Shown one piece after another: positions 1 to 64,000 of a DNA stretch of 64,000 nt. Under the pieces are notes generated by a model. It ran no database searches and was not told the origin of the DNA. It worked only from the letters and a program-made list of their open reading frames with translations. A program made the position numbers and the translations under genes. How positions within the stretch are numbered: the first letter of the stretch is position 1; every line of letters starts with the position of its first letter. Source of the stretch: a virus; the IMG/VR virus record IMGVR_UViG_3300036851_000218, positions 17,402 to 81,401 of that record, one strand, 5' to 3'.

Positions 1-314
1 TCACCGTTCTGGACGGCAAAGGCAACAAGATGATCCTGGGTGTCAATCCTAAAAAGGGCATGGTTGATGGTTCGGTTATGATTGAGGGGGGTGAACGCAC
101 GATGACACCCGAAGAGTATGTCGCCTATCTGAAAGACCAACAGATGTTCATTCAGGACGACATGAAAAATCGTATGATGGCTATGTATCTGGTTACTCGT
201 ACTGATGTTCCCGCAACTTTCGAACGACAGTTACCGGCTGGTGCAGCCGAAGGCGCTCAACTGCCTGCCACTACACCTGCGGATACAACGGCTGATTACG
301 ACAATCCGTTTTAA
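1..314 (+). CDS. C-terminal part of an SSB-like protein (partial)
   Basis: The reading frame is open from base 3 and the start lies outside the window. The visible 104 residues end in a low-complexity Pro/Ala/Thr stretch and then the acidic tip DYDNPF. That tip resembles the DDDIPF tip with which bacterial and phage single-stranded DNA-binding proteins recruit partners. Its place just ahead of primase, helicase and polymerase genes fits a replication role. The DNA-binding fold is not visible here, so identity rests on the tail and context only; another replication or recombination factor with an SSB-type tip is possible. Confidence 0.45.
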   Translation, partial: TVLDGKGNKMILGVNPKKGMVDGSVMIEGGERTMTPEEYVAYLKDQQMFIQDDMKNRMMAMYLVTRTDVPATFERQLPAGAAEGAQLPATTPADTTADYDNPF

Positions 315-322
315 TAATTAGA

Positions 323-349
323 GGGGGCGTAATTGCCCCCGTCTCTTTT
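323..349 (+). terminator. Rho-independent terminator
   Basis: A perfect 6-base GC stem (GGGGGC/GCCCCC, 323-328 and 335-340) with a 6-base loop is followed by GTCTCTTTT. It lies 8 bases after the stop of the SSB-like gene, so it probably ends or attenuates that transcript before the next gene. Confidence 0.7.
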
Positions 350-362
350 AATAGGAGGAGCT

Positions 363-665
363 ATGCTGCATGTAATAGCTTTACTCATATCTTTACGCAT
401 CCTATTTCGGTTTCATTTCCGCCGACTTACGGGGAATACATCTAGCTGGACTACAGCGGTGGTGGCTGACCAACTAAACGAACAGGCAGCTAAACTACAA
501 CATCATTCTCCTTATTCTACTATCCGGCGTTTAATATATTATTGGATCATATGGAACTCTCGCGTCGTTCACCCCACCCTTGAAGGTTGGAACACTGCAC
601 AGTGGGTGTTTTGGGCGAACAAATGGTATGCGGAGGTTAAAGCAAATAACAGGGTGGGTTTATGA
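363..665 (+). CDS. Small hypothetical protein with hydrophobic N-terminus
   Basis: 100 residues. The ATG at 363 follows a strong AGGAGG site at 353-358; an upstream in-frame TTG at 333 lies inside the terminator stem and is rejected. The first 15 residues are hydrophobic and are followed by a basic stretch, which could be a membrane anchor. The rest is rich in Trp and Tyr. No family is recognised. It overlaps the next gene by four bases (ATGA). Confidence 0.6.
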   Translation: MLHVIALLISLRILFRFHFRRLTGNTSSWTTAVVADQLNEQAAKLQHHSPYSTIRRLIYYWIIWNSRVVHPTLEGWNTAQWVFWANKWYAEVKANNRVGL

Positions 666-1156
666 TTACGATTAATACAATGTTGTCCGGCTCACCTTTA
701 CACGGGGCGGTGACGATAAACGTATTTGGTGACTTTTATGTAGATGATGAAATTAATTTTTACGCAAACTTAACAGGTTCTAATGTAACCTGGGTAGACA
801 GTGAAGTTTATACTGGCTGTGAACTGAGTTCTGATTTTAAATTTCGGGACGGTGAATGGCTGTTAGACGAACTTGGTATCTTTGTTCCATCCACTAACGA
901 CAGGGCGGCATGGAGTCGTCGGATCGACACCCAAGTTATCCGTGATGAGGATATATCAAAGCAAGATCAACGTATAGTCGAACACCTGCTTAAAAGTATC
1001 CGTTCAGCAGGAAGACCGGAAACCTTAAAAAAGTTACGAGATGGGGTTATCAAAGATCGCGTGGATGTTTACGCTAGCCGAATCATCACTCTCGAAAATG
1101 AAATATCAGCGTTAGCACGTAAGCTGACACGGTATCAGGATATGCTTCATGGTTAG
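662..1156 (+). CDS. Hypothetical protein with C-terminal helix
   Basis: 164 residues, starting inside the previous gene (ATGA overlap) after a GGGTGGG site. The N-terminal half looks like mixed strands. The last 60 residues (LENEISALARKL and neighbours) have heptad-like leucines and probably form a coiled coil. No known domain is recognised. It is translationally coupled on both sides, which suggests co-expression with the methyltransferase that follows. Confidence 0.65.
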   Translation: MITINTMLSGSPLHGAVTINVFGDFYVDDEINFYANLTGSNVTWVDSEVYTGCELSSDFKFRDGEWLLDELGIFVPSTNDRAAWSRRIDTQVIRDEDISKQDQRIVEHLLKSIRSAGRPETLKKLRDGVIKDRVDVYASRIITLENEISALARKLTRYQDMLHG

Positions 1157-1844
1157 TAATAATATTGCTCAAATAATCCACATACCAGGAGGTCGAGTTG
1201 CAGCCAATCCGTTTGATTTTTATGACACGCCCAGGCATTTCATATCGGCTGTTCTCGACATACTACCAAGCAGCTTCTCGCCAACGAAGATACTCGATCC
1301 AGGCGCGGGTGGCGGTGGATGGGGATACATGGCGCGTTATAAATGGCCTGCGTCACACATCGAAGGCATTGAAATCCGAGAAGATGTGGTTGCACCACCG
1401 ACGGGTATCTACGACGTTTGGCGCACGATGGATTTCCGCCAATACGTTCCTGATTCGTCGTTCGATCTCGTAGTCGGCAACCCGCCCTACAGTATCGTGG
1501 ACGGTAAGCGGGATAACCTACTTGCAGAAAAGTTTATACGGACTGGTTTAGAAGCGGTTCGGGAAAATGGATTGGTATTCTACCTGCTTAAGACGGTGTT
1601 TCTGGAAGGTTCGGGGCGTGGATTAGGTTTATTCACTGAGATGCCACCCAACTATATGTTCCAGTCTATCAGCCGTATCCCGTTCCGTCCTGACTTGGGT
1701 AACAAAACAAATGCGGTTGCCTACTGCATGATGCTGTGGCAAAAGGGCAACGTAGCGTCGGAAACAAAAATTAGATGGTTTGATTGGCGGTTGGGTGGTA
1801 AGCTAGAGTATGTACGGGACTACCCTGCCTTAGAATTAAAGTAG
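1149..1844 (+). CDS. SAM-dependent DNA methyltransferase (NPPY type)
   Basis: 231 residues. A SAM-binding motif I is visible at about 48-59 (ILDPGAGGGGWG) and the catalytic motif IV NPPY at 111-114. That combination is characteristic of amino-methyltransferases acting on adenine N6 or cytosine N4. No target-recognition domain is obvious and no restriction endonuclease lies nearby, so this is probably a solitary phage methylase protecting DNA from host restriction. It overlaps the upstream gene by 8 bases. The base specificity cannot be read from the sequence. A methyltransferase of another substrate class sharing NPPY is less likely in this replication operon. Confidence 0.82.
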   Translation: MVSNNIAQIIHIPGGRVAANPFDFYDTPRHFISAVLDILPSSFSPTKILDPGAGGGGWGYMARYKWPASHIEGIEIREDVVAPPTGIYDVWRTMDFRQYVPDSSFDLVVGNPPYSIVDGKRDNLLAEKFIRTGLEAVRENGLVFYLLKTVFLEGSGRGLGLFTEMPPNYMFQSISRIPFRPDLGNKTNAVAYCMMLWQKGNVASETKIRWFDWRLGGKLEYVRDYPALELK

Positions 1845-1850
1845 ATTTAT

Positions 1851-4800
1851 ATGACAAAAATTGGAAATGTCACTGAACTGCTGACATTATGGCCTGATGA
1901 AGTAGTACCTAAAAGGGCAAGAGACGAAGTACACGTTCCTTGCCCTTTCTGCCCTGTTGTAGATCAATCTGATACGTATTATAAAAATGGTGTATCTTTC
2001 GTTGGTGACGACAGGTTTAAAATTTTCTCTGATGGACATGCGTGGTGCAATGTATGCGGTAGGGAAGGACGAGGCCATAATGGTGTTTATTTATTACCTG
2101 AGATAGCCCAACGTCTTGTTTTTGATGTAGCTGCACAATTTGATATTACACCGCTAGAACGAATTGTTGTACCTTTATCCACCATTGGCGAATTTGATCT
2201 GACACTGGCACATGCGTTGGTGCATCGAGATTACTGGTACAAGTTCGGATGGGATGATGTAACGATTGACTACTTCCGCTTGGGTTATTATGAGATGTAC
2301 CACGTGGATGGTCCGGTTCATGTTATCCCGATGGAAGTCAGAACTGATGAGGATGGTTCGGAAGTTAAATGGTTTCTGGAAGGCCGCAACCCCGATCCAC
2401 AGGAGGGTCAAGCCAAGACTAAGCGATTACGCGGATCAAGCCGTAATTATTTCTGGCACATTAACACCGACCCATCTGATAGGATGGTAGTGCTGGTAGA
2501 AGGTGCGAAGGATGCTGTAAGCGCCTATCATCTAGGTTATAAGAACATCGTAGCTAACCTGGGAACAGGCACATGGACGATGCGTAAGACGGCTTTCCTG
2601 AAACGTTTTGGCTATCAGAAATTTATCATCTTTGGGGATAACGATCCGGCGGGACAGGATTTCAGTCTTAAAGGTTATATATGGGCTGACAGATTGGGGC
2701 TTGACACCCAGGTAATTAAGTGGACAGACGACAAACGTGAGAACTACGACCTTACCAATTTACTGGAAGAAAACGGGGTAGAACAAACCCGCTTATACAT
2801 ACAGGATAACCTATATAAACCAAATATATCCCAAGAAGTAACCGCATCCAAACCTGTATTCATCCAAGACTTCCGTGAGGTTGACCCGTTTTACGAGCCT
2901 GAAAAATTAAATCTTATTACGTTAGACGACATTCGTGGTGATGGCGACCTGTCAATGCGCTCCGCTATCCGCCGCTACATAACATCTTATTCATCCCGCA
3001 AACGTAGAGGGCATGGCATCCTGCTGCTGTTAAACGCACCACCTGGGTCGGGTAAAACCCATGTCATGGTAGAGACTGCCGAGCAAGCTGCGTTAGAATC
3101 AATGCGCCGTAAGGCCGAAGAATGGCAAAAACTCACTGAGGATTATAATGACGCACTTAAAGCAATCGACTTGGCAGACGATCCAGAAGAGAAGGATGTT
3201 AACCGCAAGGTTTCAGAAAATATTAAGAGACGCATCGAAGCGTTCTCCCAGGCCGCTGTACTCTGGTCAACTCAATACAAATCGGGATTTGATAACTCGG
3301 TGGATGTCCCTATAGACCACGAATTGTGGTTCGAATTTGAAGCCCGTAACATTAACAACTGTGCTAACTACGAAGTTGCCACAACGTTAGGACAATTTAA
3401 TCACAATGTCGGGGCATATTGTGCCGTTGCTTGCCCTATGCGGGATGCTTGTAAGAAGCGGGGCTACTTAGCCCAGGACACCGAACGTCGCAGCAAGCCG
3501 ATTACGGTGGTACGACACCAGCATTTACGTGACAGTAATATGCTATCAGATTATACTGATCTGGTGTTGATCGATGAGTCGCCACTTGGTATTATCGACA
3601 CACCGATGTACTTTGAACCAGGGGATTTCCGTCCCCACATCTCCGGTTGGGAGATGGAAGTGGCGGATGGCGAAATGGTACACGCAATTAACCTGTTTGA
3701 AAAGGCGCTGCGTTCTGCTATCCAATCCAATTCTGGTGAGCCGCAGCAGTTTGAAAACAAGCTACCTAATGAACGCTACATGATTAGTGGTTCGAAGTTC
3801 CTGGCGCTGATTGATAGCAATCTGAAAGCCAGCAGCAGCGGGGCATTCGATCTGACACGGGTGGCGACTAAAATTGATCCGAAAATTCTGCATGATATTT
3901 ATCAGCCGAGTTTTCTGAATGGTAACATCAATGCTATCCAGCGCCGTTGTATGCCGTTTGTGTTTGATGCCATCCTGAAAGAGTTCGAACATTATAAAGT
4001 CGATCCAGATAATGAATTCCCTTCCGCGCTGCATCTGGTGGCAGGTGTGCTGGAAGTGTACGAGAATGACTCACTTAAGATCAACGCTTCAACGCCTGTG
4101 ATGGTAGCCGATGCAACCGCCGATATGCCTGAACTGTATGCAGGCGCATTCAACCGTGAACTGGACATCTATGCGCCAAAGGTTCGGAATGACAACGCCC
4201 ACATTGTTGTGGTGACAGGTAGTGATTGGACACGGGGAGAATTGGAACGCAAGATGGGCAGGCAGATACGGGATCGTGCCAACCGTAAGGCTGAATTTGT
4301 TCAGAATATGGCAGGTGAGAAATTCTACCTGCATGATATACCTACCAATCCTAATTTATACGATAATAATAGTCTACTAAAGGATTACGCAGATGCTATA
4401 TATTCCCTGGTCGAACATCATTCGTCTGTACTCGTTGTCATCCATAAAAAAGTGCGTGATATTCTTGAAGATGTGTTCCGGTATAAATATCCTGCGGCTA
4501 ATGCTAAAATATCCTGGGGACATTACGGTGCGCTTCGCGGGACTAACCAGTATAAAAGTTGTGATGCAGTGGTCTTACTTGGAGTCTCAAGAATTCCTTA
4601 TGATGTGGTATGGCGAAAAGTACAAGCCTGGGCAAGTCTACTTCAAATTGACACGCCTATTAAGTATCAGTTCGTTTACAAACCCAGGCCGTATCACGGT
4701 CAATATACAGGTCACTCATTCCGAACATTCGAACATCCATTTGCCCAACGCTATGTAGACATGGTGGAAGAGGGCGAAATGATCCAGTCGATGGAACGTA

Positions 4801-5096
4801 TTCGCCCTCATGCAACCACCGATGAGAAACACATTTATATCTTTGCCAGCCGTCCAGTAGGCCAGCATGTGACCACTGTGACGACTAAGACCCAGGTGCT
4901 TAATCTGTTCCGCAGTGACAGCAGCTTGAACCGTGTTAAAGACTATATGAGCAGCTATTATACTGAGTGTGGTAAGTTCCCAACCAAGCGTGAAGTAATG
5001 ACCGCATTAAAGTGCGGCTACGAAACCTACAAAGAAGCTCGATCCTTGACAGAAAATGAATTAGGGATTAGAATAGTCAGACAACGAAGACGATAA
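1851..5096 (+). CDS. Primase-helicase fusion with TOPRIM and SF2 helicase domains
   Basis: 1081 residues. The N-terminus has a zinc-ribbon with Cys31, Cys34, Cys66 and Cys69, like phage primases. A TOPRIM-type domain follows at about 210-275 (VLVEGAKDA, then FGDNDPAGQ). A helicase begins with a Walker A motif near 397-403 (APPGSGKT) and has a Walker B-like LVLIDES near 572-578. Between these lie four cysteines (about 504, 524, 528, 534) placed where DinG/XPD-like helicases hold an iron-sulphur cluster. The C-terminal region has GHYGALRGTNQY and VVLLG, resembling the last motifs of plasmid and phage SF2 helicases. It probably primes and unwinds DNA at the fork beside the family A polymerase. 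The domain calls are inferred from motifs; the metal cluster is the least certain. Confidence 0.8.
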   Translation: MTKIGNVTELLTLWPDEVVPKRARDEVHVPCPFCPVVDQSDTYYKNGVSFVGDDRFKIFSDGHAWCNVCGREGRGHNGVYLLPEIAQRLVFDVAAQFDITPLERIVVPLSTIGEFDLTLAHALVHRDYWYKFGWDDVTIDYFRLGYYEMYHVDGPVHVIPMEVRTDEDGSEVKWFLEGRNPDPQEGQAKTKRLRGSSRNYFWHINTDPSDRMVVLVEGAKDAVSAYHLGYKNIVANLGTGTWTMRKTAFLKRFGYQKFIIFGDNDPAGQDFSLKGYIWADRLGLDTQVIKWTDDKRENYDLTNLLEENGVEQTRLYIQDNLYKPNISQEVTASKPVFIQDFREVDPFYEPEKLNLITLDDIRGDGDLSMRSAIRRYITSYSSRKRRGHGILLLLNAPPGSGKTHVMVETAEQAALESMRRKAEEWQKLTEDYNDALKAIDLADDPEEKDVNRKVSENIKRRIEAFSQAAVLWSTQYKSGFDNSVDVPIDHELWFEFEARNINNCANYEVATTLGQFNHNVGAYCAVACPMRDACKKRGYLAQDTERRSKPITVVRHQHLRDSNMLSDYTDLVLIDESPLGIIDTPMYFEPGDFRPHISGWEMEVADGEMVHAINLFEKALRSAIQSNSGEPQQFENKLPNERYMISGSKFLALIDSNLKASSSGAFDLTRVATKIDPKILHDIYQPSFLNGNINAIQRRCMPFVFDAILKEFEHYKVDPDNEFPSALHLVAGVLEVYENDSLKINASTPVMVADATADMPELYAGAFNRELDIYAPKVRNDNAHIVVVTGSDWTRGELERKMGRQIRDRANRKAEFVQNMAGEKFYLHDIPTNPNLYDNNSLLKDYADAIYSLVEHHSSVLVVIHKKVRDILEDVFRYKYPAANAKISWGHYGALRGTNQYKSCDAVVLLGVSRIPYDVVWRKVQAWASLLQIDTPIKYQFVYKPRPYHGQYTGHSFRTFEHPFAQRYVDMVEEGEMIQSMERIRPHATTDEKHIYIFASRPVGQHVTTVTTKTQVLNLFRSDSSLNRVKDYMSSYYTECGKFPTKREVMTALKCGYETYKEARSLTENELGIRIVRQRRR

Positions 5097-5105
5097 GGAG
5101 TTATC

Positions 5106-5375
5106 ATGTTAGTCGATCTAAAATATCAATACAATGTTTATGTGTTCTCTGAATACGACGTTGACCACGAAAATCTTGAAGCCTTTATGCAGTGTTTAGA
5201 TTATGACTCAGTTGAAGATTTCGTCAGCCGAGAAGTCCGTCCGTTTTCCCAGGTGCATATCGTTAATCCAGTAAAATTCCCTGATTTCAAGATTGAGAAA
5301 ATACACGACACGCCACCTACCCATATGCAGTATCCATTATTCAACGGATTTCCAATCGTTTACCTCTATAATTAA
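5106..5375 (+). CDS. Small hypothetical protein
   Basis: 89 residues behind a strong AAGGAG site (5096-5101). The sequence is acidic and aromatic, with no recognisable motif, signal peptide or membrane segment. It lies between the primase-helicase and the ClpP-like gene with gaps of 9 and 8 bases, so it belongs to the same operon. Confidence 0.65.
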   Translation: MLVDLKYQYNVYVFSEYDVDHENLEAFMQCLDYDSVEDFVSREVRPFSQVHIVNPVKFPDFKIEKIHDTPPTHMQYPLFNGFPIVYLYN

Positions 5376-5383
5376 GGACTATA

Positions 5384-5977
5384 ATGTTACCGCCACTCAA
5401 TTCTAGCAAGCAGGATTTGTTCGAAGCAATAGATGGGTTCAGTGATAACGCTAATGTCCTTCGCGTTGGTAGACATATTTACTTCTACGCTGATGTGGAT
5501 ACTGACACCGCTTTAGAGTTAACCAAGTTGTTGCGGGAAGTAGATGGCGAAGTTGAGTGGGATAAAACAGCAGGGGCTTTAAAGCCCATAATCCTACACA
5601 TTCAGTCAAACGGTGGCTACCTATCATCCGCCCTGGCTATAGCTGACATCATTGAGTCCCTTGACACCGCCGTTGTATCAGTCATTGAAGGGTGGGCAGC
5701 TAGTGCATCTACGATCATATCGACAGCCTGCGACAGTCGTAAAATCACCCGCAACTCAATCATGCTCATACATCAGTTCAGTGGATCGTTTTGGGGTACA
5801 TATGAGCAGTTTAAAGACAACCAGAAATTACATGAAATTCAGATTGAGCAATTACGAAACTTTTATAGAGATCACTGTAAACTTGGAAAGAAAAAAATCA
5901 CTGAGATGCTCAAACATGATTACTGGATGAGCAGCAAAGAATCATTAGAACATGGATTTGTAGATGAGGTTGTATAA
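5384..5977 (+). CDS. ClpP-like serine peptidase
   Basis: 197 residues, the usual length of ClpP. The catalytic triad can be placed: Ser107 in GWAASAS, His130 in MLIHQF, and Asp179 in HDYWMSS, followed by the typical ClpP end EHGFVDEV. HIQSNGG at 72-78 matches the substrate-strand/oxyanion region. No Clp ATPase is encoded nearby, so it would act alone or with host ClpX or ClpA. Phage ClpP-like enzymes are often prohead proteases, but this one lies among replication genes and a separate prohead protease exists at 44148-45131. A role in remodelling host or phage proteins early in infection is therefore more likely. This is inference. Confidence 0.85.
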   Translation: MLPPLNSSKQDLFEAIDGFSDNANVLRVGRHIYFYADVDTDTALELTKLLREVDGEVEWDKTAGALKPIILHIQSNGGYLSSALAIADIIESLDTAVVSVIEGWAASASTIISTACDSRKITRNSIMLIHQFSGSFWGTYEQFKDNQKLHEIQIEQLRNFYRDHCKLGKKKITEMLKHDYWMSSKESLEHGFVDEVV

Positions 5978-6234
5978 TGGACAATGAATTCAGAATCACA
6001 ATCGATGTCGGTACAACCGAAGAGGGATTAGTTAAAATTCTGCTAGAGATGTTAAACTTAGTATCACATGAATATATAGATGCTGACGTATATTTTAGTT
6101 GGGCGGGAGATTGGACTGGTAATTTCATAGGAAGTTTTGATTTTATCCACTCAGGCTCAGTTAGAGAGGAAGCCGACGACATACTAAAAACTGCTGATAA
6201 GTGGTTAACAACTAAGTTGTTGGGGGTAACATGA
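5977..6234 (+). CDS. Small acidic hypothetical protein
   Basis: 85 residues. Its ATG overlaps the stop of the ClpP-like gene (TAATG), so it is translationally coupled to it. It is acidic, with no family signature. Coupling suggests it may work with the peptidase, but nothing in the sequence proves that. Confidence 0.6.
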   Translation: MDNEFRITIDVGTTEEGLVKILLEMLNLVSHEYIDADVYFSWAGDWTGNFIGSFDFIHSGSVREEADDILKTADKWLTTKLLGVT

Positions 6235-6458
6235 AACGTTACGTTGTTCGCTGGTTTAAGAATGGTAAATTAGCTGGCATATTGGGTACAGACGATAAAG
6301 ATGAAGCCCTAAAAGTTGCCGAAGTATACGCCAGTACCCCAGGAGCATCCAGCCTTGTACTTGACAATGTTGAACATAAAGACATAGCCGAATATTGGTA
6401 TGGAAGAGAACCCAATGAAAACATTTCAGAAAGAAAAGTTGGAGATACAGACGTATAA
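6231..6458 (+). CDS. Small hypothetical protein
   Basis: 75 residues, overlapping the previous gene by ATGA. It starts with a short strand-rich region (KRYVVRWFKNGKLAG). No domain is recognised. Its end overlaps a small membrane-protein frame that begins at 6415. Confidence 0.6.
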   Translation: MKRYVVRWFKNGKLAGILGTDDKDEALKVAEVYASTPGASSLVLDNVEHKDIAEYWYGREPNENISERKVGDTDV

Positions 6459-6516
6459 AGTAATAGGATTTGTTATCGTCCTTGTAGTATATTTTCTTAT
6501 TAAATTCTATCGATAG
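6415..6516 (+). CDS. 33-residue single-pass membrane protein
   Basis: An ATG at 6415 follows GGAAGAGA and opens a 33-codon frame: a charged N-terminus, one hydrophobic stretch (VIGFVIVLVVYFLIKF) and a stop at 6514-6516. It fills the gap before the helicase gene and overlaps the preceding gene by 44 bases. The clear membrane helix and good spacing to the ribosome site make it a believable small gene, though no family is known. Confidence 0.5.
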   Translation: MKTFQKEKLEIQTYKVIGFVIVLVVYFLIKFYR

Positions 6517-6524
6517 GCGGTAAC

Positions 6525-8483
6525 ATGCCAGTTACATTGCGGGACTACCAAGCGGACACGCTTGATGCTATTCAATTTCAGTGGCAGCGGGGCTACCATT
6601 CAACACTGGCAGAACTCTTCACCAGCGCGGGTAAGACGGTTATCTTTGTTGAATATGTCAAGCGCCACATTAATCTAACCGACAAGCGGGTGTTGGTAAT
6701 GACACCCGCCCATTTGATCTTACAGACCAAGTTACGTTTCTTGCAATTCTATGCTGAGTTTGAGGGCTACACTAACACAGGCATCACTCAACGCCCGACA
6801 TTAGGTGTTGAGATGGCAGAGTTTACAGAACCGCAAGCCCGTTTAGTAATTGGTTCTGTGCCGACAGTGATTGATCGTGTACCAAGTGATTTTGAACTCA
6901 TCACGCCGCAGGATTTAACTGTGTTGCCGGATGGCGGCATCGTTAAAAGTGCAACCAGTAAGCGCAAGGTTCTTATATCCAGGCGAGTAGATGAAATTCT
7001 TCGTTACGGCATGATCGATGAAATCATCTTTGATGAAGCCCATCACGCCGTTGCTCCTGGCGGTTTCTTGCTCATCAATCGGTTGTGGGACATCTGCCGC
7101 GCATTAGACAGACCACTGACCCGACTGATTGGCTTCACTGCTACTGCTTTCCGTGATGACGGAGTAGCATTGTCGAACCTTTTCCAGACAATCTGCATAC
7201 GCCGCAATCAGAAGTGGGCAGAAACACACGGTTTTGTCGCACCGCTGAAAGACCCAATCCGTGTTCATGCACAGATACCGATGGGTAAAGAGGACATCTT
7301 AAAGACCGACAATTGGGCTACCAGCATTGTACAGGCGTGGCAGGAGAAAGGTGAGAACCGACCAACCTTCGCTTACCTGCCCAACGTAGCTGCATCCAGG
7401 GCATTGAATGATGCTTTTCGTGATGCAGGTATAGCCAGCGCCCATGTAGACAGTAACACCACAATCGATATTGATGGCAGCGTACATGACAAAGATTACC
7501 GCGACAACATCTTAAATAAAGTTGTCAAGGGTGAATGTAAAATTGTTAATAATTACGGCGTGTTCCTGGAAGGCACAGATTGCCCACCCGTATCGTGTAT
7601 GATATGGGCGCGAGAAACTGATAACGTCGTCCTGACAACCCAAGCAATCGGTAGAATCATTCGTCTATTTGACGGTAACGACTATCTGCCAGCCAAGCAG
7701 GATGCCCTCATTATCGATGTGACAGCGGGTGACTTAACAGTGTTAACCGCAGGTACATTAGCTGGCTACCGCATCGATCCACTCACAGGTTTGTACCAAC
7801 GGGTGGAAGACGATGAGGCCGAAGTAGAAACACTGGTAGATGGACGCGATATACGGGACACTCAGAAGGGTGTCATAACTTCTTCGGGTTTGATCTACTC
7901 GATTGGCAAACTGATCCGAAAATCGGGTAGTGACTGGTATCATGATGAACGCTTTGATGTTTTATCATTAGGAGTATCTGATAATGAGACACTTATTATT
8001 GTACCTCCCTTTTACACCCTTGCTACCCTTCTCGGTCAGGTACTTTCTGCCATTGAGGAATCACTCGAAACTTCATTCTCGCAAGAAAAGTATAAAGAGT
8101 ATGCCAATGTTGACTTCGCCAAACAAATGTTTGAGAATTACACATTATGGCACTATAAGAAAGGTGAAACCCCGAAAGAATTTGTACACAAAGATGTTTC
8201 CCTTGACCGACTGATGGACTTTGCTGTACCCTATATGAACGACGTAACCGATCTGCGTCAATCGTATGTCAGTAAATCGAGTAGCTGGAAACGCAAACCA
8301 ATGTCAGATGCACAAAAGAAATTCTTGACAAACCTGTGCAACCGACATAGAATGGAAATTGACAGTCATTGGACACAAGGAGATGCCAGCCAGATTATTT
8401 CTCACCTGTTGTCTTTTAATGAAAATGTTCGACTCCGTATCGGTCAGATTTATAAATCTATGCAAAGGTACATAAATGGATAG
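6525..8483 (+). CDS. DEAH-box superfamily 2 helicase
   Basis: 652 residues. The Q-like region LRDYQADTLDAI is followed by Walker A TSAGKT at about 33-38, FDEAHHA near 170, motif III GFTATAFR near 204 and motif VI QAIGRIIRLF near 374. These are the ordered motifs of the UvsW/type III restriction-like SF2 helicases. The C-terminal 200 residues have no recognised domain and may bind DNA. Likely jobs are recombination-dependent replication, fork remodelling or D-loop processing. It is coupled to the Dam-like gene, with 6 bases between them. Confidence 0.88.
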   Translation: MPVTLRDYQADTLDAIQFQWQRGYHSTLAELFTSAGKTVIFVEYVKRHINLTDKRVLVMTPAHLILQTKLRFLQFYAEFEGYTNTGITQRPTLGVEMAEFTEPQARLVIGSVPTVIDRVPSDFELITPQDLTVLPDGGIVKSATSKRKVLISRRVDEILRYGMIDEIIFDEAHHAVAPGGFLLINRLWDICRALDRPLTRLIGFTATAFRDDGVALSNLFQTICIRRNQKWAETHGFVAPLKDPIRVHAQIPMGKEDILKTDNWATSIVQAWQEKGENRPTFAYLPNVAASRALNDAFRDAGIASAHVDSNTTIDIDGSVHDKDYRDNILNKVVKGECKIVNNYGVFLEGTDCPPVSCMIWARETDNVVLTTQAIGRIIRLFDGNDYLPAKQDALIIDVTAGDLTVLTAGTLAGYRIDPLTGLYQRVEDDEAEVETLVDGRDIRDTQKGVITSSGLIYSIGKLIRKSGSDWYHDERFDVLSLGVSDNETLIIVPPFYTLATLLGQVLSAIEESLETSFSQEKYKEYANVDFAKQMFENYTLWHYKKGETPKEFVHKDVSLDRLMDFAVPYMNDVTDLRQSYVSKSSSWKRKPMSDAQKKFLTNLCNRHRMEIDSHWTQGDASQIISHLLSFNENVRLRIGQIYKSMQRYING

Positions 8484-8489
8484 GATAAT

Positions 8490-9200
8490 ATGAGGTATCT
8501 CGGCGGAAAAAGTCGTTTATCTGGTAGGATTGTGGAACAGCTTGAAAAGCTACGACATCCTAACCAGATATATTTTGAACCCTTTGTAGGCTCGGCGGCT
8601 GTCGTATCTAAAATGGGCGGAATCAGGATAGCTTCGGATATCAATTCAGACTTAATTAGTTTATGGAGAGCCAATCAGACGGGCTATGAATTTCCTGAAT
8701 GCGTAACTAAAGACGAGTACGACAAAGTTAGGAGCAACCCCTCCGTGTTGGACGATACACCCCATCTACGGGCGTTTTACGGAATCTGTTGTTCATTCGG
8801 GGGTAAGTGGTTCGGCGGGTACGCACAAGGGGGCGGGAGGAATTTTGCAGACGAAGCCAAACGCGGTTTGCAGAGAATTAAAACTGAGATTCAAGATGTG
8901 GCGTTCTTATCTAAGGCTTATGATGCGTTCGCACCAAAAGGGATGCTTATCTACTGCGACCCGCCTTATGCCAACACAACTAAATATGATTTTGCGAAAG
9001 ACTTTGACACTTGCAAGTTCTGGAAAACCATGTTAGAGTGGTCAAAAGATAACGTCGTGGTTGTGTCAGAGTACACCTGCCCATTACCCGATACGGAGGT
9101 GCTGGCGGAGTGGGAGACTAAAACGACTGTTTCAAAGAGTCTAAACCTAAATAGCCACCGGATAGATAAACTATTCTTAATAAGGTACATCAATGATTAA
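8490..9200 (+). CDS. dam: Dam-like N6-adenine DNA methyltransferase (D12 class)
   Basis: 236 residues. The N-terminal RYLGGKSRL and FEPFVGSAAV at about 29-38 form the SAM site, and DPPY at 157-160 is the catalytic motif. The order matches the D12/Dam family, in which the target is adenine N6, often in GATC. No cognate endonuclease is present, so it is an orphan methylase. Together with the NPPY methylase and the Mom-like protein it gives this phage three probable DNA modification enzymes. The recognition sequence is unknown. Confidence 0.9.
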   Translation: MRYLGGKSRLSGRIVEQLEKLRHPNQIYFEPFVGSAAVVSKMGGIRIASDINSDLISLWRANQTGYEFPECVTKDEYDKVRSNPSVLDDTPHLRAFYGICCSFGGKWFGGYAQGGGRNFADEAKRGLQRIKTEIQDVAFLSKAYDAFAPKGMLIYCDPPYANTTKYDFAKDFDTCKFWKTMLEWSKDNVVVVSEYTCPLPDTEVLAEWETKTTVSKSLNLNSHRIDKLFLIRYIND

Positions 9201-9423
9201 AATGCAAAAAGTTTTCCTGGCTCTATCTCGCCTACGCATCCCTGATAAAGCCTGTGTGGAAGTAACGGATATAACGGATGGAGTTAGCGTTATCCTTCGG
9301 TTGGGTATAGACCCCATCAATCTGCTTGTACCTGACTACATCTTAAATCTGGATGTGGATCAAATCGTCAATTACATCGGTGCAGAGTGGAATCCACATT
9401 TCCTAAATCGGGGGGGGGAATAA
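9193..9423 (+). CDS. Small hypothetical protein ending in a G9 tract
   Basis: 76 residues, starting 8 bases inside the Dam-like gene after AAGG. No domain is recognised. The last codons run through nine consecutive G residues (9410-9418), giving the ending NRGGE. A one-base slip there would put translation into the frame of the next gene. Confidence 0.6.
   Translation: MIKMQKVFLALSRLRIPDKACVEVTDITDGVSVILRLGIDPINLLVPDYILNLDVDQIVNYIGAEWNPHFLNRGGE
9410..9418 (+). repeat. G9 homopolymer tract
   Basis: Nine consecutive G bases lie 5 bases upstream of the ATG at 9423. The run is both the end of one gene and the likely ribosome binding site of the next. Such tracts mutate by slippage and are also prone to sequencing error. 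Confidence 0.75.
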
Positions 9424-9677
9424 TGTTTAAATTAGCTTCTATCGCAGTGGGTGCAATTGTATATGGCTTTGTGGCCTACGCCTTACTCGCATTTCGATTT
9501 CTACCTCAGTGTGAATCATTCTTAGATGTTATCTATGTTGTCTCGATTACTTTTTCTATGTTTGGTGTTATGCTAACTACAACGGCACTTGGAGTGTCTA
9601 AAATAGAGGAAAAAAATGTACATTACAAATCCCGATCAAGCAAGTTGGCTACTAGAAGTTCCCGCATTCTCGGTTGA
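9423..9677 (+). CDS. Small membrane protein
   Basis: 84 residues from the ATG at 9423, which overlaps the previous stop (TAATG). Two hydrophobic helices are visible (about residues 4-22 and 35-55), then a short basic tail. The gene overlaps the first 62 bases of the polymerase gene in another frame. No family is recognised. Confidence 0.55.
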   Translation: MFKLASIAVGAIVYGFVAYALLAFRFLPQCESFLDVIYVVSITFSMFGVMLTTTALGVSKIEEKNVHYKSRSSKLATRSSRILG

Positions 9678-12612
9678 TATTGAAACCGACACAGAGGAAT
9701 CAGGAGATGCTTGGAAAGGTAAACGCGGTCTGTCGTTCGTGTCAGACATCACCTGGGTATCGTTCTACGCCGACGGATTCGCCCCTGTGGTTTTCGATTT
9801 GGCGCACATCAATCCTGAACGACCCGCCATCATTGAATTTATACGAAAAGTTTTTAGCCGATCTGGATATACTGCAATCGCCCACAACGCCGTGTTCGAT
9901 CTGCGGTCACTTGGAGGTCAGTACGGGTTTAAAATCCCGTTAGGTTCTAAGGTGTGGGACACCCTGACCTTTGCCATTCTGCTGCTGATGGGTGAAGATT
10001 TTAAAGGCGACATATCCCTTAAGTCACTGGCAACCCGTTATAGTCTATTCAAAGACGTGGAAGAACTTGAGTTCTTAGAGCGCATGAAGTCCAAGCGGGA
10101 TGCCCTGCATTTGCAGGAGAGTGATGATGTAATGCGTTATGTTGTAGCCGATACCGTCATAACGTGGAGATTGTACGAACTGCAAAAAGCTATTATCGCA
10201 ACTTCACCTGACCCTACCGTTGAACCTTTTTCATCGGTTACGGAGGGGCAGTTTAAAATTGACATCGGCACACGCCAGAACCGACCCCGTTTTCTGTCAA
10301 CTAAACGCTGGACGAACTTACCAGAACTGGTGGAATGGGAACAGCGTATTAGCCGCTGGTGTTGCAACTCAGCCGCACGGGGTATCAAGCTGGATAAGAC
10401 CGCAGTTGCCCGACACCTTAAAATCCTGGCAGATGAATTCCGTGCTGCGCTCGATCAGGTACAGGCGGATGTCGATCAAGCCCTACGTCCCGATAAGTTA
10501 AACCAGTTATCGTTATTAATATATTATAAACGCTTAATGGATCATACCTATCATGGCAAGCCAAGTCCAAGCGTTGCCCGTTGGACATACTTTAAAGCCA
10601 ATGAAGTTTATCCGTTAGAAATACAAGGCTTGTCTATCTATGTTAAGACGGATTACGGCGATCCGCTTGAGATAGCGGATTGGTTGCACAATGCAACGCC
10701 AAAACACAACATCCCGCAGAATGAAATGTACCGTGACAACCCGCCTGTGCTGGATGTAGTGCAGTGGATTGTCGATAATATTATGAGCGAGGACGGTGAA
10801 TGGAACTGTGCCTCAGAGCAGGATGTGTATGAAAAGGCTAAGATCATTTACGAATGGTATGATGCCTTCTTCACCCGCACTACACCGATTGACCCGATGA
10901 AGTTGGCGAACATGAAATTGTTCCAGCCTTTTTATACCTTCATCGTGAAGAACTTTCCGTTCCCCAACAACGAAGATATTGCCCGTCAGCCGTTACTGGT
11001 GACAGACAAGCTGGCGAAGATGGTAGAGGCGGGTGCGGACTTAGATTTTAAAGCCGAAGTTTTTGCCAACTACGGTTGGTCATTCAGCGAAGATGCGATC
11101 CGCACTTACTGGCCTGACCTGAGTGACGAAGACCCGAATTGGACAGATGATCCGTTCGTGATCTTGTTGCAGCATAAAGCTAAGATGAGCCGCATTGATG
11201 AGTTCTACCGCCACACCGAACGGGATGGACGTTTGCACTCGATCATTGCCCGTAAGACACGGACAGGCCGCGCTACGTCGGTAACGATGAACCTGCAAAA
11301 CATCGATGTCAAAACCTATAAGGGTTATCTTGTGCCAGATGATGACACCCGTGTGTTGATCGGGATTGACATCTCGAATGCCGAGAACTGGATTTTGGCT
11401 ATGACCTTTGGCGACAGCGGCTTGGCAGAAGCCTGTGCCAGCGGTGACTTCCACTCGCAGATGACCAGCATTTACTGGCCTGATTTCTACCGCCAGTTGA
11501 TTGCCGAAGAACGGTGGGATGACTTGAAAGCATTACGCCGTAAATCCAAAGCGGTAACGTTCGGTTCAGCATATGGCGCTGGCGCACGGAAGATCAGCCG
11601 CATGATTGGTACGACACCCGAAGAAGCGAAAGTGCTGTTGGCGAACCGCGATAACCGTTTTATGAATTACTCGCAAGGCCGTATCAAACTGACACAGCGT
11701 ATTGAGAAATGCTACCGTGACGGACACCGACCCGCCTTTACTACACTGTGGTCGGGGCGACGGGTAGCCATCCCGATGAAAGAAACCACTCGCCGCTTTA
11801 TGCGGGAAGGTAAGTTCGTGGAAGAACGTCGGGTAGAACTGGCAGCTTATAAAGCCACCAACTACCTGCCACAAGGTGGCGTTGGAGAAATTATCTGGCG
11901 CGGCATTGTCCTGGCGAATGAGCAATTTGAACGGGACGGTATTGATGCCCACATCTGCTTACAGGTGCATGATGAAATCATTGTGGATACACCTGTGGAT
12001 AAAGCCTTTGAAGTGGCATCGATCATTATCAAAATCCTGGCTAGTATCGTGCCGCAGGAATTCATGAACCGGACTGTACCTGCCTGTCGCATCCTGTCTG
12101 CGTTAGGACCTGAGAACGCCAAGAAATGGGGCTTCCAGTATGACCGTGACTACCCGCTGCCCAAGAACAAGTTTGTCAATGAGTGGGGTGTGTTCGATAT
12201 GCCCGAAGGTGAGGTAGAAGCGCCCACGTGGATCGGCCCGTTTCACCAGGGTTATACCCTTGAAAGAGAAATTGCAGCCGCCTATCAAGAGCCGACTGAT
12301 GAGGCCGAAGGGAAAGATACGACTGTAGAGTTAAAGCCTAATGACCAGTGGCGGCAGCTTGAGGACTTGATGACTATTACCCGTCAGACAATGACCGCCT
12401 TAAGTCAGTATCAAAATGTATCGCGGTTGGTGATTGATGGCGAAGATAAAGGGCTGTTCGACTTCGCTAACCGGATGCTTATTCAACAGGACTTAGCCCA
12501 TAAAGGTTATGCCTGCGGGGATGAATACTGGACGGTGTTGAATCAAATCGAACAGCTTGAAGATAATCTAAAACAAATCGTACAATGGAAACAATCAATG
12601 GGGATCAGATAA
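9616..12612 (+). CDS. polA: Family A DNA polymerase with 3'-5' exonuclease
   Basis: 998 residues. Exonuclease motifs are visible: Exo I VDIETD near 20-25, Exo II AHNAVFD near 93-99 and Exo III YVVADTV near 175-181. Polymerase motif A is IDISNAEN near 583-590 (usually DYSQIEL), motif B is KSKAVTFGSAYG near 642-653 and motif C is VHDEIIVD near 784-791. The metal-binding aspartates are intact. There is no N-terminal 5'-3' exonuclease domain, so this is a replicative phage polymerase and not a host Pol I copy. A weak AGAGG precedes the ATG. The length is above a typical phage family A enzyme because of insertions between exonuclease and polymerase parts. Confidence 0.93.
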   Translation: MYITNPDQASWLLEVPAFSVDIETDTEESGDAWKGKRGLSFVSDITWVSFYADGFAPVVFDLAHINPERPAIIEFIRKVFSRSGYTAIAHNAVFDLRSLGGQYGFKIPLGSKVWDTLTFAILLLMGEDFKGDISLKSLATRYSLFKDVEELEFLERMKSKRDALHLQESDDVMRYVVADTVITWRLYELQKAIIATSPDPTVEPFSSVTEGQFKIDIGTRQNRPRFLSTKRWTNLPELVEWEQRISRWCCNSAARGIKLDKTAVARHLKILADEFRAALDQVQADVDQALRPDKLNQLSLLIYYKRLMDHTYHGKPSPSVARWTYFKANEVYPLEIQGLSIYVKTDYGDPLEIADWLHNATPKHNIPQNEMYRDNPPVLDVVQWIVDNIMSEDGEWNCASEQDVYEKAKIIYEWYDAFFTRTTPIDPMKLANMKLFQPFYTFIVKNFPFPNNEDIARQPLLVTDKLAKMVEAGADLDFKAEVFANYGWSFSEDAIRTYWPDLSDEDPNWTDDPFVILLQHKAKMSRIDEFYRHTERDGRLHSIIARKTRTGRATSVTMNLQNIDVKTYKGYLVPDDDTRVLIGIDISNAENWILAMTFGDSGLAEACASGDFHSQMTSIYWPDFYRQLIAEERWDDLKALRRKSKAVTFGSAYGAGARKISRMIGTTPEEAKVLLANRDNRFMNYSQGRIKLTQRIEKCYRDGHRPAFTTLWSGRRVAIPMKETTRRFMREGKFVEERRVELAAYKATNYLPQGGVGEIIWRGIVLANEQFERDGIDAHICLQVHDEIIVDTPVDKAFEVASIIIKILASIVPQEFMNRTVPACRILSALGPENAKKWGFQYDRDYPLPKNKFVNEWGVFDMPEGEVEAPTWIGPFHQGYTLEREIAAAYQEPTDEAEGKDTTVELKPNDQWRQLEDLMTITRQTMTALSQYQNVSRLVIDGEDKGLFDFANRMLIQQDLAHKGYACGDEYWTVLNQIEQLEDNLKQIVQWKQSMGIR

Positions 12613-12827
12613 TGGCGCAAATGCAAAATACAAATCAACTGTTTTTGAAAACTCAGGTGTGGCGAGAGGGCGGTAAGTGGTATGTTAACTTCACTGCACC
12701 GCGTTGGTTCATTGATGAACTGGAACATGCTACTATCCGTGTAGAGTCGTCCCGTATTCTAGCGGGTGGCACTCAGTTTGATGAGGCTGGATTGCTCATT
12801 AGTTTTAAACCCGAAGAGAAAGATTAG
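12612..12827 (+). CDS. Small hypothetical protein
   Basis: 71 residues from the ATG overlapping the polymerase stop (TAATG). An in-frame ATG at 12585 is possible but would overlap the polymerase further. It contains a likely beta-rich segment (GGKWYVNFTAPRW). No domain is recognised. It is the last gene before a promoter. Confidence 0.6.
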   Translation: MAQMQNTNQLFLKTQVWREGGKWYVNFTAPRWFIDELEHATIRVESSRILAGGTQFDEAGLLISFKPEEKD

Positions 12828-12855
12828 CAATTTCTAAAGTTCCCTGAACAACTCC

Positions 12856-12883
12856 TTGACATTTGTGAATTTTCAGTTAGAAT
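12856..12883 (+). promoter_or_regulatory. Sigma-70 type promoter
   Basis: TTGACA at 12856-12861 and TAGAAT at 12878-12883 are separated by 16 bases, in the intergenic gap 12828-12924. It would give a start near 12890 and drive the genes from 12925 onward. Confidence 0.7.
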
Positions 12884-12924
12884 GTAGGTAGTGTTCGGGG
12901 ATATATTATATAAGGGTGAATCTA

Positions 12925-13146
12925 ATGAGCGAAGAACAGAAGAAAGTAATTCAGTTAGCGTTGGGGGTCAATTCCGGTAGACTAACACTTCTCGATGATG
13001 ACGACTATCGGGTGTTAGGGTTTGATCCAAATAAAATACGTCGTTACGGTGGTCCTACCATTAATGAGGTTAAAGCAGTCTGTGAGGAAGTCCTGACCGA
13101 CCTACTGGTAACGCTGTGGGAAGATATGTACGAGGCAACAGTATAA
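12925..13146 (+). CDS. Small acidic hypothetical protein
   Basis: 73 residues. The ATG at 12925 has AAGGG about nine bases upstream; an in-frame GTG at 12916 overlaps that site and is rejected. It is acidic and helical in appearance, with no known domain. It is the first gene behind the promoter at 12856 and is coupled to the next gene by TAATG. Confidence 0.6.
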   Translation: MSEEQKKVIQLALGVNSGRLTLLDDDDYRVLGFDPNKIRRYGGPTINEVKAVCEEVLTDLLVTLWEDMYEATV

Positions 13147-13628
13147 TGGACAAGCAAAGCCGTCTTTTGAAAGCCCTTTTAATTCAGAAACGAATGGGAG
13201 GCGCAAGGGCGACTTTGCCCACGCCGAACTACTCGCCTAGGGCAACGTGGGTGTCTCACCACCTGCGCCGTAATTACGGTTTGTACAAACATCTGTGGAA
13301 CGACGACACTCCAACCACCGTAGAGAAACATGCGCTTAAGGATATTATTACGTGGCAGAAAGAGGTATATGTCAGCCAGCTAATTGCTTTAAGCGCCTGT
13401 ACGCCTATCGAATTGGAGTCGCTGTTTACAGACCGATCCATTTGCCCCTTCCTGGTTGTGTACGGCAACACAAAAATCCTGTGTGATGGAAATCACCGCT
13501 TCTGGTGGTTGTATAACCTGGGTTACGAAACAGCTTATTTCCACACACTGCACTATGACCCAACCGCACGACCCATTAAAAAAATACAAATACTTGAGAT
13601 GGGGGTTGACAATACGGTGAGAGTGTAA
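13146..13628 (+). CDS. ParB/sulfiredoxin-fold-like protein
   Basis: 160 residues from the ATG overlapping the previous stop. The segment ILCDGNHRFWWLYNLG near 115-130 carries the DGNHR signature of the ParB/Srx nucleotide-binding fold. No helix-turn-helix DNA-binding half is obvious, so it is not a complete partition protein. In phages, stand-alone proteins of this fold are found next to recombination and modification genes, and their function is mostly unknown. A promoter for the next gene lies inside its last codons. Confidence 0.55.
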   Translation: MDKQSRLLKALLIQKRMGGARATLPTPNYSPRATWVSHHLRRNYGLYKHLWNDDTPTTVEKHALKDIITWQKEVYVSQLIALSACTPIELESLFTDRSICPFLVVYGNTKILCDGNHRFWWLYNLGYETAYFHTLHYDPTARPIKKIQILEMGVDNTVRV

Positions 13629-13634
13629 TAGAAT
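13606..13634 (+). promoter_or_regulatory. Sigma-70 type promoter
   Basis: TTGACA at 13606-13611 and TAGAAT at 13629-13634 have an ideal 17-base spacer. It overlaps the end of the ParB-like gene. The first downstream ATG is at 13642, so the transcript would start almost at the initiation codon. Confidence 0.6.
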
Positions 13635-13641
13635 ATATTAC

Positions 13642-14235
13642 ATGATACCAACACCGGAAGAACCACTTATCTTAATTTACCCTGGTCGCATCCCTGCCAT
13701 GAAAAACTCTATCCAACTGAGCCTGGATAATGAGGGGCATGTGACCAGCGTTGGGAGGAGCAAAGCAGTGCGAATTGCTTTAACGCAATTCGCTGGCAGT
13801 TCCGAACAACAACGTATCCGCCAGGGTTTTGAAGTCATTCCGCTGCCCTGGCGGATTGGGGCGTGGGTGAAACTTGGTTTTTACCTTGCCCCTAAATCAA
13901 AAGCTGTCATCACTAAACAAGATGCAGATAACGCTTACACCACTATTCAGGAAACCTGGGCAGGTGGTGTATGTGAGAATGACCGTCAGGTGTTTGATTT
14001 CCACGTCACTCAAAACCTCATCCGCAATAAAAATTTATTATACTCTGTCGCCTTTGTTTATGCCCTTGACCCTGAGCTACCGTCCCCCACTGATAGTTTT
14101 ATTAAACTATATAATAAGTTTAAGGATATGAAGACATGGCAGTTGAGCCAGCAGGCGTATACGCCGGATCGGGTATTGGAGAAATACAAGGATGTAATGA
14201 TCCAGTCATCTCCCATCAGTATGCCCGAAGGTTAG
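13642..14235 (+). CDS. rusA: RusA-like Holliday junction resolvase
   Basis: 197 residues. The RusA catalytic pattern is visible: Asp94 and Asp96 in KQDADNAY, then Asp114 in CENDRQV, the conserved acidic residues that bind metal at the junction. The N-terminal PGRIPAMKNS is where RusA proteins have a short strand plus basic loop. It resolves four-way junctions formed during recombination or replication before packaging. It is longer than E. coli RusA (120 residues), with a C-terminal extension of about 60 residues. The next gene starts 100 bases before its end. Confidence 0.82.
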   Translation: MIPTPEEPLILIYPGRIPAMKNSIQLSLDNEGHVTSVGRSKAVRIALTQFAGSSEQQRIRQGFEVIPLPWRIGAWVKLGFYLAPKSKAVITKQDADNAYTTIQETWAGGVCENDRQVFDFHVTQNLIRNKNLLYSVAFVYALDPELPSPTDSFIKLYNKFKDMKTWQLSQQAYTPDRVLEKYKDVMIQSSPISMPEG

Positions 14236-15041
14236 CCACCCGCGACGAAGATCGTCAGCAGCCCGAAATCTCACAACTTCCTGACAATTTAAAAGCATCT
14301 CACTTCACATTCTCATATGTACAACCCTCTAACAAAGACCTTATTGACAAAGTTAATGCTTTTATAGTACGATATGAATGGTTGGGAAAACCCTCACTAT
14401 ATGTCACCCACCGCTTCGTCGCAATGTACAAAGATTTGATCGGCGGTGTGGTGACAATGGATATGCCAATCGCCTTTAGTAAGCTGCTTGGTGAGAATAC
14501 ACGAAAAATTGAACGGCTGGTATCCAGGGGTGCAAGCGCATCATGGACACCCAAGAACTTAGCCAGCGCCCATATCATGTGGGCAATCCGTTGGATGGTA
14601 CAGAATACAGACTACAGGATATTCACAGCTTATGCTGATCCAGAAGCCAAAGAACTCGGAACAATTTATCAAGCCTGCAATTTCACCTATCTTGGACAGC
14701 GATACGGAACTACCACCATGCTCCGTGACCCTGCTAATCTTGAACGCGGATGGTTCACTGACCGAACATTACGATCACCATCCTCATTTGCTAGATACGC
14801 TAAAACATTGGGGGTTGATTGGAAACGGGGACAACCCCTCTCTGTTGGACAACGAGATGTATTCAATCAATACGCAAAATTAGTTGAAGCTAAATGTGAA
14901 GTGAAGCGGCAACCCGCTAAACATAAATATATGTACATATTAGGAAAGACGAAAGCTGAAACAAAGAAACTCACTGCCGAATTCCGACGGTTAAATCCTA
15001 AGTTAATAGATTTACCCTATCCGAAAGTAAGAGGCCAGTAA
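14136..15041 (+). CDS. Mom-like GNAT-fold DNA modification protein
   Basis: 301 residues. The centre reads TAYADPEAKELGTIYQACN (about 167-185), followed by FTYLGQRYGTTT. This fits the pattern SYADP...HxGxIYQAxNFxYxG of the Mom-like phage family. Mu Mom converts adenine to a carbamoylmethyl form that blocks restriction enzymes. The sequence match is to the family pattern only, and the exact chemistry here is unknown. The ATG at 14136 has AAGGA nine bases upstream but overlaps the RusA-like gene by 100 bases. The conserved region begins near residue 52, so a later start cannot be excluded. Two methylases upstream support a DNA-protection role. Confidence 0.72.
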   Translation: MAVEPAGVYAGSGIGEIQGCNDPVISHQYARRLATRDEDRQQPEISQLPDNLKASHFTFSYVQPSNKDLIDKVNAFIVRYEWLGKPSLYVTHRFVAMYKDLIGGVVTMDMPIAFSKLLGENTRKIERLVSRGASASWTPKNLASAHIMWAIRWMVQNTDYRIFTAYADPEAKELGTIYQACNFTYLGQRYGTTTMLRDPANLERGWFTDRTLRSPSSFARYAKTLGVDWKRGQPLSVGQRDVFNQYAKLVEAKCEVKRQPAKHKYMYILGKTKAETKKLTAEFRRLNPKLIDLPYPKVRGQ

Positions 15042-16213
15042 TGACAAAGAAATCAGCAGAGACTTTTATACCCGAAGAGATTTTAAATGTATTACAAGCA
15101 CTTAAAGCGAAACACAATTGGGTGGATGTATCTCCTTATAACAAATGGCTCAGAGAGAACCGTCCCACCATCCCTAAGAGTACCGTTACCCGCTGGACGC
15201 GCTCGTTCACTACGGGTGCGGCGCATTCTGAGACCCCCACTTGGCACAAACATTACCGTGAAGAGAAGTCACTTGTCCCGTCTCGCTTTTCTGCTCTCAA
15301 AAATGGAGCAATCCAAGCAGCAAGGGCGCAGTGGGAGCGAGATGGACAAATCCGCTACGTAAACATGTCTGATTTTCATCGACCTCTCGGTGACGGGGCG
15401 ATACTCACACTCGGTATGAGGATTGTGAGGGACTTTAAACCCAATGCTTTCCCCTGTTTCACTGATTGGTTTGACATGGATCGCTTTAACCAGCACCCAC
15501 CTAAACCTGGGAGTGCGGGGGTGGAGTTCAGTGACGATCCTGAGAACGAAGAAATTGTAATAGAACGTAAGAACAAATTCAGCGAACTGGAAGCCATGTC
15601 GCTTGAGACCATTAACATGGTTAAGGCGGCTGTCCCTGTTGATTGCGTCCTGCTTAATCTGTGGGGCAATCATGAACAGTGGTTGCTGCGTTCGATGTTA
15701 GGCGAACAAATCGATAGCGAATTTGGCGAATATTATATTGACAAATATTTTCAGTTGTTGTACGATAATGATATATTATGGTGTGAAGGAGAAAAGAACC
15801 ATTGGCTACCACTAACGAAACTTTTTTGGGTCGGTCATGGACACCGTTCCCGCAGCGGCTTTGGAAAGACAGCGCAAGGGTATCTAAACTTACTACGTGC
15901 GACTGCGAGTGTTGCGGTGGGACACACTCACCGACAGGAAGTAGTGTATGTACCTGTGCCATACGACGGGCAACGATTCGCCGCTGTTGCGGGTACTATG
16001 GGGCAAGTACAACCCGTTTATACCAACCGAGAATTTACAGGCCATAGTTGGGGGTTTCAACTGATTGAACACCCATTCCACCATTCCAAAGGCAATCACG
16101 TTGAAGATGTACGGATTAACTATCAGGATGGTTATTACGTCACCCGTGTATTTGGTAAAGAATATTCGGAGCAAGCCACATTCACCTATGACGAATATAT
16201 GGATTTCATCTAA
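15041..16213 (+). CDS. Calcineurin-like metallophosphoesterase
   Basis: 390 residues. Metal-binding motifs appear in order: SDFH at about 110-113, TDWFDMD at 141-147 (a variant of GDxxD), WGNHE near 209-213 and GHTH near 295-298, with a further GHGH near 268. The family includes SbcD/Mre11 nucleases and many phosphatases. The N-terminal 60 residues contain a possible helix-turn-helix (TIPKSTVTRW), which would suit a DNA-acting enzyme. No SbcC-like partner is nearby. It could be a nuclease or a nucleotide phosphatase. It overlaps the Mom-like stop by one base and has an AGAGG site. Confidence 0.8.
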   Translation: MTKKSAETFIPEEILNVLQALKAKHNWVDVSPYNKWLRENRPTIPKSTVTRWTRSFTTGAAHSETPTWHKHYREEKSLVPSRFSALKNGAIQAARAQWERDGQIRYVNMSDFHRPLGDGAILTLGMRIVRDFKPNAFPCFTDWFDMDRFNQHPPKPGSAGVEFSDDPENEEIVIERKNKFSELEAMSLETINMVKAAVPVDCVLLNLWGNHEQWLLRSMLGEQIDSEFGEYYIDKYFQLLYDNDILWCEGEKNHWLPLTKLFWVGHGHRSRSGFGKTAQGYLNLLRATASVAVGHTHRQEVVYVPVPYDGQRFAAVAGTMGQVQPVYTNREFTGHSWGFQLIEHPFHHSKGNHVEDVRINYQDGYYVTRVFGKEYSEQATFTYDEYMDFI

Positions 16214-16437
16214 TGAAGCCCAAGATGTTAACCTGGGAACACCGTTATCAAATCTGGCTATTCAACTACATGAACTGCCACGTAGCACCGCCGGAAGTTC
16301 ATCAAAAGTTACATGATCTTGGATGGATTGAACCCCATCCAGACAAACCAAAAGGTCATATTCGTATGACCGTTGAAGGCGCAAAAGCTATACATGCATT
16401 ATGGTTAGGAGAAGTATATGTCAACAAAGACGTTTGA
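16213..16437 (+). CDS. Small hypothetical protein, possibly winged-helix
   Basis: 74 residues, coupled to the phosphoesterase (TAATG). The order of short helices and the WIEPHPDKPKGHIRMTVEGAK segment is reminiscent of a winged-helix transcription factor wing, but no family is recognised. It overlaps the next gene by 20 bases. Confidence 0.5.
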   Translation: MKPKMLTWEHRYQIWLFNYMNCHVAPPEVHQKLHDLGWIEPHPDKPKGHIRMTVEGAKAIHALWLGEVYVNKDV

Positions 16438-16666
16438 GATACGCTTTCCTGACAATGTACTTGACAAAGAACCTGATTTTCTGGATAATGCTTTTCGCAC
16501 AATTCAAGCACAAGGACGGATTGTCCGCATAGAATACCATAAAGTATATTCGTACTGGAAACGTCATAGCGGCTATAGAACATTAGAAACAATGGTGGAC
16601 GAAATACCACTTGTTGAAATAGAAGAACCAATGGGTACTAACAGCATAAGTGTGGAGGTAGTATGA
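16418..16666 (+). CDS. Small hypothetical protein
   Basis: 82 residues after an AGGAG site. It is acidic with basic patches. No motif is recognised. It overlaps both neighbours, as is usual in this operon. Confidence 0.6.
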   Translation: MSTKTFEIRFPDNVLDKEPDFLDNAFRTIQAQGRIVRIEYHKVYSYWKRHSGYRTLETMVDEIPLVEIEEPMGTNSISVEVV

Positions 16667-17043
16667 CAAAGCAGATGCACGACTTGGCTCAGGAAGACAA
16701 ACGCGCTCGTCGGCTAGCTAGACGAACACACGAGGAGCTACAACGTATGGTATCGACCAATAAGCCCGAAGTTGGCGAAGTGTTCCGAGTCATGCCCGAT
16801 GACATTGATGAGTGGATTGTCGTTAATGCTAAGATGGATGGCGGCTCACACGGCGGACGTGGTGGAATGGACAGTGACTACCCCGATGGATGGCATGTGT
16901 TTGCCCGACGGTTAGATGCGGATGGTAACTACGATCCGAAAGGTATTAAGTGGGACTTCTACACCAGTGGATGTTTCAGTAACATGCTTCGTCAAGTGTG
17001 GCTGACAGGTCGCAAGCTAAAAAAGGTGGTTACATTTGAATAA
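16663..17043 (+). CDS. Hypothetical protein
   Basis: 126 residues, ATGA overlap, with a GGAGG site. It starts with a very basic helix (about 10-25). A Gly/Asp-rich segment follows (GGSHGGRGGMDSDYPDGWHV), then FYTSGCFSNMLRQ. The basic helix suggests nucleic-acid contact, but no family is recognised. Confidence 0.6.
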   Translation: MTKQMHDLAQEDKRARRLARRTHEELQRMVSTNKPEVGEVFRVMPDDIDEWIVVNAKMDGGSHGGRGGMDSDYPDGWHVFARRLDADGNYDPKGIKWDFYTSGCFSNMLRQVWLTGRKLKKVVTFE

Positions 17044-17131
17044 AGACATCTCTCCCTACGTAGCGATATGCGTATGCTTAGTTGCCATTTTTATTGTGTA
17101 CGTTGTGTATAAGTTAGCCAGCGGTTGTTAA
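17036..17131 (+). CDS. 31-residue membrane protein (TTG start)
   Basis: A TTG at 17036 preceded by AAGGTGG opens a 31-codon frame ending at 17129-17131. It encodes one hydrophobic helix (VAICVCLVAIFIVYVVY) flanked by charged ends. It overlaps the previous gene by 8 bases and couples to the next by TAATG, which supports it being real. The TTG start makes it less certain. Confidence 0.45.
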   Translation: MNKDISPYVAICVCLVAIFIVYVVYKLASGC

Positions 17132-17304
17132 TGAGTAAGCCCGTTGTGCTGACGGTTTGTTTCCCTGGCAGTTGGGAATCTAACACAGCCTTTATTGACA
17201 CTGCAATTATGATGATCCAAAACCAGGGAACGATCAAACAAATCTATTACGAAGTACACGGCACAGTACATCAATTACAATTTTTTATAAGGAGATTCGA
17301 ATAA
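17131..17304 (+). CDS. 57-residue hypothetical protein
   Basis: The ATG at 17131 overlaps the preceding stop, and the frame runs 57 codons to the base before the ATG at 17305. It has no membrane segment or known motif. The ribosome site for the next gene (AAGGAG, 17289-17294) lies inside its end. Confidence 0.45.
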   Translation: MSKPVVLTVCFPGSWESNTAFIDTAIMMIQNQGTIKQIYYEVHGTVHQLQFFIRRFE

Positions 17305-17757
17305 ATGGATAATCCAAGCGGTTTAGTTATTGCTCTATCTATTCTAGTTATCATTGGTGCAGCTGTGTATGTAGCATTTTTCCGTCTGCCAATGAAAGAT
17401 GTTGATCCCTTTGATCGGGCAGTAGATATTTATAATGCTGCTTTATTTCTAACGCCTAGCAACAAACAGTATTTAGACGATAAACTTATTGTCAACCGAA
17501 ATGTAGACATAGTAAAAATTATATTGCGCGATAAAAACAGCACGGTTGTATTTGAAGCAGGTGACAGTATGAGTGTCCGAGATGTTTATCGAGGGCAATA
17601 CAGCATTCCCACTAACATAAATACTCATCGTCCAGGTCAGTGGGTAGACTACTTACTTGACACCGCCGTACCTACTGTCAAGAAACAACGTCAGGAAGAA
17701 GTTCGTAGAAAACGTCGGGAGGCTAATCCGCCAGTTGATGATCGGGATTTGTTCTAA
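17305..17757 (+). CDS. Membrane-anchored hypothetical protein, paralogue 1
   Basis: 150 residues with AAGGAG upstream. One N-terminal membrane helix (about 7-26) is followed by a soluble domain and a Lys/Arg-rich tail. The domain end HRPGQWVDYLLDTAVP and the basic tail match the same positions of the next gene (HPGLWVEHLVETFLD). This makes the two tandem paralogues. No function is recognised. Confidence 0.65.
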   Translation: MDNPSGLVIALSILVIIGAAVYVAFFRLPMKDVDPFDRAVDIYNAALFLTPSNKQYLDDKLIVNRNVDIVKIILRDKNSTVVFEAGDSMSVRDVYRGQYSIPTNINTHRPGQWVDYLLDTAVPTVKKQRQEEVRRKRREANPPVDDRDLF

Positions 17758-18257
17758 TGGAACGTATTATTTTAGACGCGCTTCCAAATTTAATAGTAGT
17801 GACATTGTTCCTTCTTATCTCAGTATTAATTATTAAAGGCGTTCATTGGTGGGTATTTCAGCGTACTCTGAAAGAGAAATTCACTCCTACTAAGCAAGTC
17901 AACTTAGATGACCCCAACATAAAAGCCAAAGAAGTATATGGTATGGCTTGGCGACTTGCATGGCAGGACGCGTATGAAGATGATTTCCTAAAGATTGAAA
18001 AAGACGGGGACGATATAACAATTTACCTTAAGGACGGAGAGAAGCGAATAACTGTTCTCAAAACTAATGGTGTGTCTAATATATACAATAATTCAATCGA
18101 ACTGTCCGATCAAGAATTAGTTGAGTTTCATCCAGGGCTTTGGGTAGAACACTTAGTAGAAACTTTTTTAGATTACCATAAAGCCCAGGAAGAAGAAAGA
18201 CGCGCAGCGAAAGCACGGCGCTTTGCCAAGGTCAACGACGCGCATATATTCGATTAA
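17757..18257 (+). CDS. Membrane-anchored hypothetical protein, paralogue 2
   Basis: 166 residues, coupled to paralogue 1 by TAATG. N-terminal helix at about 10-30, then a soluble domain, then a charged EEERRAAKARR helix. The layout and the HPGLWVEH block match the previous gene. A membrane-tethered complex at the cell surface is possible, but the role is unknown. Confidence 0.65.
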   Translation: MERIILDALPNLIVVTLFLLISVLIIKGVHWWVFQRTLKEKFTPTKQVNLDDPNIKAKEVYGMAWRLAWQDAYEDDFLKIEKDGDDITIYLKDGEKRITVLKTNGVSNIYNNSIELSDQELVEFHPGLWVEHLVETFLDYHKAQEEERRAAKARRFAKVNDAHIFD

Positions 18258-18265
18258 ACAATGTC

Positions 18266-18294
18266 TTGACAATTCCCTTACGCTGTGCTATAAT
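18266..18294 (+). promoter_or_regulatory. Perfect consensus sigma-70 promoter
   Basis: TTGACA at 18266-18271 and TATAAT at 18289-18294 are both exact, with a 17-base spacer. It drives the two genes 18325-19354, which end at a strong terminator at 19388. This should be a highly transcribed two-gene unit. Confidence 0.85.
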
Positions 18295-18324
18295 ATGTTC
18301 ATATAAATTGTCTAAGGAGACGAA

Positions 18325-18840
18325 ATGGTTAGCGAAAACAACGGAAATATTTTCGACCAACTCGGTCAACGTGGTCTGTCAGCCTTTCTGACAGGTTTTA
18401 TTCTGGTAGTATTGTATCTGATCGCGGCTGCAACAGGCCGTAACCCGCTGGAACTTCCAGTAGCCGAAGACGGCGTGACCGTCATCACCCCTGAGTTTAT
18501 CCTCAGTATGCTCGGCCCTGCCGTAATGCTGGTCTACACGCTGGCGAAACTCTTTAAGAGTATTACCACCCGTGTTGCCCTGCAAGCCCTGGCATCGGCT
18601 CAAGCGATTGATCCAGGCAACGTTATCGCACTGCTGAAAATCCGTGAATTCTGGATTACGGTTGTGACGACTGTGTTTGCTGGACTGATGATGTTCAACC
18701 TGCGCTTTTGGGAAGAAGGTCAAGAAGCCACCGTCATTGACGTTATTGTAAATATGATTATGGCATTCATGGCTACCCTGCAAAGCAGCTACTCACAGCG
18801 TCCCGCCGGAGCGACTATCCAGATTGTCGAAGCTGATTAG
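18325..18840 (+). CDS. Four-helix membrane protein
   Basis: 171 residues behind AAGGAGA. Four hydrophobic segments are visible near 17-37, 54-73, 110-128 and 137-158. The soluble part between helices 2 and 3 is helical (VALQALASAQAIDPGNVIALL). Codon use is richer in C-ending codons than the neighbours, as in the capsid gene. A holin or other membrane-remodelling role is possible given strong expression, but no holin family is recognised and it lies far from the lysin. Confidence 0.6.
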   Translation: MVSENNGNIFDQLGQRGLSAFLTGFILVVLYLIAAATGRNPLELPVAEDGVTVITPEFILSMLGPAVMLVYTLAKLFKSITTRVALQALASAQAIDPGNVIALLKIREFWITVVTTVFAGLMMFNLRFWEEGQEATVIDVIVNMIMAFMATLQSSYSQRPAGATIQIVEAD

Positions 18841-18886
18841 TTACTAACAAGTGTTTTACTACTTGATAAGATTATAGGAGAATAAA

Positions 18887-19354
18887 ATGGGAGTTTTAAA
18901 AACGATTCGTGTAACCCCTACCATTACTGCTGGCGCTTACAGCGCGGCGGATGCGGTAGGACAGAGGATGTCCGTGACCCTGCCTTTCGGCGCTCTTGGG
19001 AAATCGGGCTACCTCCGTGCTTTGACGGTCTTCGATAAGGGTAACGTTAAGGCCAATTTGCTTCTGCACCTATTCCGCGACACCTTCACAGGTGCAGTGG
19101 ACAACGCAGCGTTCGCTGCAACCGACGCAGAAGTAGTGGCTAAAGGTGTCGGCATTGTGGACATTGCCGTTGCCGATTACAAGTCGAATGGTACGGTGTA
19201 CGCAGTTGCAACCAAAGCCAATCTTGACATCCCGATCACTTTCCCGCGTAGCAAGTCCACCCTGTACATTCAGTTGCAAGCAGTTGCGACCCCGACCTAC
19301 ATTTCAACGTCTGACTTGACCCTGCTGTTCGCTTTCGAAACAGCAAACGACTAA
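18887..19354 (+). CDS. Probable virion-associated protein
   Basis: 155 residues behind a TAGGAG site. It is beta-rich, with the segments TITAGAYSAADAVG and LLHLFRDTFTGAVDNAAF. I recall similar sequences among phage proteins of unknown or structural class, but cannot name a family. Its promoter is shared with the membrane protein upstream, and codon use resembles the major capsid and tail genes, so abundant product is likely. It is the only probable structural gene on the + strand. Confidence 0.5.
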   Translation: MGVLKTIRVTPTITAGAYSAADAVGQRMSVTLPFGALGKSGYLRALTVFDKGNVKANLLLHLFRDTFTGAVDNAAFAATDAEVVAKGVGIVDIAVADYKSNGTVYAVATKANLDIPITFPRSKSTLYIQLQAVATPTYISTSDLTLLFAFETAND

Positions 19355-19387
19355 TTGTAAACACACTTGTTGGTAAAGCAGTAAAAG

Positions 19388-19415
19388 AAAAGCCACTCAA
19401 TTGAGTGGCTTTTTT
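19388..19415. terminator. Bidirectional terminator between converging blocks
   Basis: A 26-base perfect palindrome with stem AAAAGCCACTCAA and its complement, and T runs on both strands, lies between the stop at 19354 (+) and the stop at 19421 (-). It ends the + strand replication block and the - strand structural block. Confidence 0.9.
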
Positions 19416-19420
19416 GTTGC

Positions 19421-20293
19421 CTATTTCAACCCATACAAAGTCATTTGTGAACCCCGTCGCCAATTCGTCGTAGATACCCAACTAATTTGTGTGACTGGAT
19501 GAAAAGTGGCTGCAATACACGCTGCCCAGGCTTGGGACAAATTACGGTTGGCTGTCGTGATTGGGGCTGTACCAATAAAACCTAACTTCCGAGTGTATGG
19601 CATAACACCCGCGTATTTATCGACATCGGCTAATGCATAATTAGGGATAAGACCGTACCCCAACATAGATGAACTAACTTGAAACGTTGTTCCTGCCGCT
19701 GGCGTTATAGCTTCATCTATTAAGGATGATTGTCCAGTAACGCCCGTACCTACAACTGCGGCTGCATCGTAGTTGATACGCCCAACATGGTAATTTGCAG
19801 TCGATACGCCATTTAATCGAAGTCCAGCGGCTACCGACACAGCCGCATCCACTAATCTGGCGGAGAAGGTAAAGAACAGATGTTTGTATGTTTGATCGAT
19901 TCCTGAAATCGATAAAGTAGTGCCACCATCGGCCTCCGCATTGAGAACGCTGTCTAAATACACCCAATCAAGTGATCTATCTTTTTCATAGTATGATATA
20001 GGAGTCCCCGTTGACACCCCATCTGCCACATCATCAACGGGCAAAAATACATTCTCTATCGCTTCTGTGTCGGGGTCGAACCAGTAAAAAGTTGATCCAA
20101 CTGACGGAGCATTGGTTGATCCAGTCTGTTCCTCCCAGGCCGCAATCAGTTCAGCAGGCGTAGGCTCAGTGGATTGATACAGTACAATTGCCTGCGTTGA
20201 CTCATCAATCGGTTGTAATACAGCTAGCAGATTTGAAATATACTCACATTGTTCTGAGTATGTTGATTCCCACGTTTGCGTTAAACAAGCCAT
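19421..20293 (-). CDS. Tail fibre-like protein, array member 5
   Basis: 290 residues, last gene of the late block. Residues 1-100 are the shared fibre module: STEPTPAELIAAWEEQTG, then the aromatic FYWFDPDTEAIENVF in place of the LLWYDT...GG of its sisters. The rest has a beta-rich domain (IDQTYKHLFFTFSARL, then LRLNGVSTANYH) of a kind seen in tail tip proteins of many siphoviruses. The end SQMTLYGLK resembles the end of the neighbouring fibre (SKISWYGF). It probably sits at the tail tip and contacts the host surface. Receptor specificity cannot be read. Confidence 0.65.
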   Translation of the reverse strand: MACLTQTWESTYSEQCEYISNLLAVLQPIDESTQAIVLYQSTEPTPAELIAAWEEQTGSTNAPSVGSTFYWFDPDTEAIENVFLPVDDVADGVSTGTPISYYEKDRSLDWVYLDSVLNAEADGGTTLSISGIDQTYKHLFFTFSARLVDAAVSVAAGLRLNGVSTANYHVGRINYDAAAVVGTGVTGQSSLIDEAITPAAGTTFQVSSSMLGYGLIPNYALADVDKYAGVMPYTRKLGFIGTAPITTANRNLSQAWAACIAATFHPVTQISWVSTTNWRRGSQMTLYGLK

Positions 20294-22026
20294 TATTCTT
20301 TATCCCATCTAGGTGTACCTGGAAACCCATACCAGCTAATTTTAGAACCGCTAACAAAGTTACCGAGCGCCCCTGCCAATGTCAATTCAATTTGGTTGAT
20401 TGGATCAAGGCTGTTACGTACACCAACACCACTGATCGTATTGTAGTTGGTTGAAGTAGCCACCGTACCGGCTACCGCCGCACCTTCGAAAATTGCTTGC
20501 TTCACATTGTCGTTGGATTGAATGGCGGGTATCCAAATCATATAATTACAAGTAGATTGTCCAGCTAATTGGTTGCCAGGAAAAGGAATAATGATTCCGC
20601 CGGATGTACCAGGGGCTATTTCATTTCGAGTTAAGCCAGCACCAGCAGCACGGAAATACAGTGTATGGTAATTTGCAGCCGCGCTGTCGCCATTAAACTT
20701 TAAGAAGGCTTGATTTAAAACAGCGGAAGTTGCGCCAACGGCCTCTACAATAATCAGAATATGTTCTATATCTGAGGGGATTGCCAGACCCGATAAAGAC
20801 ACACCTGCGGTTGTACCTGTCAAGTCATCTTGTTGTAACAGTCGGACATTCCCCGCTGGATCAACATACTGACTAACTTGGTAGACCTTTCCAGTGCTTT
20901 CAAAACCATCAGGAGCGACTGATCGCATAGTGATCGGTCCTGACAATGATGACACTACAACCGTTCCAGTCGAATCAACACTTACATTTTGTGCCTCAGT
21001 TGCGCTGCCGCCTATTCTATTAATCCAAGTACGCGCTGCTTCACTTGAATCATTAGGTACAAGGTAGCTATCTACTGCCTCATACCATACACCTTCATCT
21101 GAACCGTCGGGACGAATTCTGTAATTAGAGAAATAAATCCACTCCCCATCAGGACTCCATGTAGGTCCATGAATACCAGTATTAATTCCAGTTACCGTAC
21201 TCAAAGGAGTTTGATTTGCTCCGTTCGAATCCATAATGTAGATAGTACGATTAACTCCTGTACCCGATAGATAACAAATTTTCGTACCATCAGGAGACAA
21301 CTGCGGTAGACGAGAGGTAGCTCCACCACCTGTAGTCGTCAACCGCGTTCTGCCAGTCCCATCATCATTCATGATGGCAATTTCAAAAGTTACACCGTAT
21401 TCATTTGTCTCATATACTATTCGAGTTCCGCGCCAATGGGGAAAGCTGTCATTAAAAGCATCGTTGGTTAGACGAACAACACCTGTACCATCGACGTTCA
21501 TTTTAGCCAATTCATTTCCGCCGAACTCGCTGGTATTGAACACAATCATTGTACCTGCATCATTCCATGCAGGCTCTTTTCGTATGCCCGTAGAAGGTGT
21601 TAAAGCGGTTTCTTCATTAGCCATCATGTCGGTGACAACAAGTGTGTCGAGTGAGCCCGTCAACAACCGTTGGAAAACAACTTTACGGGTTGTCCAATTC
21701 CAATCGGGATCAGCATCAGTGTATCCGAATACCATCACGTTGGATGCTTGATCTTCAACTGTTCGGAAAACTCCACCAATCTGTAGCCGATCCGTGTCGT
21801 ACCACAAAAACTCTACGGATGTGGGGATAGGCAGGACGTTGCCAACCGCTGCTGCCAGCCACGCCGTTTCAAAATCGTCTTGAACAGGTACAGACGATTG
21901 ACGTAAAGTAATTGGATTTGCCCCACATAACTCATTTATGACAACCTGTAATGCGTCAAAAAAGGCTTCTTGGTCAACAGGAGTTTCACTGTAGTCACAA
22001 ATATCAGGTAGATCACTAAATGCCAT
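20293..22026 (-). CDS. Tail fibre-like protein with TolB-type beta-propeller
   Basis: 577 residues. The shared module occupies about 1-95 (LRQSSVPVQDDFETAW, then FLWYDTDRLQIGGVF). Residues 140-375 hold PD40/TolB-like propeller blades, each with patterns such as WNDAGTMIVF, LSPDGTKICYL and WSPDGEWIYFS. The C-terminal 190 residues repeat the jelly-roll-like domain of the last fibre gene (IEHILIIVEAV, FNGDSAAANYH). Propellers of this type bind proteins or sugars, so it is a strong candidate for a receptor-binding or surface-adhesion protein. The junctions to both neighbours are one-base overlaps. Confidence 0.75.
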   Translation of the reverse strand: MAFSDLPDICDYSETPVDQEAFFDALQVVINELCGANPITLRQSSVPVQDDFETAWLAAAVGNVLPIPTSVEFLWYDTDRLQIGGVFRTVEDQASNVMVFGYTDADPDWNWTTRKVVFQRLLTGSLDTLVVTDMMANEETALTPSTGIRKEPAWNDAGTMIVFNTSEFGGNELAKMNVDGTGVVRLTNDAFNDSFPHWRGTRIVYETNEYGVTFEIAIMNDDGTGRTRLTTTGGGATSRLPQLSPDGTKICYLSGTGVNRTIYIMDSNGANQTPLSTVTGINTGIHGPTWSPDGEWIYFSNYRIRPDGSDEGVWYEAVDSYLVPNDSSEAARTWINRIGGSATEAQNVSVDSTGTVVVSSLSGPITMRSVAPDGFESTGKVYQVSQYVDPAGNVRLLQQDDLTGTTAGVSLSGLAIPSDIEHILIIVEAVGATSAVLNQAFLKFNGDSAAANYHTLYFRAAGAGLTRNEIAPGTSGGIIIPFPGNQLAGQSTCNYMIWIPAIQSNDNVKQAIFEGAAVAGTVATSTNYNTISGVGVRNSLDPINQIELTLAGALGNFVSGSKISWYGFPGTPRWDKE

Positions 22027-23036
22027 TATACCAACTCCCCTGTCAACCCTTTAAATAAACCATATACCCACACCGCGCTGTCTAAATTATAACCGCCTGA
22101 ATCTCTACCAACACGAGGCATATCTTCGCGCATAGGGTACTCATCCGATTTCTGACTAGCCGCTTGTTGTAGAAACAGGTTGTTAGCAGCGAAGGTTGCA
22201 CCGAGCGACGATCCAATATGTAATCCACCAGGGGCAAGTGACACATCCGTAGGCGTATGGACACCACCACTGGTTGTAGTTGCCAATCCATAGCGGTGTA
22301 AAAAGATAACACCTTCACTAAATGCACCCGAATATGCAGATGATAAAGTAATATTAGTAGCAATAGCAGATTTCTCAGTGTCGTCATTGACACCCAAATT
22401 GGTAGCGGCATTTGTGACTTCAACATAAAAAGCCTTTTGAGCCGCAATAGAATAGTCTTCTTGCCAATCGTCGATGGGGGCAGTAGATCGAAAGAACAGG
22501 GTTAGATCGCCTGCACTTGTATCAAGCACTCTGATTTTATACATAATCATAAATGATTGTAAACCGAGTTGCGCCCATCGGTATAATTGATTCTTATTAA
22601 ATATTAATGCGACAAAGTTCTTTGATAGATCAACTGGAACAATAGAAATGCTTTCACCGGATAGAGGATGAGTATGGAGATTGGCCTTCCCCAATAATCG
22701 AATTGAAGGACGATCCCAATCGGTATCCAAATACGGGTACACTGTACCACTGGATGCCTGACCCGCTACTAAGTCATTAGTGGTGACAAAGGATTTTGCA
22801 TCCCCCTTAGACCAATCCACCCATATTAACTTTGTGCCAACGGGTATGGGCAATCCCAATCCAGTTTGAGATACGAAAGCCGTCTCCCATTCGCTTTGAG
22901 TCGGTTCAAGTATTTGTCGCAGGAACACCGCTTGTTTCCTGGCCTGTATATTTTGTACACGTTCGAGTAACAGTTTTGCAAATGATCTTTGTTCGATATA
23001 ATTTATAGGCCACTGAGTATCGTATATATCTGCCAT
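22026..23036 (-). CDS. Tail fibre-like protein, array member 3
   Basis: 336 residues from the ATG at 23036, which overlaps the upstream stop (TAATG). A longer in-frame start upstream lies inside the neighbour and is rejected. The shared module is present (LRQILEPTQSEWETAF, LPIPVGTKLIWVDW). The C-terminal domain is beta-rich and has no recognised family. Its end (AVWVYGLFKG) has the aromatic-Tyr-Gly pattern seen at the ends of the sister genes. Confidence 0.65.
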   Translation of the reverse strand: MADIYDTQWPINYIEQRSFAKLLLERVQNIQARKQAVFLRQILEPTQSEWETAFVSQTGLGLPIPVGTKLIWVDWSKGDAKSFVTTNDLVAGQASSGTVYPYLDTDWDRPSIRLLGKANLHTHPLSGESISIVPVDLSKNFVALIFNKNQLYRWAQLGLQSFMIMYKIRVLDTSAGDLTLFFRSTAPIDDWQEDYSIAAQKAFYVEVTNAATNLGVNDDTEKSAIATNITLSSAYSGAFSEGVIFLHRYGLATTTSGGVHTPTDVSLAPGGLHIGSSLGATFAANNLFLQQAASQKSDEYPMREDMPRVGRDSGGYNLDSAVWVYGLFKGLTGELV

Positions 23037-23797
23037 TATTGCACCATTGCTCGAATTGCGAAAGAAGTGACATTGTTCGCCCCGCCCCAAGCTAAGGTGG
23101 GGGCAGTTCCAGGCGCACCAGCAACTCCGAGTAAAGGTTTAACGGTATGAATACCGGCTGGCATATCTTCCAGAACATAGGATACGCTCTGTAAATTTGT
23201 GATAGGTAGGTTTTCAACCAACCCACCATTGGGGGGAACAGCTTGATACTGACTTCCTAGTTTTACGCCATCTAACATAAAGTCAACACCTGACGCAACA
23301 TTGGTGGTCGTCATAACAAAATTAAAATCTATAAACAGGGTGCAAATCACATCAGTAGTGAAGGTAATCTCAGGCAAGAACGCACCATTGCCCATCAAAC
23401 TAGCTGAGGACGAACGTGCTGTGGCATCATACTCAACATCCGATACAAGGATTGTACCAGGGACATACTCAGCAGTTCGAGACTCAACGGTTGCACTACC
23501 TGTAATCGTTCCGTACTGCCCACCTAATTGACTGTTAGTTGTGTCATACCACAACAGGGTAGCACTAGCAGGTATAGGAAGTGCGAATCCCGTCTGGACA
23601 GTGTAAGCTGCCTCCCATTGACCTTGCGTGGGTTCAGTCGCCTGAGATAGTATGACAACGGAACTCAAGTTCGCCTCAACATACTCGCGCAGTTCATTTA
23701 ATTTGTCCTGCATGGTTTGAATGAATATTTGTTGGTCGAAACAATCGTCAGGCCAAACACCTAAGTCAGTGAAATCAAGAATTGAACATGAAGCCAT
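23036..23797 (-). CDS. Tail fibre-like protein, array member 2
   Basis: 253 residues. The shared module is clear: LSQATEPTQGQWEAAYTVQT and LLWYDTTNSQLGGQYG. The C-terminal part is a compact beta-sandwich-like domain with MLDGVKLGSQYQ. It has no enzymatic motif. It starts one base into the stop of the gene before it, so the five genes are translated as a coupled chain. Confidence 0.65.
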   Translation of the reverse strand: MASCSILDFTDLGVWPDDCFDQQIFIQTMQDKLNELREYVEANLSSVVILSQATEPTQGQWEAAYTVQTGFALPIPASATLLWYDTTNSQLGGQYGTITGSATVESRTAEYVPGTILVSDVEYDATARSSSASLMGNGAFLPEITFTTDVICTLFIDFNFVMTTTNVASGVDFMLDGVKLGSQYQAVPPNGGLVENLPITNLQSVSYVLEDMPAGIHTVKPLLGVAGAPGTAPTLAWGGANNVTSFAIRAMVQ

Positions 23798-24618
23798 TAT
23801 TGTGCTACCTCTAAAGTATAAAAGCCATAAACTAGGCTAGTGAAATGGGAAGGTCTTAATCCAGCAGAAGCGGACAGAGACGCTTGATAATTTAAACCGC
23901 GTACACCCCCACCTGCACCGCCAGGAGAGAACATGCTAACTCTAAGCTGTAGTGTTGATGGGCCTGTCAAAGTTACGGGATGCGTGTGCCGGATGTACTG
24001 AGGTATCCAGTTGGTGGCAAATGTCCCACCTGAAAATTCTCCGTAGCCGTCGGTATTTGCGGCTGTACCAAATTGAGTGTGATGATAATTCTGAGTAACT
24101 ACGCTGCCTAAGACTGAGTACGACCAACGAATGGCGGCTGCGCTATAAAAAGATAAATAGAACCTTAGTCGGGAAGGGATGCTATCTAATAGAGTTCCAT
24201 TTGAAGGGATGAAAGTTGCAATTGTGTCAGCAAAGTTTGAACCAAGCGCCGTGTTTTCATTAGTGATTGCTAAAAAAGGTACTATTGAGTATATTGTTCC
24301 AGGCTGACGAGTGTAAGTGACGGGTACAACCACTCCACTGATAACTGTAAAGCTACCACCAAACCTAGCATTGCTAGTATCGTACCACAACAAACTTGCT
24401 CCGTCTGTAATAGGTAATGTCTTACCTTGACGCAACCACTCCGATTCCCAAAACCCTTGACCTGGAATTGATGGGCTGTAGATTATAATTTGTGGACGGA
24501 TGTTGTCATTAATATCTGTTTGTAAATCAGATATAACTTCCAGATTGTCCGCCATTAACTCCGGTTGTTCATCACAATCGCATGACCAATCTAATACAAT
24601 GGGTGTTTCAATTGCCAT
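23797..24618 (-). CDS. Tail fibre-like protein, array member 1
   Basis: 273 residues, closest of the five to the hub. It shares the module (YSPSIPGQGFWESEWLRQG, then LLWYDTSNARFGGSF) and has a DWSCDCDEQ start with two close cysteines. The C-terminal domain contains a His-rich strand (QNYHHTQFGT) and ends SLVYGFYTLEVAQ. It is probably attached to the tail tip through the shared module. Confidence 0.65.
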   Translation of the reverse strand: MAIETPIVLDWSCDCDEQPELMADNLEVISDLQTDINDNIRPQIIIYSPSIPGQGFWESEWLRQGKTLPITDGASLLWYDTSNARFGGSFTVISGVVVPVTYTRQPGTIYSIVPFLAITNENTALGSNFADTIATFIPSNGTLLDSIPSRLRFYLSFYSAAAIRWSYSVLGSVVTQNYHHTQFGTAANTDGYGEFSGGTFATNWIPQYIRHTHPVTLTGPSTLQLRVSMFSPGGAGGGVRGLNYQASLSASAGLRPSHFTSLVYGFYTLEVAQ

Positions 24619-24621
24619 ATT

Positions 24622-26217
24622 TTATATCCACACAATATGGGTAGTCAAGGTTGCACTATAGGCATTGACCCACCCTACGTTTTTTAAGCCGATTTTCATA
24701 ACTGCATCCCCGCCAAAGACAGGATCACTAACTATCTCAGCAATAACTGTCCCGTCAGGTGATGTTCCGTAGGATGCCCCCACTAAATAAACATTAGTTG
24801 CACCCACTGGCGCAGCAGGAAGGTCTATCGTTACTTGCCGAGCCGTTAAACCATTGCTGAGTTCGTCGTCCGCACCCCCACCCGACACATTCGTAACAAT
24901 TGTAGCAAATACAGGTGTAAATGCAGGGGCATAAACCGCACCTGCGGGTGGAGATTCTCGTTTTGTTTCGTCGTACACACTAACAAACAAATCTTCTTGT
25001 TCTACTAAGGTCGCTCCATCTATTAGATCAAATTCCCAAACAGTTTTATCACCTGAAAAGTCAACCGATAAAGCCGTAACTCGAATATCATCATCTATAG
25101 AAGACTCAACAAATTCTACTTCGTCGGTAAACGGATCAATAATTGGTTGGCGATAAGTTGCATGAACGAATACGGTGTCTCCGACATCAACATATAGATT
25201 ATCCCCAATTGCAGACACCGACACTTCTCGAACATTACTAGAATGGTCTTGAAGGAAAGCCACACCCCGCTGGTACAAAGATAGGGCAGCAGCATTGATA
25301 GCTGCTAAAGTTGCATTCCCCGATTCTTTGGGGGGTGTATATTGCGTGTAACGTTCAACAGATTGAGAACCCTCTAAAGCTGACACCGAGTTATTATGGA
25401 TATAATATACATAATTGGCTATTTCGGTAACGATGGGGAAATCAGGATCAGCCGACAATGCGGGGTTCGCCACCAGTGAATCCCTCAAAGTGATAGCGCG
25501 GGTTACGCCCAAGTTGTCTTGGACATCTCCACCAATAACTTCAACTGCATTAATAATATCCGTCAAAGTAACACTTTGGTTTATATCAATGATAGCTCCG
25601 TCGCTCTCTAAGAACTCTTGTACTAACTCCCCATCCGGCGGACGGTGAAGTTCGATACCACTCAGTTCTGAAAATGAGCCAACATCGATAGAATGTTTAC
25701 CTGCAACAAAGCCCCCATAACGGAAGAATACACCTGGGATGCCCTCTATTAAAGTTACAATCTGAGGGAGAAGTCGCTTTTCGGAACGTAGGTCAATCGT
25801 CGTAACTTGAGTAGGATTTTCCAGGGTGTTTATTTTATTTAAACGCCATCCAGCCCGTCGTAACAATTCGCCCAAAATAAGCAGAAGTTCCTTACTCTCG
25901 TAGTAGGCTTGGCTGTAAGCCCTGACAGAGTATAGGTCATCCAATCGACCTCTTCCTTGCAAACTCAAAACCAATTCGTTCTTACTCCATTTTTCTGAAA
26001 ACTGTTGTAAGACTCCTTCAATCAGCAATTCATTATTGTAATAAATTTCAACATTATTGCCTTCGGCTACGCCTTGAACAGCAAGAACATTTTTAGGAAA
26101 CGACCCACTCCACGATGAACTTTGATTTAAAGTCCACTTTATATTAGCCGACAAAGCGGGAGTGTCGGCTATTACGGTGTCTGTATCAACATCTATAAAT
26201 CTAAATCTAACACTCAT
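24622..26217 (-). CDS. Tail hub / tail-associated baseplate protein
   Basis: 531 residues, directly after the probable distal tail gene. The order tape measure, distal tail, hub, fibres is standard for siphoviruses. The N-terminal 200 residues have alternating strands typical of gpD/gp27-like hub domains (ELVLSLQGRGRLDDLYSVRAY), and the middle has NAVEVIGGDVQDNLG. No peptidoglycan hydrolase motif is seen. The C-terminal 100 residues look like an added beta-rich domain. The assignment rests on position and fold impression. Confidence 0.6.
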   Translation of the reverse strand: MSVRFRFIDVDTDTVIADTPALSANIKWTLNQSSSWSGSFPKNVLAVQGVAEGNNVEIYYNNELLIEGVLQQFSEKWSKNELVLSLQGRGRLDDLYSVRAYSQAYYESKELLLILGELLRRAGWRLNKINTLENPTQVTTIDLRSEKRLLPQIVTLIEGIPGVFFRYGGFVAGKHSIDVGSFSELSGIELHRPPDGELVQEFLESDGAIIDINQSVTLTDIINAVEVIGGDVQDNLGVTRAITLRDSLVANPALSADPDFPIVTEIANYVYYIHNNSVSALEGSQSVERYTQYTPPKESGNATLAAINAAALSLYQRGVAFLQDHSSNVREVSVSAIGDNLYVDVGDTVFVHATYRQPIIDPFTDEVEFVESSIDDDIRVTALSVDFSGDKTVWEFDLIDGATLVEQEDLFVSVYDETKRESPPAGAVYAPAFTPVFATIVTNVSGGGADDELSNGLTARQVTIDLPAAPVGATNVYLVGASYGTSPDGTVIAEIVSDPVFGGDAVMKIGLKNVGWVNAYSATLTTHIVWI

Positions 26218-27365
26218 TAGTACAACCCAAAATCATGCAGATAAGCGGCTTCATAATTTAAATCATCAGACAGATATTCTATCTTATTGTAACCACGACC
26301 TGTCTCTCCTGGATACGCACCAGGGTAGCTCCATCGAGGTCTTACGCCAGAAAGGATTTCACCGCCTCGTATGACGAAGCCAGGGAAAGGTGAAGCATAG
26401 CCTGTTACTATCTGGTCAGTTGTCAACAGACCCCCCAAACCTCCATTTATTAAATCTGTATTTAACTGTGCAAGGTCTAAGGTGCTTTCATCGACAAGGT
26501 TTGATTGACTAAAATAGTTATAATTTCTCGTAACTCGCAGGGTGATAGTTCCGGTGAGGTTACTAAAATTTGTGAAGGAGTACACACTATTTGGACTTGC
26601 GCTCCATCTTTCGGGATCGGAATTAAAACTATGTTCTCCAATGGAAACGTAGTCTGACCCAATGCCACCCATTCGTCCATTTGTATATTTCAACCCCCAA
26701 TACGACGGATCGTACTTTGATAATGTTACCCCCCAACGAAAGAAGTAACCCTTACGGTGTAACTCACTCAATCTGTTTGGCAAAATAAATGTATTACTGA
26801 TCGATCCACTTCGGAGTGTAGGAGACAACGGATTGACAATTTTATCTTTTCGATACTCCCACTCCCAAGAATTTAGTGCTTTCCATTTTGTTCCAAGTAC
26901 CATTGATATAGATACAGGGAAAGTTGACGCTGACCAGGGTTTCTTTGAACTATGATATGAGCTATCTTGTGGTAGCTTTGTTATTATACCATAATTTACG
27001 ATCCAGTCAAGAGTGGTATTACAAGCAGAACAACAAGACCCTTCGGGTACATGCTCACATTCTTCATAATGAAACCCAATAACAGGTGTTAGCGGAATAC
27101 CACCCATTGACAGCAAACGATTAAATAGTGCCTGTGCGGATATTTGATCTTCGTCACAAACAAACATACCTTTTAATTCTAATTTTTGTGACTCACTCAA
27201 AGGGCGACCCAAATCGGAGAACAGATGTTCACCAGATGTTTGTGTGAATTCAGTAGTTGGCGCTTTCCACTCACGATTAGCATCCAGACTAACTTCGCCG
27301 CTATCAAAATTTCTAAGATTAAAGAATAGAGGTAAATCCCCTATCTGATAAATCATCAAACCCAT
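26217..27365 (-). CDS. Probable distal tail protein with Cys cluster
   Basis: 382 residues, immediately downstream of the tape measure gene, where distal tail (Dit) proteins lie. The N-terminus (LPLFFNLRNFDSGEVSLD) and the following ELKGMFVCDED fit a beta-sandwich tail-tip domain. An unusual insert, CEHVPEGSCCSAC near residues 103-115, has four cysteines placed as in a metal site. Assignment is by position. Confidence 0.55.
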   Translation of the reverse strand: MGLMIYQIGDLPLFFNLRNFDSGEVSLDANREWKAPTTEFTQTSGEHLFSDLGRPLSESQKLELKGMFVCDEDQISAQALFNRLLSMGGIPLTPVIGFHYEECEHVPEGSCCSACNTTLDWIVNYGIITKLPQDSSYHSSKKPWSASTFPVSISMVLGTKWKALNSWEWEYRKDKIVNPLSPTLRSGSISNTFILPNRLSELHRKGYFFRWGVTLSKYDPSYWGLKYTNGRMGGIGSDYVSIGEHSFNSDPERWSASPNSVYSFTNFSNLTGTITLRVTRNYNYFSQSNLVDESTLDLAQLNTDLINGGLGGLLTTDQIVTGYASPFPGFVIRGGEILSGVRPRWSYPGAYPGETGRGYNKIEYLSDDLNYEAAYLHDFGLY

Positions 27366-30300
27366 TTAACTTCTCCCCGATGTGCGTAAACGTTCACGTA
27401 TTTTAATGTCTCGGTTGCTTTGTTCTTCACGAACTAGGTCACGAACTTGTGCAGCCAGAACTTCGCCTGGAAGATTGTTACCTTGAATGGTTATGTTAAT
27501 ATCGCCCTCTTGTATGCTGAATGAATTGCTTCCACTGCCAATTGCTCCATTTGGAACATTTTGTGTGGCTGGAATACCGCCGAAAGTTGGAATACCAGCG
27601 GTTGGTAATGCAGGACGAACCGCACCCCCACCAGGAGATAGTAAGAAAGCGCGTCCATTTTGGAATAGAATTTCTGGTTCGTTCTTTTCCAAAATTTCAA
27701 AGATGCCTGGGAAGACAGGTCCGCCCTCAGCGAGTCCGCCAGCAACACCAGTACCACTGCCGCCTCCTACATCCGATGCGCCGACTGTTGCCAGCTTGCC
27801 CAACACTTCATCCAGTATCACCCTCAAACCTTTTAGTTTGCCGATGACGACTTCCAGACTACGTGCAATCGATGTGCTGCTGTTCATAAAAGCAGTCTGT
27901 AGCAGAACCAGTTGGGCGCTGACTAAAGGATTTATCAACGTTAACGTTGACAGAATTGCACGTAATCCGTCCGGTATCCGACGCAAGCCACCGTTAATGG
28001 TGTTAAGCGAGTTTGTCAGGAAATCGTTTAAGGTTGTCCAGACGGTTTGTATATTAGTAGTTTCAGTTGTGAATGTGCCAGATGTAGTTGTGACAGTCGT
28101 GCTTAATAAATTCAAATTAGTGATGTTGTCATTAATCTTGGTAGCGAATTCATCAAAGGATGTCTTAGCGATTAAAATATTATCATTCAAAGTTTGGAAG
28201 TTTAGAACAAGCGCATCAACGTCCTCTTCGCTTTCAATGCCCACAAAGGTAGGAGCAAGTGGAATTTCAGGGGTGATGGGTTCACTCCCGCCTGCCCCCG
28301 CAATAGCTTCTTCTGCCTTCGTAATAAAGTCATCCTTAGTTTGCGTTGGGTCAGAGAAGATCAAGAACGGGCTGACAGGGACAGTCGGAGTTAGAGGAGC
28401 TTGTTCAGGGCCGAGTATAGCTGCTTCAAGTCCAGAAGTGAAGTCTGCACCACCGCCTTTATTTCCTGGAACGATTTCAACATCGGGGTCAACAATTAAT
28501 GTTTGATCCTGTAGAGCCGCACCCTCATCTACCAATGCTTGATACTTGGCAACAATATCGTTAATTTGCTTGATAGCTGCTTCACGTTGTTCTGCCGATA
28601 GTTGTCCTTCACCACCAAGCGGCAACAAGTTTAAGATGTTAAGGGCTTCATCACTTGGCAGCGTACCCGCTTGCACTTCGGTGACAATAGCCCCGATGAT
28701 AGCGTTGGCTTGGTCTTGCGTTATAATCCGCTGATCGCCTGGGGCAGCTAACAACGCACCGATTTCAGTAAAGAAACGGTTCTTCAATTCTTGATCGCCG
28801 GACAAAACAATGTTCTTAGCAAAATCGTCAACCGAGCCGGACAGGTCAAGTTGACCTAAGACTTTTCCAAACTCGGTTGTATCAATGAATTGCGTTTCGT
28901 CTACTAAGGACGTTTGTAAAGCCGATAAAATCAAGCCTGCGTTTTTACGAGAGAACCGATCCAAATCATCCTGGGAGATGGTTGAGTCACCGACGGCTGC
29001 ACTCAGGTTATCAATACTAAAGGTCTTTGGATCAAATACGGCTGCGGCTTTGAAGAATGGATCATCTTCGGGGTTAGTGCTGCCGATAGTGCGGATACGT
29101 GCGGCTGCATCCGACACTGCAAGTTCGATGTCAGCCCCTAAGATATTCAATTTCAATCCCAAGTCGTTAAATACTTGCGTAAAGAAGGTTGACAGGCTTT
29201 GGCCTACCGCGATAAAGGACGATTTAACTGTGAACACAAGTTGTCCCAGGATTAGTATAAATTCATCTTTGGTTTTACCTGCAATCTCAGTAATGCCGAA
29301 GAACTCAGCAATGGTAAACACTGCGTCTAATACTGTTGACCCAATGAAATCAATGATACTTGAGAATATCCCGCCTAGACTGTCGAAGGTGGCAGTCAAA
29401 TCCAGAGAGATGATCGATCCAATAAGCGAAATGATATTAAAGAATACATCAAACAACTTATCTGCATTGTTAATAGCAGATGCGATTGCCAGTAAGATAA
29501 TTCCAATCGGAACAACTGTACCTGCTAAGAATTTAGCAAAGCTGCCAAGTGCTGTAGCTAATACCGTTACTTTACTAGCCAGCGCACCCGCACCTGCGGC
29601 TGCTGCTCCGCCTCCCACTCCTGCCAACGTACCGATAAAACTGACAACTGTACCAATGCCTGCTAATATAGCTTGACCATTGTACAGAGCTAGTGCAACA
29701 GCTATCGCTGTGAACACTACTGCAATCTTATCTTTCTTCTCCTGTGGCAGTTCAGCGAAAGATTGTACCGCTTTTATGAACAGAATTACGGGGGAGAATA
29801 TGATTGTGCCAATTACCGAAATGAACGGTGTGGCAATCTGTATAACTCGATCAATAGTGTCTCGAATGCCTTCAATTACGCCTTTGACACCGTTAATAAA
29901 GTTAATAATTCCATTGCCCACATTCACCAGTAATGTGTCAACACCACCAGCTAGTTTCTCAACAGTGGATCGAACATCGGCTTCGGTTTGTCCAAAGATT
30001 GTATCGATACCAAACAACCCTAATATGTCAAAAGTGATACCCGTTGCAACAGATAACCCGAAATCTACCAGTTTGCCAGCCGCCGATGCAACATCCAAAT
30101 CAAGCAATGAGTCGATTGCATCCACTAAAATAGCGCCGTTTTCAGCTATGTTTTTAATGGTTAATACAATTGAAGCCAGCCCACCAAATCGTAGCAGGGA
30201 AGATACAACACTGCTTATGCCTGCGGCTACCGCCGGATTGAGTAGAACCAGTGTCCCACCAATACCTGCAATTGCAGCAGCAATAATACCGATCTTATTA

Positions 30301-33300
30301 CTGTCTAGTTCTGATAGCGCCTGAATGAAATCACCAATTCCAGCTAATGGTGCAGTTAAAGTTTCCAGGCCAAGTGAAACCAAGTTGCTAACGAAGTCGA
30401 ATATACCTTGCAACACGTCCTGGAAAGTAGCTACGTTTTCTGAGCCTTCTGATAATGTATTACCAGAGAAGATGTCAACAACGGTTTGTATCGCTTCTCC
30501 TATTTTAGAGAAGATCGTACCGATGTTGTCAAAGATGGTCGTTTCATTATCGTTCAGGAAGAAATCGCGGATGTTATCAATCGCTCCCTGGAAGGCGGTC
30601 TTTAATGTCTCCTCCGCGTTGGTTGTATCCAGATTAAGCAGATCACCGATGGTCAAGAAACCATCCATCACTGCATCCGCAAGACCCTGTAGAATGTCAG
30701 TAGCAATACCAGCAAACTTAGCAGCGGGGTTGTCACCTAAGAATTCGCTTATAGCTGTGCCAACACCATTTAAAATTGTTTGGCCTAGAGAAGTAAAGCT
30801 ATCAAATCCGAGTAGTCCGGCTATACCATCTAACGCAAAACTCAACAGTCCGCTTATCACTTCGGCAAGCTGTTGGATTATATTGGCGTTAGGGGTTAAT
30901 TTAATATCGAAAACGTTGGCTAGTAAGTCTTGGATGACTTTGCCGATTGTTTCTCCGATGTTTCCCGCTTGATCTAAAGCGCCGGAGAAATCTCCTGCAA
31001 ACAATAATCGGAAGAATTCTGCAAATTGAGATACCAAATTACCGACGAAATCAAATATAGACTTGAAATCGATTGATCGGATCAAGTCTCTTAATGGTAG
31101 AATGATGTTGTCGCTTAAGAACTTTAAGCCAGCCGACAATGTGTTCAGAACATTTGTAACAACGTCCAGCAAGTTAAACTCAGCTATGGCTTGCCCCCCA
31201 CCTGGGAATAGGGCTGCGAACAAATCGCCAAACAAACCAACTACGTTACTGACTAAATTGCCAAGCGTTTCAACGAACAGAATGATTGGTTCGACACCTG
31301 ATCCGAAAGACTTACGGATTGCAGTAGCTAGATCATCACCTGCCAGTAAATTAAACAGCGTGTCTACTATACCACCGAAGAGGCCAGTGAGTACCCGTTC
31401 GACTTCGCGGAATACGTCACCAATTTCAGTCAAGCCCAGGAAGTCGAACAACGCTGTAGCCAGTTTTCCAGGTGTGAACAGGAAACTGAATAAACTCGTC
31501 AGGAAACTGCTGATGCCTTCACGGTTGTTGAGTATTAAAGTCTTTACGCCTTCAATAGCTCTGCCGATTAAGGAAGCAATTGCTTCACCGATCTTACCAG
31601 CGTCTAATAGTTTTATTTCATTGACCAGATCAACCCCAAACAAACCCTGAATAGTTTGCAGAGCCAATGATCCAATCTTAGAGAAACCAGCCGTCAAGGA
31701 TTGTTGGGCAAAAGCCAGGGCTTGATCGATCCCACCACCGCTTGTTAAGATAGTGAAGAAGCCAGCGGCGGCATTACCGATTTGAGTGAACGCACCTTTT
31801 AACTGATTTAACCCGCTGCGGAGATTCCCAAACAGAACTCTGACGTTATCGCCTGTCGCTTCAAGTCCTGATTTATCTAACAGGAATTTAATCAAGGGGT
31901 TGGCAGCAAAACTGTCTGCGCTCGTTTGACTTAGAATACCGTTCTGGAAGAAGCCAGCGAACAGGCTAATTGCACTGCCCACTCTGTTCAAGTTAGCTGC
32001 AAAAGTTTTAGCAGGGGCGGCTAAGCCATTAAAAATATTACTAAACGTTTGACCAACTGACTCTAAACTGGCATCCCCACCACCAAACACGATACCAAGT
32101 AAATTACTGATAGACGTAGCGACGTTACCAACAGCAGAAAACACTAGCCCCAATGAGTCTTTCAAAGCGGTAAGAGCATCGGATGCTCCACCTACATTAG
32201 TAGAGAATATTTTTATTAAAGATCGGAAACCGGAAGCCAGTGCCGTCAAGATCAACACTAGAGGACCGGCAATCACAGCGAAAGCTGCTAAGCCCCCTAG
32301 AAACGCCAAGAAGCTACCGAGGGCAGTTGCCAATATCGACAAAACTCCGGTAAATGTTAATAGCGGAGTCACAACCCCTAAGATAGCCGCACCGAATGTT
32401 ATGAACCCACCTGTTATAACTAACGCCGTTCCAAGTATAGATGCCAAAGCTGCACCGAATGTAGCAGCGGTAGCAGCGGTAGCCAACAGTTCACCGTCAA
32501 TGGTTAATAGGGTATTAACAAACGCCAACATAACATTTGCTAGGGGACGGAAAATCGTATCAATCAGGGGCAGGAATACGTTCTTTAATAGTGTTTCAAA
32601 CGAACCCTTAATCTGGTCAACCGTAGCGCCGAACGTATCTAATAATTGCTGCGCTCGTTCGGCAGCAGTGGGGAAACGTCCAGTCTCATCAATGAAGTTT
32701 TGGATAGCGTCTGTACCTTCACCAATCAGAATGGCAGCACCTTGCTGACCAAATGTTCCAAAGATTGTCTGTATGGCTTCAAAATTTTGTTGCTGTGTAC
32801 GTGTAATTTCTAATGTAATTCGTTCTGCTTCGGATTGGCTTCCTGTAATTTCAGCAATGACAGCAGCGGCGTTGGCTTGAACCTGTGTTAGTTCACCAAC
32901 TTTTGCGTTAGCCTTATCTGTATTGAGTGCGCCAGTTACTAGGCCGTCGTTGTACTGAATAATCTGAGCCGACGCTTTAGCATAGGCTTTAGTGGCTGCG
33001 TCCAGCCGAGTAGATTGTTCGTCGGTCAAATTGCTAGTGCTGATTGTTACTGTTTTAGTTTCAGTAAACGATTTGTTTATATCGTTAATAATATCATTTA
33101 AGCTGCGGAAGTTTCCTTGCTGGTCAACTAGCGAAACACCTAGTTCGTTCAACTTACCTTTGACGGCTTCCGTTGGGCGAGTTAAATTAGACAGCAAAGA
33201 ACGTAATTGTGTTCCGGCCTCTGCACCGCGAATTCCACGATCTTCAAATAAACCAAGGACAGCTACCGTCTCTTCCATTGTCAAGCCAAATTGTGTCGCC

Positions 33301-35303
33301 AGAGGACCGACATTGGCTAACCCCGCACCCAGGCTCTCAACTGATGCAGTAGAGTTGTCCGCCGCAGCCGATAAGATGTCTGCTACAACTGCGGTATTAT
33401 CAAAGCTAGAGACCACACCTTCACGAAGTTCCGCAAATGAAGAAACTGCCTGGATAACGATACGACTGATATTTTGAATGTCTCCGCTTTCGCTTAAAGC
33501 CGTCAGATCAGCAATCGGAGACACTGCACCTTGAAGGTCGCCAACACCCAATCCTGCTTTTTGCAAATCAATGATGGCTTTTAAGGCTTCGTTAGCCGAC
33601 AGCGGGTATTTGATACCGATAGCATCTGACAAATCCAGGACGGTCTTTAATTGATCCTCTGACAAATCACCGAACACTTGTGCGCGGTTAGCCAGATCAT
33701 CGAATTCCGTCGCTATAGCGAAACCTTGTGACCCCGTTATTGCATCCAAGCCAAAGCTATTAATCAGGTTCGTCCCGAAACCTGTCAAAGACGATCCAAT
33801 ACCTTTAATCTTGGTTACTAAGTTATTCAGAATTTGAGTAACGCGGGTATCGATTGTAACAAAAGTTTGGATGAAACTAGAGGAGAATTTAGCTAACAAC
33901 ACCGCCGGATTTAAATCGCCCAGGAATACCCTAGCGATAGTTTTAGCGATTTGTATTTTAAAGAATTCGTCTAGTAGGCTTCTACCGAAATGCGTACCGA
34001 TGCCACCACCAGCTTTACCCGCTTGTTGTTTTAGCGCGTCGAACCCTTGAGAACTAAATATTTGTCCTAAACCTTTAAGTGCATCCGCAGCATTCTTATT
34101 TACTTTCAAGCCGCTGAGTTCTTTAAAGGCTCGGATAACGTTCCGTAAACTCTCAACCGTTTTATTACTAATCCCGCCGCTAGCTTTTTCATCATCTATT
34201 TCTGACAGAGATCGGAAGATAGCACCTACGCCTTGAAAGGCTTCGCCCACGCCACCTAAATTAGCACCTCTAATTCCTTTTAGTTGTCGTAGAATATCAA
34301 CTACAAACTTAACTCGATCCGATAAGACTTTCGTTATTGATTTTGATTTTCCAACATTCTTTATATCGATGCCCTTAAATACTGCATCGAACAAAGATGC
34401 TACACCAGAGAACGCAGTACCCAACGCTTTTAGTTTTTCCGTATTACCTGCGAACCGACTAAGAACGTTGAAACCTAAAACCAAACCAGTCAACAGCGCG
34501 GCTAGCTTCTTTGAGTTACCGACATCTATCTTGTCGATATGTCGGAATAGGCCGGACATACCGATACCCAGGCGTTCCAACGTTAGTGACAACTCTCGAA
34601 TAGTGTTGTTACCAGGAAGTCTTTTAGAGATTGCACCAACTAAACCAAGTACCGTTTGTAAGCTGAGTAGGAACGCCCCTAGTTTTGCCGATGATCCGAG
34701 TTTAACTTTACTCAGGCTGTCGAACAACTTTTTAATACCTGCTCCAAGACTACCGATAGCTTTGACAACAGGGGTGACATCTTCAATGGTGCTAAAACGC
34801 GAAAGCTGCGTTAAGCCAGATAATATCTTAGCGAAGTTTGCTTCTTGGACACTGGCAGAACTTAACTTAGAGAATGCTTCCCCTAATTTGGTAAGATTCT
34901 TAATAACTTTACCGACATCTGGCAGCTTACTGCTATCAGACAGAATCGAAAGCGCCTTTGCAATATTATTGAAAGGCTTAATATCAATCGCAGACATTTT
35001 CGCTAGCGCAGCCGATAGCTCAGTGAAGCCTTGGACTGTAGAAGATTTAAAATTAAGCTGCGACAGCTTTTCCAGATTTTCAATTAACTTAGCTATCTGA
35101 TTAATTTTAGCACGGCTAATGACATCCAGCAGCTTGGTTAAATTATCTACACCGTCAAACTTAAATTCAATCTTGGCTGAACGTTTACGAAGTATTTCAG
35201 TTGTGTTTGAAACTTTTGTTAGGCGGGTATCAATCTGCTCGATAACACCGAGGAGTCGTTTAAAGACTTTATCATCAAGCGTTAACTCTGTCTTTTGAGG
35301 CAT
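27366..35303 (-). CDS. Tape measure protein, TP901-like core
   Basis: 2645 residues, very long for a phage. The TP901-type core lies at about 520-890, with EFDDLANRAQVFGDLSEDQL, ANEALKAIIDLQKAG, IADLTALSESGD and EDRGIRGAEAGTQLRSLLS. It is flanked by long helical stretches (1-500) and a hydrophobic block (about 900-1030) with several membrane-like helices used during DNA injection. At about 0.15 nm per residue the tail would be near 400 nm. The C-terminal 400 residues have beta-rich and low-complexity parts. It sets tail length and probably passes into the cell at infection. No catalytic motif is seen. Confidence 0.9.
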   Translation of the reverse strand: MPQKTELTLDDKVFKRLLGVIEQIDTRLTKVSNTTEILRKRSAKIEFKFDGVDNLTKLLDVISRAKINQIAKLIENLEKLSQLNFKSSTVQGFTELSAALAKMSAIDIKPFNNIAKALSILSDSSKLPDVGKVIKNLTKLGEAFSKLSSASVQEANFAKILSGLTQLSRFSTIEDVTPVVKAIGSLGAGIKKLFDSLSKVKLGSSAKLGAFLLSLQTVLGLVGAISKRLPGNNTIRELSLTLERLGIGMSGLFRHIDKIDVGNSKKLAALLTGLVLGFNVLSRFAGNTEKLKALGTAFSGVASLFDAVFKGIDIKNVGKSKSITKVLSDRVKFVVDILRQLKGIRGANLGGVGEAFQGVGAIFRSLSEIDDEKASGGISNKTVESLRNVIRAFKELSGLKVNKNAADALKGLGQIFSSQGFDALKQQAGKAGGGIGTHFGRSLLDEFFKIQIAKTIARVFLGDLNPAVLLAKFSSSFIQTFVTIDTRVTQILNNLVTKIKGIGSSLTGFGTNLINSFGLDAITGSQGFAIATEFDDLANRAQVFGDLSEDQLKTVLDLSDAIGIKYPLSANEALKAIIDLQKAGLGVGDLQGAVSPIADLTALSESGDIQNISRIVIQAVSSFAELREGVVSSFDNTAVVADILSAAADNSTASVESLGAGLANVGPLATQFGLTMEETVAVLGLFEDRGIRGAEAGTQLRSLLSNLTRPTEAVKGKLNELGVSLVDQQGNFRSLNDIINDINKSFTETKTVTISTSNLTDEQSTRLDAATKAYAKASAQIIQYNDGLVTGALNTDKANAKVGELTQVQANAAAVIAEITGSQSEAERITLEITRTQQQNFEAIQTIFGTFGQQGAAILIGEGTDAIQNFIDETGRFPTAAERAQQLLDTFGATVDQIKGSFETLLKNVFLPLIDTIFRPLANVMLAFVNTLLTIDGELLATAATAATFGAALASILGTALVITGGFITFGAAILGVVTPLLTFTGVLSILATALGSFLAFLGGLAAFAVIAGPLVLILTALASGFRSLIKIFSTNVGGASDALTALKDSLGLVFSAVGNVATSISNLLGIVFGGGDASLESVGQTFSNIFNGLAAPAKTFAANLNRVGSAISLFAGFFQNGILSQTSADSFAANPLIKFLLDKSGLEATGDNVRVLFGNLRSGLNQLKGAFTQIGNAAAGFFTILTSGGGIDQALAFAQQSLTAGFSKIGSLALQTIQGLFGVDLVNEIKLLDAGKIGEAIASLIGRAIEGVKTLILNNREGISSFLTSLFSFLFTPGKLATALFDFLGLTEIGDVFREVERVLTGLFGGIVDTLFNLLAGDDLATAIRKSFGSGVEPIILFVETLGNLVSNVVGLFGDLFAALFPGGGQAIAEFNLLDVVTNVLNTLSAGLKFLSDNIILPLRDLIRSIDFKSIFDFVGNLVSQFAEFFRLLFAGDFSGALDQAGNIGETIGKVIQDLLANVFDIKLTPNANIIQQLAEVISGLLSFALDGIAGLLGFDSFTSLGQTILNGVGTAISEFLGDNPAAKFAGIATDILQGLADAVMDGFLTIGDLLNLDTTNAEETLKTAFQGAIDNIRDFFLNDNETTIFDNIGTIFSKIGEAIQTVVDIFSGNTLSEGSENVATFQDVLQGIFDFVSNLVSLGLETLTAPLAGIGDFIQALSELDSNKIGIIAAAIAGIGGTLVLLNPAVAAGISSVVSSLLRFGGLASIVLTIKNIAENGAILVDAIDSLLDLDVASAAGKLVDFGLSVATGITFDILGLFGIDTIFGQTEADVRSTVEKLAGGVDTLLVNVGNGIINFINGVKGVIEGIRDTIDRVIQIATPFISVIGTIIFSPVILFIKAVQSFAELPQEKKDKIAVVFTAIAVALALYNGQAILAGIGTVVSFIGTLAGVGGGAAAAGAGALASKVTVLATALGSFAKFLAGTVVPIGIILLAIASAINNADKLFDVFFNIISLIGSIISLDLTATFDSLGGIFSSIIDFIGSTVLDAVFTIAEFFGITEIAGKTKDEFILILGQLVFTVKSSFIAVGQSLSTFFTQVFNDLGLKLNILGADIELAVSDAAARIRTIGSTNPEDDPFFKAAAVFDPKTFSIDNLSAAVGDSTISQDDLDRFSRKNAGLILSALQTSLVDETQFIDTTEFGKVLGQLDLSGSVDDFAKNIVLSGDQELKNRFFTEIGALLAAPGDQRIITQDQANAIIGAIVTEVQAGTLPSDEALNILNLLPLGGEGQLSAEQREAAIKQINDIVAKYQALVDEGAALQDQTLIVDPDVEIVPGNKGGGADFTSGLEAAILGPEQAPLTPTVPVSPFLIFSDPTQTKDDFITKAEEAIAGAGGSEPITPEIPLAPTFVGIESEEDVDALVLNFQTLNDNILIAKTSFDEFATKINDNITNLNLLSTTVTTTSGTFTTETTNIQTVWTTLNDFLTNSLNTINGGLRRIPDGLRAILSTLTLINPLVSAQLVLLQTAFMNSSTSIARSLEVVIGKLKGLRVILDEVLGKLATVGASDVGGGSGTGVAGGLAEGGPVFPGIFEILEKNEPEILFQNGRAFLLSPGGGAVRPALPTAGIPTFGGIPATQNVPNGAIGSGSNSFSIQEGDINITIQGNNLPGEVLAAQVRDLVREEQSNRDIKIRERLRTSGRS

Positions 35304-35857
35304 TATTGTTGATCCGTTGTTACAATGACAGCAAGACCTTCTTCATTGATTCTCTCTTGGGCGCGGCGGAGTATTTCTTTCGTGAAATTCCTGGGTTCAA
35401 TTCCCCTGCCGATAAAAGGTCTATAAATTACATCTTCGTTAGACCCCGCCATATTAATTTCTGGACTGCCAGGGCGAGTCATAGGGGTATTTCCGTAATC
35501 AGGTCGTCGGGGAAGATGGATAGGCCATGCTTTCAGTCCGTAATCACTAGCTGCACCGAGAGCATCCATTCCCTCATTCAAAACGTGGAATACCAAATTG
35601 CCACCTTCTCCCTCTTTAGGGACTTGTACGGTGGCTTTATAAACATAGCCGTTGCGAGTTCGTTCAGTTCGCTCTGTCTCAGCCGTGCCTAGAATACCCG
35701 TTATACCTGCACCCGCAGCTTCGTTGAATAATTTTTCGTACTCTTCTTCAACAATCTCCGCAGCACGTTGTACAGCCTCTTCAAAGCTGGCTTGTACGTA
35801 ACCCCGCATGAATTCAATTGCACGTTTTCGATCTTTCAGAATATCAATCTTAGCCAC
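35303..35857 (-). CDS. Hypothetical tail protein ahead of the tape measure
   Basis: 184 residues between the chaperone-like genes and the tape measure. A long N-terminal helix (EEAVQRAAEIVEEEYEKLF) is followed by a mixed domain with WPIHLPRRPDYG. Minor tail or head-tail completion proteins of HK97-gp10 type have a similar helix plus small domain, so that is a possibility. It overlaps both neighbours by a few bases. Confidence 0.45.
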   Translation of the reverse strand: MAKIDILKDRKRAIEFMRGYVQASFEEAVQRAAEIVEEEYEKLFNEAAGAGITGILGTAETERTERTRNGYVYKATVQVPKEGEGGNLVFHVLNEGMDALGAASDYGLKAWPIHLPRRPDYGNTPMTRPGSPEINMAGSNEDVIYRPFIGRGIEPRNFTKEILRRAQERINEEGLAVIVTTDQQ

Positions 35858-36233
35858 TGTGCCGATTCTCCATAGCTTTCACTTTTTGTTTCTGCAAAGA
35901 GTCATGTCGGCCTAGAATTTCTACGATATTCTCAAGATAGCTGTGGGCAATTAGTTTAGCGCGGGTGTGGATTGGCAGGGCTTGAAAAGCATCAAAATCT
36001 TTCCAGTCACCTGCCTTTTTAACAATGGATATGACGTTGTATTCGTCGGGGTATTCTTCTACAATGGACGAACCAAGCAACTCTTCTTTATACCGCTTGG
36101 CTCTATCATCGGTATTACTCAGTAGTTTCGACAGCTTCTCCCACCGGAGTAAGATCGACGCTTTGAATTTTACCCTTCTTCCGCTTAGTGGGTCGGTCTC
36201 CGTCACTGTCGTCAAGGGGGATAACTTTTCCAT
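35850..36233 (-). CDS. Possible second tail assembly chaperone frame
   Basis: 127 residues from the ATG at 36233, which has GGAG six bases upstream. The frame is open further, to an ATG at 36326. It overlaps the preceding gene by 119 bases (or 212 from the longer start) in another frame. Overlapping gene pairs just ahead of a tape measure gene are usually tail assembly chaperones made by frameshifting. Here the geometry needs a +1 or -2 slip, and the good ribosome site allows independent initiation instead. The protein is helical and basic. Confidence 0.5.
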   Translation of the reverse strand: MEKLSPLTTVTETDPLSGRRVKFKASILLRWEKLSKLLSNTDDRAKRYKEELLGSSIVEEYPDEYNVISIVKKAGDWKDFDAFQALPIHTRAKLIAHSYLENIVEILGRHDSLQKQKVKAMENRHSG

Positions 36234-36828
36234 GTACATCTCCACCAGTTGACTCAGGTGGAAATCCGGTACGCGAATCTTTATCGCCGTCCCCCACTTC
36301 TGACACCAGTTTGGCGAAAGCATCATTAATGCGGCTCATCACCTGTTGCTGCAACATAGGGTCAGAGTCTAAGTAATCCATAATCTGTTTTAAACGATAT
36401 TCTGTTTGATTGTTTAGATCATGAACCGGATCAGGGATAATTGTAATACCGCGTGGTACGCGCTGCGGTTCATAGGGGGTTGGTACATTGGTGAATTCAT
36501 TATTCTCCAACAGAGCCAAAATCCAACCATGCTTTTGGGCTTCATATGCCCACTTCTCATAGTACGAAACTGCTTTGCGAATTACTTCGTTACCGTCTTG
36601 TATACGAAACACATTTGCAACCAACAGCGCAATACGATCCGTAACCGGAATGCTGTTGATATTAAAGGGGATATTGCGAGAAGTATGGAGTGCCGACACA
36701 TACTGGTCAGCAAAGTCGCGGGTATCTTTGTCAAAGAGGATATGTAAGCGAGGAGGGAACATGCCTTCGGGGGCATCTACCCATTCATCAACAATCTTAG
36801 TAACTTCGGGCTTTGTATTTGCAACCAT
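36115..36828 (-). CDS. Probable tail assembly chaperone (upstream frame)
   Basis: 237 residues, first gene after the probable major tail protein and its own promoter. The helical N-terminal domain (ALHTSRNIPFNINSIPVTD, then KAVSYYEKWAYEAQKHGW) is followed by a charged C-terminal tail (DDSDGDRPTKRKKGK). Such proteins hold the tape measure during tail assembly. The tail region overlaps the next frame. A CCCCC run at 36216-36220, read CCC-C in this frame, would allow a +1 slip into it and give a product of about 325 residues. Confidence 0.5.
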   Translation of the reverse strand: MVANTKPEVTKIVDEWVDAPEGMFPPRLHILFDKDTRDFADQYVSALHTSRNIPFNINSIPVTDRIALLVANVFRIQDGNEVIRKAVSYYEKWAYEAQKHGWILALLENNEFTNVPTPYEPQRVPRGITIIPDPVHDLNNQTEYRLKQIMDYLDSDPMLQQQVMSRINDAFAKLVSEVGDGDKDSRTGFPPESTGGDVHGKVIPLDDSDGDRPTKRKKGKIQSVDLTPVGEAVETTE

Positions 36829-36867
36829 CTTATTTATTAACCTTTAAGTGGAATAATGATTGGTCAT

Positions 36868-36896
36868 ACTATATCACGAAATAAGGATTTTGTCAA
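36868..36896 (-). promoter_or_regulatory. Sigma-70 type promoter, - strand
   Basis: On the - strand TTGACA (36896-36891) and TATAGT (36873-36868) are separated by 17 bases. It starts a transcript for the chaperone-like, tape measure and tail-tip genes immediately after the terminator of the major tail gene. Confidence 0.8.
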
Positions 36897-36900
36897 GAGG

Positions 36901-36929
36901 AAATAAAAGAGACACCCGAAGGTGTCCCC
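36901..36929 (-). terminator. Rho-independent terminator after the major tail gene
   Basis: On the - strand the stem GACACC, a TTCG tetraloop and GGTGTC are followed by TCTTTTATTT. The UUCG loop is typical of strong terminators. It separates the abundant tail tube transcript from the tail assembly genes. Confidence 0.85.
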
Positions 36930-36954
36930 CTTATCTAGTTATTATAGATTAATA

Positions 36955-38448
36955 TTAGGCGTTGGGGTAGAACGGTTTACCGAACACCACTTCGCCGTCA
37001 TCAGTCGTAGCCAGGAAGATGTTGAAGTCATCGTCCACATTCATGGTCACGCTGGTGTAGTTGCCCGTAACGGCCTGACCGTTTTCCAGGGTGATAGTGC
37101 TGAATACGAAGTCGGTGAACAAGTCACGTTTGTGCAAACCGTCAACCGTAGCCACGACTGCACGATGTTCATTACCAGCAATACCAACAATCGCTGCCGA
37201 TCCAGGTATCCCTGGTTCAGTCCAGGTAGCTCCACCGTCCAGGCTTTCAGCGTAGTAGCCAGCCGCGCCACCCACAGCAAGGTGGTCTTTGTTGAATACG
37301 TTTACCGCATTCAGTGCGCCAGGAGCGCCTGGGAGATTGGCACTAATGTCAACCACCTGTACTGCGCTACCGACAAAGCGACCTTTCAGCAACGTACCGG
37401 CTTCGCCAACAACATAGAAGTTGTCGCCTTCGGTGTCCGAAGCAACGGCGGTAAAAGCCGCAGCCGCAGGGAAGGCCGAAGAAGTAACTGTCGTCCACGA
37501 TGTACCATTGTCTTCCGACACATACATTACCGGAGCGCCTGCGGCAGTGCCACCGACGGCGATAATGCTGTTGCCAAAATACTTGATACCGAAAATCGGA
37601 GCAACCACGCCTGCAACAGCAGTGAAGGATGCGCCACGATCCTGGGATACACGCAGCGTACCAGCCGTACCAGTGGCAACGGGGGCATCTGATGTACCAG
37701 CGACAATGACATCATCACGGGTCGCAACCGCATACGCGAAATCGGTAGCAGTGCCACCAATTGTCAACGTGGTTGGTGCAGAACCGAAGCGGTCATCTGT
37801 CAGCAAACCTTCGGGGACAGCCGTGCCGTCGCCACCCGTAACTACGATGTCGAGAGCAATGCCCTCATTACATCCTGGGCAGTCAACAGTCATGAACGCC
37901 GAAGCATACAACTGCTGTACCGGAGTTTCGCCGTTGGTGTAGATAATTTCGTATCCCTGCGCCCATAGGCGCAGTTTTTCGGAAATCGTCAGCACCGATG
38001 TTGACGAGATGATATTTTCATCATCAATCGTCACCAAGTCCCCTTCTTCAACTGGCTCATCCAACAGGCCATCGGGGAAGATGTCTGCATGGTTGTAGCG
38101 AGTTTCAGCAGGGCATAGATACTTCATGTAGAACGTGCGGCGGCAGTTGCGTTTCAACGCAAGCTGCTGAGCCGGAGTCCACAAAGCACCCGCAGGGAAG
38201 CCGATTGTGTAGGTACGGCTGCGCACTTCGGCAGCACGTTTAACCTTAACAACGGTTTTGATACGTCCGCCGCGCAGTTCAACGCGGGTAACAGTCAGAG
38301 CGTCACTTGAATCGGCGCTTGGGCTTGTTACGGCGTGTCCTAGCAGGGAGACGGGGGTGCTAATAGGGGTGTCACCAGCCATCATGAACAGATAGTCTTT
38401 ACTGTCAATACCTTCGGCTGGACCCCAAAATGCGGGAAGATTAGCCAT
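36955..38448 (-). CDS. Probable major tail protein with Asp-box beta-propeller
   Basis: 497 residues. Position ahead of the chaperone and tape measure genes, its own strong terminator and C-rich codon choice point to the tail tube protein. Residues 1-200 would be the tube domain. From about 225 on there are repeats with Asp boxes: SQDRGASF (268-275), SEDNGTSW (311-318) and SLDGGATW (402-409). These are the BNR/sialidase-type propeller blades also found in Ycf48-like proteins. A propeller on a tail tube subunit would stud the tail with hundreds of copies. CPGC at 190-193 sits at the domain border. The assignment as tube protein is inference. Confidence 0.65.
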   Translation of the reverse strand: MANLPAFWGPAEGIDSKDYLFMMAGDTPISTPVSLLGHAVTSPSADSSDALTVTRVELRGGRIKTVVKVKRAAEVRSRTYTIGFPAGALWTPAQQLALKRNCRRTFYMKYLCPAETRYNHADIFPDGLLDEPVEEGDLVTIDDENIISSTSVLTISEKLRLWAQGYEIIYTNGETPVQQLYASAFMTVDCPGCNEGIALDIVVTGGDGTAVPEGLLTDDRFGSAPTTLTIGGTATDFAYAVATRDDVIVAGTSDAPVATGTAGTLRVSQDRGASFTAVAGVVAPIFGIKYFGNSIIAVGGTAAGAPVMYVSEDNGTSWTTVTSSAFPAAAAFTAVASDTEGDNFYVVGEAGTLLKGRFVGSAVQVVDISANLPGAPGALNAVNVFNKDHLAVGGAAGYYAESLDGGATWTEPGIPGSAAIVGIAGNEHRAVVATVDGLHKRDLFTDFVFSTITLENGQAVTGNYTSVTMNVDDDFNIFLATTDDGEVVFGKPFYPNA

Positions 38449-38463
38449 TTGTTACCTCCACAG

Positions 38464-39096
38464 TTATGGCAATTTATACGGATATGCGCTACTAAATAAG
38501 TTGCGCCGTACCGCACTGTCATTCAAATCTTCTGGTTGCAAGGCCCCCGCCTTCCAGAATGACCGCAGTGCGTTTTGTCGAACAGTCTCGATGTCTGGAT
38601 ACAGAAATTCCAACTCCTTCGACCAATCGTAAACAGAACACGCCTTTTCTAACTCTACCAATTGTTCAGCCCTAGTATTCTCAACCTTAGATGTCTCAAC
38701 CAGATAGGCACTAACCGGAGCATCAAGTGTTACCACAAGATAGGCTTCCTTCCCGTCGCATTGATAAACTACGGGGCTTACTAATTTAACGGGGGTCTTT
38801 GGACCGCCGATGGTTGACGATTTATCTTCCTGAGCAATTTGATCTTTAGAGCGTGGATCAGGAAGTCCCTGCTGCGACTTATTGAGAGCCGCTACCTCTT
38901 CATTCAAATAAAACTTCTCTTCTGACTGAGTTTCAGCCATGCTGCCTTCAAAGTTTGAAGCGCCGTCAGTGGCATTGAATGCTTTTTCAGTTGCCTCTCC
39001 AAATTCGTTTGTCGCTTTGTCAGCAGCTTTATCTACATCCGAGTTTGAATTCGAACGTCCAAAAAAACCACTATTGCTACTTTCTTTCTTTGACAT
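38464..39096 (-). CDS. Hypothetical protein in tail region
   Basis: 210 residues with a GGAG site just inside the upstream gene. The first 100 residues are low-complexity (Ser, Asn, Lys, Asp) and probably disordered. The C-terminal half has a folded look (ELEKACSVYDWSKELEFLYP). No family is recognised. It lies in the head-tail joining to tail tube interval. Confidence 0.55.
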   Translation of the reverse strand: MSKKESSNSGFFGRSNSNSDVDKAADKATNEFGEATEKAFNATDGASNFEGSMAETQSEEKFYLNEEVAALNKSQQGLPDPRSKDQIAQEDKSSTIGGPKTPVKLVSPVVYQCDGKEAYLVVTLDAPVSAYLVETSKVENTRAEQLVELEKACSVYDWSKELEFLYPDIETVRQNALRSFWKAGALQPEDLNDSAVRRNLFSSAYPYKLP

Positions 39097-39106
39097 TTTT
39101 ATTCTC

Positions 39107-39262
39107 CTATTCCAATCGCAGATCGAACAATAACGCGATACCAGCTACGAAAGCCAGAAATGCTGTGACTGCCGGAGGAATTACAATTCCAGCTAATCCA
39201 GCAGAAGCGATAGCGAATACTATCAAAAACAAGGCCAGGAGTATCTTTGCAAGTTTAGTCAT
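39107..39262 (-). CDS. 51-residue two-helix membrane protein
   Basis: An ATG at 39262, with GGAG six bases upstream, opens a 51-codon frame to the stop at 39109-39107. Two hydrophobic helices are separated by a short turn (LLALFLIVFAIASAG and AVTAFLAFVAGIALLF). It is holin-like in topology but lies inside the structural block. The following gene starts just after it. Confidence 0.5.
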   Translation of the reverse strand: MTKLAKILLALFLIVFAIASAGLAGIVIPPAVTAFLAFVAGIALLFDLRLE

Positions 39263-39271
39263 CTTCATCTC

Positions 39272-40678
39272 CTATACTAATGCGAACTTATGTTTCGGAA
39301 CTTTCGAGATAATGTCTGCGTAGGCTTGTTGACCACGCAAATCACCATATCTAAATTGATTGGTTACTGTACCTGTGAGTTGGTTGATGCTGGTTCTACC
39401 ATACATTTCCTGCTGGTAATAAATGAACCCGCGTTTTTCTTTACCGTCGTCCAAGAAACAACCACAATCAATAACGGGCAAATCCGCCGCAGTGCGAAAC
39501 ACAATGGCTCGGATAACCTGACTGACAGCTTTTTGTAGTCTCTCAGATAAATAATTAGGGTTGGTTTTATATTTGAAAGTTAGTTTAAAATCGTGGCAAT
39601 TATCGGGAGACAGGCAGCTACATTCACTTGGAACGAGTACCCCTTCATCGTCAAACTTGCCATCGATGCAAAAGCTGACTACGCCATTGGCGGCATCGAC
39701 AATCTTGGTTGTCACCTGATATGTGCCGCTGTCGCAGCAGCAATCAGAGCAATCTTCACAGACGCATGACTTGGTTAACAAACCTTTGGATTCTACTTCG
39801 GTCAAACAGCGAAATTCTATCGTCTCTAGTAACTTATAAAATTCTCCATTAACCAAATTAGTAGTGTTGTTGTAAAATGCAGGATTGACAAGGCTATAGC
39901 TGTAAAGCCAATAGCGGCGAAATCCGCTACCAAGTACCTCATACGGTTTGGCCTGTGGAATAATCTGGTTTGTGCCTGGGTAGACTGGGTATAATTCTCC
40001 ATCGTCACATTCATCCGTTTCTGGATCAATGTCCACGAACACATATTTTACATGCTGTACATTTACTTGATCGGCAATGTTGTAAGCAATGGTATCGTTA
40101 TCTAAGGTCACAATCCAATCAGAACCCGATTTGCGGGGTTTTACGGTGTCATCGATGGAGTATGTACCATTATCGCTATTACGTCGCAAAATGATATTGA
40201 GAGGATTGTCTACGAGGCTGTCTGGAATTGTTACTTCGGGTTTTCCAAGAACAATATTGACCGTTGCGTTTAAAAGGACGAATGGACTAATCGCCACTGC
40301 ATTTAAACCTGTCACCGTATTCCATTGCGGTTCGACATCCACCGCTTCTATCCCAGGCCATGTGCGCCGACGGGCATCAAAAGGGAAATCCATTTCACGG
40401 GTGTGGTAACGAGTCGATACGTTGTAGCCAAGAAAGTTCTCAGCTTCGTCGGTAACACTTCGTAACGTTGTCCAGAGAGCGTCACGAAGGCAGTGATTAA
40501 TTGTAAAGTCTGACCAGTCTTGTTCATTCGCTTCGCCCGTTAAGACCCCATACAGGCGACCAAAATAATTCGTGTTCGAAGAGAACCGACCATAGGTAAC
40601 GGGTAGCATATTTATAAGATTGTAAACTTCATCGTCTGTCATGTTGGGGTCAAAAACAGCGGGGTTTACGATACTCAT
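39272..40678 (-). CDS. Virion protein with a cysteine cluster (head-tail region)
   Basis: 468 residues from the ATG at 40678, overlapping the upstream stop (TAATG). The middle carries a dense cysteine set (CVCEDCSDCCCDSG near 330, then CSCLSPDNC), which suggests bound zinc or iron-sulphur. The C-terminal part (ERLQKAVSQVIRAIVFRT) resembles head-tail or baseplate components by context only. No known family was recognised. Confidence 0.55.
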   Translation of the reverse strand: MSIVNPAVFDPNMTDDEVYNLINMLPVTYGRFSSNTNYFGRLYGVLTGEANEQDWSDFTINHCLRDALWTTLRSVTDEAENFLGYNVSTRYHTREMDFPFDARRRTWPGIEAVDVEPQWNTVTGLNAVAISPFVLLNATVNIVLGKPEVTIPDSLVDNPLNIILRRNSDNGTYSIDDTVKPRKSGSDWIVTLDNDTIAYNIADQVNVQHVKYVFVDIDPETDECDDGELYPVYPGTNQIIPQAKPYEVLGSGFRRYWLYSYSLVNPAFYNNTTNLVNGEFYKLLETIEFRCLTEVESKGLLTKSCVCEDCSDCCCDSGTYQVTTKIVDAANGVVSFCIDGKFDDEGVLVPSECSCLSPDNCHDFKLTFKYKTNPNYLSERLQKAVSQVIRAIVFRTAADLPVIDCGCFLDDGKEKRGFIYYQQEMYGRTSINQLTGTVTNQFRYGDLRGQQAYADIISKVPKHKFALV

Positions 40679-40914
40679 TAACTGGCCTCTTTTACTGCCG
40701 TGACCGACGGTGACTTTTCTCCGAGAGGGGTAACAGTGACACCTTGCGAACGCCAATAATTAATATTTTCTACGGAGGCTAGAACAGGAACAATATGGGC
40801 GGGGTACGCTTTATTGTCCAGACCAAGTAAAGACTCGGAGCAATCAGAGCATGTCACCAGGATATGACTCAATGTTCCCGTAGTTCTCTTTTTCTTCTGA
40901 CCGCACTTGCACAT
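40678..40914 (-). CDS. Small zinc-ribbon-like protein
   Basis: 78 residues. CKCG at the start and CSDC near residue 22 form a four-cysteine zinc-ribbon-like arrangement. It overlaps the preceding membrane-protein gene by 71 bases in another frame. Similar short zinc proteins occur in head-tail modules, but the role is unknown. Confidence 0.5.
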   Translation of the reverse strand: MCKCGQKKKRTTGTLSHILVTCSDCSESLLGLDNKAYPAHIVPVLASVENINYWRSQGVTVTPLGEKSPSVTAVKEAS

Positions 40915-41296
40915 AGTCCACCACGATATTTAAAATAGCACTCACAGCAGTGATAGCGAAGTGAGTAACGAACAGATTGAAAAGTCCTTTAGTTTTACCT
41001 GTAACCAGCATATACGCTGTGAACGGTAAGGTTATCCAGAAAGATAAACAAGTCGGGCAAGACCACCGTTCCATTTTCCGTTCGTCAATGATCCACGTAT
41101 CATCGTGTATCGAGTAAGGGTTTAATGTAAATCTGCGTACCCAATCAAATAAGGTGACAGGTTGTACATGGCCTGTAGCTTCTCGGTAGGTTGATTTTTC
41201 AGTAGATGGGAACGGACCGTAATGGGACTCTTTTTCTTGATACAGGAGAATTTTCGTCAGATAAAATACAGCCAAGCAAACTTTTATAAGTAACAT
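40844..41296 (-). CDS. Membrane protein with CPTCLSFW motif
   Basis: 150 residues. An N-terminal hydrophobic helix is followed later by CPTCLSFWITLPFTAYMLV and a third segment (FVTHFAITAVSAILNIVV). The CxxCxxFW pattern is reminiscent of DUF1360-type small membrane proteins. Its presence in the virion block is unexplained; it could be a membrane-insertion or superinfection-related protein. Confidence 0.5.
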   Translation of the reverse strand: MLLIKVCLAVFYLTKILLYQEKESHYGPFPSTEKSTYREATGHVQPVTLFDWVRRFTLNPYSIHDDTWIIDERKMERWSCPTCLSFWITLPFTAYMLVTGKTKGLFNLFVTHFAITAVSAILNIVVDYVQVRSEEKENYGNIESYPGDML

Positions 41297-41335
41297 GATT
41301 GAAGGGGCAAGATTGCTCCCGCCCCAACCTTTCTA

Positions 41336-41989
41336 TTACGCACCTGCAACCAGGGCAGTTTGGGTGTAGAAACGAACACCAGCGCGACCTACGATAATTT
41401 GAGTAATCGTGAAAGTAGCATTGGTATCATAGACATGAGCGCCTGGGACTTCTCCCACGCTGTACTCACCGTCACCCCAATCCCAAACCCAAGCCAGGAT
41501 GTCGCCAGTCGATGTATCCGTCACAACGATAGACGGGTCGCCAGCGATATTGACCGTGAAGCCACCTACCAGATCAATCGCGGCGGCGGGATCGTCGTCG
41601 TAATTAGTCTGTTGAGCGACAATGGGACGGATAACGCGCAGCAGATCGATGATAAACTGCCATTCGGTATCGGCGTAGGGCGGTCCTGCGTATGACTTAG
41701 CATACATAGCCGCAGCCAAAACCGCACCATACACGGGACGCATCTGAGCGTTCACACCGCGAACTGCGTGTTGCGATTCCAGGATTTTGGTAACAAGCTG
41801 AGTGTCAACCAGTTCATCGTAAGTCAGATAAACGGTTTCACTGAGCGCCGACGTAAACTCAATTTTGATATTGCTGTTGGGCGTAGGAAATGTTTCCACG
41901 TCCGAAACGCGGGTAAGCGGGCCGTAAGGCGCAACGACTGCTGCGGCTGCGGCATCCACTTGGGCGTTTGTTTTTGTTGCTAAGGCCAT
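41336..41989 (-). CDS. PKD-domain virion protein
   Basis: 217 residues behind a GGAGAG site. Residues about 140-210 form a PKD (Ig-like) domain: TSTGDILAWVWDWGDGEYS, a proline, HVYDTNATFTITQIIV. The N-terminal 130 residues are helical and may be the virion-binding part. Ig-like modules on phage heads and tails bind weakly to surface glycans. Codon use resembles the capsid gene, so it is probably abundant. Position after the capsid gene suggests a decoration or head-tail connector protein. Confidence 0.7.
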   Translation of the reverse strand: MALATKTNAQVDAAAAAVVAPYGPLTRVSDVETFPTPNSNIKIEFTSALSETVYLTYDELVDTQLVTKILESQHAVRGVNAQMRPVYGAVLAAAMYAKSYAGPPYADTEWQFIIDLLRVIRPIVAQQTNYDDDPAAAIDLVGGFTVNIAGDPSIVVTDTSTGDILAWVWDWGDGEYSVGEVPGAHVYDTNATFTITQIIVGRAGVRFYTQTALVAGA

Positions 41990-42001
41990 TTATGTCTCTC
42001 C

Positions 42002-42619
42002 TTATTTTCCTTTAGGGGCGATAATTTCATCTACGAGTTCTTTATCGCGTGGGGGTCGTCCAGGCTTATTTTTGGGCGACTCCGTCTCTTTCTCTACTGG
42101 CTTATCAGAGTTGTCTTCGGCTGGCTCAGCTACAAGTTGTGGTTTAGATTTAGCGTCAGCTACATCTGCATCCGAAACCGGAATGTAAGACACCGCAAGA
42201 TCGGCGGAAGCGCGTTTAGCTTCTAAAGCAGCTTCCAACTCAGAGATCGACATTTCAGCCACAACTGCTTCTTTGCTTGGCTGTCCTGCCAATGCTAGGG
42301 CTTGTTCTAAGGTCATCCGTGCGGACACAGATTTAGCCCGTCCTTGTTCTGCCAACTTGCGTACCTGAGCGCCAATCTGAGCGTCCAGAGTGAATGTCTC
42401 AAAGAAACCTTCATTCCGGCGGTACACACGGGACTTGTCGATGATAGCTTTAGCGTCGTGTTCATTGACCATCATAACGCCACCGATTTTCAAGTGACCT
42501 TTTTCATCACGCTCCGGCTGATAAATCCGGCTTTTGACATTGAAAGTCAATGATTTTGTTGGGTGATAATGGATACCAATAAAGTACAACGGTATCATCC
42601 GTTCTGTTTTTTCTGCCAT
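42002..42619 (-). CDS. Hypothetical protein with basic tail
   Basis: 205 residues. Ordered N-terminal half (IPLYFIGIHYHP, VYRRNEGFFETFTLD) and charged linker, with an AT-hook-like KNKPGRPPRDKE near the end. It is the first gene behind its own promoter downstream of the capsid gene. A head completion or DNA-contacting role is possible, but nothing is proved. Confidence 0.5.
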   Translation of the reverse strand: MAEKTERMIPLYFIGIHYHPTKSLTFNVKSRIYQPERDEKGHLKIGGVMMVNEHDAKAIIDKSRVYRRNEGFFETFTLDAQIGAQVRKLAEQGRAKSVSARMTLEQALALAGQPSKEAVVAEMSISELEAALEAKRASADLAVSYIPVSDADVADAKSKPQLVAEPAEDNSDKPVEKETESPKNKPGRPPRDKELVDEIIAPKGK

Positions 42620-42641
42620 TGAATAACTTACTCCTTTAAGT

Positions 42642-42680
42642 ATATGTTATGCCAGATTTCATATGTCTAGCATAACATAT
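42642..42680 (-). repeat. Long hairpin at a transcription start
   Basis: Arms of 15 bases with one mismatch (42642-42656 and 42666-42680) and a 9-base loop. It begins at the -10 box of the - strand promoter at 42679-42707 and covers the expected start of the transcript. It could be an operator or a stabilising 5' stem-loop. There is no T run, so it is not a terminator. Confidence 0.75.
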
Positions 42681-42707
42681 TATACACTATATTCTATCTT
42701 TTGTAAA
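42679..42707 (-). promoter_or_regulatory. Sigma-70 type promoter, - strand
   Basis: On the - strand TTTACA (42707-42702) and TATAAT (42684-42679) have a 17-base spacer. It lies in the gap between the capsid gene and the gene at 42619, starting a second late transcript for the connector and tail tube region. Confidence 0.75.
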
Positions 42708-42716
42708 TAGCGAGTA

Positions 42717-44141
42717 TTACAGCGGCGTTAGCAGCGGTGTACCGCTACCACCCTGAATACCGTCATAAGCGTAGAAATCTGGCGACCAGAAGTTCGCGCC
42801 TTCATTTTCCGCCGACAGCAGGGTAGCTACTGCAACGTTGTTGATACGAGCCTGGAACGGCTGTGCGTAGGAGGCCAAGCGACCACGCGCCTCAGCATAG
42901 TATTGGAAGCACTTGTTGTTTTCCATCAGCCAGCCAGCACGGACGAGGCCACCATTGACGGTGAACACATCTTCTGTACCGTTGGTTGGGTAATCCAGAG
43001 CGCCCCAATTGACGTACTGTTGTTCCAGCAGGGTGATGCCATTAGCACGGCGGGTCAGGATAAAGATGTCACCGGCTACGCCGCCAGCTTCTTCGTCCGT
43101 ACCTGGGTTGATGGTGGCATTGTTGCCCATATTTTCGTCAGGGACAACCGCAATCGGCGTACCGTCAACGTCAATGAAGCCGTATCCGATTCCACCTTGC
43201 ATAATCCGGCTGCGTTCCGCCAAGAAATCACGGTAGGTCATCTGACCAGCGAAGTTGTTGGTCACAAAGCCGACGTTCCCGCCCGAAGCGTGAGCATCAG
43301 CAATGTAGCTCCACATACCCGCAGGCATAACCACAACCATGTCGTTCTGAGCAACGCCCCAACGACGAGCCTGCAAACGAGCGCGCAGTTTACGAACCAC
43401 TGCACGGATCAATGTCAGGATAGCCACCGGATCAGTAACACCAGCACCATTCACAACCAGCGGGTTAGCCCAATGTGGAACGCCAGGACCGACCAAGTGA
43501 GACTGAACATATCCTGGGGCAATAACGGTATCCAGACCGTCGTACTCCATAACAGAGTTTGAACGATCACCGTTAACAATCAGGTAGTTCATGTGCTGCT
43601 GCATAACCATCAACGCACGGGCAACAGCCCAATCTGCGTCATTGTCGAGAACTGCGCCCAAGCTGTTACCGCGAACGGTGTAGATGGGTGAATTCTCATA
43701 GTCGCGCATTCCGAAGTCATCAACATGGAGTTTCGGGCTGGTAAAGCTCCACTGGCCTTCCTCGGTCTGGTATTCGAAACCTGACCAAACAGCCGAAGGA
43801 CCGTAACCGCATTCCGAAATGTCGATGGTGCGCAGGTATTCCGCATAGGTGTCTGAACCGTCAAACCCTTCGGGAGCAACCCATTCCAGGTGGGCTACCG
43901 TCGGGAAACGGAAATCAACAGCACGGGTGGGAATCCACTGCAACAGGGGTGAGCCTGTATCGACTGCCATGCTGATAATATCATCAGCGATAAGCGAAAA
44001 CGGGCCGTTCTGATACAGAAGGCCGGATGTTGGGTGATCTCCTTGCAGGGTATCTTTAGCGTGAAATGCAAGTTTAGCCTTGATTTCGTCTACCGACACA
44101 CCAGCTTTATCAGCCAACATTTTTAAATACTGTTCATTCAT
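42717..44141 (-). CDS. Major capsid protein (HK97-like)
   Basis: 474 residues, directly downstream of the prohead protease, which is the classic order. The first 30 residues are helical and may be the removed delta domain. The middle contains VWSGFEYQTEEGQWSF and MVVVMPAGMWSYIADA; the latter fits the spine and A-domain of HK97-fold capsids. Strong, C-rich codon use fits very high expression. The 3' flank holds the next promoter. The fold is inferred from context and size. Confidence 0.8.
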   Translation of the reverse strand: MNEQYLKMLADKAGVSVDEIKAKLAFHAKDTLQGDHPTSGLLYQNGPFSLIADDIISMAVDTGSPLLQWIPTRAVDFRFPTVAHLEWVAPEGFDGSDTYAEYLRTIDISECGYGPSAVWSGFEYQTEEGQWSFTSPKLHVDDFGMRDYENSPIYTVRGNSLGAVLDNDADWAVARALMVMQQHMNYLIVNGDRSNSVMEYDGLDTVIAPGYVQSHLVGPGVPHWANPLVVNGAGVTDPVAILTLIRAVVRKLRARLQARRWGVAQNDMVVVMPAGMWSYIADAHASGGNVGFVTNNFAGQMTYRDFLAERSRIMQGGIGYGFIDVDGTPIAVVPDENMGNNATINPGTDEEAGGVAGDIFILTRRANGITLLEQQYVNWGALDYPTNGTEDVFTVNGGLVRAGWLMENNKCFQYYAEARGRLASYAQPFQARINNVAVATLLSAENEGANFWSPDFYAYDGIQGGSGTPLLTPL

Positions 44142-44147
44142 TTTTAA

Positions 44148-45131
44148 TTAGCTCCTTTTCCCTGGTGCATGTGCAGGGACACCACTTTTAGTTCTGCGGA
44201 TATTCCGTGCATCTTCTTCCGCGTCACGCTCTTCCTCAGTCTGACGGGCAAGGTCGTCGGCAATAACTTGGGCTTCGATTTTCAGCTTAGCCGCTACGTG
44301 GGTTGAAAATGATTTCAAACCGTTATTGACATTGGCAATACCAGTAGCCAATACACGATGTTCCTCCACCGATTTAGCCTGATTGTCTGTAACCAGCGCA
44401 GTCAGGGTAGCAACTTCGGCTTTCAAGGCTTTCACCAAGTCCAAAACTGCTTTGATTTCACCGGACAGACCTTCGCTAACCAACTCTTCCTGGTCAGCTT
44501 CACCTTCATTGAACAGTTCATCGATGTCACCTGAATTGTCAGCACCGATCAGTTCTTCCAGTGACGGAAGTTCTTCTTCGGTGTTTTCCTGATTTTCACC
44601 CAGGTCTTCATCTTCGAGTTTAAAGTTCTTCATAACTTCTGCTACCGCCTTTGGGTTAGCGGGAGTAGTCGTCAACGAGATTTCCGCTGGCATCCATTGT
44701 TTAATGAGGCCAGTTGCTCCGTCGATTTCTACTGCCGTTTGAACAGGTTGCGAACTTGCACCTAGCAGATTTTTCTCTGCCAACGCTGCCAACATATCGT
44801 GGTAGCGATAGGCGCGGCGCACTTCAATATCCCACAACTGACCATCATCCGTATCCTGGTAGAATTTAGCATAGCCTAACAGTTTCTTTCCTACCCGATC
44901 ATTCAGAGCATGGTCGTAGAAAGCGTAAATTGTGTCAACCACAACTTCACCGTTTTCATTCTTACCATAGTCAGTCGCAGACTTATCAAAGCGTTCACCT
45001 TGCAAGTCCACACCCCCTAAGTAATCCGGCCCACCATAAGGAATGCCTACGACACGAAACGTTGTAGCGTCATCGGTCTGTTTGACAATCTTGGCATTGG
45101 GCGTAAAGATTCTAGGAAGTGTTTCTTTCAT
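44148..45131 (-). CDS. HK97-type prohead protease with scaffold domain
   Basis: 327 residues. The S78-type protease half shows the His in YAFYDHA, the Ser in LLGASSQPV and WMPAEISLTTTPANP, which is the family's end motif. From about 180 on it is acidic and coiled-coil (EELPSLEELIG, VKALKAEVATLTALV), the pattern of a fused scaffolding domain. It would build and mature the prohead and then be degraded. It lies between portal and capsid genes. Confidence 0.88.
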   Translation of the reverse strand: MKETLPRIFTPNAKIVKQTDDATTFRVVGIPYGGPDYLGGVDLQGERFDKSATDYGKNENGEVVVDTIYAFYDHALNDRVGKKLLGYAKFYQDTDDGQLWDIEVRRAYRYHDMLAALAEKNLLGASSQPVQTAVEIDGATGLIKQWMPAEISLTTTPANPKAVAEVMKNFKLEDEDLGENQENTEEELPSLEELIGADNSGDIDELFNEGEADQEELVSEGLSGEIKAVLDLVKALKAEVATLTALVTDNQAKSVEEHRVLATGIANVNNGLKSFSTHVAAKLKIEAQVIADDLARQTEEERDAEEDARNIRRTKSGVPAHAPGKRS

Positions 45132-45178
45132 TTACCGATCCTTTCTTAATTTGAACTATTAACAAGCCCCGTAGCTTG

Positions 45179-46963
45179 TTACACAGGAGTGAGTTTATCT
45201 GCCATGAAATCGCAAATTGTCTGCTCGTCAAGGGTTAGCGGCTGATCGGATACGACCTTATTTAGTGCCGTTTCTATTTGGTCAGGGGTATACAACGGCA
45301 TTTCCCCACTGTATTGTGCGATCAGTTCTCTTTTGAAACCAAAAAAGTTTTTTAGGGTATTACGATTATTCAGTTGTACTTGAGCATTTGCGGCTTCGTA
45401 GGCATCTTCATCACTGACTTGGGGTTCATCTTCGACCTCCATCTTAGATAATTTTTCATTTAGAATAGCTTTATAGGTGGTAAAGACTTTAAATCGGCGT
45501 TCCCGTATGTTTCCATGACTATCGACTGATACTTCATCGTAATCTGGTACGGGTTCGGAATATGCGGATTTCGATGGCGATTCTTGCGGGGGCTGAGAAC
45601 CGTTCTCTATTTCCTCACCTTCCTTGGGGACAGGGAATACAGCTAGGCTTTCTGCACTAGCCATATCCGAAGTGCCTGTACCTGTGGCAATCAATTCCAG
45701 GTCATTTGGTAGCACATGGATCGACTGCATCCAGGACAGGAGGGCTTCTAAACTCAATCCGGCTTGAAATACGGTGGCGACTTTTTCGAGCGCCTCGGTT
45801 GTCAACTTGAGGACTTGGGCGTTGGCAACCATACTGCTGGTATCGACTTCTTCAATAAAATTGAATTGAAGTCGGCTGCGTCCACTGGAAAACGGTTTGA
45901 GGATGCCGGATTGGTTAATTTGCCGTTCTTCACTGCGGACGTATGAGGATGGCCCTTTTTGCAACTGTCGCTGTTCCTGAATTTCTTCAAGGGCGCGGTT
46001 CGTTGTTCTTTCGGAGTTCCAGAAATGCCGGAGAGATAACCCCAACGCGGCTGAAATCTGGTTCACATAATCGAACACAAATTCTTCGCGTTCAAAGCCT
46101 TCCGGTATTTTAGAAAGTCCGAGCGTTGTGATTTGATCTTCAACGCTAGTGCCAGTCAGGTTGTTCATTTCTACAATCGGGATACCGACTTTTGAGGGGT
46201 CTTCTCCTGAGTGGAGAGCAATTTGGGTCAGCACAGCCTCTTCAATCGAGGCGGCTAAGTCGGAACTTCCAACGATGATAATATCGCGGATACGTCTGCC
46301 ATCAGTAGATGCCATATCGTGTTCGCGGATTAACCAAGCAAGGTTGGCGGTTGGCATAACGTAGGCTATCGGGGAAATAAATAAGCCTGAACCACCGAGG
46401 GGCAGAGTGTGGTTTAAATACACATCTCCCGCCCTGAACTTACGCATGTCACCCGTATACGTCCAAACCTTATCCGTCGGACGAACTTCACCATTACGCT
46501 CTGGACGGGTGAATTGCAACATAGTGGGGTCAAGATATTCCAGGAAACCATTCGGTTCAGCCTTGGTTTTACCCGTTACTGTGAATGATGTTCTACCCAC
46601 TACTGTGAAGTCTAAAGAACGTCGTTTGAGGAATTCTTCAAATCCGTACTGTGGCAATCCGGTAGTTACATCAACTACTTTAGCGCGGTTTAACCAGTCA
46701 ACTGCCCGTTTAGCGGGTAAAGGTTTACCAACTATCTGCCACTCACGACCTGAACTTAATTGTTGAAATATTTGAATAGCCCCAGGCAGAATGGGCATTT
46801 TCCAAATCTGAACATCACGAAGATTTTGCGCGTAGGCTAACATCTGAGATGGAGCAATACGGCGAGGACCACCAGGCCATATTATAGACTTTCCCATGAT
46901 GTCCATACTTTTACGTAAGGCGACAGATTTTATGTTGTCGTCACCAAGTAATTTACTGTGCAT
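45179..46963 (-). CDS. Portal protein
   Basis: 594 residues between terminase/lysis genes and the prohead protease. The central part (FISPIAYVMPTANLAWLIRE, then ISAALGLSLRHFWNSERTT and NRALEEIQEQRQLQKG) fits the clip/wing order of HK97-type portals. The C-terminal 150 residues are charged and coiled. It forms the dodecameric DNA gate. Its start overlaps the lysin gene by 11 bases. A 7-base inverted repeat with a short loop (45161-45180) spans its stop codon. Confidence 0.8.
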   Translation of the reverse strand: MHSKLLGDDNIKSVALRKSMDIMGKSIIWPGGPRRIAPSQMLAYAQNLRDVQIWKMPILPGAIQIFQQLSSGREWQIVGKPLPAKRAVDWLNRAKVVDVTTGLPQYGFEEFLKRRSLDFTVVGRTSFTVTGKTKAEPNGFLEYLDPTMLQFTRPERNGEVRPTDKVWTYTGDMRKFRAGDVYLNHTLPLGGSGLFISPIAYVMPTANLAWLIREHDMASTDGRRIRDIIIVGSSDLAASIEEAVLTQIALHSGEDPSKVGIPIVEMNNLTGTSVEDQITTLGLSKIPEGFEREEFVFDYVNQISAALGLSLRHFWNSERTTNRALEEIQEQRQLQKGPSSYVRSEERQINQSGILKPFSSGRSRLQFNFIEEVDTSSMVANAQVLKLTTEALEKVATVFQAGLSLEALLSWMQSIHVLPNDLELIATGTGTSDMASAESLAVFPVPKEGEEIENGSQPPQESPSKSAYSEPVPDYDEVSVDSHGNIRERRFKVFTTYKAILNEKLSKMEVEDEPQVSDEDAYEAANAQVQLNNRNTLKNFFGFKRELIAQYSGEMPLYTPDQIETALNKVVSDQPLTLDEQTICDFMADKLTPV

Positions 46964-48320
46964 TTGTAATCCAGTCCGCTAAATGACGAATTAAATCCGA
47001 TAGCCAATAAAGAGTAGCAGCTACCGCTTCTCTGGCAGTCACGGGGATATGAGGCGGCGGAACGGGGTAAGTAAACTCAGACGTTGGGGGCGGGTCAAAT
47101 CCGATAACATCCCGACGAGAATAACCGAATATGCTTGTACCGGAAGCAGATTTTATCGGATACCAATCGCCAAACTCATCGTCATCGATGTAGAGAACCG
47201 GCTGACCGTCTCGAACTGCCCCGACAACACTAGATGTGATGCTTCGGGATGCCCGAACATGTACCGCAGCATTGGATCGAACAATACCTTTCAGCCAACG
47301 AGGATCACGGGGATCAGGGTAGACCTCTGGTACGGGATCGGGTGGGGGTGGTGGATTAGTAGGGGCGCTTGTCGATTCCAACCGCTTGTGAAGTCCGAAG
47401 GCTTTGGACAGATCAAATGCAGGCCAATTGTCATCGTCGCTCCATGCGAAGAAGAGTAAGGCTTCAACATCGGTATACAGAACTGTTTCAGCCCATTTCG
47501 CTTGGAAATATAAAGCATCTTGTGCATCCTCCCATTGTGGAAACCAGCGCAGCCATTGATTGACTAAAGTACGCCACCCATTAATAGACACATACGGATG
47601 CGTTTTGACCAGATTGTTGAGCCAATTACCGATGTCACCCAGGAAATCAAAACCCCACTCTGTTATAATAATACGTGGCTTGGGGATGTTGTTTTTACTG
47701 CAATAATCCAATACAAACTTATATCGCCCCATATGGAAGCGAGTTATATTGGATGCGTTCATAGGCCAGTTTTCAACAGGAATGAAATTGGGCTTAACTT
47801 TGTCAATAACCTGATCGGGTGTCCCACCGATTAAGCCGCTGGTAATAACTCCACCTGCATATTCATGTAGACCAATAACAAACAAGTTTCGGTACAATGC
47901 AGCCAGTTCGAAAATACGTTTACAGCGGAACAGTTGTTCGGGAGAGGGATACCCGACACTAAAATTCAAAACTACTAGGTGAACATTGCGGTTAACGCAT
48001 AACTCCATTAACTCAACATGCCACTTAACAAGTTCATCACTTAGCCCAGGTTCATTTGACGTATACAGATAAACGCCGTTAGCAGCTAAGTGCTGACGTT
48101 TATCAAGCCACTGAGTGGGAGTTTCTTTTAGCCAAATCTCTTCATCGGGGTAGTCACGAACAATCACAACACATCTAGGGAAACGCGCTTTAAATTGTTG
48201 CGCTATTTCACCTTGAAAGCTGTAAAACAACATAGCCGACGGATTGAGTCGGCTTGAATGGTCAAATAATGTATTTTTATCTCTGGTGGAAAGGACGTTG
48301 TAACCGATTTTACTTTGCAT
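46953..48320 (-). CDS. Glycosidase-SH3 cell wall lysin
   Basis: 455 residues. Residues 1-310 look like a clan GH-A TIM barrel, with the acid/base Glu90 in TSNEPG and the nucleophile Glu221 in ITEWGFD. A Pro-rich hinge (about 316-340, NPPPPPDPVPE) leads to an SH3b-like wall-binding domain (about 345-405, VHVRASRSITSSVVGAV). The C-terminal 30 residues form a hydrophobic helix. Two-domain catalytic plus SH3b architecture is typical of endolysins, but this barrel is not a usual muramidase. It has no N-terminal signal peptide, so release needs a holin. Substrate is uncertain. Confidence 0.7.
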   Translation of the reverse strand: MQSKIGYNVLSTRDKNTLFDHSSRLNPSAMLFYSFQGEIAQQFKARFPRCVVIVRDYPDEEIWLKETPTQWLDKRQHLAANGVYLYTSNEPGLSDELVKWHVELMELCVNRNVHLVVLNFSVGYPSPEQLFRCKRIFELAALYRNLFVIGLHEYAGGVITSGLIGGTPDQVIDKVKPNFIPVENWPMNASNITRFHMGRYKFVLDYCSKNNIPKPRIIITEWGFDFLGDIGNWLNNLVKTHPYVSINGWRTLVNQWLRWFPQWEDAQDALYFQAKWAETVLYTDVEALLFFAWSDDDNWPAFDLSKAFGLHKRLESTSAPTNPPPPPDPVPEVYPDPRDPRWLKGIVRSNAAVHVRASRSITSSVVGAVRDGQPVLYIDDDEFGDWYPIKSASGTSIFGYSRRDVIGFDPPPTSEFTYPVPPPHIPVTAREAVAATLYWLSDLIRHLADWITNAQ

Positions 48321-48630
48321 TCACAGGCTCGGTAATAGTAAACATTTGCTCAAAGGGGATTAATAAAGACACCCAACCATGACAACCTCTTTCGGTTGTA
48401 GATTGTATCCACACCCATTCGTATTTACGCATTAGATCGTAGGTACGGGTTTGTGGATAAAGCCAAACCTCTTCACCTTCATCCACCTTAAATACAATAT
48501 CATAACCAACCCCGCGACCATAGCGAACATTGGATTGTCCCCGCGCAGGGTGGATAACTGCCCGAACCGGATTAGCACGTAAGCCATGATCGGGCGGATA
48601 GAATACGGGTGAATTAGCTTGTAGACTCAA
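48310..48630 (-). CDS. Small SH3-like wall-binding protein
   Basis: 106 residues from a TTG at 48630 with GGAG ten bases upstream. Nearly the whole protein resembles an SH3b module (VRYGRGVGYDIVFKVDEGE, WVWIQSTTERGCHGWV). It overlaps the lysin start by 11 bases, so it is translated with it. It may be a subunit or regulator that targets the lysin to the wall. Confidence 0.6.
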   Translation of the reverse strand: MSLQANSPVFYPPDHGLRANPVRAVIHPARGQSNVRYGRGVGYDIVFKVDEGEEVWLYPQTRTYDLMRKYEWVWIQSTTERGCHGWVSLLIPFEQMFTITEPVNAK

Positions 48631-49423
48631 CTTTGGACATCTCCGATGTACTTGTTTTGTTTAGTATGAAATCACCGACATCACGAAAGGTAACAATCAC
48701 GCGGGTAACTTTGTGATTCTCCAAACTGACGACAGGTTCAGCGTCGATAAGCAACCAGATTACCGCAGAGTCAGCCGTTCGCTTCACGCCCAACAAATTT
48801 TGTCGGGAGGGCATTGCGGTCTGTAGTGCAAATACGGTGGGGATTTCACCTGGGGGTACAGCAGAGCCATCAGAAAACATAAACCAACCAATTCGGTCAG
48901 CCAATGTCGAATTTATAATATCTTCGGCCTTAGCCCCCAATATAGCCAGCGCGTCTTTATTACAGGACGTAATTCGACCTTCGGGGTTGATAACCAGAAC
49001 ACCTTTTCGCAAAGATGCCAGATCACGGGAATTCAGAGCATCGATAATAGCGGTCTGCGTATTTGTCAATTGACCGGAGATAGCCGTTACCTGCTGACCA
49101 AGTGCCGCCGTCAACGACGTTGCCAAATTATTAAAATCTGCACCAAAGCGTTCGAACAGCGTATTTTGACTTTCATTAGAAGCTGTAACCGATTCGGCTG
49201 TGACCTTCATAGCGTCGGTGGCTTCTGCCATCTTGTCACCCAACGATATGGCTTTGGATGTCAGTTCAAAAGACTTTTCATCTTTATCCATCGTTCGATC
49301 AAGGAACTTGCTAAAAGAACGAAGCCCCTGCCAAAACAGGAAACAGATGAACAAACATACCACACCAATACCGATTTTATCGCCGTTTGCGATAATAGCT
49401 TCTACGATCTTCGTTAAATCCAT
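48614..49423 (-). CDS. Membrane-anchored PAS-domain protein
   Basis: 269 residues behind TAGGAGA. A membrane helix lies at about 17-32, then a helical linker (45-130) rich in Ala, Ser and Thr as in chemoreceptor and sensor kinase signalling helices. A PAS domain follows at about 138-253: GVLVINPEGRITSCNKDALA, then PGEIPTVFALQTAMPS and VIVTFRDVGD. No kinase, cyclase or other output domain follows. PAS domains sense redox state, light or ligands, or make dimers. Its place directly ahead of the lysin, with its own promoter, suggests a role in lysis timing. That role is inference. Confidence 0.75.
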   Translation of the reverse strand: MDLTKIVEAIIANGDKIGIGVVCLFICFLFWQGLRSFSKFLDRTMDKDEKSFELTSKAISLGDKMAEATDAMKVTAESVTASNESQNTLFERFGADFNNLATSLTAALGQQVTAISGQLTNTQTAIIDALNSRDLASLRKGVLVINPEGRITSCNKDALAILGAKAEDIINSTLADRIGWFMFSDGSAVPPGEIPTVFALQTAMPSRQNLLGVKRTADSAVIWLLIDAEPVVSLENHKVTRVIVTFRDVGDFILNKTSTSEMSKVESTS

Positions 49424-49443
49424 GTGTTCTTATCTCCTATGGT

Positions 49444-49472
49444 ATTATACCACAATATGTTCTATTTGTAAA
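49444..49472 (-). promoter_or_regulatory. Promoter of the PAS-lysin cassette
   Basis: On the - strand TTTACA (49472-49467) and TATAAT (49449-49444) have a 17-base spacer. The -10 box is inside the near-palindrome TGGTATTATACCA, which could be an operator. The PAS gene starts about 20 bases downstream. Confidence 0.75.
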
Positions 49473-49489
49473 GGACTTACATTTCAAAA

Positions 49490-51100
49490 CTATAACAAAT
49501 AGGGGCTTTTGATCCGGCGGACTGTCGAACCTTGTATAGAAGCCCCTAAATGTTGGACGACGATAGCTACAGCGTCTAAGCAGTCATCATGACGTGCTAC
49601 ACCGAAGTTCATAGCTTCGGATGCGAAGAAACGATATGCGTCACAGTCTTTGTTAAAGAACACACGGCCTGTATTACATAGTCTGGCTAAGTTTTCAGTA
49701 CGGTGGCCTTTGTCACCAATCGGCGGGATAGGGTTAATCGGTAGATGTGGGTATTTGTCAGATATAGTAAATTTCATTACGGTCTGGAAAGCGACTTTCT
49801 CGATTAAGACTTGGTTGACTTTACCCCATTTATTCGCTACGTTATTTACAAACCCTGCCATCTGTTCGACAGTCTGTTCGGGGGTAGTTTTGATACGTAG
49901 CATGTCCAAAATAAATAAGTTTCGATCTTTGTCTGCGCCGACAGCAGCGAATACCGTAAAGTCTGCGTCGGATTTAATAGAGATGGCGAAGTCTGTACCA
50001 ACATGGATTGATACCAGATCGTCCGGTTTAAGTGTTTCGGGTAGGGGCTTCATTAAGCCGTCGGGCAGAAACTTGGCATTGACAAACGCCGTTGGGTCAT
50101 TTAAATACATGACTTTGAACAACGTATCGTTGTCCATTTCAACCCGTTTGCGTTCCAGCTTCTCAACAGGCCAGTATTCAGGCCAGTAAGACATCGGTGT
50201 ACCATCGGGCGCATAACGCAGGGCGGAGATTTCAATGGTGTGCCAGGATGGATTATTTTTTAATTTTTCAGGTACGTCTTCGGGCATCCAGCGCGTACCA
50301 ATATTAATAACCTTAGCCTCTTCTTTAACGCATGGAATAAGTGTGCGGATAAGATACTCGTAAACTTCATCTTGCAGTTCGGCTTTCAGGTAGGCTTCGT
50401 CAATAATGTCGTCCAGAACCATCAGGCCAGAAATACGTCTACCAATAATGCCTTTACCGCCCGAACCGGACACATACAGGGTCGGGTCTTTCAGTGAACC
50501 GTGACGGGTCAGGATCGAACGCCACGCATTGTAGGACAATGACTTGGCTTTCATGGTTTTAGGATCAAACAGACCGTCGGCATAGATGGAGAATTCCTGG
50601 ATGGTGTTGCGCTGGCGTTCATCGACCTTAATCCAGGGGAATACGTTGTGGAAACGGGTGTTATCGCGGAAAATACCGCGAATCATCTCAAGACGGGCTT
50701 CGGCTTGCTTAGCGGACACCGAAATAATGACATTCGATGTCAGGGGGAAACGGGCAATAAACCAAGCCATCGAATACATTGAAATGGTGGTTTTAGCACT
50801 ATCGCGGGGTGCGATAATGTTCAAACGGAACTTATTATCTTTTTTACCCTGTTCGGAAAAGTCAAAGATCGACTGCATCCACAGGCGGTGGTGTTTGGCT
50901 GGCGCTAAACCCGTTACGTACTCAATAAAGAAAGCCGGATCAACCCGACTTTTATCAATCCACCACTTTTCCGCCCGAAGTACCGTTACAAAACGTTTTT
51001 CACGGGGTCTTCCAGTTGAAGGGTCTAATGGAACAGCAGGAATAGGGGGTTCACCAACATACGGGGTCTTTGCGTCAGACGGGCTAAGTATCTTCGTCAT
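49490..51100 (-). CDS. terL: Terminase large subunit
   Basis: 536 residues. The Walker A-like PRDSAKTT is at 98-105, the Walker B LMVLDDI near 226-232. The nuclease part starts near 355 with HVGTDFAIS and ends with DDCLDAVAIV. The enzyme cuts the concatemer and pumps DNA through the portal. It overlaps the small subunit gene by 17 bases. Confidence 0.92.
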   Translation of the reverse strand: MTKILSPSDAKTPYVGEPPIPAVPLDPSTGRPREKRFVTVLRAEKWWIDKSRVDPAFFIEYVTGLAPAKHHRLWMQSIFDFSEQGKKDNKFRLNIIAPRDSAKTTISMYSMAWFIARFPLTSNVIISVSAKQAEARLEMIRGIFRDNTRFHNVFPWIKVDERQRNTIQEFSIYADGLFDPKTMKAKSLSYNAWRSILTRHGSLKDPTLYVSGSGGKGIIGRRISGLMVLDDIIDEAYLKAELQDEVYEYLIRTLIPCVKEEAKVINIGTRWMPEDVPEKLKNNPSWHTIEISALRYAPDGTPMSYWPEYWPVEKLERKRVEMDNDTLFKVMYLNDPTAFVNAKFLPDGLMKPLPETLKPDDLVSIHVGTDFAISIKSDADFTVFAAVGADKDRNLFILDMLRIKTTPEQTVEQMAGFVNNVANKWGKVNQVLIEKVAFQTVMKFTISDKYPHLPINPIPPIGDKGHRTENLARLCNTGRVFFNKDCDAYRFFASEAMNFGVARHDDCLDAVAIVVQHLGASIQGSTVRRIKSPYLL

Positions 51101-51686
51101 TGGAGAGGTCTAATTTCTCAAGCTGCTTCTCGACAGCTTCAATACGTGAGGCCATACCGCCTTCTGACGGCAATTTGATGGGGGAAGCGGCATAAATATC
51201 TTCTAGCTGGATCGTCTCGCCCGACATCCAATCTTCTTGGAGGTTTTCGAGTGCCGTAGCATAGTGAGGGCTGTTTCCAGTGATCGTTTGTTCGAATTTT
51301 TCGACTTCGATAGTTATGGCTTCGCTGTTATCTTGTTGGGGACGAATGGTTTTTGCCCATTCAATTTCGAGTTTGGTTATATCGGTGAGGGCTTTGATTG
51401 CGCGGAGGTCGCCGTTTGCTACAGCAGGCCAGATTTGTTTGAGGGCAAATTCGAGACGGCCTACGTTGATGAGCGCCATGTTTTCCGTTAATTCCATCAT
51501 GCGGAAGCTGAAATCACTTTTCTGGTTGTTTAAGTGATACTCAACATTTTGGCGGGTTACACCCAGGGCTTCGGCTATTTCCGAAGTAGGCATCCCGCCA
51601 AGATACATATCAAGAATGTCGTTTACGGTCTTTACGCGCTCCAACGCCTGTCGGTCTTCGTTTGCTTTTTGGTGTTGAACGGGCAT
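51084..51686 (-). CDS. terS: Terminase small subunit
   Basis: 200 residues from the ATG at 51686, which has AAGGAA eight bases upstream. A longer in-frame start at 51821 lies within the neighbouring gene and is rejected. A helix-turn-helix is visible near 35-60 (TSEIAEALGVTRQNVEYHLN), followed by helical oligomerisation segments and a C-terminal coil (EAVEKQLEKLDL). It recognises the packaging site and hands DNA to the large subunit. Confidence 0.8.
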   Translation of the reverse strand: MPVQHQKANEDRQALERVKTVNDILDMYLGGMPTSEIAEALGVTRQNVEYHLNNQKSDFSFRMMELTENMALINVGRLEFALKQIWPAVANGDLRAIKALTDITKLEIEWAKTIRPQQDNSEAITIEVEKFEQTITGNSPHYATALENLQEDWMSGETIQLEDIYAASPIKLPSEGGMASRIEAVEKQLEKLDLSNDEDT

Positions 51687-51969
51687 ATTGTTTCCTTGTG
51701 GACATGTATACTTCGAGGGCGATTGCGCCCCGAACGGTGAAATCTGCCTGTCCATCGGGGGTAAAGTACATACACCCTTTGCGCACCAGCCAGTAGATTT
51801 TATACTTATCGCGGAGATCACCTTTTTCTACATGGTACATGAGTTTCTGTGCCTTGTAGCTAACAGGTTCATCCAGTTCGGCTTGCATTTCCTGAATCGG
51901 ATTAGCGGGGGTTACTTCGGGGATAGATTTGAGTCCTTCAATTTGTTCGTCAGTGAAATCGTGGCTCAT
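51610..51969 (-). CDS. Hypothetical protein with basic tail
   Basis: 119 residues. The last 25 residues are very basic (STPKSKRRPTGVGARKDRKR). It overlaps the small terminase gene by 77 bases and the upstream gene by one. It may be a DNA-binding packaging accessory. Confidence 0.55.
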   Translation of the reverse strand: MSHDFTDEQIEGLKSIPEVTPANPIQEMQAELDEPVSYKAQKLMYHVEKGDLRDKYKIYWLVRKGCMYFTPDGQADFTVRGAIALEVYMSTRKQYARSTPKSKRRPTGVGARKDRKRHS

Positions 51970-52376
51970 TAAATAGCATCCTCTGTGTAAACATCGATTA
52001 AACGTAAAGTCGCTTTAGATACGCGGTGCGCCAGCTTTTGGTAGGGCAGCGATACAACATTGCCCAGGCTGGTGCGCCAATTAGTCGGTTGGTTGCTGTT
52101 CCCTGGTCGCGGGCCGAGCCATTCGATGCCCCATTCCGCCGCCAATTCGTGGTAGGCCGACTCTTTCAAAACCATATTGGTTTGACAGATGCAGCCATGC
52201 TCTTTCAGATAAACAGCGCGGTAAGTTTTGTAATGTTCCTTGTTACAACCTGGATTATTACACACCCACCACGTTTTATCAAAAACCGACATGGGGGCGA
52301 CTTTGCCAGTGAAAGTCAACCCCCGCGATTGCGCCAGTTCTTCATATTCTTGCGTATTCTTAGAACTTCTACCCAT
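51969..52376 (-). CDS. Zinc-finger-like hypothetical protein
   Basis: 135 residues from the ATG at 52376, preceded by AGAGAAGA; a longer start at 52397 has no ribosome site. CNNPGCNKEHYKTYRAVYL and CICQ give C-X4-C and C-X-C pairs spaced as in a zinc ribbon. Similar zinc-binding segments occur in phage nuclease-associated and homing-type proteins, but no nuclease motif is seen here. Confidence 0.55.
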   Translation of the reverse strand: MGRSSKNTQEYEELAQSRGLTFTGKVAPMSVFDKTWWVCNNPGCNKEHYKTYRAVYLKEHGCICQTNMVLKESAYHELAAEWGIEWLGPRPGNSNQPTNWRTSLGNVVSLPYQKLAHRVSKATLRLIDVYTEDAI

Positions 52377-52647
52377 TCTTCTCTCGCATCCATTCAATCC
52401 CTGCTGGATTGCGGCGGCTGTGGGCTATCTGATATAATTTTATCCACACGCTTAACTCAGGTGCGCCAACTTCGAGCAGGTGCTTAATTTCATTCAAATA
52501 AATCAAACGAGACAACTTATCATCGGGAAACAGGACTTTCAAGTTCGCTAGTATAACCTCTGATTCATCGTCATCGAAAAGAAAGTTGTCGGCTACGGTC
52601 TCCGCGCTAGGCCATACTTTATAAAAGGTATGATTATGATCCTGCAT
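52369..52647 (-). CDS. First gene of the late block, hypothetical
   Basis: 92 residues, helical and acidic. No family is recognised. It lies 40 bases downstream of a perfect promoter (52686-52714), making it the leader gene of the terminase-to-fibre transcript. Confidence 0.6.
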   Translation of the reverse strand: MQDHNHTFYKVWPSAETVADNFLFDDDESEVILANLKVLFPDDKLSRLIYLNEIKHLLEVGAPELSVWIKLYQIAHSRRNPAGIEWMREKNG

Positions 52648-52685
52648 CTTCCCTACTTAAATATACTTGTAAATAATTATGTCAG

Positions 52686-52714
52686 ATTATATCACAATTT
52701 AACATCCATGTCAA
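52686..52714 (-). promoter_or_regulatory. Perfect consensus promoter of the late block
   Basis: On the - strand TTGACA (52714-52709) and TATAAT (52691-52686) are both exact with a 17-base spacer. It should drive the terminase operon leftward. The gap 52648-53356 holds this promoter, the repeat unit A, a conserved 24-base motif and the promoter at 53290, and no believable gene. Confidence 0.85.
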
Positions 52715-52840
52715 GAGCCGACTCACCCCTTTCATACACCGTCTGCACAATTTCCCTACAATGTCCTGACATCTTATATACAGAGCTTATACCATGCCGC
52801 TATAAGGGCGGACGAAGTGGATGCAGTGCGATAGCATTGT

Positions 52841-52870
52841 GGTGAATTGTCAAGAAATTGTTAAGATTGT
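52841..52870 (-). promoter_or_regulatory. Recurring motif, - strand copy
   Basis: The - strand carries ATCTTAACAATTTCTTGACA followed by ATTCACC. The same motif occurs on the + strand at 53151-53175 and 56218-56243. It includes a -35 hexamer, but no good -10 follows, so it may be a regulator or replication-protein site. Confidence 0.55.
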
Positions 52871-53107
52871 CGCGGGGATCGTGGTAAATATAAGCAGGAA
52901 AAGCCCAAAAGAACAATTGATCTATTAATATCCCTATTAACTTATGGTCTCGAAAAACATAATATATTATTAAGTGATTCGAGACCATAAGTTAATAGGG
53001 ATATTAATAGCTATTTCAAACACGTGTACTACATATATGTTTACATATGCACTTGGTCAGTTTGAAGACTAACGGCATTAGTTATTAAATAAATTTAACA
53101 ATTGACT
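52855..53107. repeat. Inverted regulatory repeat, copy A (33-bp perfect palindrome)
   Basis: The core is an exact inverted repeat with 33-base arms (52922-52954 and 52978-53010) and a 23-base A/T-rich spacer. Its arm contains TATGGTCTCGAA. A reverse-complement copy of the core (54 bases identical) lies at 57224-57277, and similarity continues on both sides. The hairpin could extrude as a cruciform. The element sits between leftward and rightward promoters. Confidence 0.85.
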
Positions 53108-53150
53108 ACCTTATATGATGTTTAGCTATGCTAATTATATTATATACTAC

Positions 53151-53175
53151 ATCTTTACAATTTCTTGACAATTCC
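53151..53175 (+). promoter_or_regulatory. Recurring motif, + strand copy
   Basis: ATCTTTACAATTTCTTGACA followed by ATTCC. It matches the copies at 52841-52870 (- strand) and 56218-56243. It lies 115 bases upstream of the consensus promoter at 53290. Confidence 0.55.
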
Positions 53176-53289
53176 ATTAATAATTAGGCTCAACCGCCCT
53201 ACCCTGCTGCTGTTTTAGTACCATTTGTCACCCTGCACGGGGAACATTTATCCGTATGGGAATAAACCCTGAATAGTGGGGCAGGGGTA

Positions 53290-53318
53290 TTGACTTGTAC
53301 ATATATGTGTGATATAAT
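53290..53318 (+). promoter_or_regulatory. Near-perfect sigma-70 promoter
   Basis: TTGACT at 53290-53295 and TATAAT at 53313-53318 with a 17-base spacer. It drives the + strand genes at 53357-54313. Confidence 0.85.
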
Positions 53319-53356
53319 GTTACTAACTTACTAGCTATTAATTAAAGGCGAACATA

Positions 53357-53602
53357 ATGCCTGATGATACTACACAGACTGAGGTTATATATCCTACTTC
53401 ATTTACTGATCTTAAAATTGGACGGAAGTTTCATGCCGTCAATCTGCGTCTGAACCGCGACCTGCCAGTAGAACGACAAATATCGGATTGGATTCGTCAA
53501 GATTTAGCGGATGGGGTGAACCTGTCCAAAAAGATTAAGATTCTTTTGTACGCCCATTATTTGGAGAAGTTACAAGTTGAGACTGCAACCGAAGGAGACT
53601 GA
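53357..53602 (+). CDS. Small hypothetical protein
   Basis: 81 residues with AAAGG upstream. It contains DLPVERQISDWIRQDLADG and a basic helix (LSKKIKILLYAHYLEK). The arrangement is vaguely like small partition or regulatory proteins that bind DNA, but no family is recognised. It is the first gene behind a strong promoter in the control region, so an early or regulatory role is likely. Confidence 0.6.
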   Translation: MPDDTTQTEVIYPTSFTDLKIGRKFHAVNLRLNRDLPVERQISDWIRQDLADGVNLSKKIKILLYAHYLEKLQVETATEGD

Positions 53603-53603
53603 G

Positions 53604-53840
53604 TTGATTATCCCCACCATTTTAAAGCCGCCGGAGTTGGCTGCTATCCGTGAACGAGTACAGGAATTGATTATTTTCTGGTCAAAATATTATATGTTTG
53701 AAACAATTGCCGACATGCCGCAGTACGTGCAGGATGCTGCTGCGCTGCTCGGACATATTGACGCGCTTGAAATCGACAAGGAGCAACCTAATGGAAGTAA
53801 CGTACCTGGACAAGAAATACCCGCTGGCTCTGACAGTTGA
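53604..53840 (+). CDS. Small helical hypothetical protein (TTG start)
   Basis: 78 residues from TTG 53604, two bases after the previous stop and six bases after GGAG. It is helical (ELAAIRERVQELIIFWSKYY) and acidic at the end. It overlaps the next gene by 50 bases. Confidence 0.5.
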   Translation: MIIPTILKPPELAAIRERVQELIIFWSKYYMFETIADMPQYVQDAAALLGHIDALEIDKEQPNGSNVPGQEIPAGSDS

Positions 53841-54135
53841 CGAATATAACTGCTATCAATTTGTCACTAAGGCGGATGATGGCAGAATATTTTACAGTAT
53901 TAAGTACCGACCTATTTTCCGCTATGGGTCTATCCTACCTGCTAGACCCCATATCGAATTTATTTACGAAACACAAGTCACGGTCAAAGCCAATAACGGT
54001 TTGCAGGTTCACCGCAAAACCCAGGATTTAATCCGACTTTTTGAAATGGTTCGTATGCACAATTTATTTGTACAGTCTGTATTTCAGGAGGGCAAAGATG
54101 TCACTGACATTCGATCAGACGTTCCTACAGATTGA
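53791..54135 (+). CDS. Hypothetical protein
   Basis: 114 residues from the ATG at 53791 with AAGGAG ahead. The longer in-frame start at 53698 has no ribosome site. It is strand-rich and basic at the end. No family is recognised. Confidence 0.55.
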   Translation: MEVTYLDKKYPLALTVDEYNCYQFVTKADDGRIFYSIKYRPIFRYGSILPARPHIEFIYETQVTVKANNGLQVHRKTQDLIRLFEMVRMHNLFVQSVFQEGKDVTDIRSDVPTD

Positions 54136-54313
54136 CGATCAGACTACCATTCGTGCTAATTCCATCATCCGAGTTTATCAAGGTGAAGAAAAGTACGTAG
54201 ACCGAAAGTATATCGTGATTACGCAATCGGATGGAACAAAATACACTATAGGCGACGAAGATAAAATGAAAAATTTTTTATTATTTTTCGCTCCATTCGT
54301 GATAGCTATCTGA
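54098..54313 (+). CDS. Small hypothetical protein
   Basis: 71 residues from the ATG at 54098, after AGGAGGG. Strand-rich, ending in a hydrophobic FLLFFAPFVIAI that may be a membrane tail. It overlaps the previous gene by 38 bases. Confidence 0.55.
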   Translation: MSLTFDQTFLQIDDQTTIRANSIIRVYQGEEKYVDRKYIVITQSDGTKYTIGDEDKMKNFLLFFAPFVIAI

Positions 54314-54571
54314 AATTTTTTATATATTCGAAGAAGGTGCTTAACGGGATTCCGGAGGGGGCCTTCTGAAGTTATAAGATATTTTTCGATAAGATATGTT
54401 AGTACAAACTATATTTACATCTTCGATCACATCGTTTAATAACATATTCACTTACACTTTCATCTACAATGTAATCACATTTTATAATACACACTATGCA
54501 AAAGAAAACACTACTATATAGTAGTGCTGTATATTATACTATGTGGTATACGCTATATGCGTATTATGATT
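54314..54571. other. A/T-rich gap with palindromes
   Basis: No gene is visible. The gap holds a stem AGAAGG...CCTTCT (54331-54368 region), and a perfect 18-base palindrome CACTACTATATAGTAGTG at 54509-54526. It separates converging + and - genes, so termination or regulator binding are both possible. Confidence 0.6.
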
Positions 54572-54766
54572 CTATAGTGCTAGTACGTTGCGGATATGTT
54601 CTTTCATGTAGAGTCGTAACTCACTAGGGTTAATGGGACTCATGCCGTTATGTTCGGCTATCTTGTTTTCAATCAATGCCGTTACTTGTTCACTGCTAGC
54701 GCCATTGCGTATTGCAACGATGATAGGCGTACACATGAGGCAGATTGCAGTTTGTAAGTAGGTCAT
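54572..54766 (-). CDS. Small hypothetical protein
   Basis: 64 residues from the ATG at 54766 with GGAG ten bases upstream; the longer frame to 54808 lacks a ribosome site. The start is hydrophobic (TAICLMCTPIIVAI) and the rest helical and polar. It may be membrane-attached. No family is recognised. Confidence 0.5.
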   Translation of the reverse strand: MTYLQTAICLMCTPIIVAIRNGASSEQVTALIENKIAEHNGMSPINPSELRLYMKEHIRNVLAL

Positions 54767-54831
54767 AATATAGTCTCCTGTAGTATATGCCCCTATACGG
54801 TATTGCATAGGGGCTATTCAATTGTAGAGTC

Positions 54832-55626
54832 TTACTTTTGCAGTAAGGCTAGAATTTGAGCGAGTCCGCTTTCGAGTCCGGCGACTCGTTCTTCAACGGT
54901 TGCGGGAGTCGTCGGCTCAACTTTTGCCGATGCTTTCGCCTTGCGTGTTTTCTTTTCGCTAGCGATAGGCGCAACCGATTCAGCTTTCGGAGTTTCTACC
55001 ATGATTGCGTTGAATGAGTTGTCTGATACAAACTTGACCACGCTCATTGTAAACGTGCCGATTTTAAATTGTTGACCAACGTACTTAATTGACTTAACGC
55101 CTAGTGGCATGACGTTGATTCGATATGAGCCATCGGTTAACCGTTTAACTACTTTGTAGTTTCCACCCTCAAACTTGAAAGTAGTATTATCATTCAACGT
55201 TTCCGGTTTGCCGTATGGCGCAACCTTGCTGGATGTTTTCGCCGGAGTCGGTTCTGGCGTGTTGTCTGATTCGTACTCATCGCGTTTAGCTTGTACTGCC
55301 GCTTTCGCTAATTCTGTGCTAGCCTTATCCCCCATATTCGAGTCCATACCTTGCTGGTATGTTGTGGTGAATAGGTCAGCACATTCTGCTTCAAGTTCGA
55401 ATAGTTTGATTAATTCTGCTTTCGGCATAGTCGCAGCATGTTTACGCGCCAGTGTAGCGCACAACTTATACCCCCAGTGTTTACCGAACGAACGATAGAG
55501 TCCCTTGTCGGTTATGTCCTCACCCATAAGGGTTAGTGCAATAGCGGTCTTAGCGCCATTACCCAATTTTAGAACGTTGATAAATTCCGACAGGCTTTTT
55601 GCGTTGGTCGCCACCGATGAAACCAT
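54832..55626 (-). CDS. Hypothetical protein with basic linker and C-terminal coil
   Basis: 264 residues with AAGGAG upstream. The helical N-terminal domain (1-110) is followed by a Pro/Thr-rich linker and a small strand-rich domain (about 150-210, FEGGNYKVVKRLTDGSYRI). A Lys/Ala-rich stretch (KKTRKAKASAKVE) and a short final coil (LESGLAQILALLQ) end it. The sequence suggests a nucleic-acid-binding or scaffold protein. A palindrome, ACGTTGTA-N9-TACAACGT, lies just upstream. Confidence 0.55.
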   Translation of the reverse strand: MVSSVATNAKSLSEFINVLKLGNGAKTAIALTLMGEDITDKGLYRSFGKHWGYKLCATLARKHAATMPKAELIKLFELEAECADLFTTTYQQGMDSNMGDKASTELAKAAVQAKRDEYESDNTPEPTPAKTSSKVAPYGKPETLNDNTTFKFEGGNYKVVKRLTDGSYRINVMPLGVKSIKYVGQQFKIGTFTMSVVKFVSDNSFNAIMVETPKAESVAPIASEKKTRKAKASAKVEPTTPATVEERVAGLESGLAQILALLQK

Positions 55627-55657
55627 TGATACAAGACTCCTTATAGAATTTGTGTAA

Positions 55658-55682
55658 ACGTTGTAACGATATTGTACAACGT
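55658..55682 (-). promoter_or_regulatory. Operator-like palindrome
   Basis: Perfect 8-base arms ACGTTGTA (55658-55665) and TACAACGT (55675-55682) around 9 bases, 32 bases ahead of the gene starting at 55626. It could be an autoregulatory operator. Confidence 0.6.
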
Positions 55683-55695
55683 AGGGATACCGAAT

Positions 55696-56100
55696 TTAGT
55701 ATGATGCTTCGGGATTAACCGGAAACAATGCTGACATCAGATATACAATGTATGCTGCAACGATGAGTCGCGCTACGATGAGTCTAATTGTGCGGACGGC
55801 GTTCAGGACATGATAGCGGATAACGATTCCGCGATACCAGACTCGAACCTTAACCGGAATAACGATTAAGGTTACTTGGTGCTTAACGCTTGCCAGCATA
55901 CGGCGTACACGTGCTACAATCTGGCGCACAACGTACAGTGTCGCCATGATTTTAACGGCGGTATGAACTACCTTAACCGTTTCGTCTGAGTAGTTTTCGT
56001 TTACATATACCTTGCGCGTGTTTTGTTTGGCGCGTTGGTCGTAACGATAGTTCAAAACGAGTCCGGTGATTTTCGCTTGTAGTTTCTTGATGGGGTTCAT
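55696..56100 (-). CDS. Basic membrane-associated hypothetical protein
   Basis: 134 residues with AGGAG upstream. The second half alternates hydrophobic and Arg/Lys residues (RTIRLIVARLIVAAYIVYLM). Several helices look amphipathic with Arg on one face. No family is recognised. It has its own promoter at 56164-56193. Confidence 0.55.
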   Translation of the reverse strand: MNPIKKLQAKITGLVLNYRYDQRAKQNTRKVYVNENYSDETVKVVHTAVKIMATLYVVRQIVARVRRMLASVKHQVTLIVIPVKVRVWYRGIVIRYHVLNAVRTIRLIVARLIVAAYIVYLMSALFPVNPEASY

Positions 56101-56163
56101 TAGATTTTCTCCTGATTAGAATTTGCTAGTCGGTTTGTTGCTGCCGTCTCTTGGCTTATTTAT

Positions 56164-56193
56164 ATTATATACCCTATCGGCAAACCGTGTCAA
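56164..56193 (-). promoter_or_regulatory. Sigma-70 type promoter, - strand
   Basis: On the - strand TTGACA (56193-56188) and TATAAT (56169-56164) with an 18-base spacer. A perfect palindrome (56198-56228) lies immediately upstream. It serves the leftward gene pair 55696-56100 and perhaps 54832-55626. Confidence 0.75.
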
Positions 56194-56197
56194 GCAT

Positions 56198-56228
56198 TTG
56201 TAAAGATTTCCTAGACAAATCTTTACAA
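56198..56228. promoter_or_regulatory. Operator-like palindrome between divergent promoters
   Basis: TTGTAAAGATTT (56198-56209) and AAATCTTTACAA (56217-56228) are exact complements around 7 bases. The right half continues into the recurring motif ATCTTTACAATTNCNTGACA found at 53151 and, on the - strand, at 52870. This looks like a site for a shared regulator. Confidence 0.7.
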
Positions 56229-56286
56229 TTCCCTGACAACCTTTCCCGTGAGTGTTGGCGGAGTCTTGTCGTTTGTCGGCAATAGC

Positions 56287-56316
56287 TTGACATGGGGAGT
56301 CGTCCTACCGTAGACT
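56287..56316 (+). promoter_or_regulatory. Sigma-70 type promoter, + strand
   Basis: TTGACA (56287-56292) and TAGACT (56311-56316) with an 18-base spacer. It is divergent from the promoter at 56193 and precedes a short reading frame at 56379. Confidence 0.55.
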
Positions 56317-56378
56317 CTTGGGTAGGGCAAGAACTGCCGTTCACATATACCGCATACGTACATATAAGGAGTCCGACC

Positions 56379-56435
56379 ATGCACCAGGAAGAGTTTGTTA
56401 TTAATACATTATATGTCTATAAGGAATGGAATTAG
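56379..56435 (+). CDS. 18-residue leader-like peptide
   Basis: The ATG at 56379 has AAGGAG seven bases upstream and opens 18 codons to TAG at 56433-56435 (MHQEEFVINTLYVYKEWN). The ribosome site is good and a promoter is present, but the product is very short and could be a leader peptide or chance. Confidence 0.35.
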   Translation: MHQEEFVINTLYVYKEWN

Positions 56436-56668
56436 CAGCGCCGAATAACTTATCAGTTTATAACACATCGTCCTGAATCCGCCGGTGCGTGGGAAAAAAA
56501 CTAGGCGCGTTTTTAGGGAAAAAGTGAGGTAAAAAACCTATCAAAAACTATCAATTATAGACACTATGTCTACTATCTTACACGATGTCCATAAAGTTGT
56601 GACAAAAAATGTCACAAAAATGTAAGCGAAATTGTGGCCTGACCCTGTAAATCTAAGGAGAAAAAATC
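56436..56668 (+). promoter_or_regulatory. A/T-rich repeat region, possible origin or control site
   Basis: No gene. It contains direct repeats of CTATCAA (in AACCTATCAAAAACTATCAA), the palindrome TAGACA-N3-TGTCTA at 56558-56572, and the stem GTGAC-AAAAAAT-GTCAC. The density of repeats and A/T runs suits an origin or regulator-binding cluster. There is no direct proof. Confidence 0.4.
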
Positions 56669-56857
56669 ATGCTCTATATACCTGCAAATAAACTCGATCC
56701 GGTTGAATGGCTTATCTGTGACCTTAAGTGGGCGTTGATAGGGCGGATCAACGAAGAAATTCATCTGTGCGCTGTACAGGAAAAAGATTACAGCGATTTA
56801 ACAGACATGAAACAAGCGGTATATAAATTGGCAAAACCGTTCGCAACCCTTAATTAA
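56669..56857 (+). CDS. Small hypothetical protein
   Basis: 62 residues with TAAGGAG ahead. Helical, ending in KQAVYKLAKPFATLN. No family. The palindromic hairpin at 56856-56879 follows its stop. Confidence 0.6.
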   Translation: MLYIPANKLDPVEWLICDLKWALIGRINEEIHLCAVQEKDYSDLTDMKQAVYKLAKPFATLN

Positions 56858-56879
56858 ATGTCCAAATGTTCGGACATTT
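56856..56879 (+). terminator. Hairpin after small gene
   Basis: AAATGTCC (56856-56863) and GGACATTT (56872-56879) with an 8-base loop AAATGTTC, starting at the stop codon of the preceding gene. T residues after the stem are few, so it is either a weak terminator or an operator. Confidence 0.45.
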
Positions 56880-56902
56880 GACATCAGCAAACTAACAGTT
56901 TA

Positions 56903-56917
56903 TAGACACGGTGTCTA
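56903..56917 (+). promoter_or_regulatory. Operator-like palindrome TAGACAC-N-GTGTCTA
   Basis: 15-base near-perfect palindrome 50 bases ahead of the gene at 56953. A related copy, TAGACACTATGTCTA, lies at 56558-56572. Both are followed by a TACAC...ATGT segment, and this one then by ATAAGGAGTCC, so the unit is duplicated. Confidence 0.55.
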
Positions 56918-56952
56918 CTAACGTACACTATGTACATAAGGAGTCCAGTATC

Positions 56953-57084
56953 ATGACCAAAAATTCCCCTACAAACAACAGCAGCGAATTGACCAAACAT
57001 GAATGGTTGCGCCAGCAAGTACGTGATGAAGTACGTAAAGCCATCCGATCTGGCAAACTGACGAAAAGACGGATTGTTAAATAA
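56953..57084 (+). CDS. 43-residue basic protein
   Basis: An ATG at 56953 after AAGGAG opens 43 codons to TAA at 57082-57084. After a polar N-terminus the sequence is helical and basic (EWLRQQVRDEVRKAIRSGKL, then TKRRIVK). That suggests a DNA- or RNA-binding peptide. The stop codon is inside a palindrome. Confidence 0.5.
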   Translation: MTKNSPTNNSSELTKHEWLRQQVRDEVRKAIRSGKLTKRRIVK

Positions 57085-57116
57085 ATTTAACACGATTGTT
57101 AAATCGGCTTAACAAT
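57073..57116. promoter_or_regulatory. Twin palindromes
   Basis: TGTTAAAT-AA-ATTTAACA (57075-57092) and ATTGTTAA-N6-TTAACAAT (57095-57116) are both exact inverted repeats. A degenerate form of the first appears in the matching part of copy A near 53078-53105. Probably operators or part of an origin. Confidence 0.6.
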
Positions 57117-57370
57117 TGAAAATTCAATTCGGACAAAGCTAACATCATTAGCCTTCAAATCGGTCATGCTCATGTGTTTACATATATGTAATACATATGC
57201 TTGAAATACCTATTAGCAGTCATATTAACTTATGGTCTCGAATCACTTAATAATATATTATGTTTTTCGAGACCATAGTGTCATAGAACGTACTAATAGA
57301 ACAAGATTGACACCTATGGCTTTCCCTGCTATAATCTTTACCATGATCCCCGCGCCACATCGTCCTGACA
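57117..57370. repeat. Inverted regulatory repeat, copy B
   Basis: Core TATGGTCTCGAA (57231-57242), 23-base spacer, TTCGAGACCATA (57266-57277). The spacer is the exact reverse complement of that in copy A at 52922-53010. Outside the 12-base arms the palindrome has decayed, but the flanks on both sides still resemble copy A when inverted, including ATGATCCCCGCG (57353-57364) against the same in copy A. The 57085-57425 gap holds this unit, the twin palindromes and a promoter. Confidence 0.85.
57307..57335 (+). promoter_or_regulatory. Perfect consensus promoter of the right-hand block
   Basis: TTGACA (57307-57312) and TATAAT (57330-57335) with a 17-base spacer. In copy A the aligned hexamers, read leftward, have decayed to TTGTTC and TTATAT. 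It drives the rightward small genes from 57426. Confidence 0.85.
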
Positions 57371-57425
57371 TTGCATCGACACCCTAAGCACACTGTATAT
57401 AAATCGTCTATAAGGAGTAAATAAC

Positions 57426-57743
57426 ATGAACGAAGTAAAATTGGCCTATTCCGACACTATGCTGGTGATGTATCAGGTGGATATTGGTGATTCATCTTTT
57501 CACGATATATGGGGTCATGTACCCCCACATCCTAGCGGCTTCTCAGCCTTTCATGACAATGCCGACCAGTTAATCGCTGCTGTGTCAGAATATCGTCAGC
57601 AAGTTGTGGTTGAGCAAGAACTCTATAACAACAACACCAGTATCAAGATCATGATGCGCCCGATGGATGCCGACGATGATCGGGTGTTCTATTACATCGT
57701 GACACCCACCGCTATCGTCCAAGTGATTGAATTGCCCGAATAA
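57426..57743 (+). CDS. Hypothetical protein
   Basis: 105 residues behind TAAGGAG, first gene after the consensus promoter at 57307. Mixed and acidic, with HDNADQLIAAVSEYRQQVV in the middle. No domain is recognised. Confidence 0.65.
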   Translation: MNEVKLAYSDTMLVMYQVDIGDSSFHDIWGHVPPHPSGFSAFHDNADQLIAAVSEYRQQVVVEQELYNNNTSIKIMMRPMDADDDRVFYYIVTPTAIVQVIELPE

Positions 57744-57759
57744 AAAAGGAGAATCTGCT

Positions 57760-58185
57760 ATGTCTACCTACAAAATCCAACGCAGTGACGGCACTATTTT
57801 GCACATCTTTGAGTCAGCCACCTGGAAAGATGCTATGCTGTATTACCAGACATGGCATATGCAAAACGGTATGCCTACTAATACTACCATGTTTGAAACC
57901 AGGGATGAATTGCTTCAAGTGGTACAACCACTGAAATCCTATCTGGTATACAGGGGCGCTGCCGGTGATAACATGCCCGATATGTCGCCTTGGAAAGTTG
58001 TTGTGGCAGAATCACCCAATCATGTGATCGGGCTTTTACATCAGCGTAATTTAATTCCTGATGTTCCTGCTAAAGCCAAAGCCTACAAGCACACTAAGTC
58101 CAGCGAATACTGGAACTTTCAGGGCGAAGGACTTAAATCCCGCCACTATGAAATCCGCGAGATCGACATCATCCAACCCGATTAG
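57760..58185 (+). CDS. Hypothetical protein
   Basis: 141 residues from the ATG at 57760 with AAGGAG ahead; the in-frame start at 57727 lies inside the previous gene. No recognised domain. It begins with a strand pair (YKIQRSDGTILHIFE). Confidence 0.65.
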   Translation: MSTYKIQRSDGTILHIFESATWKDAMLYYQTWHMQNGMPTNTTMFETRDELLQVVQPLKSYLVYRGAAGDNMPDMSPWKVVVAESPNHVIGLLHQRNLIPDVPAKAKAYKHTKSSEYWNFQGEGLKSRHYEIREIDIIQPD

Positions 58186-58196
58186 AAAGGCATAAC

Positions 58197-58286
58197 ATGA
58201 AAGGACAAAAAGACGGGGTAGCAATTGCGGTGATTGTATCATTCGTTGCTACTATTCTTCTCTATCTCGCTCAACATTGTATTTGA
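58197..58286 (+). CDS. 29-residue single-helix membrane protein
   Basis: The ATG at 58197 after GAAAGG opens 29 codons: a basic start (KGQKDG) and one hydrophobic helix (VAIAVIVSFVATILLYLA). The next gene has the same GAAAGG signal. It is plausible as a tiny membrane gene. Confidence 0.5.
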   Translation: MKGQKDGVAIAVIVSFVATILLYLAQHCI

Positions 58287-58296
58287 AAGGCCTAAT

Positions 58297-58473
58297 ATGT
58301 ATACCGATTCTCAATTGTTCGCATTGACTGTTATGTTAGTATCAGCATTCGTTCTCTTCTGGTTGACAGGCCGCACAGTCCGTCAAGCTATCGAGCAGCG
58401 TTCACTCGCTTTAATCAGCATTGCTGTAGTCCTGGCATTCCTGGCCTGCTGGCTCATGCTTATCCCCATCTAA
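58297..58473 (+). CDS. Small two-helix membrane protein
   Basis: 58 residues from the ATG at 58297 after GAAAGG. Two membrane helices (LFALTVMLVSAFVLFWLTG and LALISIAVVLAFLACWLML) joined by a short basic loop (RTVRQAIEQR). Holin-like topology; it is far from the lysin, so this is only a possibility. Confidence 0.55.
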   Translation: MYTDSQLFALTVMLVSAFVLFWLTGRTVRQAIEQRSLALISIAVVLAFLACWLMLIPI

Positions 58474-58515
58474 CGTCCGCATCTATAAATCTAAATCACA
58501 TAAGGAGTCCCCACC

Positions 58516-58869
58516 ATGAAACGTAAAGACAAAGCCGCTATTGGTGCTATGCACACAGTCAAGACCATGAATGAGACTGCGCTTGAAATTGCGCGGGAAG
58601 CCAAGAAAAAAGCAGTAGAGGCTTATAACAAAGCCCTGACCAACTCCAATGGCAATATCAGCCGCCGCACTAAAAAATACATTAAAGCCCGTGCTGCACT
58701 ACTGCGTGCCATTGACCTGGAATTGTACGCCTTTAAGATCAATTCGGTCAAATACCCTGACCTGAAAGAAGTCTTTTGGGCTGACTTTTCCGCCATCCGC
58801 AAAGCGCCGGTTGATGCCTATATCCCCTGGCGTGAAACCCACCTGATCGAGTACAGCCTCACGCAGTAG
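58516..58869 (+). CDS. Basic helical hypothetical protein
   Basis: 117 residues after TAAGGAG. The first 60 residues are helical and basic (EIAREAKKKAVEAYNKAL), the rest mixed. It may bind nucleic acid. Followed by a promoter. Confidence 0.65.
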   Translation: MKRKDKAAIGAMHTVKTMNETALEIAREAKKKAVEAYNKALTNSNGNISRRTKKYIKARAALLRAIDLELYAFKINSVKYPDLKEVFWADFSAIRKAPVDAYIPWRETHLIEYSLTQ

Positions 58870-58876
58870 CAAATTC

Positions 58877-58906
58877 TTGACAATTTCGGGTCGGTTGTGG
58901 TACAGT
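58877..58906 (+). promoter_or_regulatory. Sigma-70 type promoter
   Basis: TTGACA (58877-58882) and TACAGT (58901-58906), 18-base spacer, in the gap 58870-58964. The preceding bases match the recurring ATTCTTGACAATT. It serves the genes from 58965. Confidence 0.55.
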
Positions 58907-58964
58907 GATTGTTGACTTCCCCAACCGACCCATTTCGTTTACGGTACATATAAGGACAAATCTA

Positions 58965-59318
58965 ATGGCACAACAACTTGTTCACATGCTCGAAATTCAA
59001 GTGTTTGGTGATACCCAAACTCAGCCTGTCGGCGCTCGTATCGTTCCACGCGATACTGACATTCGTATTGCCGAAACCCAAATGCTGTGTGAGAAGTTCT
59101 TGCTCTCACAAACATGGCTCAAAGACATGGAGCGTTACAACCACATGGTATTTGTTTGGGACGATGATCCTAACCTGGACGAACGTTTTCGCTCTAACGG
59201 GCGACATGGGCGTTTATTTACTTTCCCGAAATCTGAACCGCTGCCTGCCGAAATTAACTGGATTGATCTGGCTGGTTTCTGCGACCTGTTCATCACCACG
59301 CTTAAGGTGATCGAATAA
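58965..59318 (+). CDS. Hypothetical protein
   Basis: 117 residues from the ATG at 58965 with AAGGA ahead; an upstream in-frame start at 58905 lies on the promoter and is rejected. No domain is recognised. Coupled to the next gene by TAATG. Confidence 0.6.
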   Translation: MAQQLVHMLEIQVFGDTQTQPVGARIVPRDTDIRIAETQMLCEKFLLSQTWLKDMERYNHMVFVWDDDPNLDERFRSNGRHGRLFTFPKSEPLPAEINWIDLAGFCDLFITTLKVIE

Positions 59319-59593
59319 TGTTAACCACTACTGATTGGTGTGTTATGGCTGTTATTGCTGGCGAAGCGATTGAAAAAACCATTGTTGACCTAGCTTTACA
59401 ATACCCGCCCGATACTGATGAGACGATTATGAATATCGCTATTTACCAGAATGAATTTGAAACCGCTGCTAAAATCAATTCGGGTCGCGGTATGGCAGCA
59501 GAATTTGACAGTTATTGTGTGTTTGGTAATACTACATCGTTCGTGTATGAGACGCTTGATGGCACGTGGAAGGACATATACAAACATGATTGA
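59318..59593 (+). CDS. Hypothetical protein
   Basis: 91 residues, helical, with Gly-rich GRGMAAEF. It begins at the previous stop (TAATG) and overlaps the next start by 8 bases. No family. Confidence 0.6.
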   Translation: MLTTTDWCVMAVIAGEAIEKTIVDLALQYPPDTDETIMNIAIYQNEFETAAKINSGRGMAAEFDSYCVFGNTTSFVYETLDGTWKDIYKHD

Positions 59594-60110
59594 AATCGTT
59601 GTTATTACCGAAACCGATAATGGTTTTAGTGACAGCAGTTTTCACAAAATTTCTATAGCTGACGATGAAGAATCCGCCCGTAAATGGATTTTAGAACGTT
59701 ACCAGGATGATCGTGGCTTTGAACCGGCGGGTAAATATGACAAACCTATTCACGGGGCAAAACAAGTTTGCAAAACCTGTCAGGATATGTGGGTGGAGCA
59801 TTATTGCATCCGTGAAGCGATTGATGTGCCGCATATTCGTCTCATTCCAACGGCGATTCATACTTACCGAGTAGATGTATACCCCGAAAATTCTACTCTT
59901 TTAATATATCGCCATGAGATAAAAGCCCGTTACCTGGATCGGGCAAAAGACTTAGCCCAACGAGAATTATACCAATATAGAGTGTTTGCCAATCGCGGCA
60001 GCAAATGGCACATTAAAAACGGCAAACGCACTATTGACGGAGTTGATCGTAAAGCCGATATGCCCGTATCTATCGTCTTGACTGACATTACGGAGTCTGA
60101 ACATGAGTAG
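59586..60110 (+). CDS. Hypothetical protein with CxxC motif
   Basis: 174 residues from the ATG at 59586, with GGAAGGA upstream. CKTCQDMWVEHYC near residues 60-72 has the cysteine spacing of a small metal site. The C-terminal part is basic. No family is recognised. Confidence 0.6.
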   Translation: MIEIVVITETDNGFSDSSFHKISIADDEESARKWILERYQDDRGFEPAGKYDKPIHGAKQVCKTCQDMWVEHYCIREAIDVPHIRLIPTAIHTYRVDVYPENSTLLIYRHEIKARYLDRAKDLAQRELYQYRVFANRGSKWHIKNGKRTIDGVDRKADMPVSIVLTDITESEHE

Positions 60111-60432
60111 CGAATGGCAATTACTCTATTATCGTCAAGACACCTATGAAGATCAGATGCAGATTAATGCAGACCTGTTAGGTGACGATCTGCGGCTTGG
60201 GGAAGTAATGGGGTCAAATGTAGCTTTCCGCGTTATTCCACCCGATGAGTCCGAACAAACTCTGTGGGTGTGTTGGGCGGTAGAACGTGCTGGTCATGAC
60301 CTCTTCAAGATTGCTAATTTTTGCTATCACGTCGATAACGGTGACATCTTATTCCTCCATTCGTGGCATATTAACTACGACACCTATATGGCCTTTCGTG
60401 CATTGTTTTCTGGTGATCCTATCGAATTTTAA
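60103..60432 (+). CDS. Hypothetical protein
   Basis: 109 residues, overlapping the previous gene by 8 bases. Strand-rich and acidic, with LWVCWAVERAGHDLFKIANF in the centre. No family is recognised. Confidence 0.6.
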   Translation: MSSEWQLLYYRQDTYEDQMQINADLLGDDLRLGEVMGSNVAFRVIPPDESEQTLWVCWAVERAGHDLFKIANFCYHVDNGDILFLHSWHINYDTYMAFRALFSGDPIEF

Positions 60433-60440
60433 GGGGCGCT

Positions 60441-60716
60441 ATGGCACATTTCAATCAATCGTTTTATTTTCAAGTGTCGGACGCTTTCAAACAGAAACCT
60501 GATTGGAAACTAACGCCTGTCGGTAAGGCATTGGGCGACAATCGTTGGCTGCTTAAGCGTGAAGTGTCGGTTAAAGACGACCCTGAGCGTGGTTCGTTAT
60601 GCCTCTGTATTACATTTGACGGTTTCCCACCCCGTACCCGTAGTATTCAGGTGGGTAGCCGTACTTTACAACGTTCGATTGATGCGGGAGAAATCACCAC
60701 ATCTATTAGGGAGTAA
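60441..60716 (+). CDS. Hypothetical protein
   Basis: 91 residues after AAGGGGC. Basic and mixed, with GSLCLCITFDGFPPRTRSIQ. No family is recognised. Eight bases separate it from the gene before. Confidence 0.6.
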   Translation: MAHFNQSFYFQVSDAFKQKPDWKLTPVGKALGDNRWLLKREVSVKDDPERGSLCLCITFDGFPPRTRSIQVGSRTLQRSIDAGEITTSIRE

Positions 60717-60723
60717 TACCACA

Positions 60724-61119
60724 ATGGCTATAAAAGCTGGTTCGATCTATGAATTTCGTGAAACCGATGACAGTTATGGACTGGTGTTTGAACCGTCAAC
60801 TGATGACTCAGGCACTTTTAGTGTTATCGCAGAAGGTGATACCGACTACAAATTCACTTTCGACATCCATACTATCGATCACATGATACATACCTTACGG
60901 GTAATAAAATCCCAACTGCAAAAGAAAATCACGATTGACGAATTGTGGAGTAATCCAGCCCATTACTTTACAAACTATCTGGTGTTTTTGAATGACCGTC
61001 GGATCGAAACGATTATGAATAAGAGTGCAGATTCTCGCCCCTCTTTCGTAGTGCGTTTTCGAAACGGCAGTATACAGCATGTTGAGCCGACTTGGTTGGT
61101 TGTGTTGGAGAAGAAATAA
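60724..61119 (+). CDS. Hypothetical protein
   Basis: 131 residues from the ATG at 60724 with GGGAG ahead. The N-terminal half is strand-rich (IYEFRETDDSYGLVFEP), the second half helical. No family is recognised. Coupled to the next gene by TAATG. Confidence 0.6.
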   Translation: MAIKAGSIYEFRETDDSYGLVFEPSTDDSGTFSVIAEGDTDYKFTFDIHTIDHMIHTLRVIKSQLQKKITIDELWSNPAHYFTNYLVFLNDRRIETIMNKSADSRPSFVVRFRNGSIQHVEPTWLVVLEKK

Positions 61120-61463
61120 TGGGCGGTTCAACTTATACGGTCAATTATCGTGTTGAAGGTGAAAAAGAAGATCGGGTGAGCAAATTGATGTCGATCTTAA
61201 ATATAACACGCGGATCGACCAGTAGTGGTGTTCGTAGCTGGAACGGTATAGCAAAAATCGGCGGCTCAGTTTACCGTGCTTTAGCCTACGGTGAAGTGCC
61301 AGTATCTTGGATATTGCTACATCAGGTTAAAGCTAACGACATCTTGATTGACGAAGTATACGCAGACATCAACCGCGCTTTAGGTTCAGGTGACGGTGAT
61401 GAAGTAATTGAACATTTGCAGATTGCCCGTCGGCGTATTCGGCGTTTTAAACATGACAAGTAA
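61119..61463 (+). CDS. Hypothetical protein
   Basis: 114 residues from the ATG at the previous stop. Strand-helix mixture, basic end (IARRRIRRFKHDK). The basic tail could contact nucleic acid. It overlaps the next gene by 11 bases. Confidence 0.6.
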   Translation: MGGSTYTVNYRVEGEKEDRVSKLMSILNITRGSTSSGVRSWNGIAKIGGSVYRALAYGEVPVSWILLHQVKANDILIDEVYADINRALGSGDGDEVIEHLQIARRRIRRFKHDK

Positions 61464-61734
61464 AGCTGCCATCCTGTTCGTTATTATGCCAGGGGTGTAT
61501 AATGATTATACGCCTATTTCCCCCATCCATCTGACCGGACTACCGATTGAGAAAATTCAGGAGAAAACCGAACAACTGCTAGCCGAAGATATAATCGGAC
61601 GTATTGATGAATTAGTCGGTAAGAAAGATGTGTGGTTTATCTGGCTGGCAAACGATATGGGTGTGGTGCATATTGAAACCGCACCCCACGTGATTAAAGC
61701 CTACGGTTTTAATGTAAAGTACGAACCTATCTAA
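61453..61734 (+). CDS. Hypothetical protein
   Basis: 93 residues from the ATG at 61453; the longer frame to 61408 has no ribosome site. It starts with a hydrophobic strand (AAILFVIMPGVYNDY). No family is recognised. Confidence 0.55.
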   Translation: MTSKAAILFVIMPGVYNDYTPISPIHLTGLPIEKIQEKTEQLLAEDIIGRIDELVGKKDVWFIWLANDMGVVHIETAPHVIKAYGFNVKYEPI

Positions 61735-61752
61735 AATCGCATTAGCAATCCC

Positions 61753-61782
61753 TTGACAGCCTAGACGGTTTCGTGCTAGGCT
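61753..61782 (+). promoter_or_regulatory. Sigma-70 type promoter (weak -10)
   Basis: TTGACA (61753-61758) and TAGGCT (61777-61782) with an 18-base spacer, in the gap 61735-61817. It would serve the genes from 61818. Confidence 0.45.
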
Positions 61783-61817
61783 ATTTTCGTTCCCCCAAAA
61801 CACAAGGATCATAACAA

Positions 61818-62138
61818 ATGTCTGACAAACGACATATCGTTATAGTTGACATAACGACTAAAAAGATGGTAATATACAATAACGGTCAAGTGTTTCTTAA
61901 TGCAGAAGATGCACGGAAACACTTTGATAATTTGCACTCAGATTATCCGCTGAGTAAATATAACTATCTAACAATACCCGTCGAAGCAGAAAAATGTGAT
62001 GGTGAACCGTTCGGTGAAGGTCGTGATTTACATATAGCCAAACATACATTTATGGGAGGAAAAGAAAGAAAATGCGTACAAAGGTATTTGACAATATCGA
62101 ACTTGCTAAAGCAATCGGCTTCAATGCGGTCAACTTAA
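61818..62138 (+). CDS. Hypothetical protein
   Basis: 106 residues. It starts RHIVIVDITTKKMVIYNNGQ, a strand pair, and is otherwise mixed. No family is recognised. Its last 67 bases overlap the next gene. Confidence 0.6.
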   Translation: MSDKRHIVIVDITTKKMVIYNNGQVFLNAEDARKHFDNLHSDYPLSKYNYLTIPVEAEKCDGEPFGEGRDLHIAKHTFMGGKERKCVQRYLTISNLLKQSASMRST

Positions 62139-62458
62139 CGCCATCTCGCCCTATGTATGAACAACATTGGGTTTTAGTGGGGTTTAATGGTAAGTCCTGC
62201 ATCTATGGTAAACTGATTGCTGATGAAAAAGCTAAATCCGTTACGGGTTGGTCGCATAACCAAACTGAAAGTTTGCTGTGGAAAAACCACGTACCTGATT
62301 TCTTCACCGATGGTACAGCCGCTATGTATCTATTTGAACGTGCGTTAACTTACAACCAACGCATGGATTATGTTCGTGATACCGATACTTGGACACCTAG
62401 AGCAATAACTGAATATGTTATTGATTGCTTAGAGAAAGAAGGTAAATATGACTATTAA
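62072..62458 (+). CDS. Hypothetical protein
   Basis: 128 residues after GGAGG. Contains WVLVGFNGKSCIYGKLI and a helical end (AITEYVIDCLEKEGK). No family is recognised. Overlaps the next gene by 11 bases. Confidence 0.6.
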   Translation: MRTKVFDNIELAKAIGFNAVNLTPSRPMYEQHWVLVGFNGKSCIYGKLIADEKAKSVTGWSHNQTESLLWKNHVPDFFTDGTAAMYLFERALTYNQRMDYVRDTDTWTPRAITEYVIDCLEKEGKYDY

Positions 62459-62753
62459 AGTCGCTGAAAGGAAATCATTTGACGGTGAGTTTGACTTCCT
62501 GGTGAAGCCGTCTGCTGATCTTAAATGGTTTGATATTATGGACTCCAACAAAGTGTGGGGTAAATATGTCAACACACAGCTATCATGGAGCGAAGAAGTA
62601 TTTGATTTCGGCAGTAAAAAGTTCTGTTTATTTGTGTGGTGGACTACACCTTATGATCCATTTACACGGGACAGAGTACATTCCTTATTAAAGAATATGT
62701 TATGGTCTACAATGGGTGTCGCAAACGATAAAAAAGTCGTAGGTTATAACTAA
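62448..62753 (+). CDS. Hypothetical protein
   Basis: 101 residues, basic and aromatic (FCLFVWWTTPYDPF). No family is recognised. It ends 50 bases before the next gene. Confidence 0.6.
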   Translation: MTIKVAERKSFDGEFDFLVKPSADLKWFDIMDSNKVWGKYVNTQLSWSEEVFDFGSKKFCLFVWWTTPYDPFTRDRVHSLLKNMLWSTMGVANDKKVVGYN

Positions 62754-62802
62754 AAGTCAAGCCCCAATATCTATCAAAACCTATCAATCTAAGGAGAAAA
62801 TC

Positions 62803-63312
62803 ATGTTTATTCAGTACGCAGATGAAGAATCGCAAGAAGATGCAGAACGCAAAGTCGGTTTATATCGTGATCTGGCTCAGGCAATTCGCACAATTGCGAA
62901 TACTGGTATTCCGCAGCGTGTCAAAGGTTACATGACTGTAATTGACAGCGACGAATCTGCATACCTACCCCACATCTTAGAGTGCTGCGTGTTAGGTGCT
63001 ATCTATTTGGATTCGGCAACCGATATGATGCTGGAATTGCTAGCCTCAAATGCTGGTCGGGATTTGATGATTTTACAGCATTTAAACTATTGGTGTCCAT
63101 ACAAGGAAATTCTGACATTGCCTAATCGTTTACCACAGCGGTTCTGGCCTAAACGTATTAGTCCGCTTGTACCACATCTGAATGAGTGTCTGGTATATAT
63201 GAATGATGAGATGCGCCTGTCATTCTACGAAATCGCAGATGTATTGGAAAATCCATACGGGTTCATTGACTCAGATAAACCAGAACTTGACACGACGGAT
63301 TATTCACGCTGA
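62803..63312 (+). CDS. Hypothetical protein
   Basis: 169 residues after AAGGAG. Helical, with DRALE-like repeats of acidic and hydrophobic residues and no known motif. The upstream 50 bases repeat CTATCAAAACCTATCAATC, like the A/T-rich region near 56540, so a common regulator is possible. It is coupled to the next gene by TGATG. Confidence 0.6.
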   Translation: MFIQYADEESQEDAERKVGLYRDLAQAIRTIANTGIPQRVKGYMTVIDSDESAYLPHILECCVLGAIYLDSATDMMLELLASNAGRDLMILQHLNYWCPYKEILTLPNRLPQRFWPKRISPLVPHLNECLVYMNDEMRLSFYEIADVLENPYGFIDSDKPELDTTDYSR

Positions 63313-63551
63313 TGTACATCCACGAATTGCAGGACTTAGAAGTCTGTGGTTATACTCCTGCCATTGGTGATATTGTTGCCATTGACCAAGATGGCGAAGA
63401 ATTGTATTATGGCAGAATATTAGAAGATCGCGGACACCCTGGCGAACGTATTCGTGTGATTGTACTTGATACTGCGCAGGGGGTACAACACATTATGCTG
63501 CCATTTCTGCTTAACCCCGATAATCGTATAACGATAGAGGTAATAACATAG
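63312..63551 (+). CDS. Hypothetical protein
   Basis: 79 residues, overlapping the previous stop. A beta-rich, SH3-like small fold is suggested by IGDIVAIDQDGEELYYGRIL. The next gene starts on its stop codon. No family is recognised. Confidence 0.6.
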   Translation: MYIHELQDLEVCGYTPAIGDIVAIDQDGEELYYGRILEDRGHPGERIRVIVLDTAQGVQHIMLPFLLNPDNRITIEVIT

Positions 63552-63847
63552 TGGCAACTTTATTAACGGCCTCTAGTTTTCAAGAGGCTTGGGACTTAAT
63601 ACCCCGCAATGACGGGGTGCAATTTGTTGGTGTGTGGATTACACCCGCTGCCAGCATTAATCAAACATTTCAGGCCGAACTTACTAGCGGTCAGTTTTTC
63701 TATCTGGACTACCCCGACCAATTAAAATTCACCGCAACTTTAAAGTACGGTGAGCAATATTTCTACGGCTACAGCGACTTACCTGCGAAGGCGTTGCTAA
63801 ATGCTATTTTCAGTTACCAAGAATCGGATATATCACCGAAAGGCTAA
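63551..63847 (+). CDS. Hypothetical protein (GTG start)
   Basis: 98 residues from a GTG that overlaps the stop of the previous gene. Aromatic-rich (YGEQYFYGYSDL). No family is recognised. Confidence 0.55.
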   Translation: MATLLTASSFQEAWDLIPRNDGVQFVGVWITPAASINQTFQAELTSGQFFYLDYPDQLKFTATLKYGEQYFYGYSDLPAKALLNAIFSYQESDISPKG

Positions 63848-63848
63848 T

Positions 63849-64000
63849 ATGCGTCCTCTAATTCGTATGGACTTCGATATTATTCTATTCGACAACTTGT
63901 GTTCTTTTTCATATAACCGCATATCAAATGAGGCAATTGTATTATCTAAAGATGCTATTGTAGCGCATGGTGCTATGAATCTGTTAGATGATTCTAGTTT
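63849..64000 (+). CDS. Start of a hypothetical protein (partial)
   Basis: An ATG at 63849 opens a frame that runs off the window (50 complete codons visible: MRPLIRMDFDIILFDNL at the start). No family can be named from this part. Confidence 0.5.
   Translation, partial: MRPLIRMDFDIILFDNLCSFSYNRISNEAIVLSKDAIVAHGAMNLLDDSS

Follow-up and report, generated by a model that had tools for sequence, protein, structure and literature searches.

The window analysed here, a 64,000-nt stretch of an IMG/VR virus record 81.4 kb long (its positions 17402-81401), carries on its minus strand a run of genes in the order terS, terL, a gene for a PAS-domain protein, a 106-aa ORF, a glycosidase-like gene, portal, head protease and capsid. 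The terminase large subunit gene terL (49490..51100; phrog_38, E=6e-64) ends 66 bp upstream of the ATG of the PAS gene, and terS, its neighbour, was assigned by position. The PAS protein has 269 aa (48614..49423), a designation based on its ORF together with Pfam and Chloroflexota matches and a fold search. It is followed by the 106-aa ORF, which has a TTG start (48310..48630), by the gene of a 455-aa putative glycosidase (46953..48320) and by a 594-aa protein (45179..46963) which is taken as the portal by gene order and for which searches of Pfam, PHROG and phages yielded nothing useful. Beyond the portal lie the head protease (phrog_80/7015, E about 1e-4) and the presumed major capsid protein. 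The consecutive ORFs for the PAS protein, the 106-aa product, the glycosidase and the portal overlap by 17, 11 and 11 nt, and the transcription unit runs on without a gap from the PAS gene into the portal. Since these four ORFs overlap by 11-17 bases, the PAS gene stands at the front of a head-gene operon and not in an isolated lysis cassette; the "separately promoted" cassette of an earlier sequence-only reading says too much, as the operon also takes in the portal and head genes.

Directly ahead of the PAS gene, the promoter scan identified a -35 box TTTACA (49467..49472, minus strand) and a -10 box TATAAT (49444..49449, minus strand) preceded by a TG (TTGTGG-TATAAT), with 11 of 12 consensus matches and a 17-bp spacer; the 17-base-spaced promoter with a palindromic -10 box that had been reported at this place is thus exact (TTTACA-17-TATAAT). 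A Shine-Dalgarno-like AGGAG (49434..49438, minus strand) is found 10 nt before the PAS ATG, and the leader from the 49472 promoter would be only about 14 nt long. Over the 81-kb phage, 18 near-consensus sigma70 promoters with 11-12 of 12 matches were counted, against about 1.8 expected under a first-order Markov model (e.g. 16461, 18266, 36896, 42707, 49472, 52714 and 53290). Most of them fall outside long ORFs, many operons are served, and TGTG-N-TATAAT or a close variant recurs in several late ones. As a group they have the look of ordinary host promoters of the sigma type. The idea of separate promotion holds, then, as far as a strong promoter match is present, but this site is one of 18, would transcribe the portal and head genes too, and does not belong to lysis alone. 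The -10 box is surrounded by a 13-bp inverted repeat, TGGTATAATACCA (49440..49452), the sole exact copy in the window, which might at best be a weak candidate operator. A lysis-specific operator at the palindromic -10 was considered and rejected, because TATAATA itself provides half of the palindrome and one near-palindrome among 18 promoters is unsurprising.

The PAS protein has the architecture first proposed for it, that is, a 269-residue ORF with an N-terminal helix, a linker and a C-terminal PAS domain. According to hydropathy and charge, residues 17-34 (49322..49375, minus strand) form its only transmembrane segment, in agreement with the single membrane helix expected. In the 31 residues that follow, 42% are charged, with 7 K/R, and these basic residues directly after the helix lead us to predict an N-out/C-in topology in which the PAS domain would be cytoplasmic. 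The linker (residues 35-134; 49022..49321, minus strand), delimited by composition and by an AlphaFold2 (AF2) model, is rich in S/T/N/Q/A beyond the charged stretch and is helical in that single-sequence, low-confidence model. Its heptad periodicity gives a marginal signal over residues 35-80 (shuffle p 0.03) and is absent further on, so that "receptor-like helical linker" remains a fair description, although calling it a coiled coil would go too far. The half of the protein formed by the membrane helix and the stalk showed no homology to holin and antiholin models, holin-type PHROGs included.

The C-terminal domain (residues 135-251; 48671..49021, minus strand) is a true PAS domain. Three Pfam PAS models reach or exceed their curated cut-offs (PAS_9 with 32.5 bits against 27, PAS with 29.4 against 22.6, and PAS_4 with 23.1, equal to its cut-off), and 90 of 400 Chloroflexota genomes contain a match to the domain at E<=1e-3, the best with E=1.8e-16 and 37% identity over residues 136-250. 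The aligned relatives define a subtype signature, DGS..P..E.P....L.T..P followed by MG/LG, W-L, A-P and TF-D, and a profile built from them finds, in the PDB, DosP, a heme-PAS protein, and kinases of the WalK type. The AF2 model, with a low mean pLDDT of 49, nonetheless has the PAS elements in the correct order, with an alpha/beta fold, a 5-strand sheet and helices between strands 2 and 3; among the PDB matches listed by Foldseek for this model, most were PAS/LOV domains or proteins containing one, judged by their titles, with DosP at the top. Structure prediction, proposed earlier as a check of the PAS fold, hence recovered its elements, in agreement with the Pfam and Chloroflexota matches.

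The Chloroflexota matches mostly span residues about 135-251 and lie nearly always inside much larger ORFs (mostly 500-2300 aa). Compared with these large sensor-type PAS proteins (DGS-P-E-P ... WLL-AEP type), the phage domain is of the same subtype, with 26-34% identity over the domain, but its cellular counterparts, mostly in proteins over 500 aa, retain a D-x-S/T motif at the end. In the alignment with host PAS domains, all 11 of the latter have S or T as the third residue of this output-coupling motif, where the phage has G (D-V-G; 48674..48682, minus strand). Only 18 residues separate the PAS domain from the stop codon, leaving no output module attached. The claim that an output domain is lacking is consequently borne out by both the short tail and the altered motif, and this arrangement fits a PAS domain which has ceased to act on an output module at its C-terminal end. 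Reading residues 135-251, we found neither a heme-type histidine in the predicted F-helix, the sole His lying in the late hairpin (ENHK), nor a LOV cysteine motif of the NCRFL type (GxNCRFLQ); with both missing, it is unlikely that the domain senses oxygen or light in a classical way. The domain may still respond to redox state or bind a flavin or a metabolite.

Full-length relatives of the PAS protein were found neither in IMG/VR nor among 50,697 phage records nor in the 400 Chloroflexota genomes. Scans of IMG/VR with single proteins (the PAS protein, TerL, the 455-aa protein and the major capsid protein), which require an exact 8-residue match and so reach close relatives only, returned zero relatives, and tblastn with the PAS protein plus two host PAS domains gave no match in the 50,697 phage records. 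A DNA pattern for the PAS subtype, used on IMG/VR with the record of the window left out, detected a single real PAS protein, an 866-aa multi-PAS kinase on what is probably bacterial DNA; as the pattern is strict, matching only 1 of 61 Chloroflexota genomes, little can be concluded from its failure to find more. The PAS protein is so far an orphan, and its linkage to a lysin rests for this reason on one genome; in the collections searched, no homologue acting in the virion away from a lysin was seen. Taken together, the PAS subtype and the relatives of the glycosidase both point to Chloroflexota, probably the host phylum, a lean which has to be read knowing that other phyla were searched with less effort. 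In two Chloroflexota genomes, PAS-only proteins of 150-184 aa occur beside an MBL-fold hydrolase (L068, 2301-2753, minus strand, with a match in L069), looking like a conserved cellular pair.

Two genes downstream of the PAS gene, the 455-aa protein carries the motifs NEP ... ITEWGFD, an SH3_3-like domain and a C-terminal helix, and is a candidate endolysin. Its earlier designation as a glycosidase-SH3 lysin stands as regards the glycosidase-like motifs and is tentative as regards SH3, with an SH3_3 match (E=5e-4, 20.6 bits) under the 27-bit cut-off, and homology to known lysins is absent: Pfam, PHROG and NCBIfam contain no catalytic match, and no known endolysin domain was detected. Weak TIM-barrel matches came from an AF2 model with a mean pLDDT of 40, too poor for use. 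The 106-aa protein in between had been called SH3-like, an identity that we dropped as no SH3 similarity, SH3_3 included, could be detected. A DNA pattern built on the motifs of the 455-aa protein retrieved one true relative, a 472-aa protein from an Anaerolineae MAG (L011; 25% identity, E about 2e-12) with the same motif order, SH3 and C-terminal helix; the matches to this pattern in viruses, beside transposase genes, were false. In two more Chloroflexota genomes, lipoprotein-like relatives that have the motifs NEPGR and ITEWGW are encoded in the chromosome, among genes that are not of phage type. Plausibly, the protein is an enzyme that hydrolyses surface glycans and has its kin among enzymes of the host. 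It has no signal peptide, so that endolysin and virion roles both fit, and with no hydrophobic transmembrane segment either, its release would require a holin function. Among roughly 36 phage proteins scanned, no lysin domain was found besides this one, for which the endolysin role is plausible.

Altogether, these observations lead us to propose, tentatively, that the PAS protein is a late-expressed, holin-accessory-like component of lysis timing, lying N-out/C-in in the inner membrane. Its short N-terminus would be outside, one helix would cross the membrane, and the helical stalk and the PAS domain would be in the cytoplasm, where the latter would dimerise the protein and might bind a small molecule. 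By cooperating with or opposing the actual holin, the protein would set the time at which the signal-less glycosidase-SH3 enzyme is released. The domain would have been acquired from a Chloroflexota-type sensor protein with loss of the S/T of the output motif and of the output module, in which case the PAS domain would act via the stalk on the membrane helix. In favor of this proposal, the PAS gene shares an operon of overlapping ORFs with a gene whose product is, of those scanned, the only lysin-like one, and its own product, with an N-terminal transmembrane segment, basic residues and a helical stalk, would follow the plan of LysF1b and Mu releasin. Examples of phages that time lysis by conditions which they sense are also known (T4, ICP1 and VP882). 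Against it count the missing homology to holins and antiholins, an operon that also drives head genes, a neighbour from no known lysin family with two Chloroflexota relatives that are lipoprotein-like and chromosomal, and another multi-TM holin candidate in the genome. This candidate alternative holin, away from the lysin, is a 171-aa protein with about 4 hydrophobic segments (18325..18840, plus strand) behind a perfect TTGACA-17-TATAAT promoter (18266); it matches Phage_holin_1 only with E=2.2 and has no homologue in the 50,697 phages.

Several known systems share part of this arrangement. The mycobacteriophage protein LysF1b (F1 phages; Girr gp35, NBJ gp33), whose deletion alters lysis timing, and Mu releasin have an N-out/C-in plan (PMC13056207), and resemble the PAS protein in the single N-terminal transmembrane segment, the predicted N-out/C-in topology, the basic residues after it, the extended cytoplasmic helix and the vicinity of lysin genes. 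LysF1b, however, has 124 aa and no PAS domain, and the PAS protein matches no holin-type PHROG. Vibriophage VP882 encodes VqmA, a PAS receptor that couples small-molecule sensing to host lysis (PMC8284805); the two have a phage-encoded PAS domain in common, but VqmA is soluble, binds DNA as a transcription factor and has an output domain, whereas the one described here is membrane-anchored and output-less. Lysis inhibition in T4 and ICP1 uses superinfection as a signal (PMC7182436). The antiholins concerned, T4 RI/RIII and ICP1 ArrA, would be analogous in coupling lysis timing to a signal, and differ in that no PAS domain is known in them and that the signal is superinfection. Output-less phage PAS proteins are not unique, as BFVD lists other short viral PAS-fold proteins with little space for an output domain (A0A345MNJ9, 182 aa; A0A8D9CBR8, 165 aa; A0A6J5NY05, 205 aa; A0A6J5KZZ3, 169 aa), albeit with only 10-18% identity in the fold match.

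A lysis cassette carrying its own sensor, as first suggested, is possible. The specific version in which a host-captured cytoplasmic PAS domain drives a holin-like helix through the stalk, reading a chemical or membrane cue directly, seems to us quite improbable; if true, the moment of lysis would be adjusted to the metabolism of the cell with no transcription involved. A membrane-anchored PAS domain in a lysin operon would join the timing of lysis by superinfection signals (T4, ICP1) with its start by quorum-sensing PAS receptors (VP882), as a sensor wired into the lysis machinery. It would also offer a concrete gene in a phage whose probable host phylum is poorly cultured, and be an example of a host-type sensor domain that a phage has taken up and that has lost its output.

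Other explanations place the function elsewhere. The protein might be a decoy for host signalling, a membrane-bound, output-less PAS protein that pairs with host PAS kinases or cyclases and shuts or rewires signalling late in infection, its proximity to the lysin being incidental. Dimerisation is common among PAS domains, and the degenerate D-V-G motif, the missing output domain and the nearest domain relatives, which belong to large Chloroflexota proteins (at best 37% identical, in ORFs mostly of 500-2300 aa), all agree with such a role. We nevertheless regard it as somewhat unlikely, given that the gene has head genes as its neighbours in a late operon, a less usual place for genes of host takeover, that no particular host kinase presents itself as partner and that the host phylum is itself only a probable one.

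Unlikely, in our estimation, is a role as accessory to the head or to packaging. The protein would then be tethered to the membrane or be part of the virion, it would be produced along with terminase and portal, and its PAS domain would be an inert oligomerisation module. The one-strand order from terS to capsid, with its overlapping ORFs, argues for it, as does a weak similarity of the linker to tape-measure and head-fibre PHROGs (E 0.02-0.06) that probably reflects low complexity. A hydrophobic transmembrane segment with a sensor-type PAS domain would, on the other hand, be unusual for a head protein, and in CRP-5 and ctsTn925, remote relatives by terminase, the interval between terL and portal is either without a gene or occupied by an unrelated one. 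Superinfection exclusion, or another membrane moron function by which a late membrane protein shields the infected cell from other phages, is a frequent role of small single-TM phage membrane proteins and would suit the promoter directly ahead of the gene, but is very improbable for a gene inside a tight head/lysin operon, not alone, whose product has no family match.

Besides the locus of the PAS protein, the phage encodes a Mom-family protein (14136-15041, plus strand; Pfam E=4e-10) and two DNA methyltransferases (1149-1844 and 8490-9200, both plus strand), and may thus modify its own DNA. A ClpP-type protease is also phage-encoded (5384-5977, plus strand; Pfam E=3e-24). On the minus strand at 19421-24618, five successive proteins, one of them with WD40-like PD40 repeats, have a common N-terminal module, ILSQATEPTQ..W..AY...G..LPIP....LWYD, which is probably a duplicated tail-fibre attachment module.
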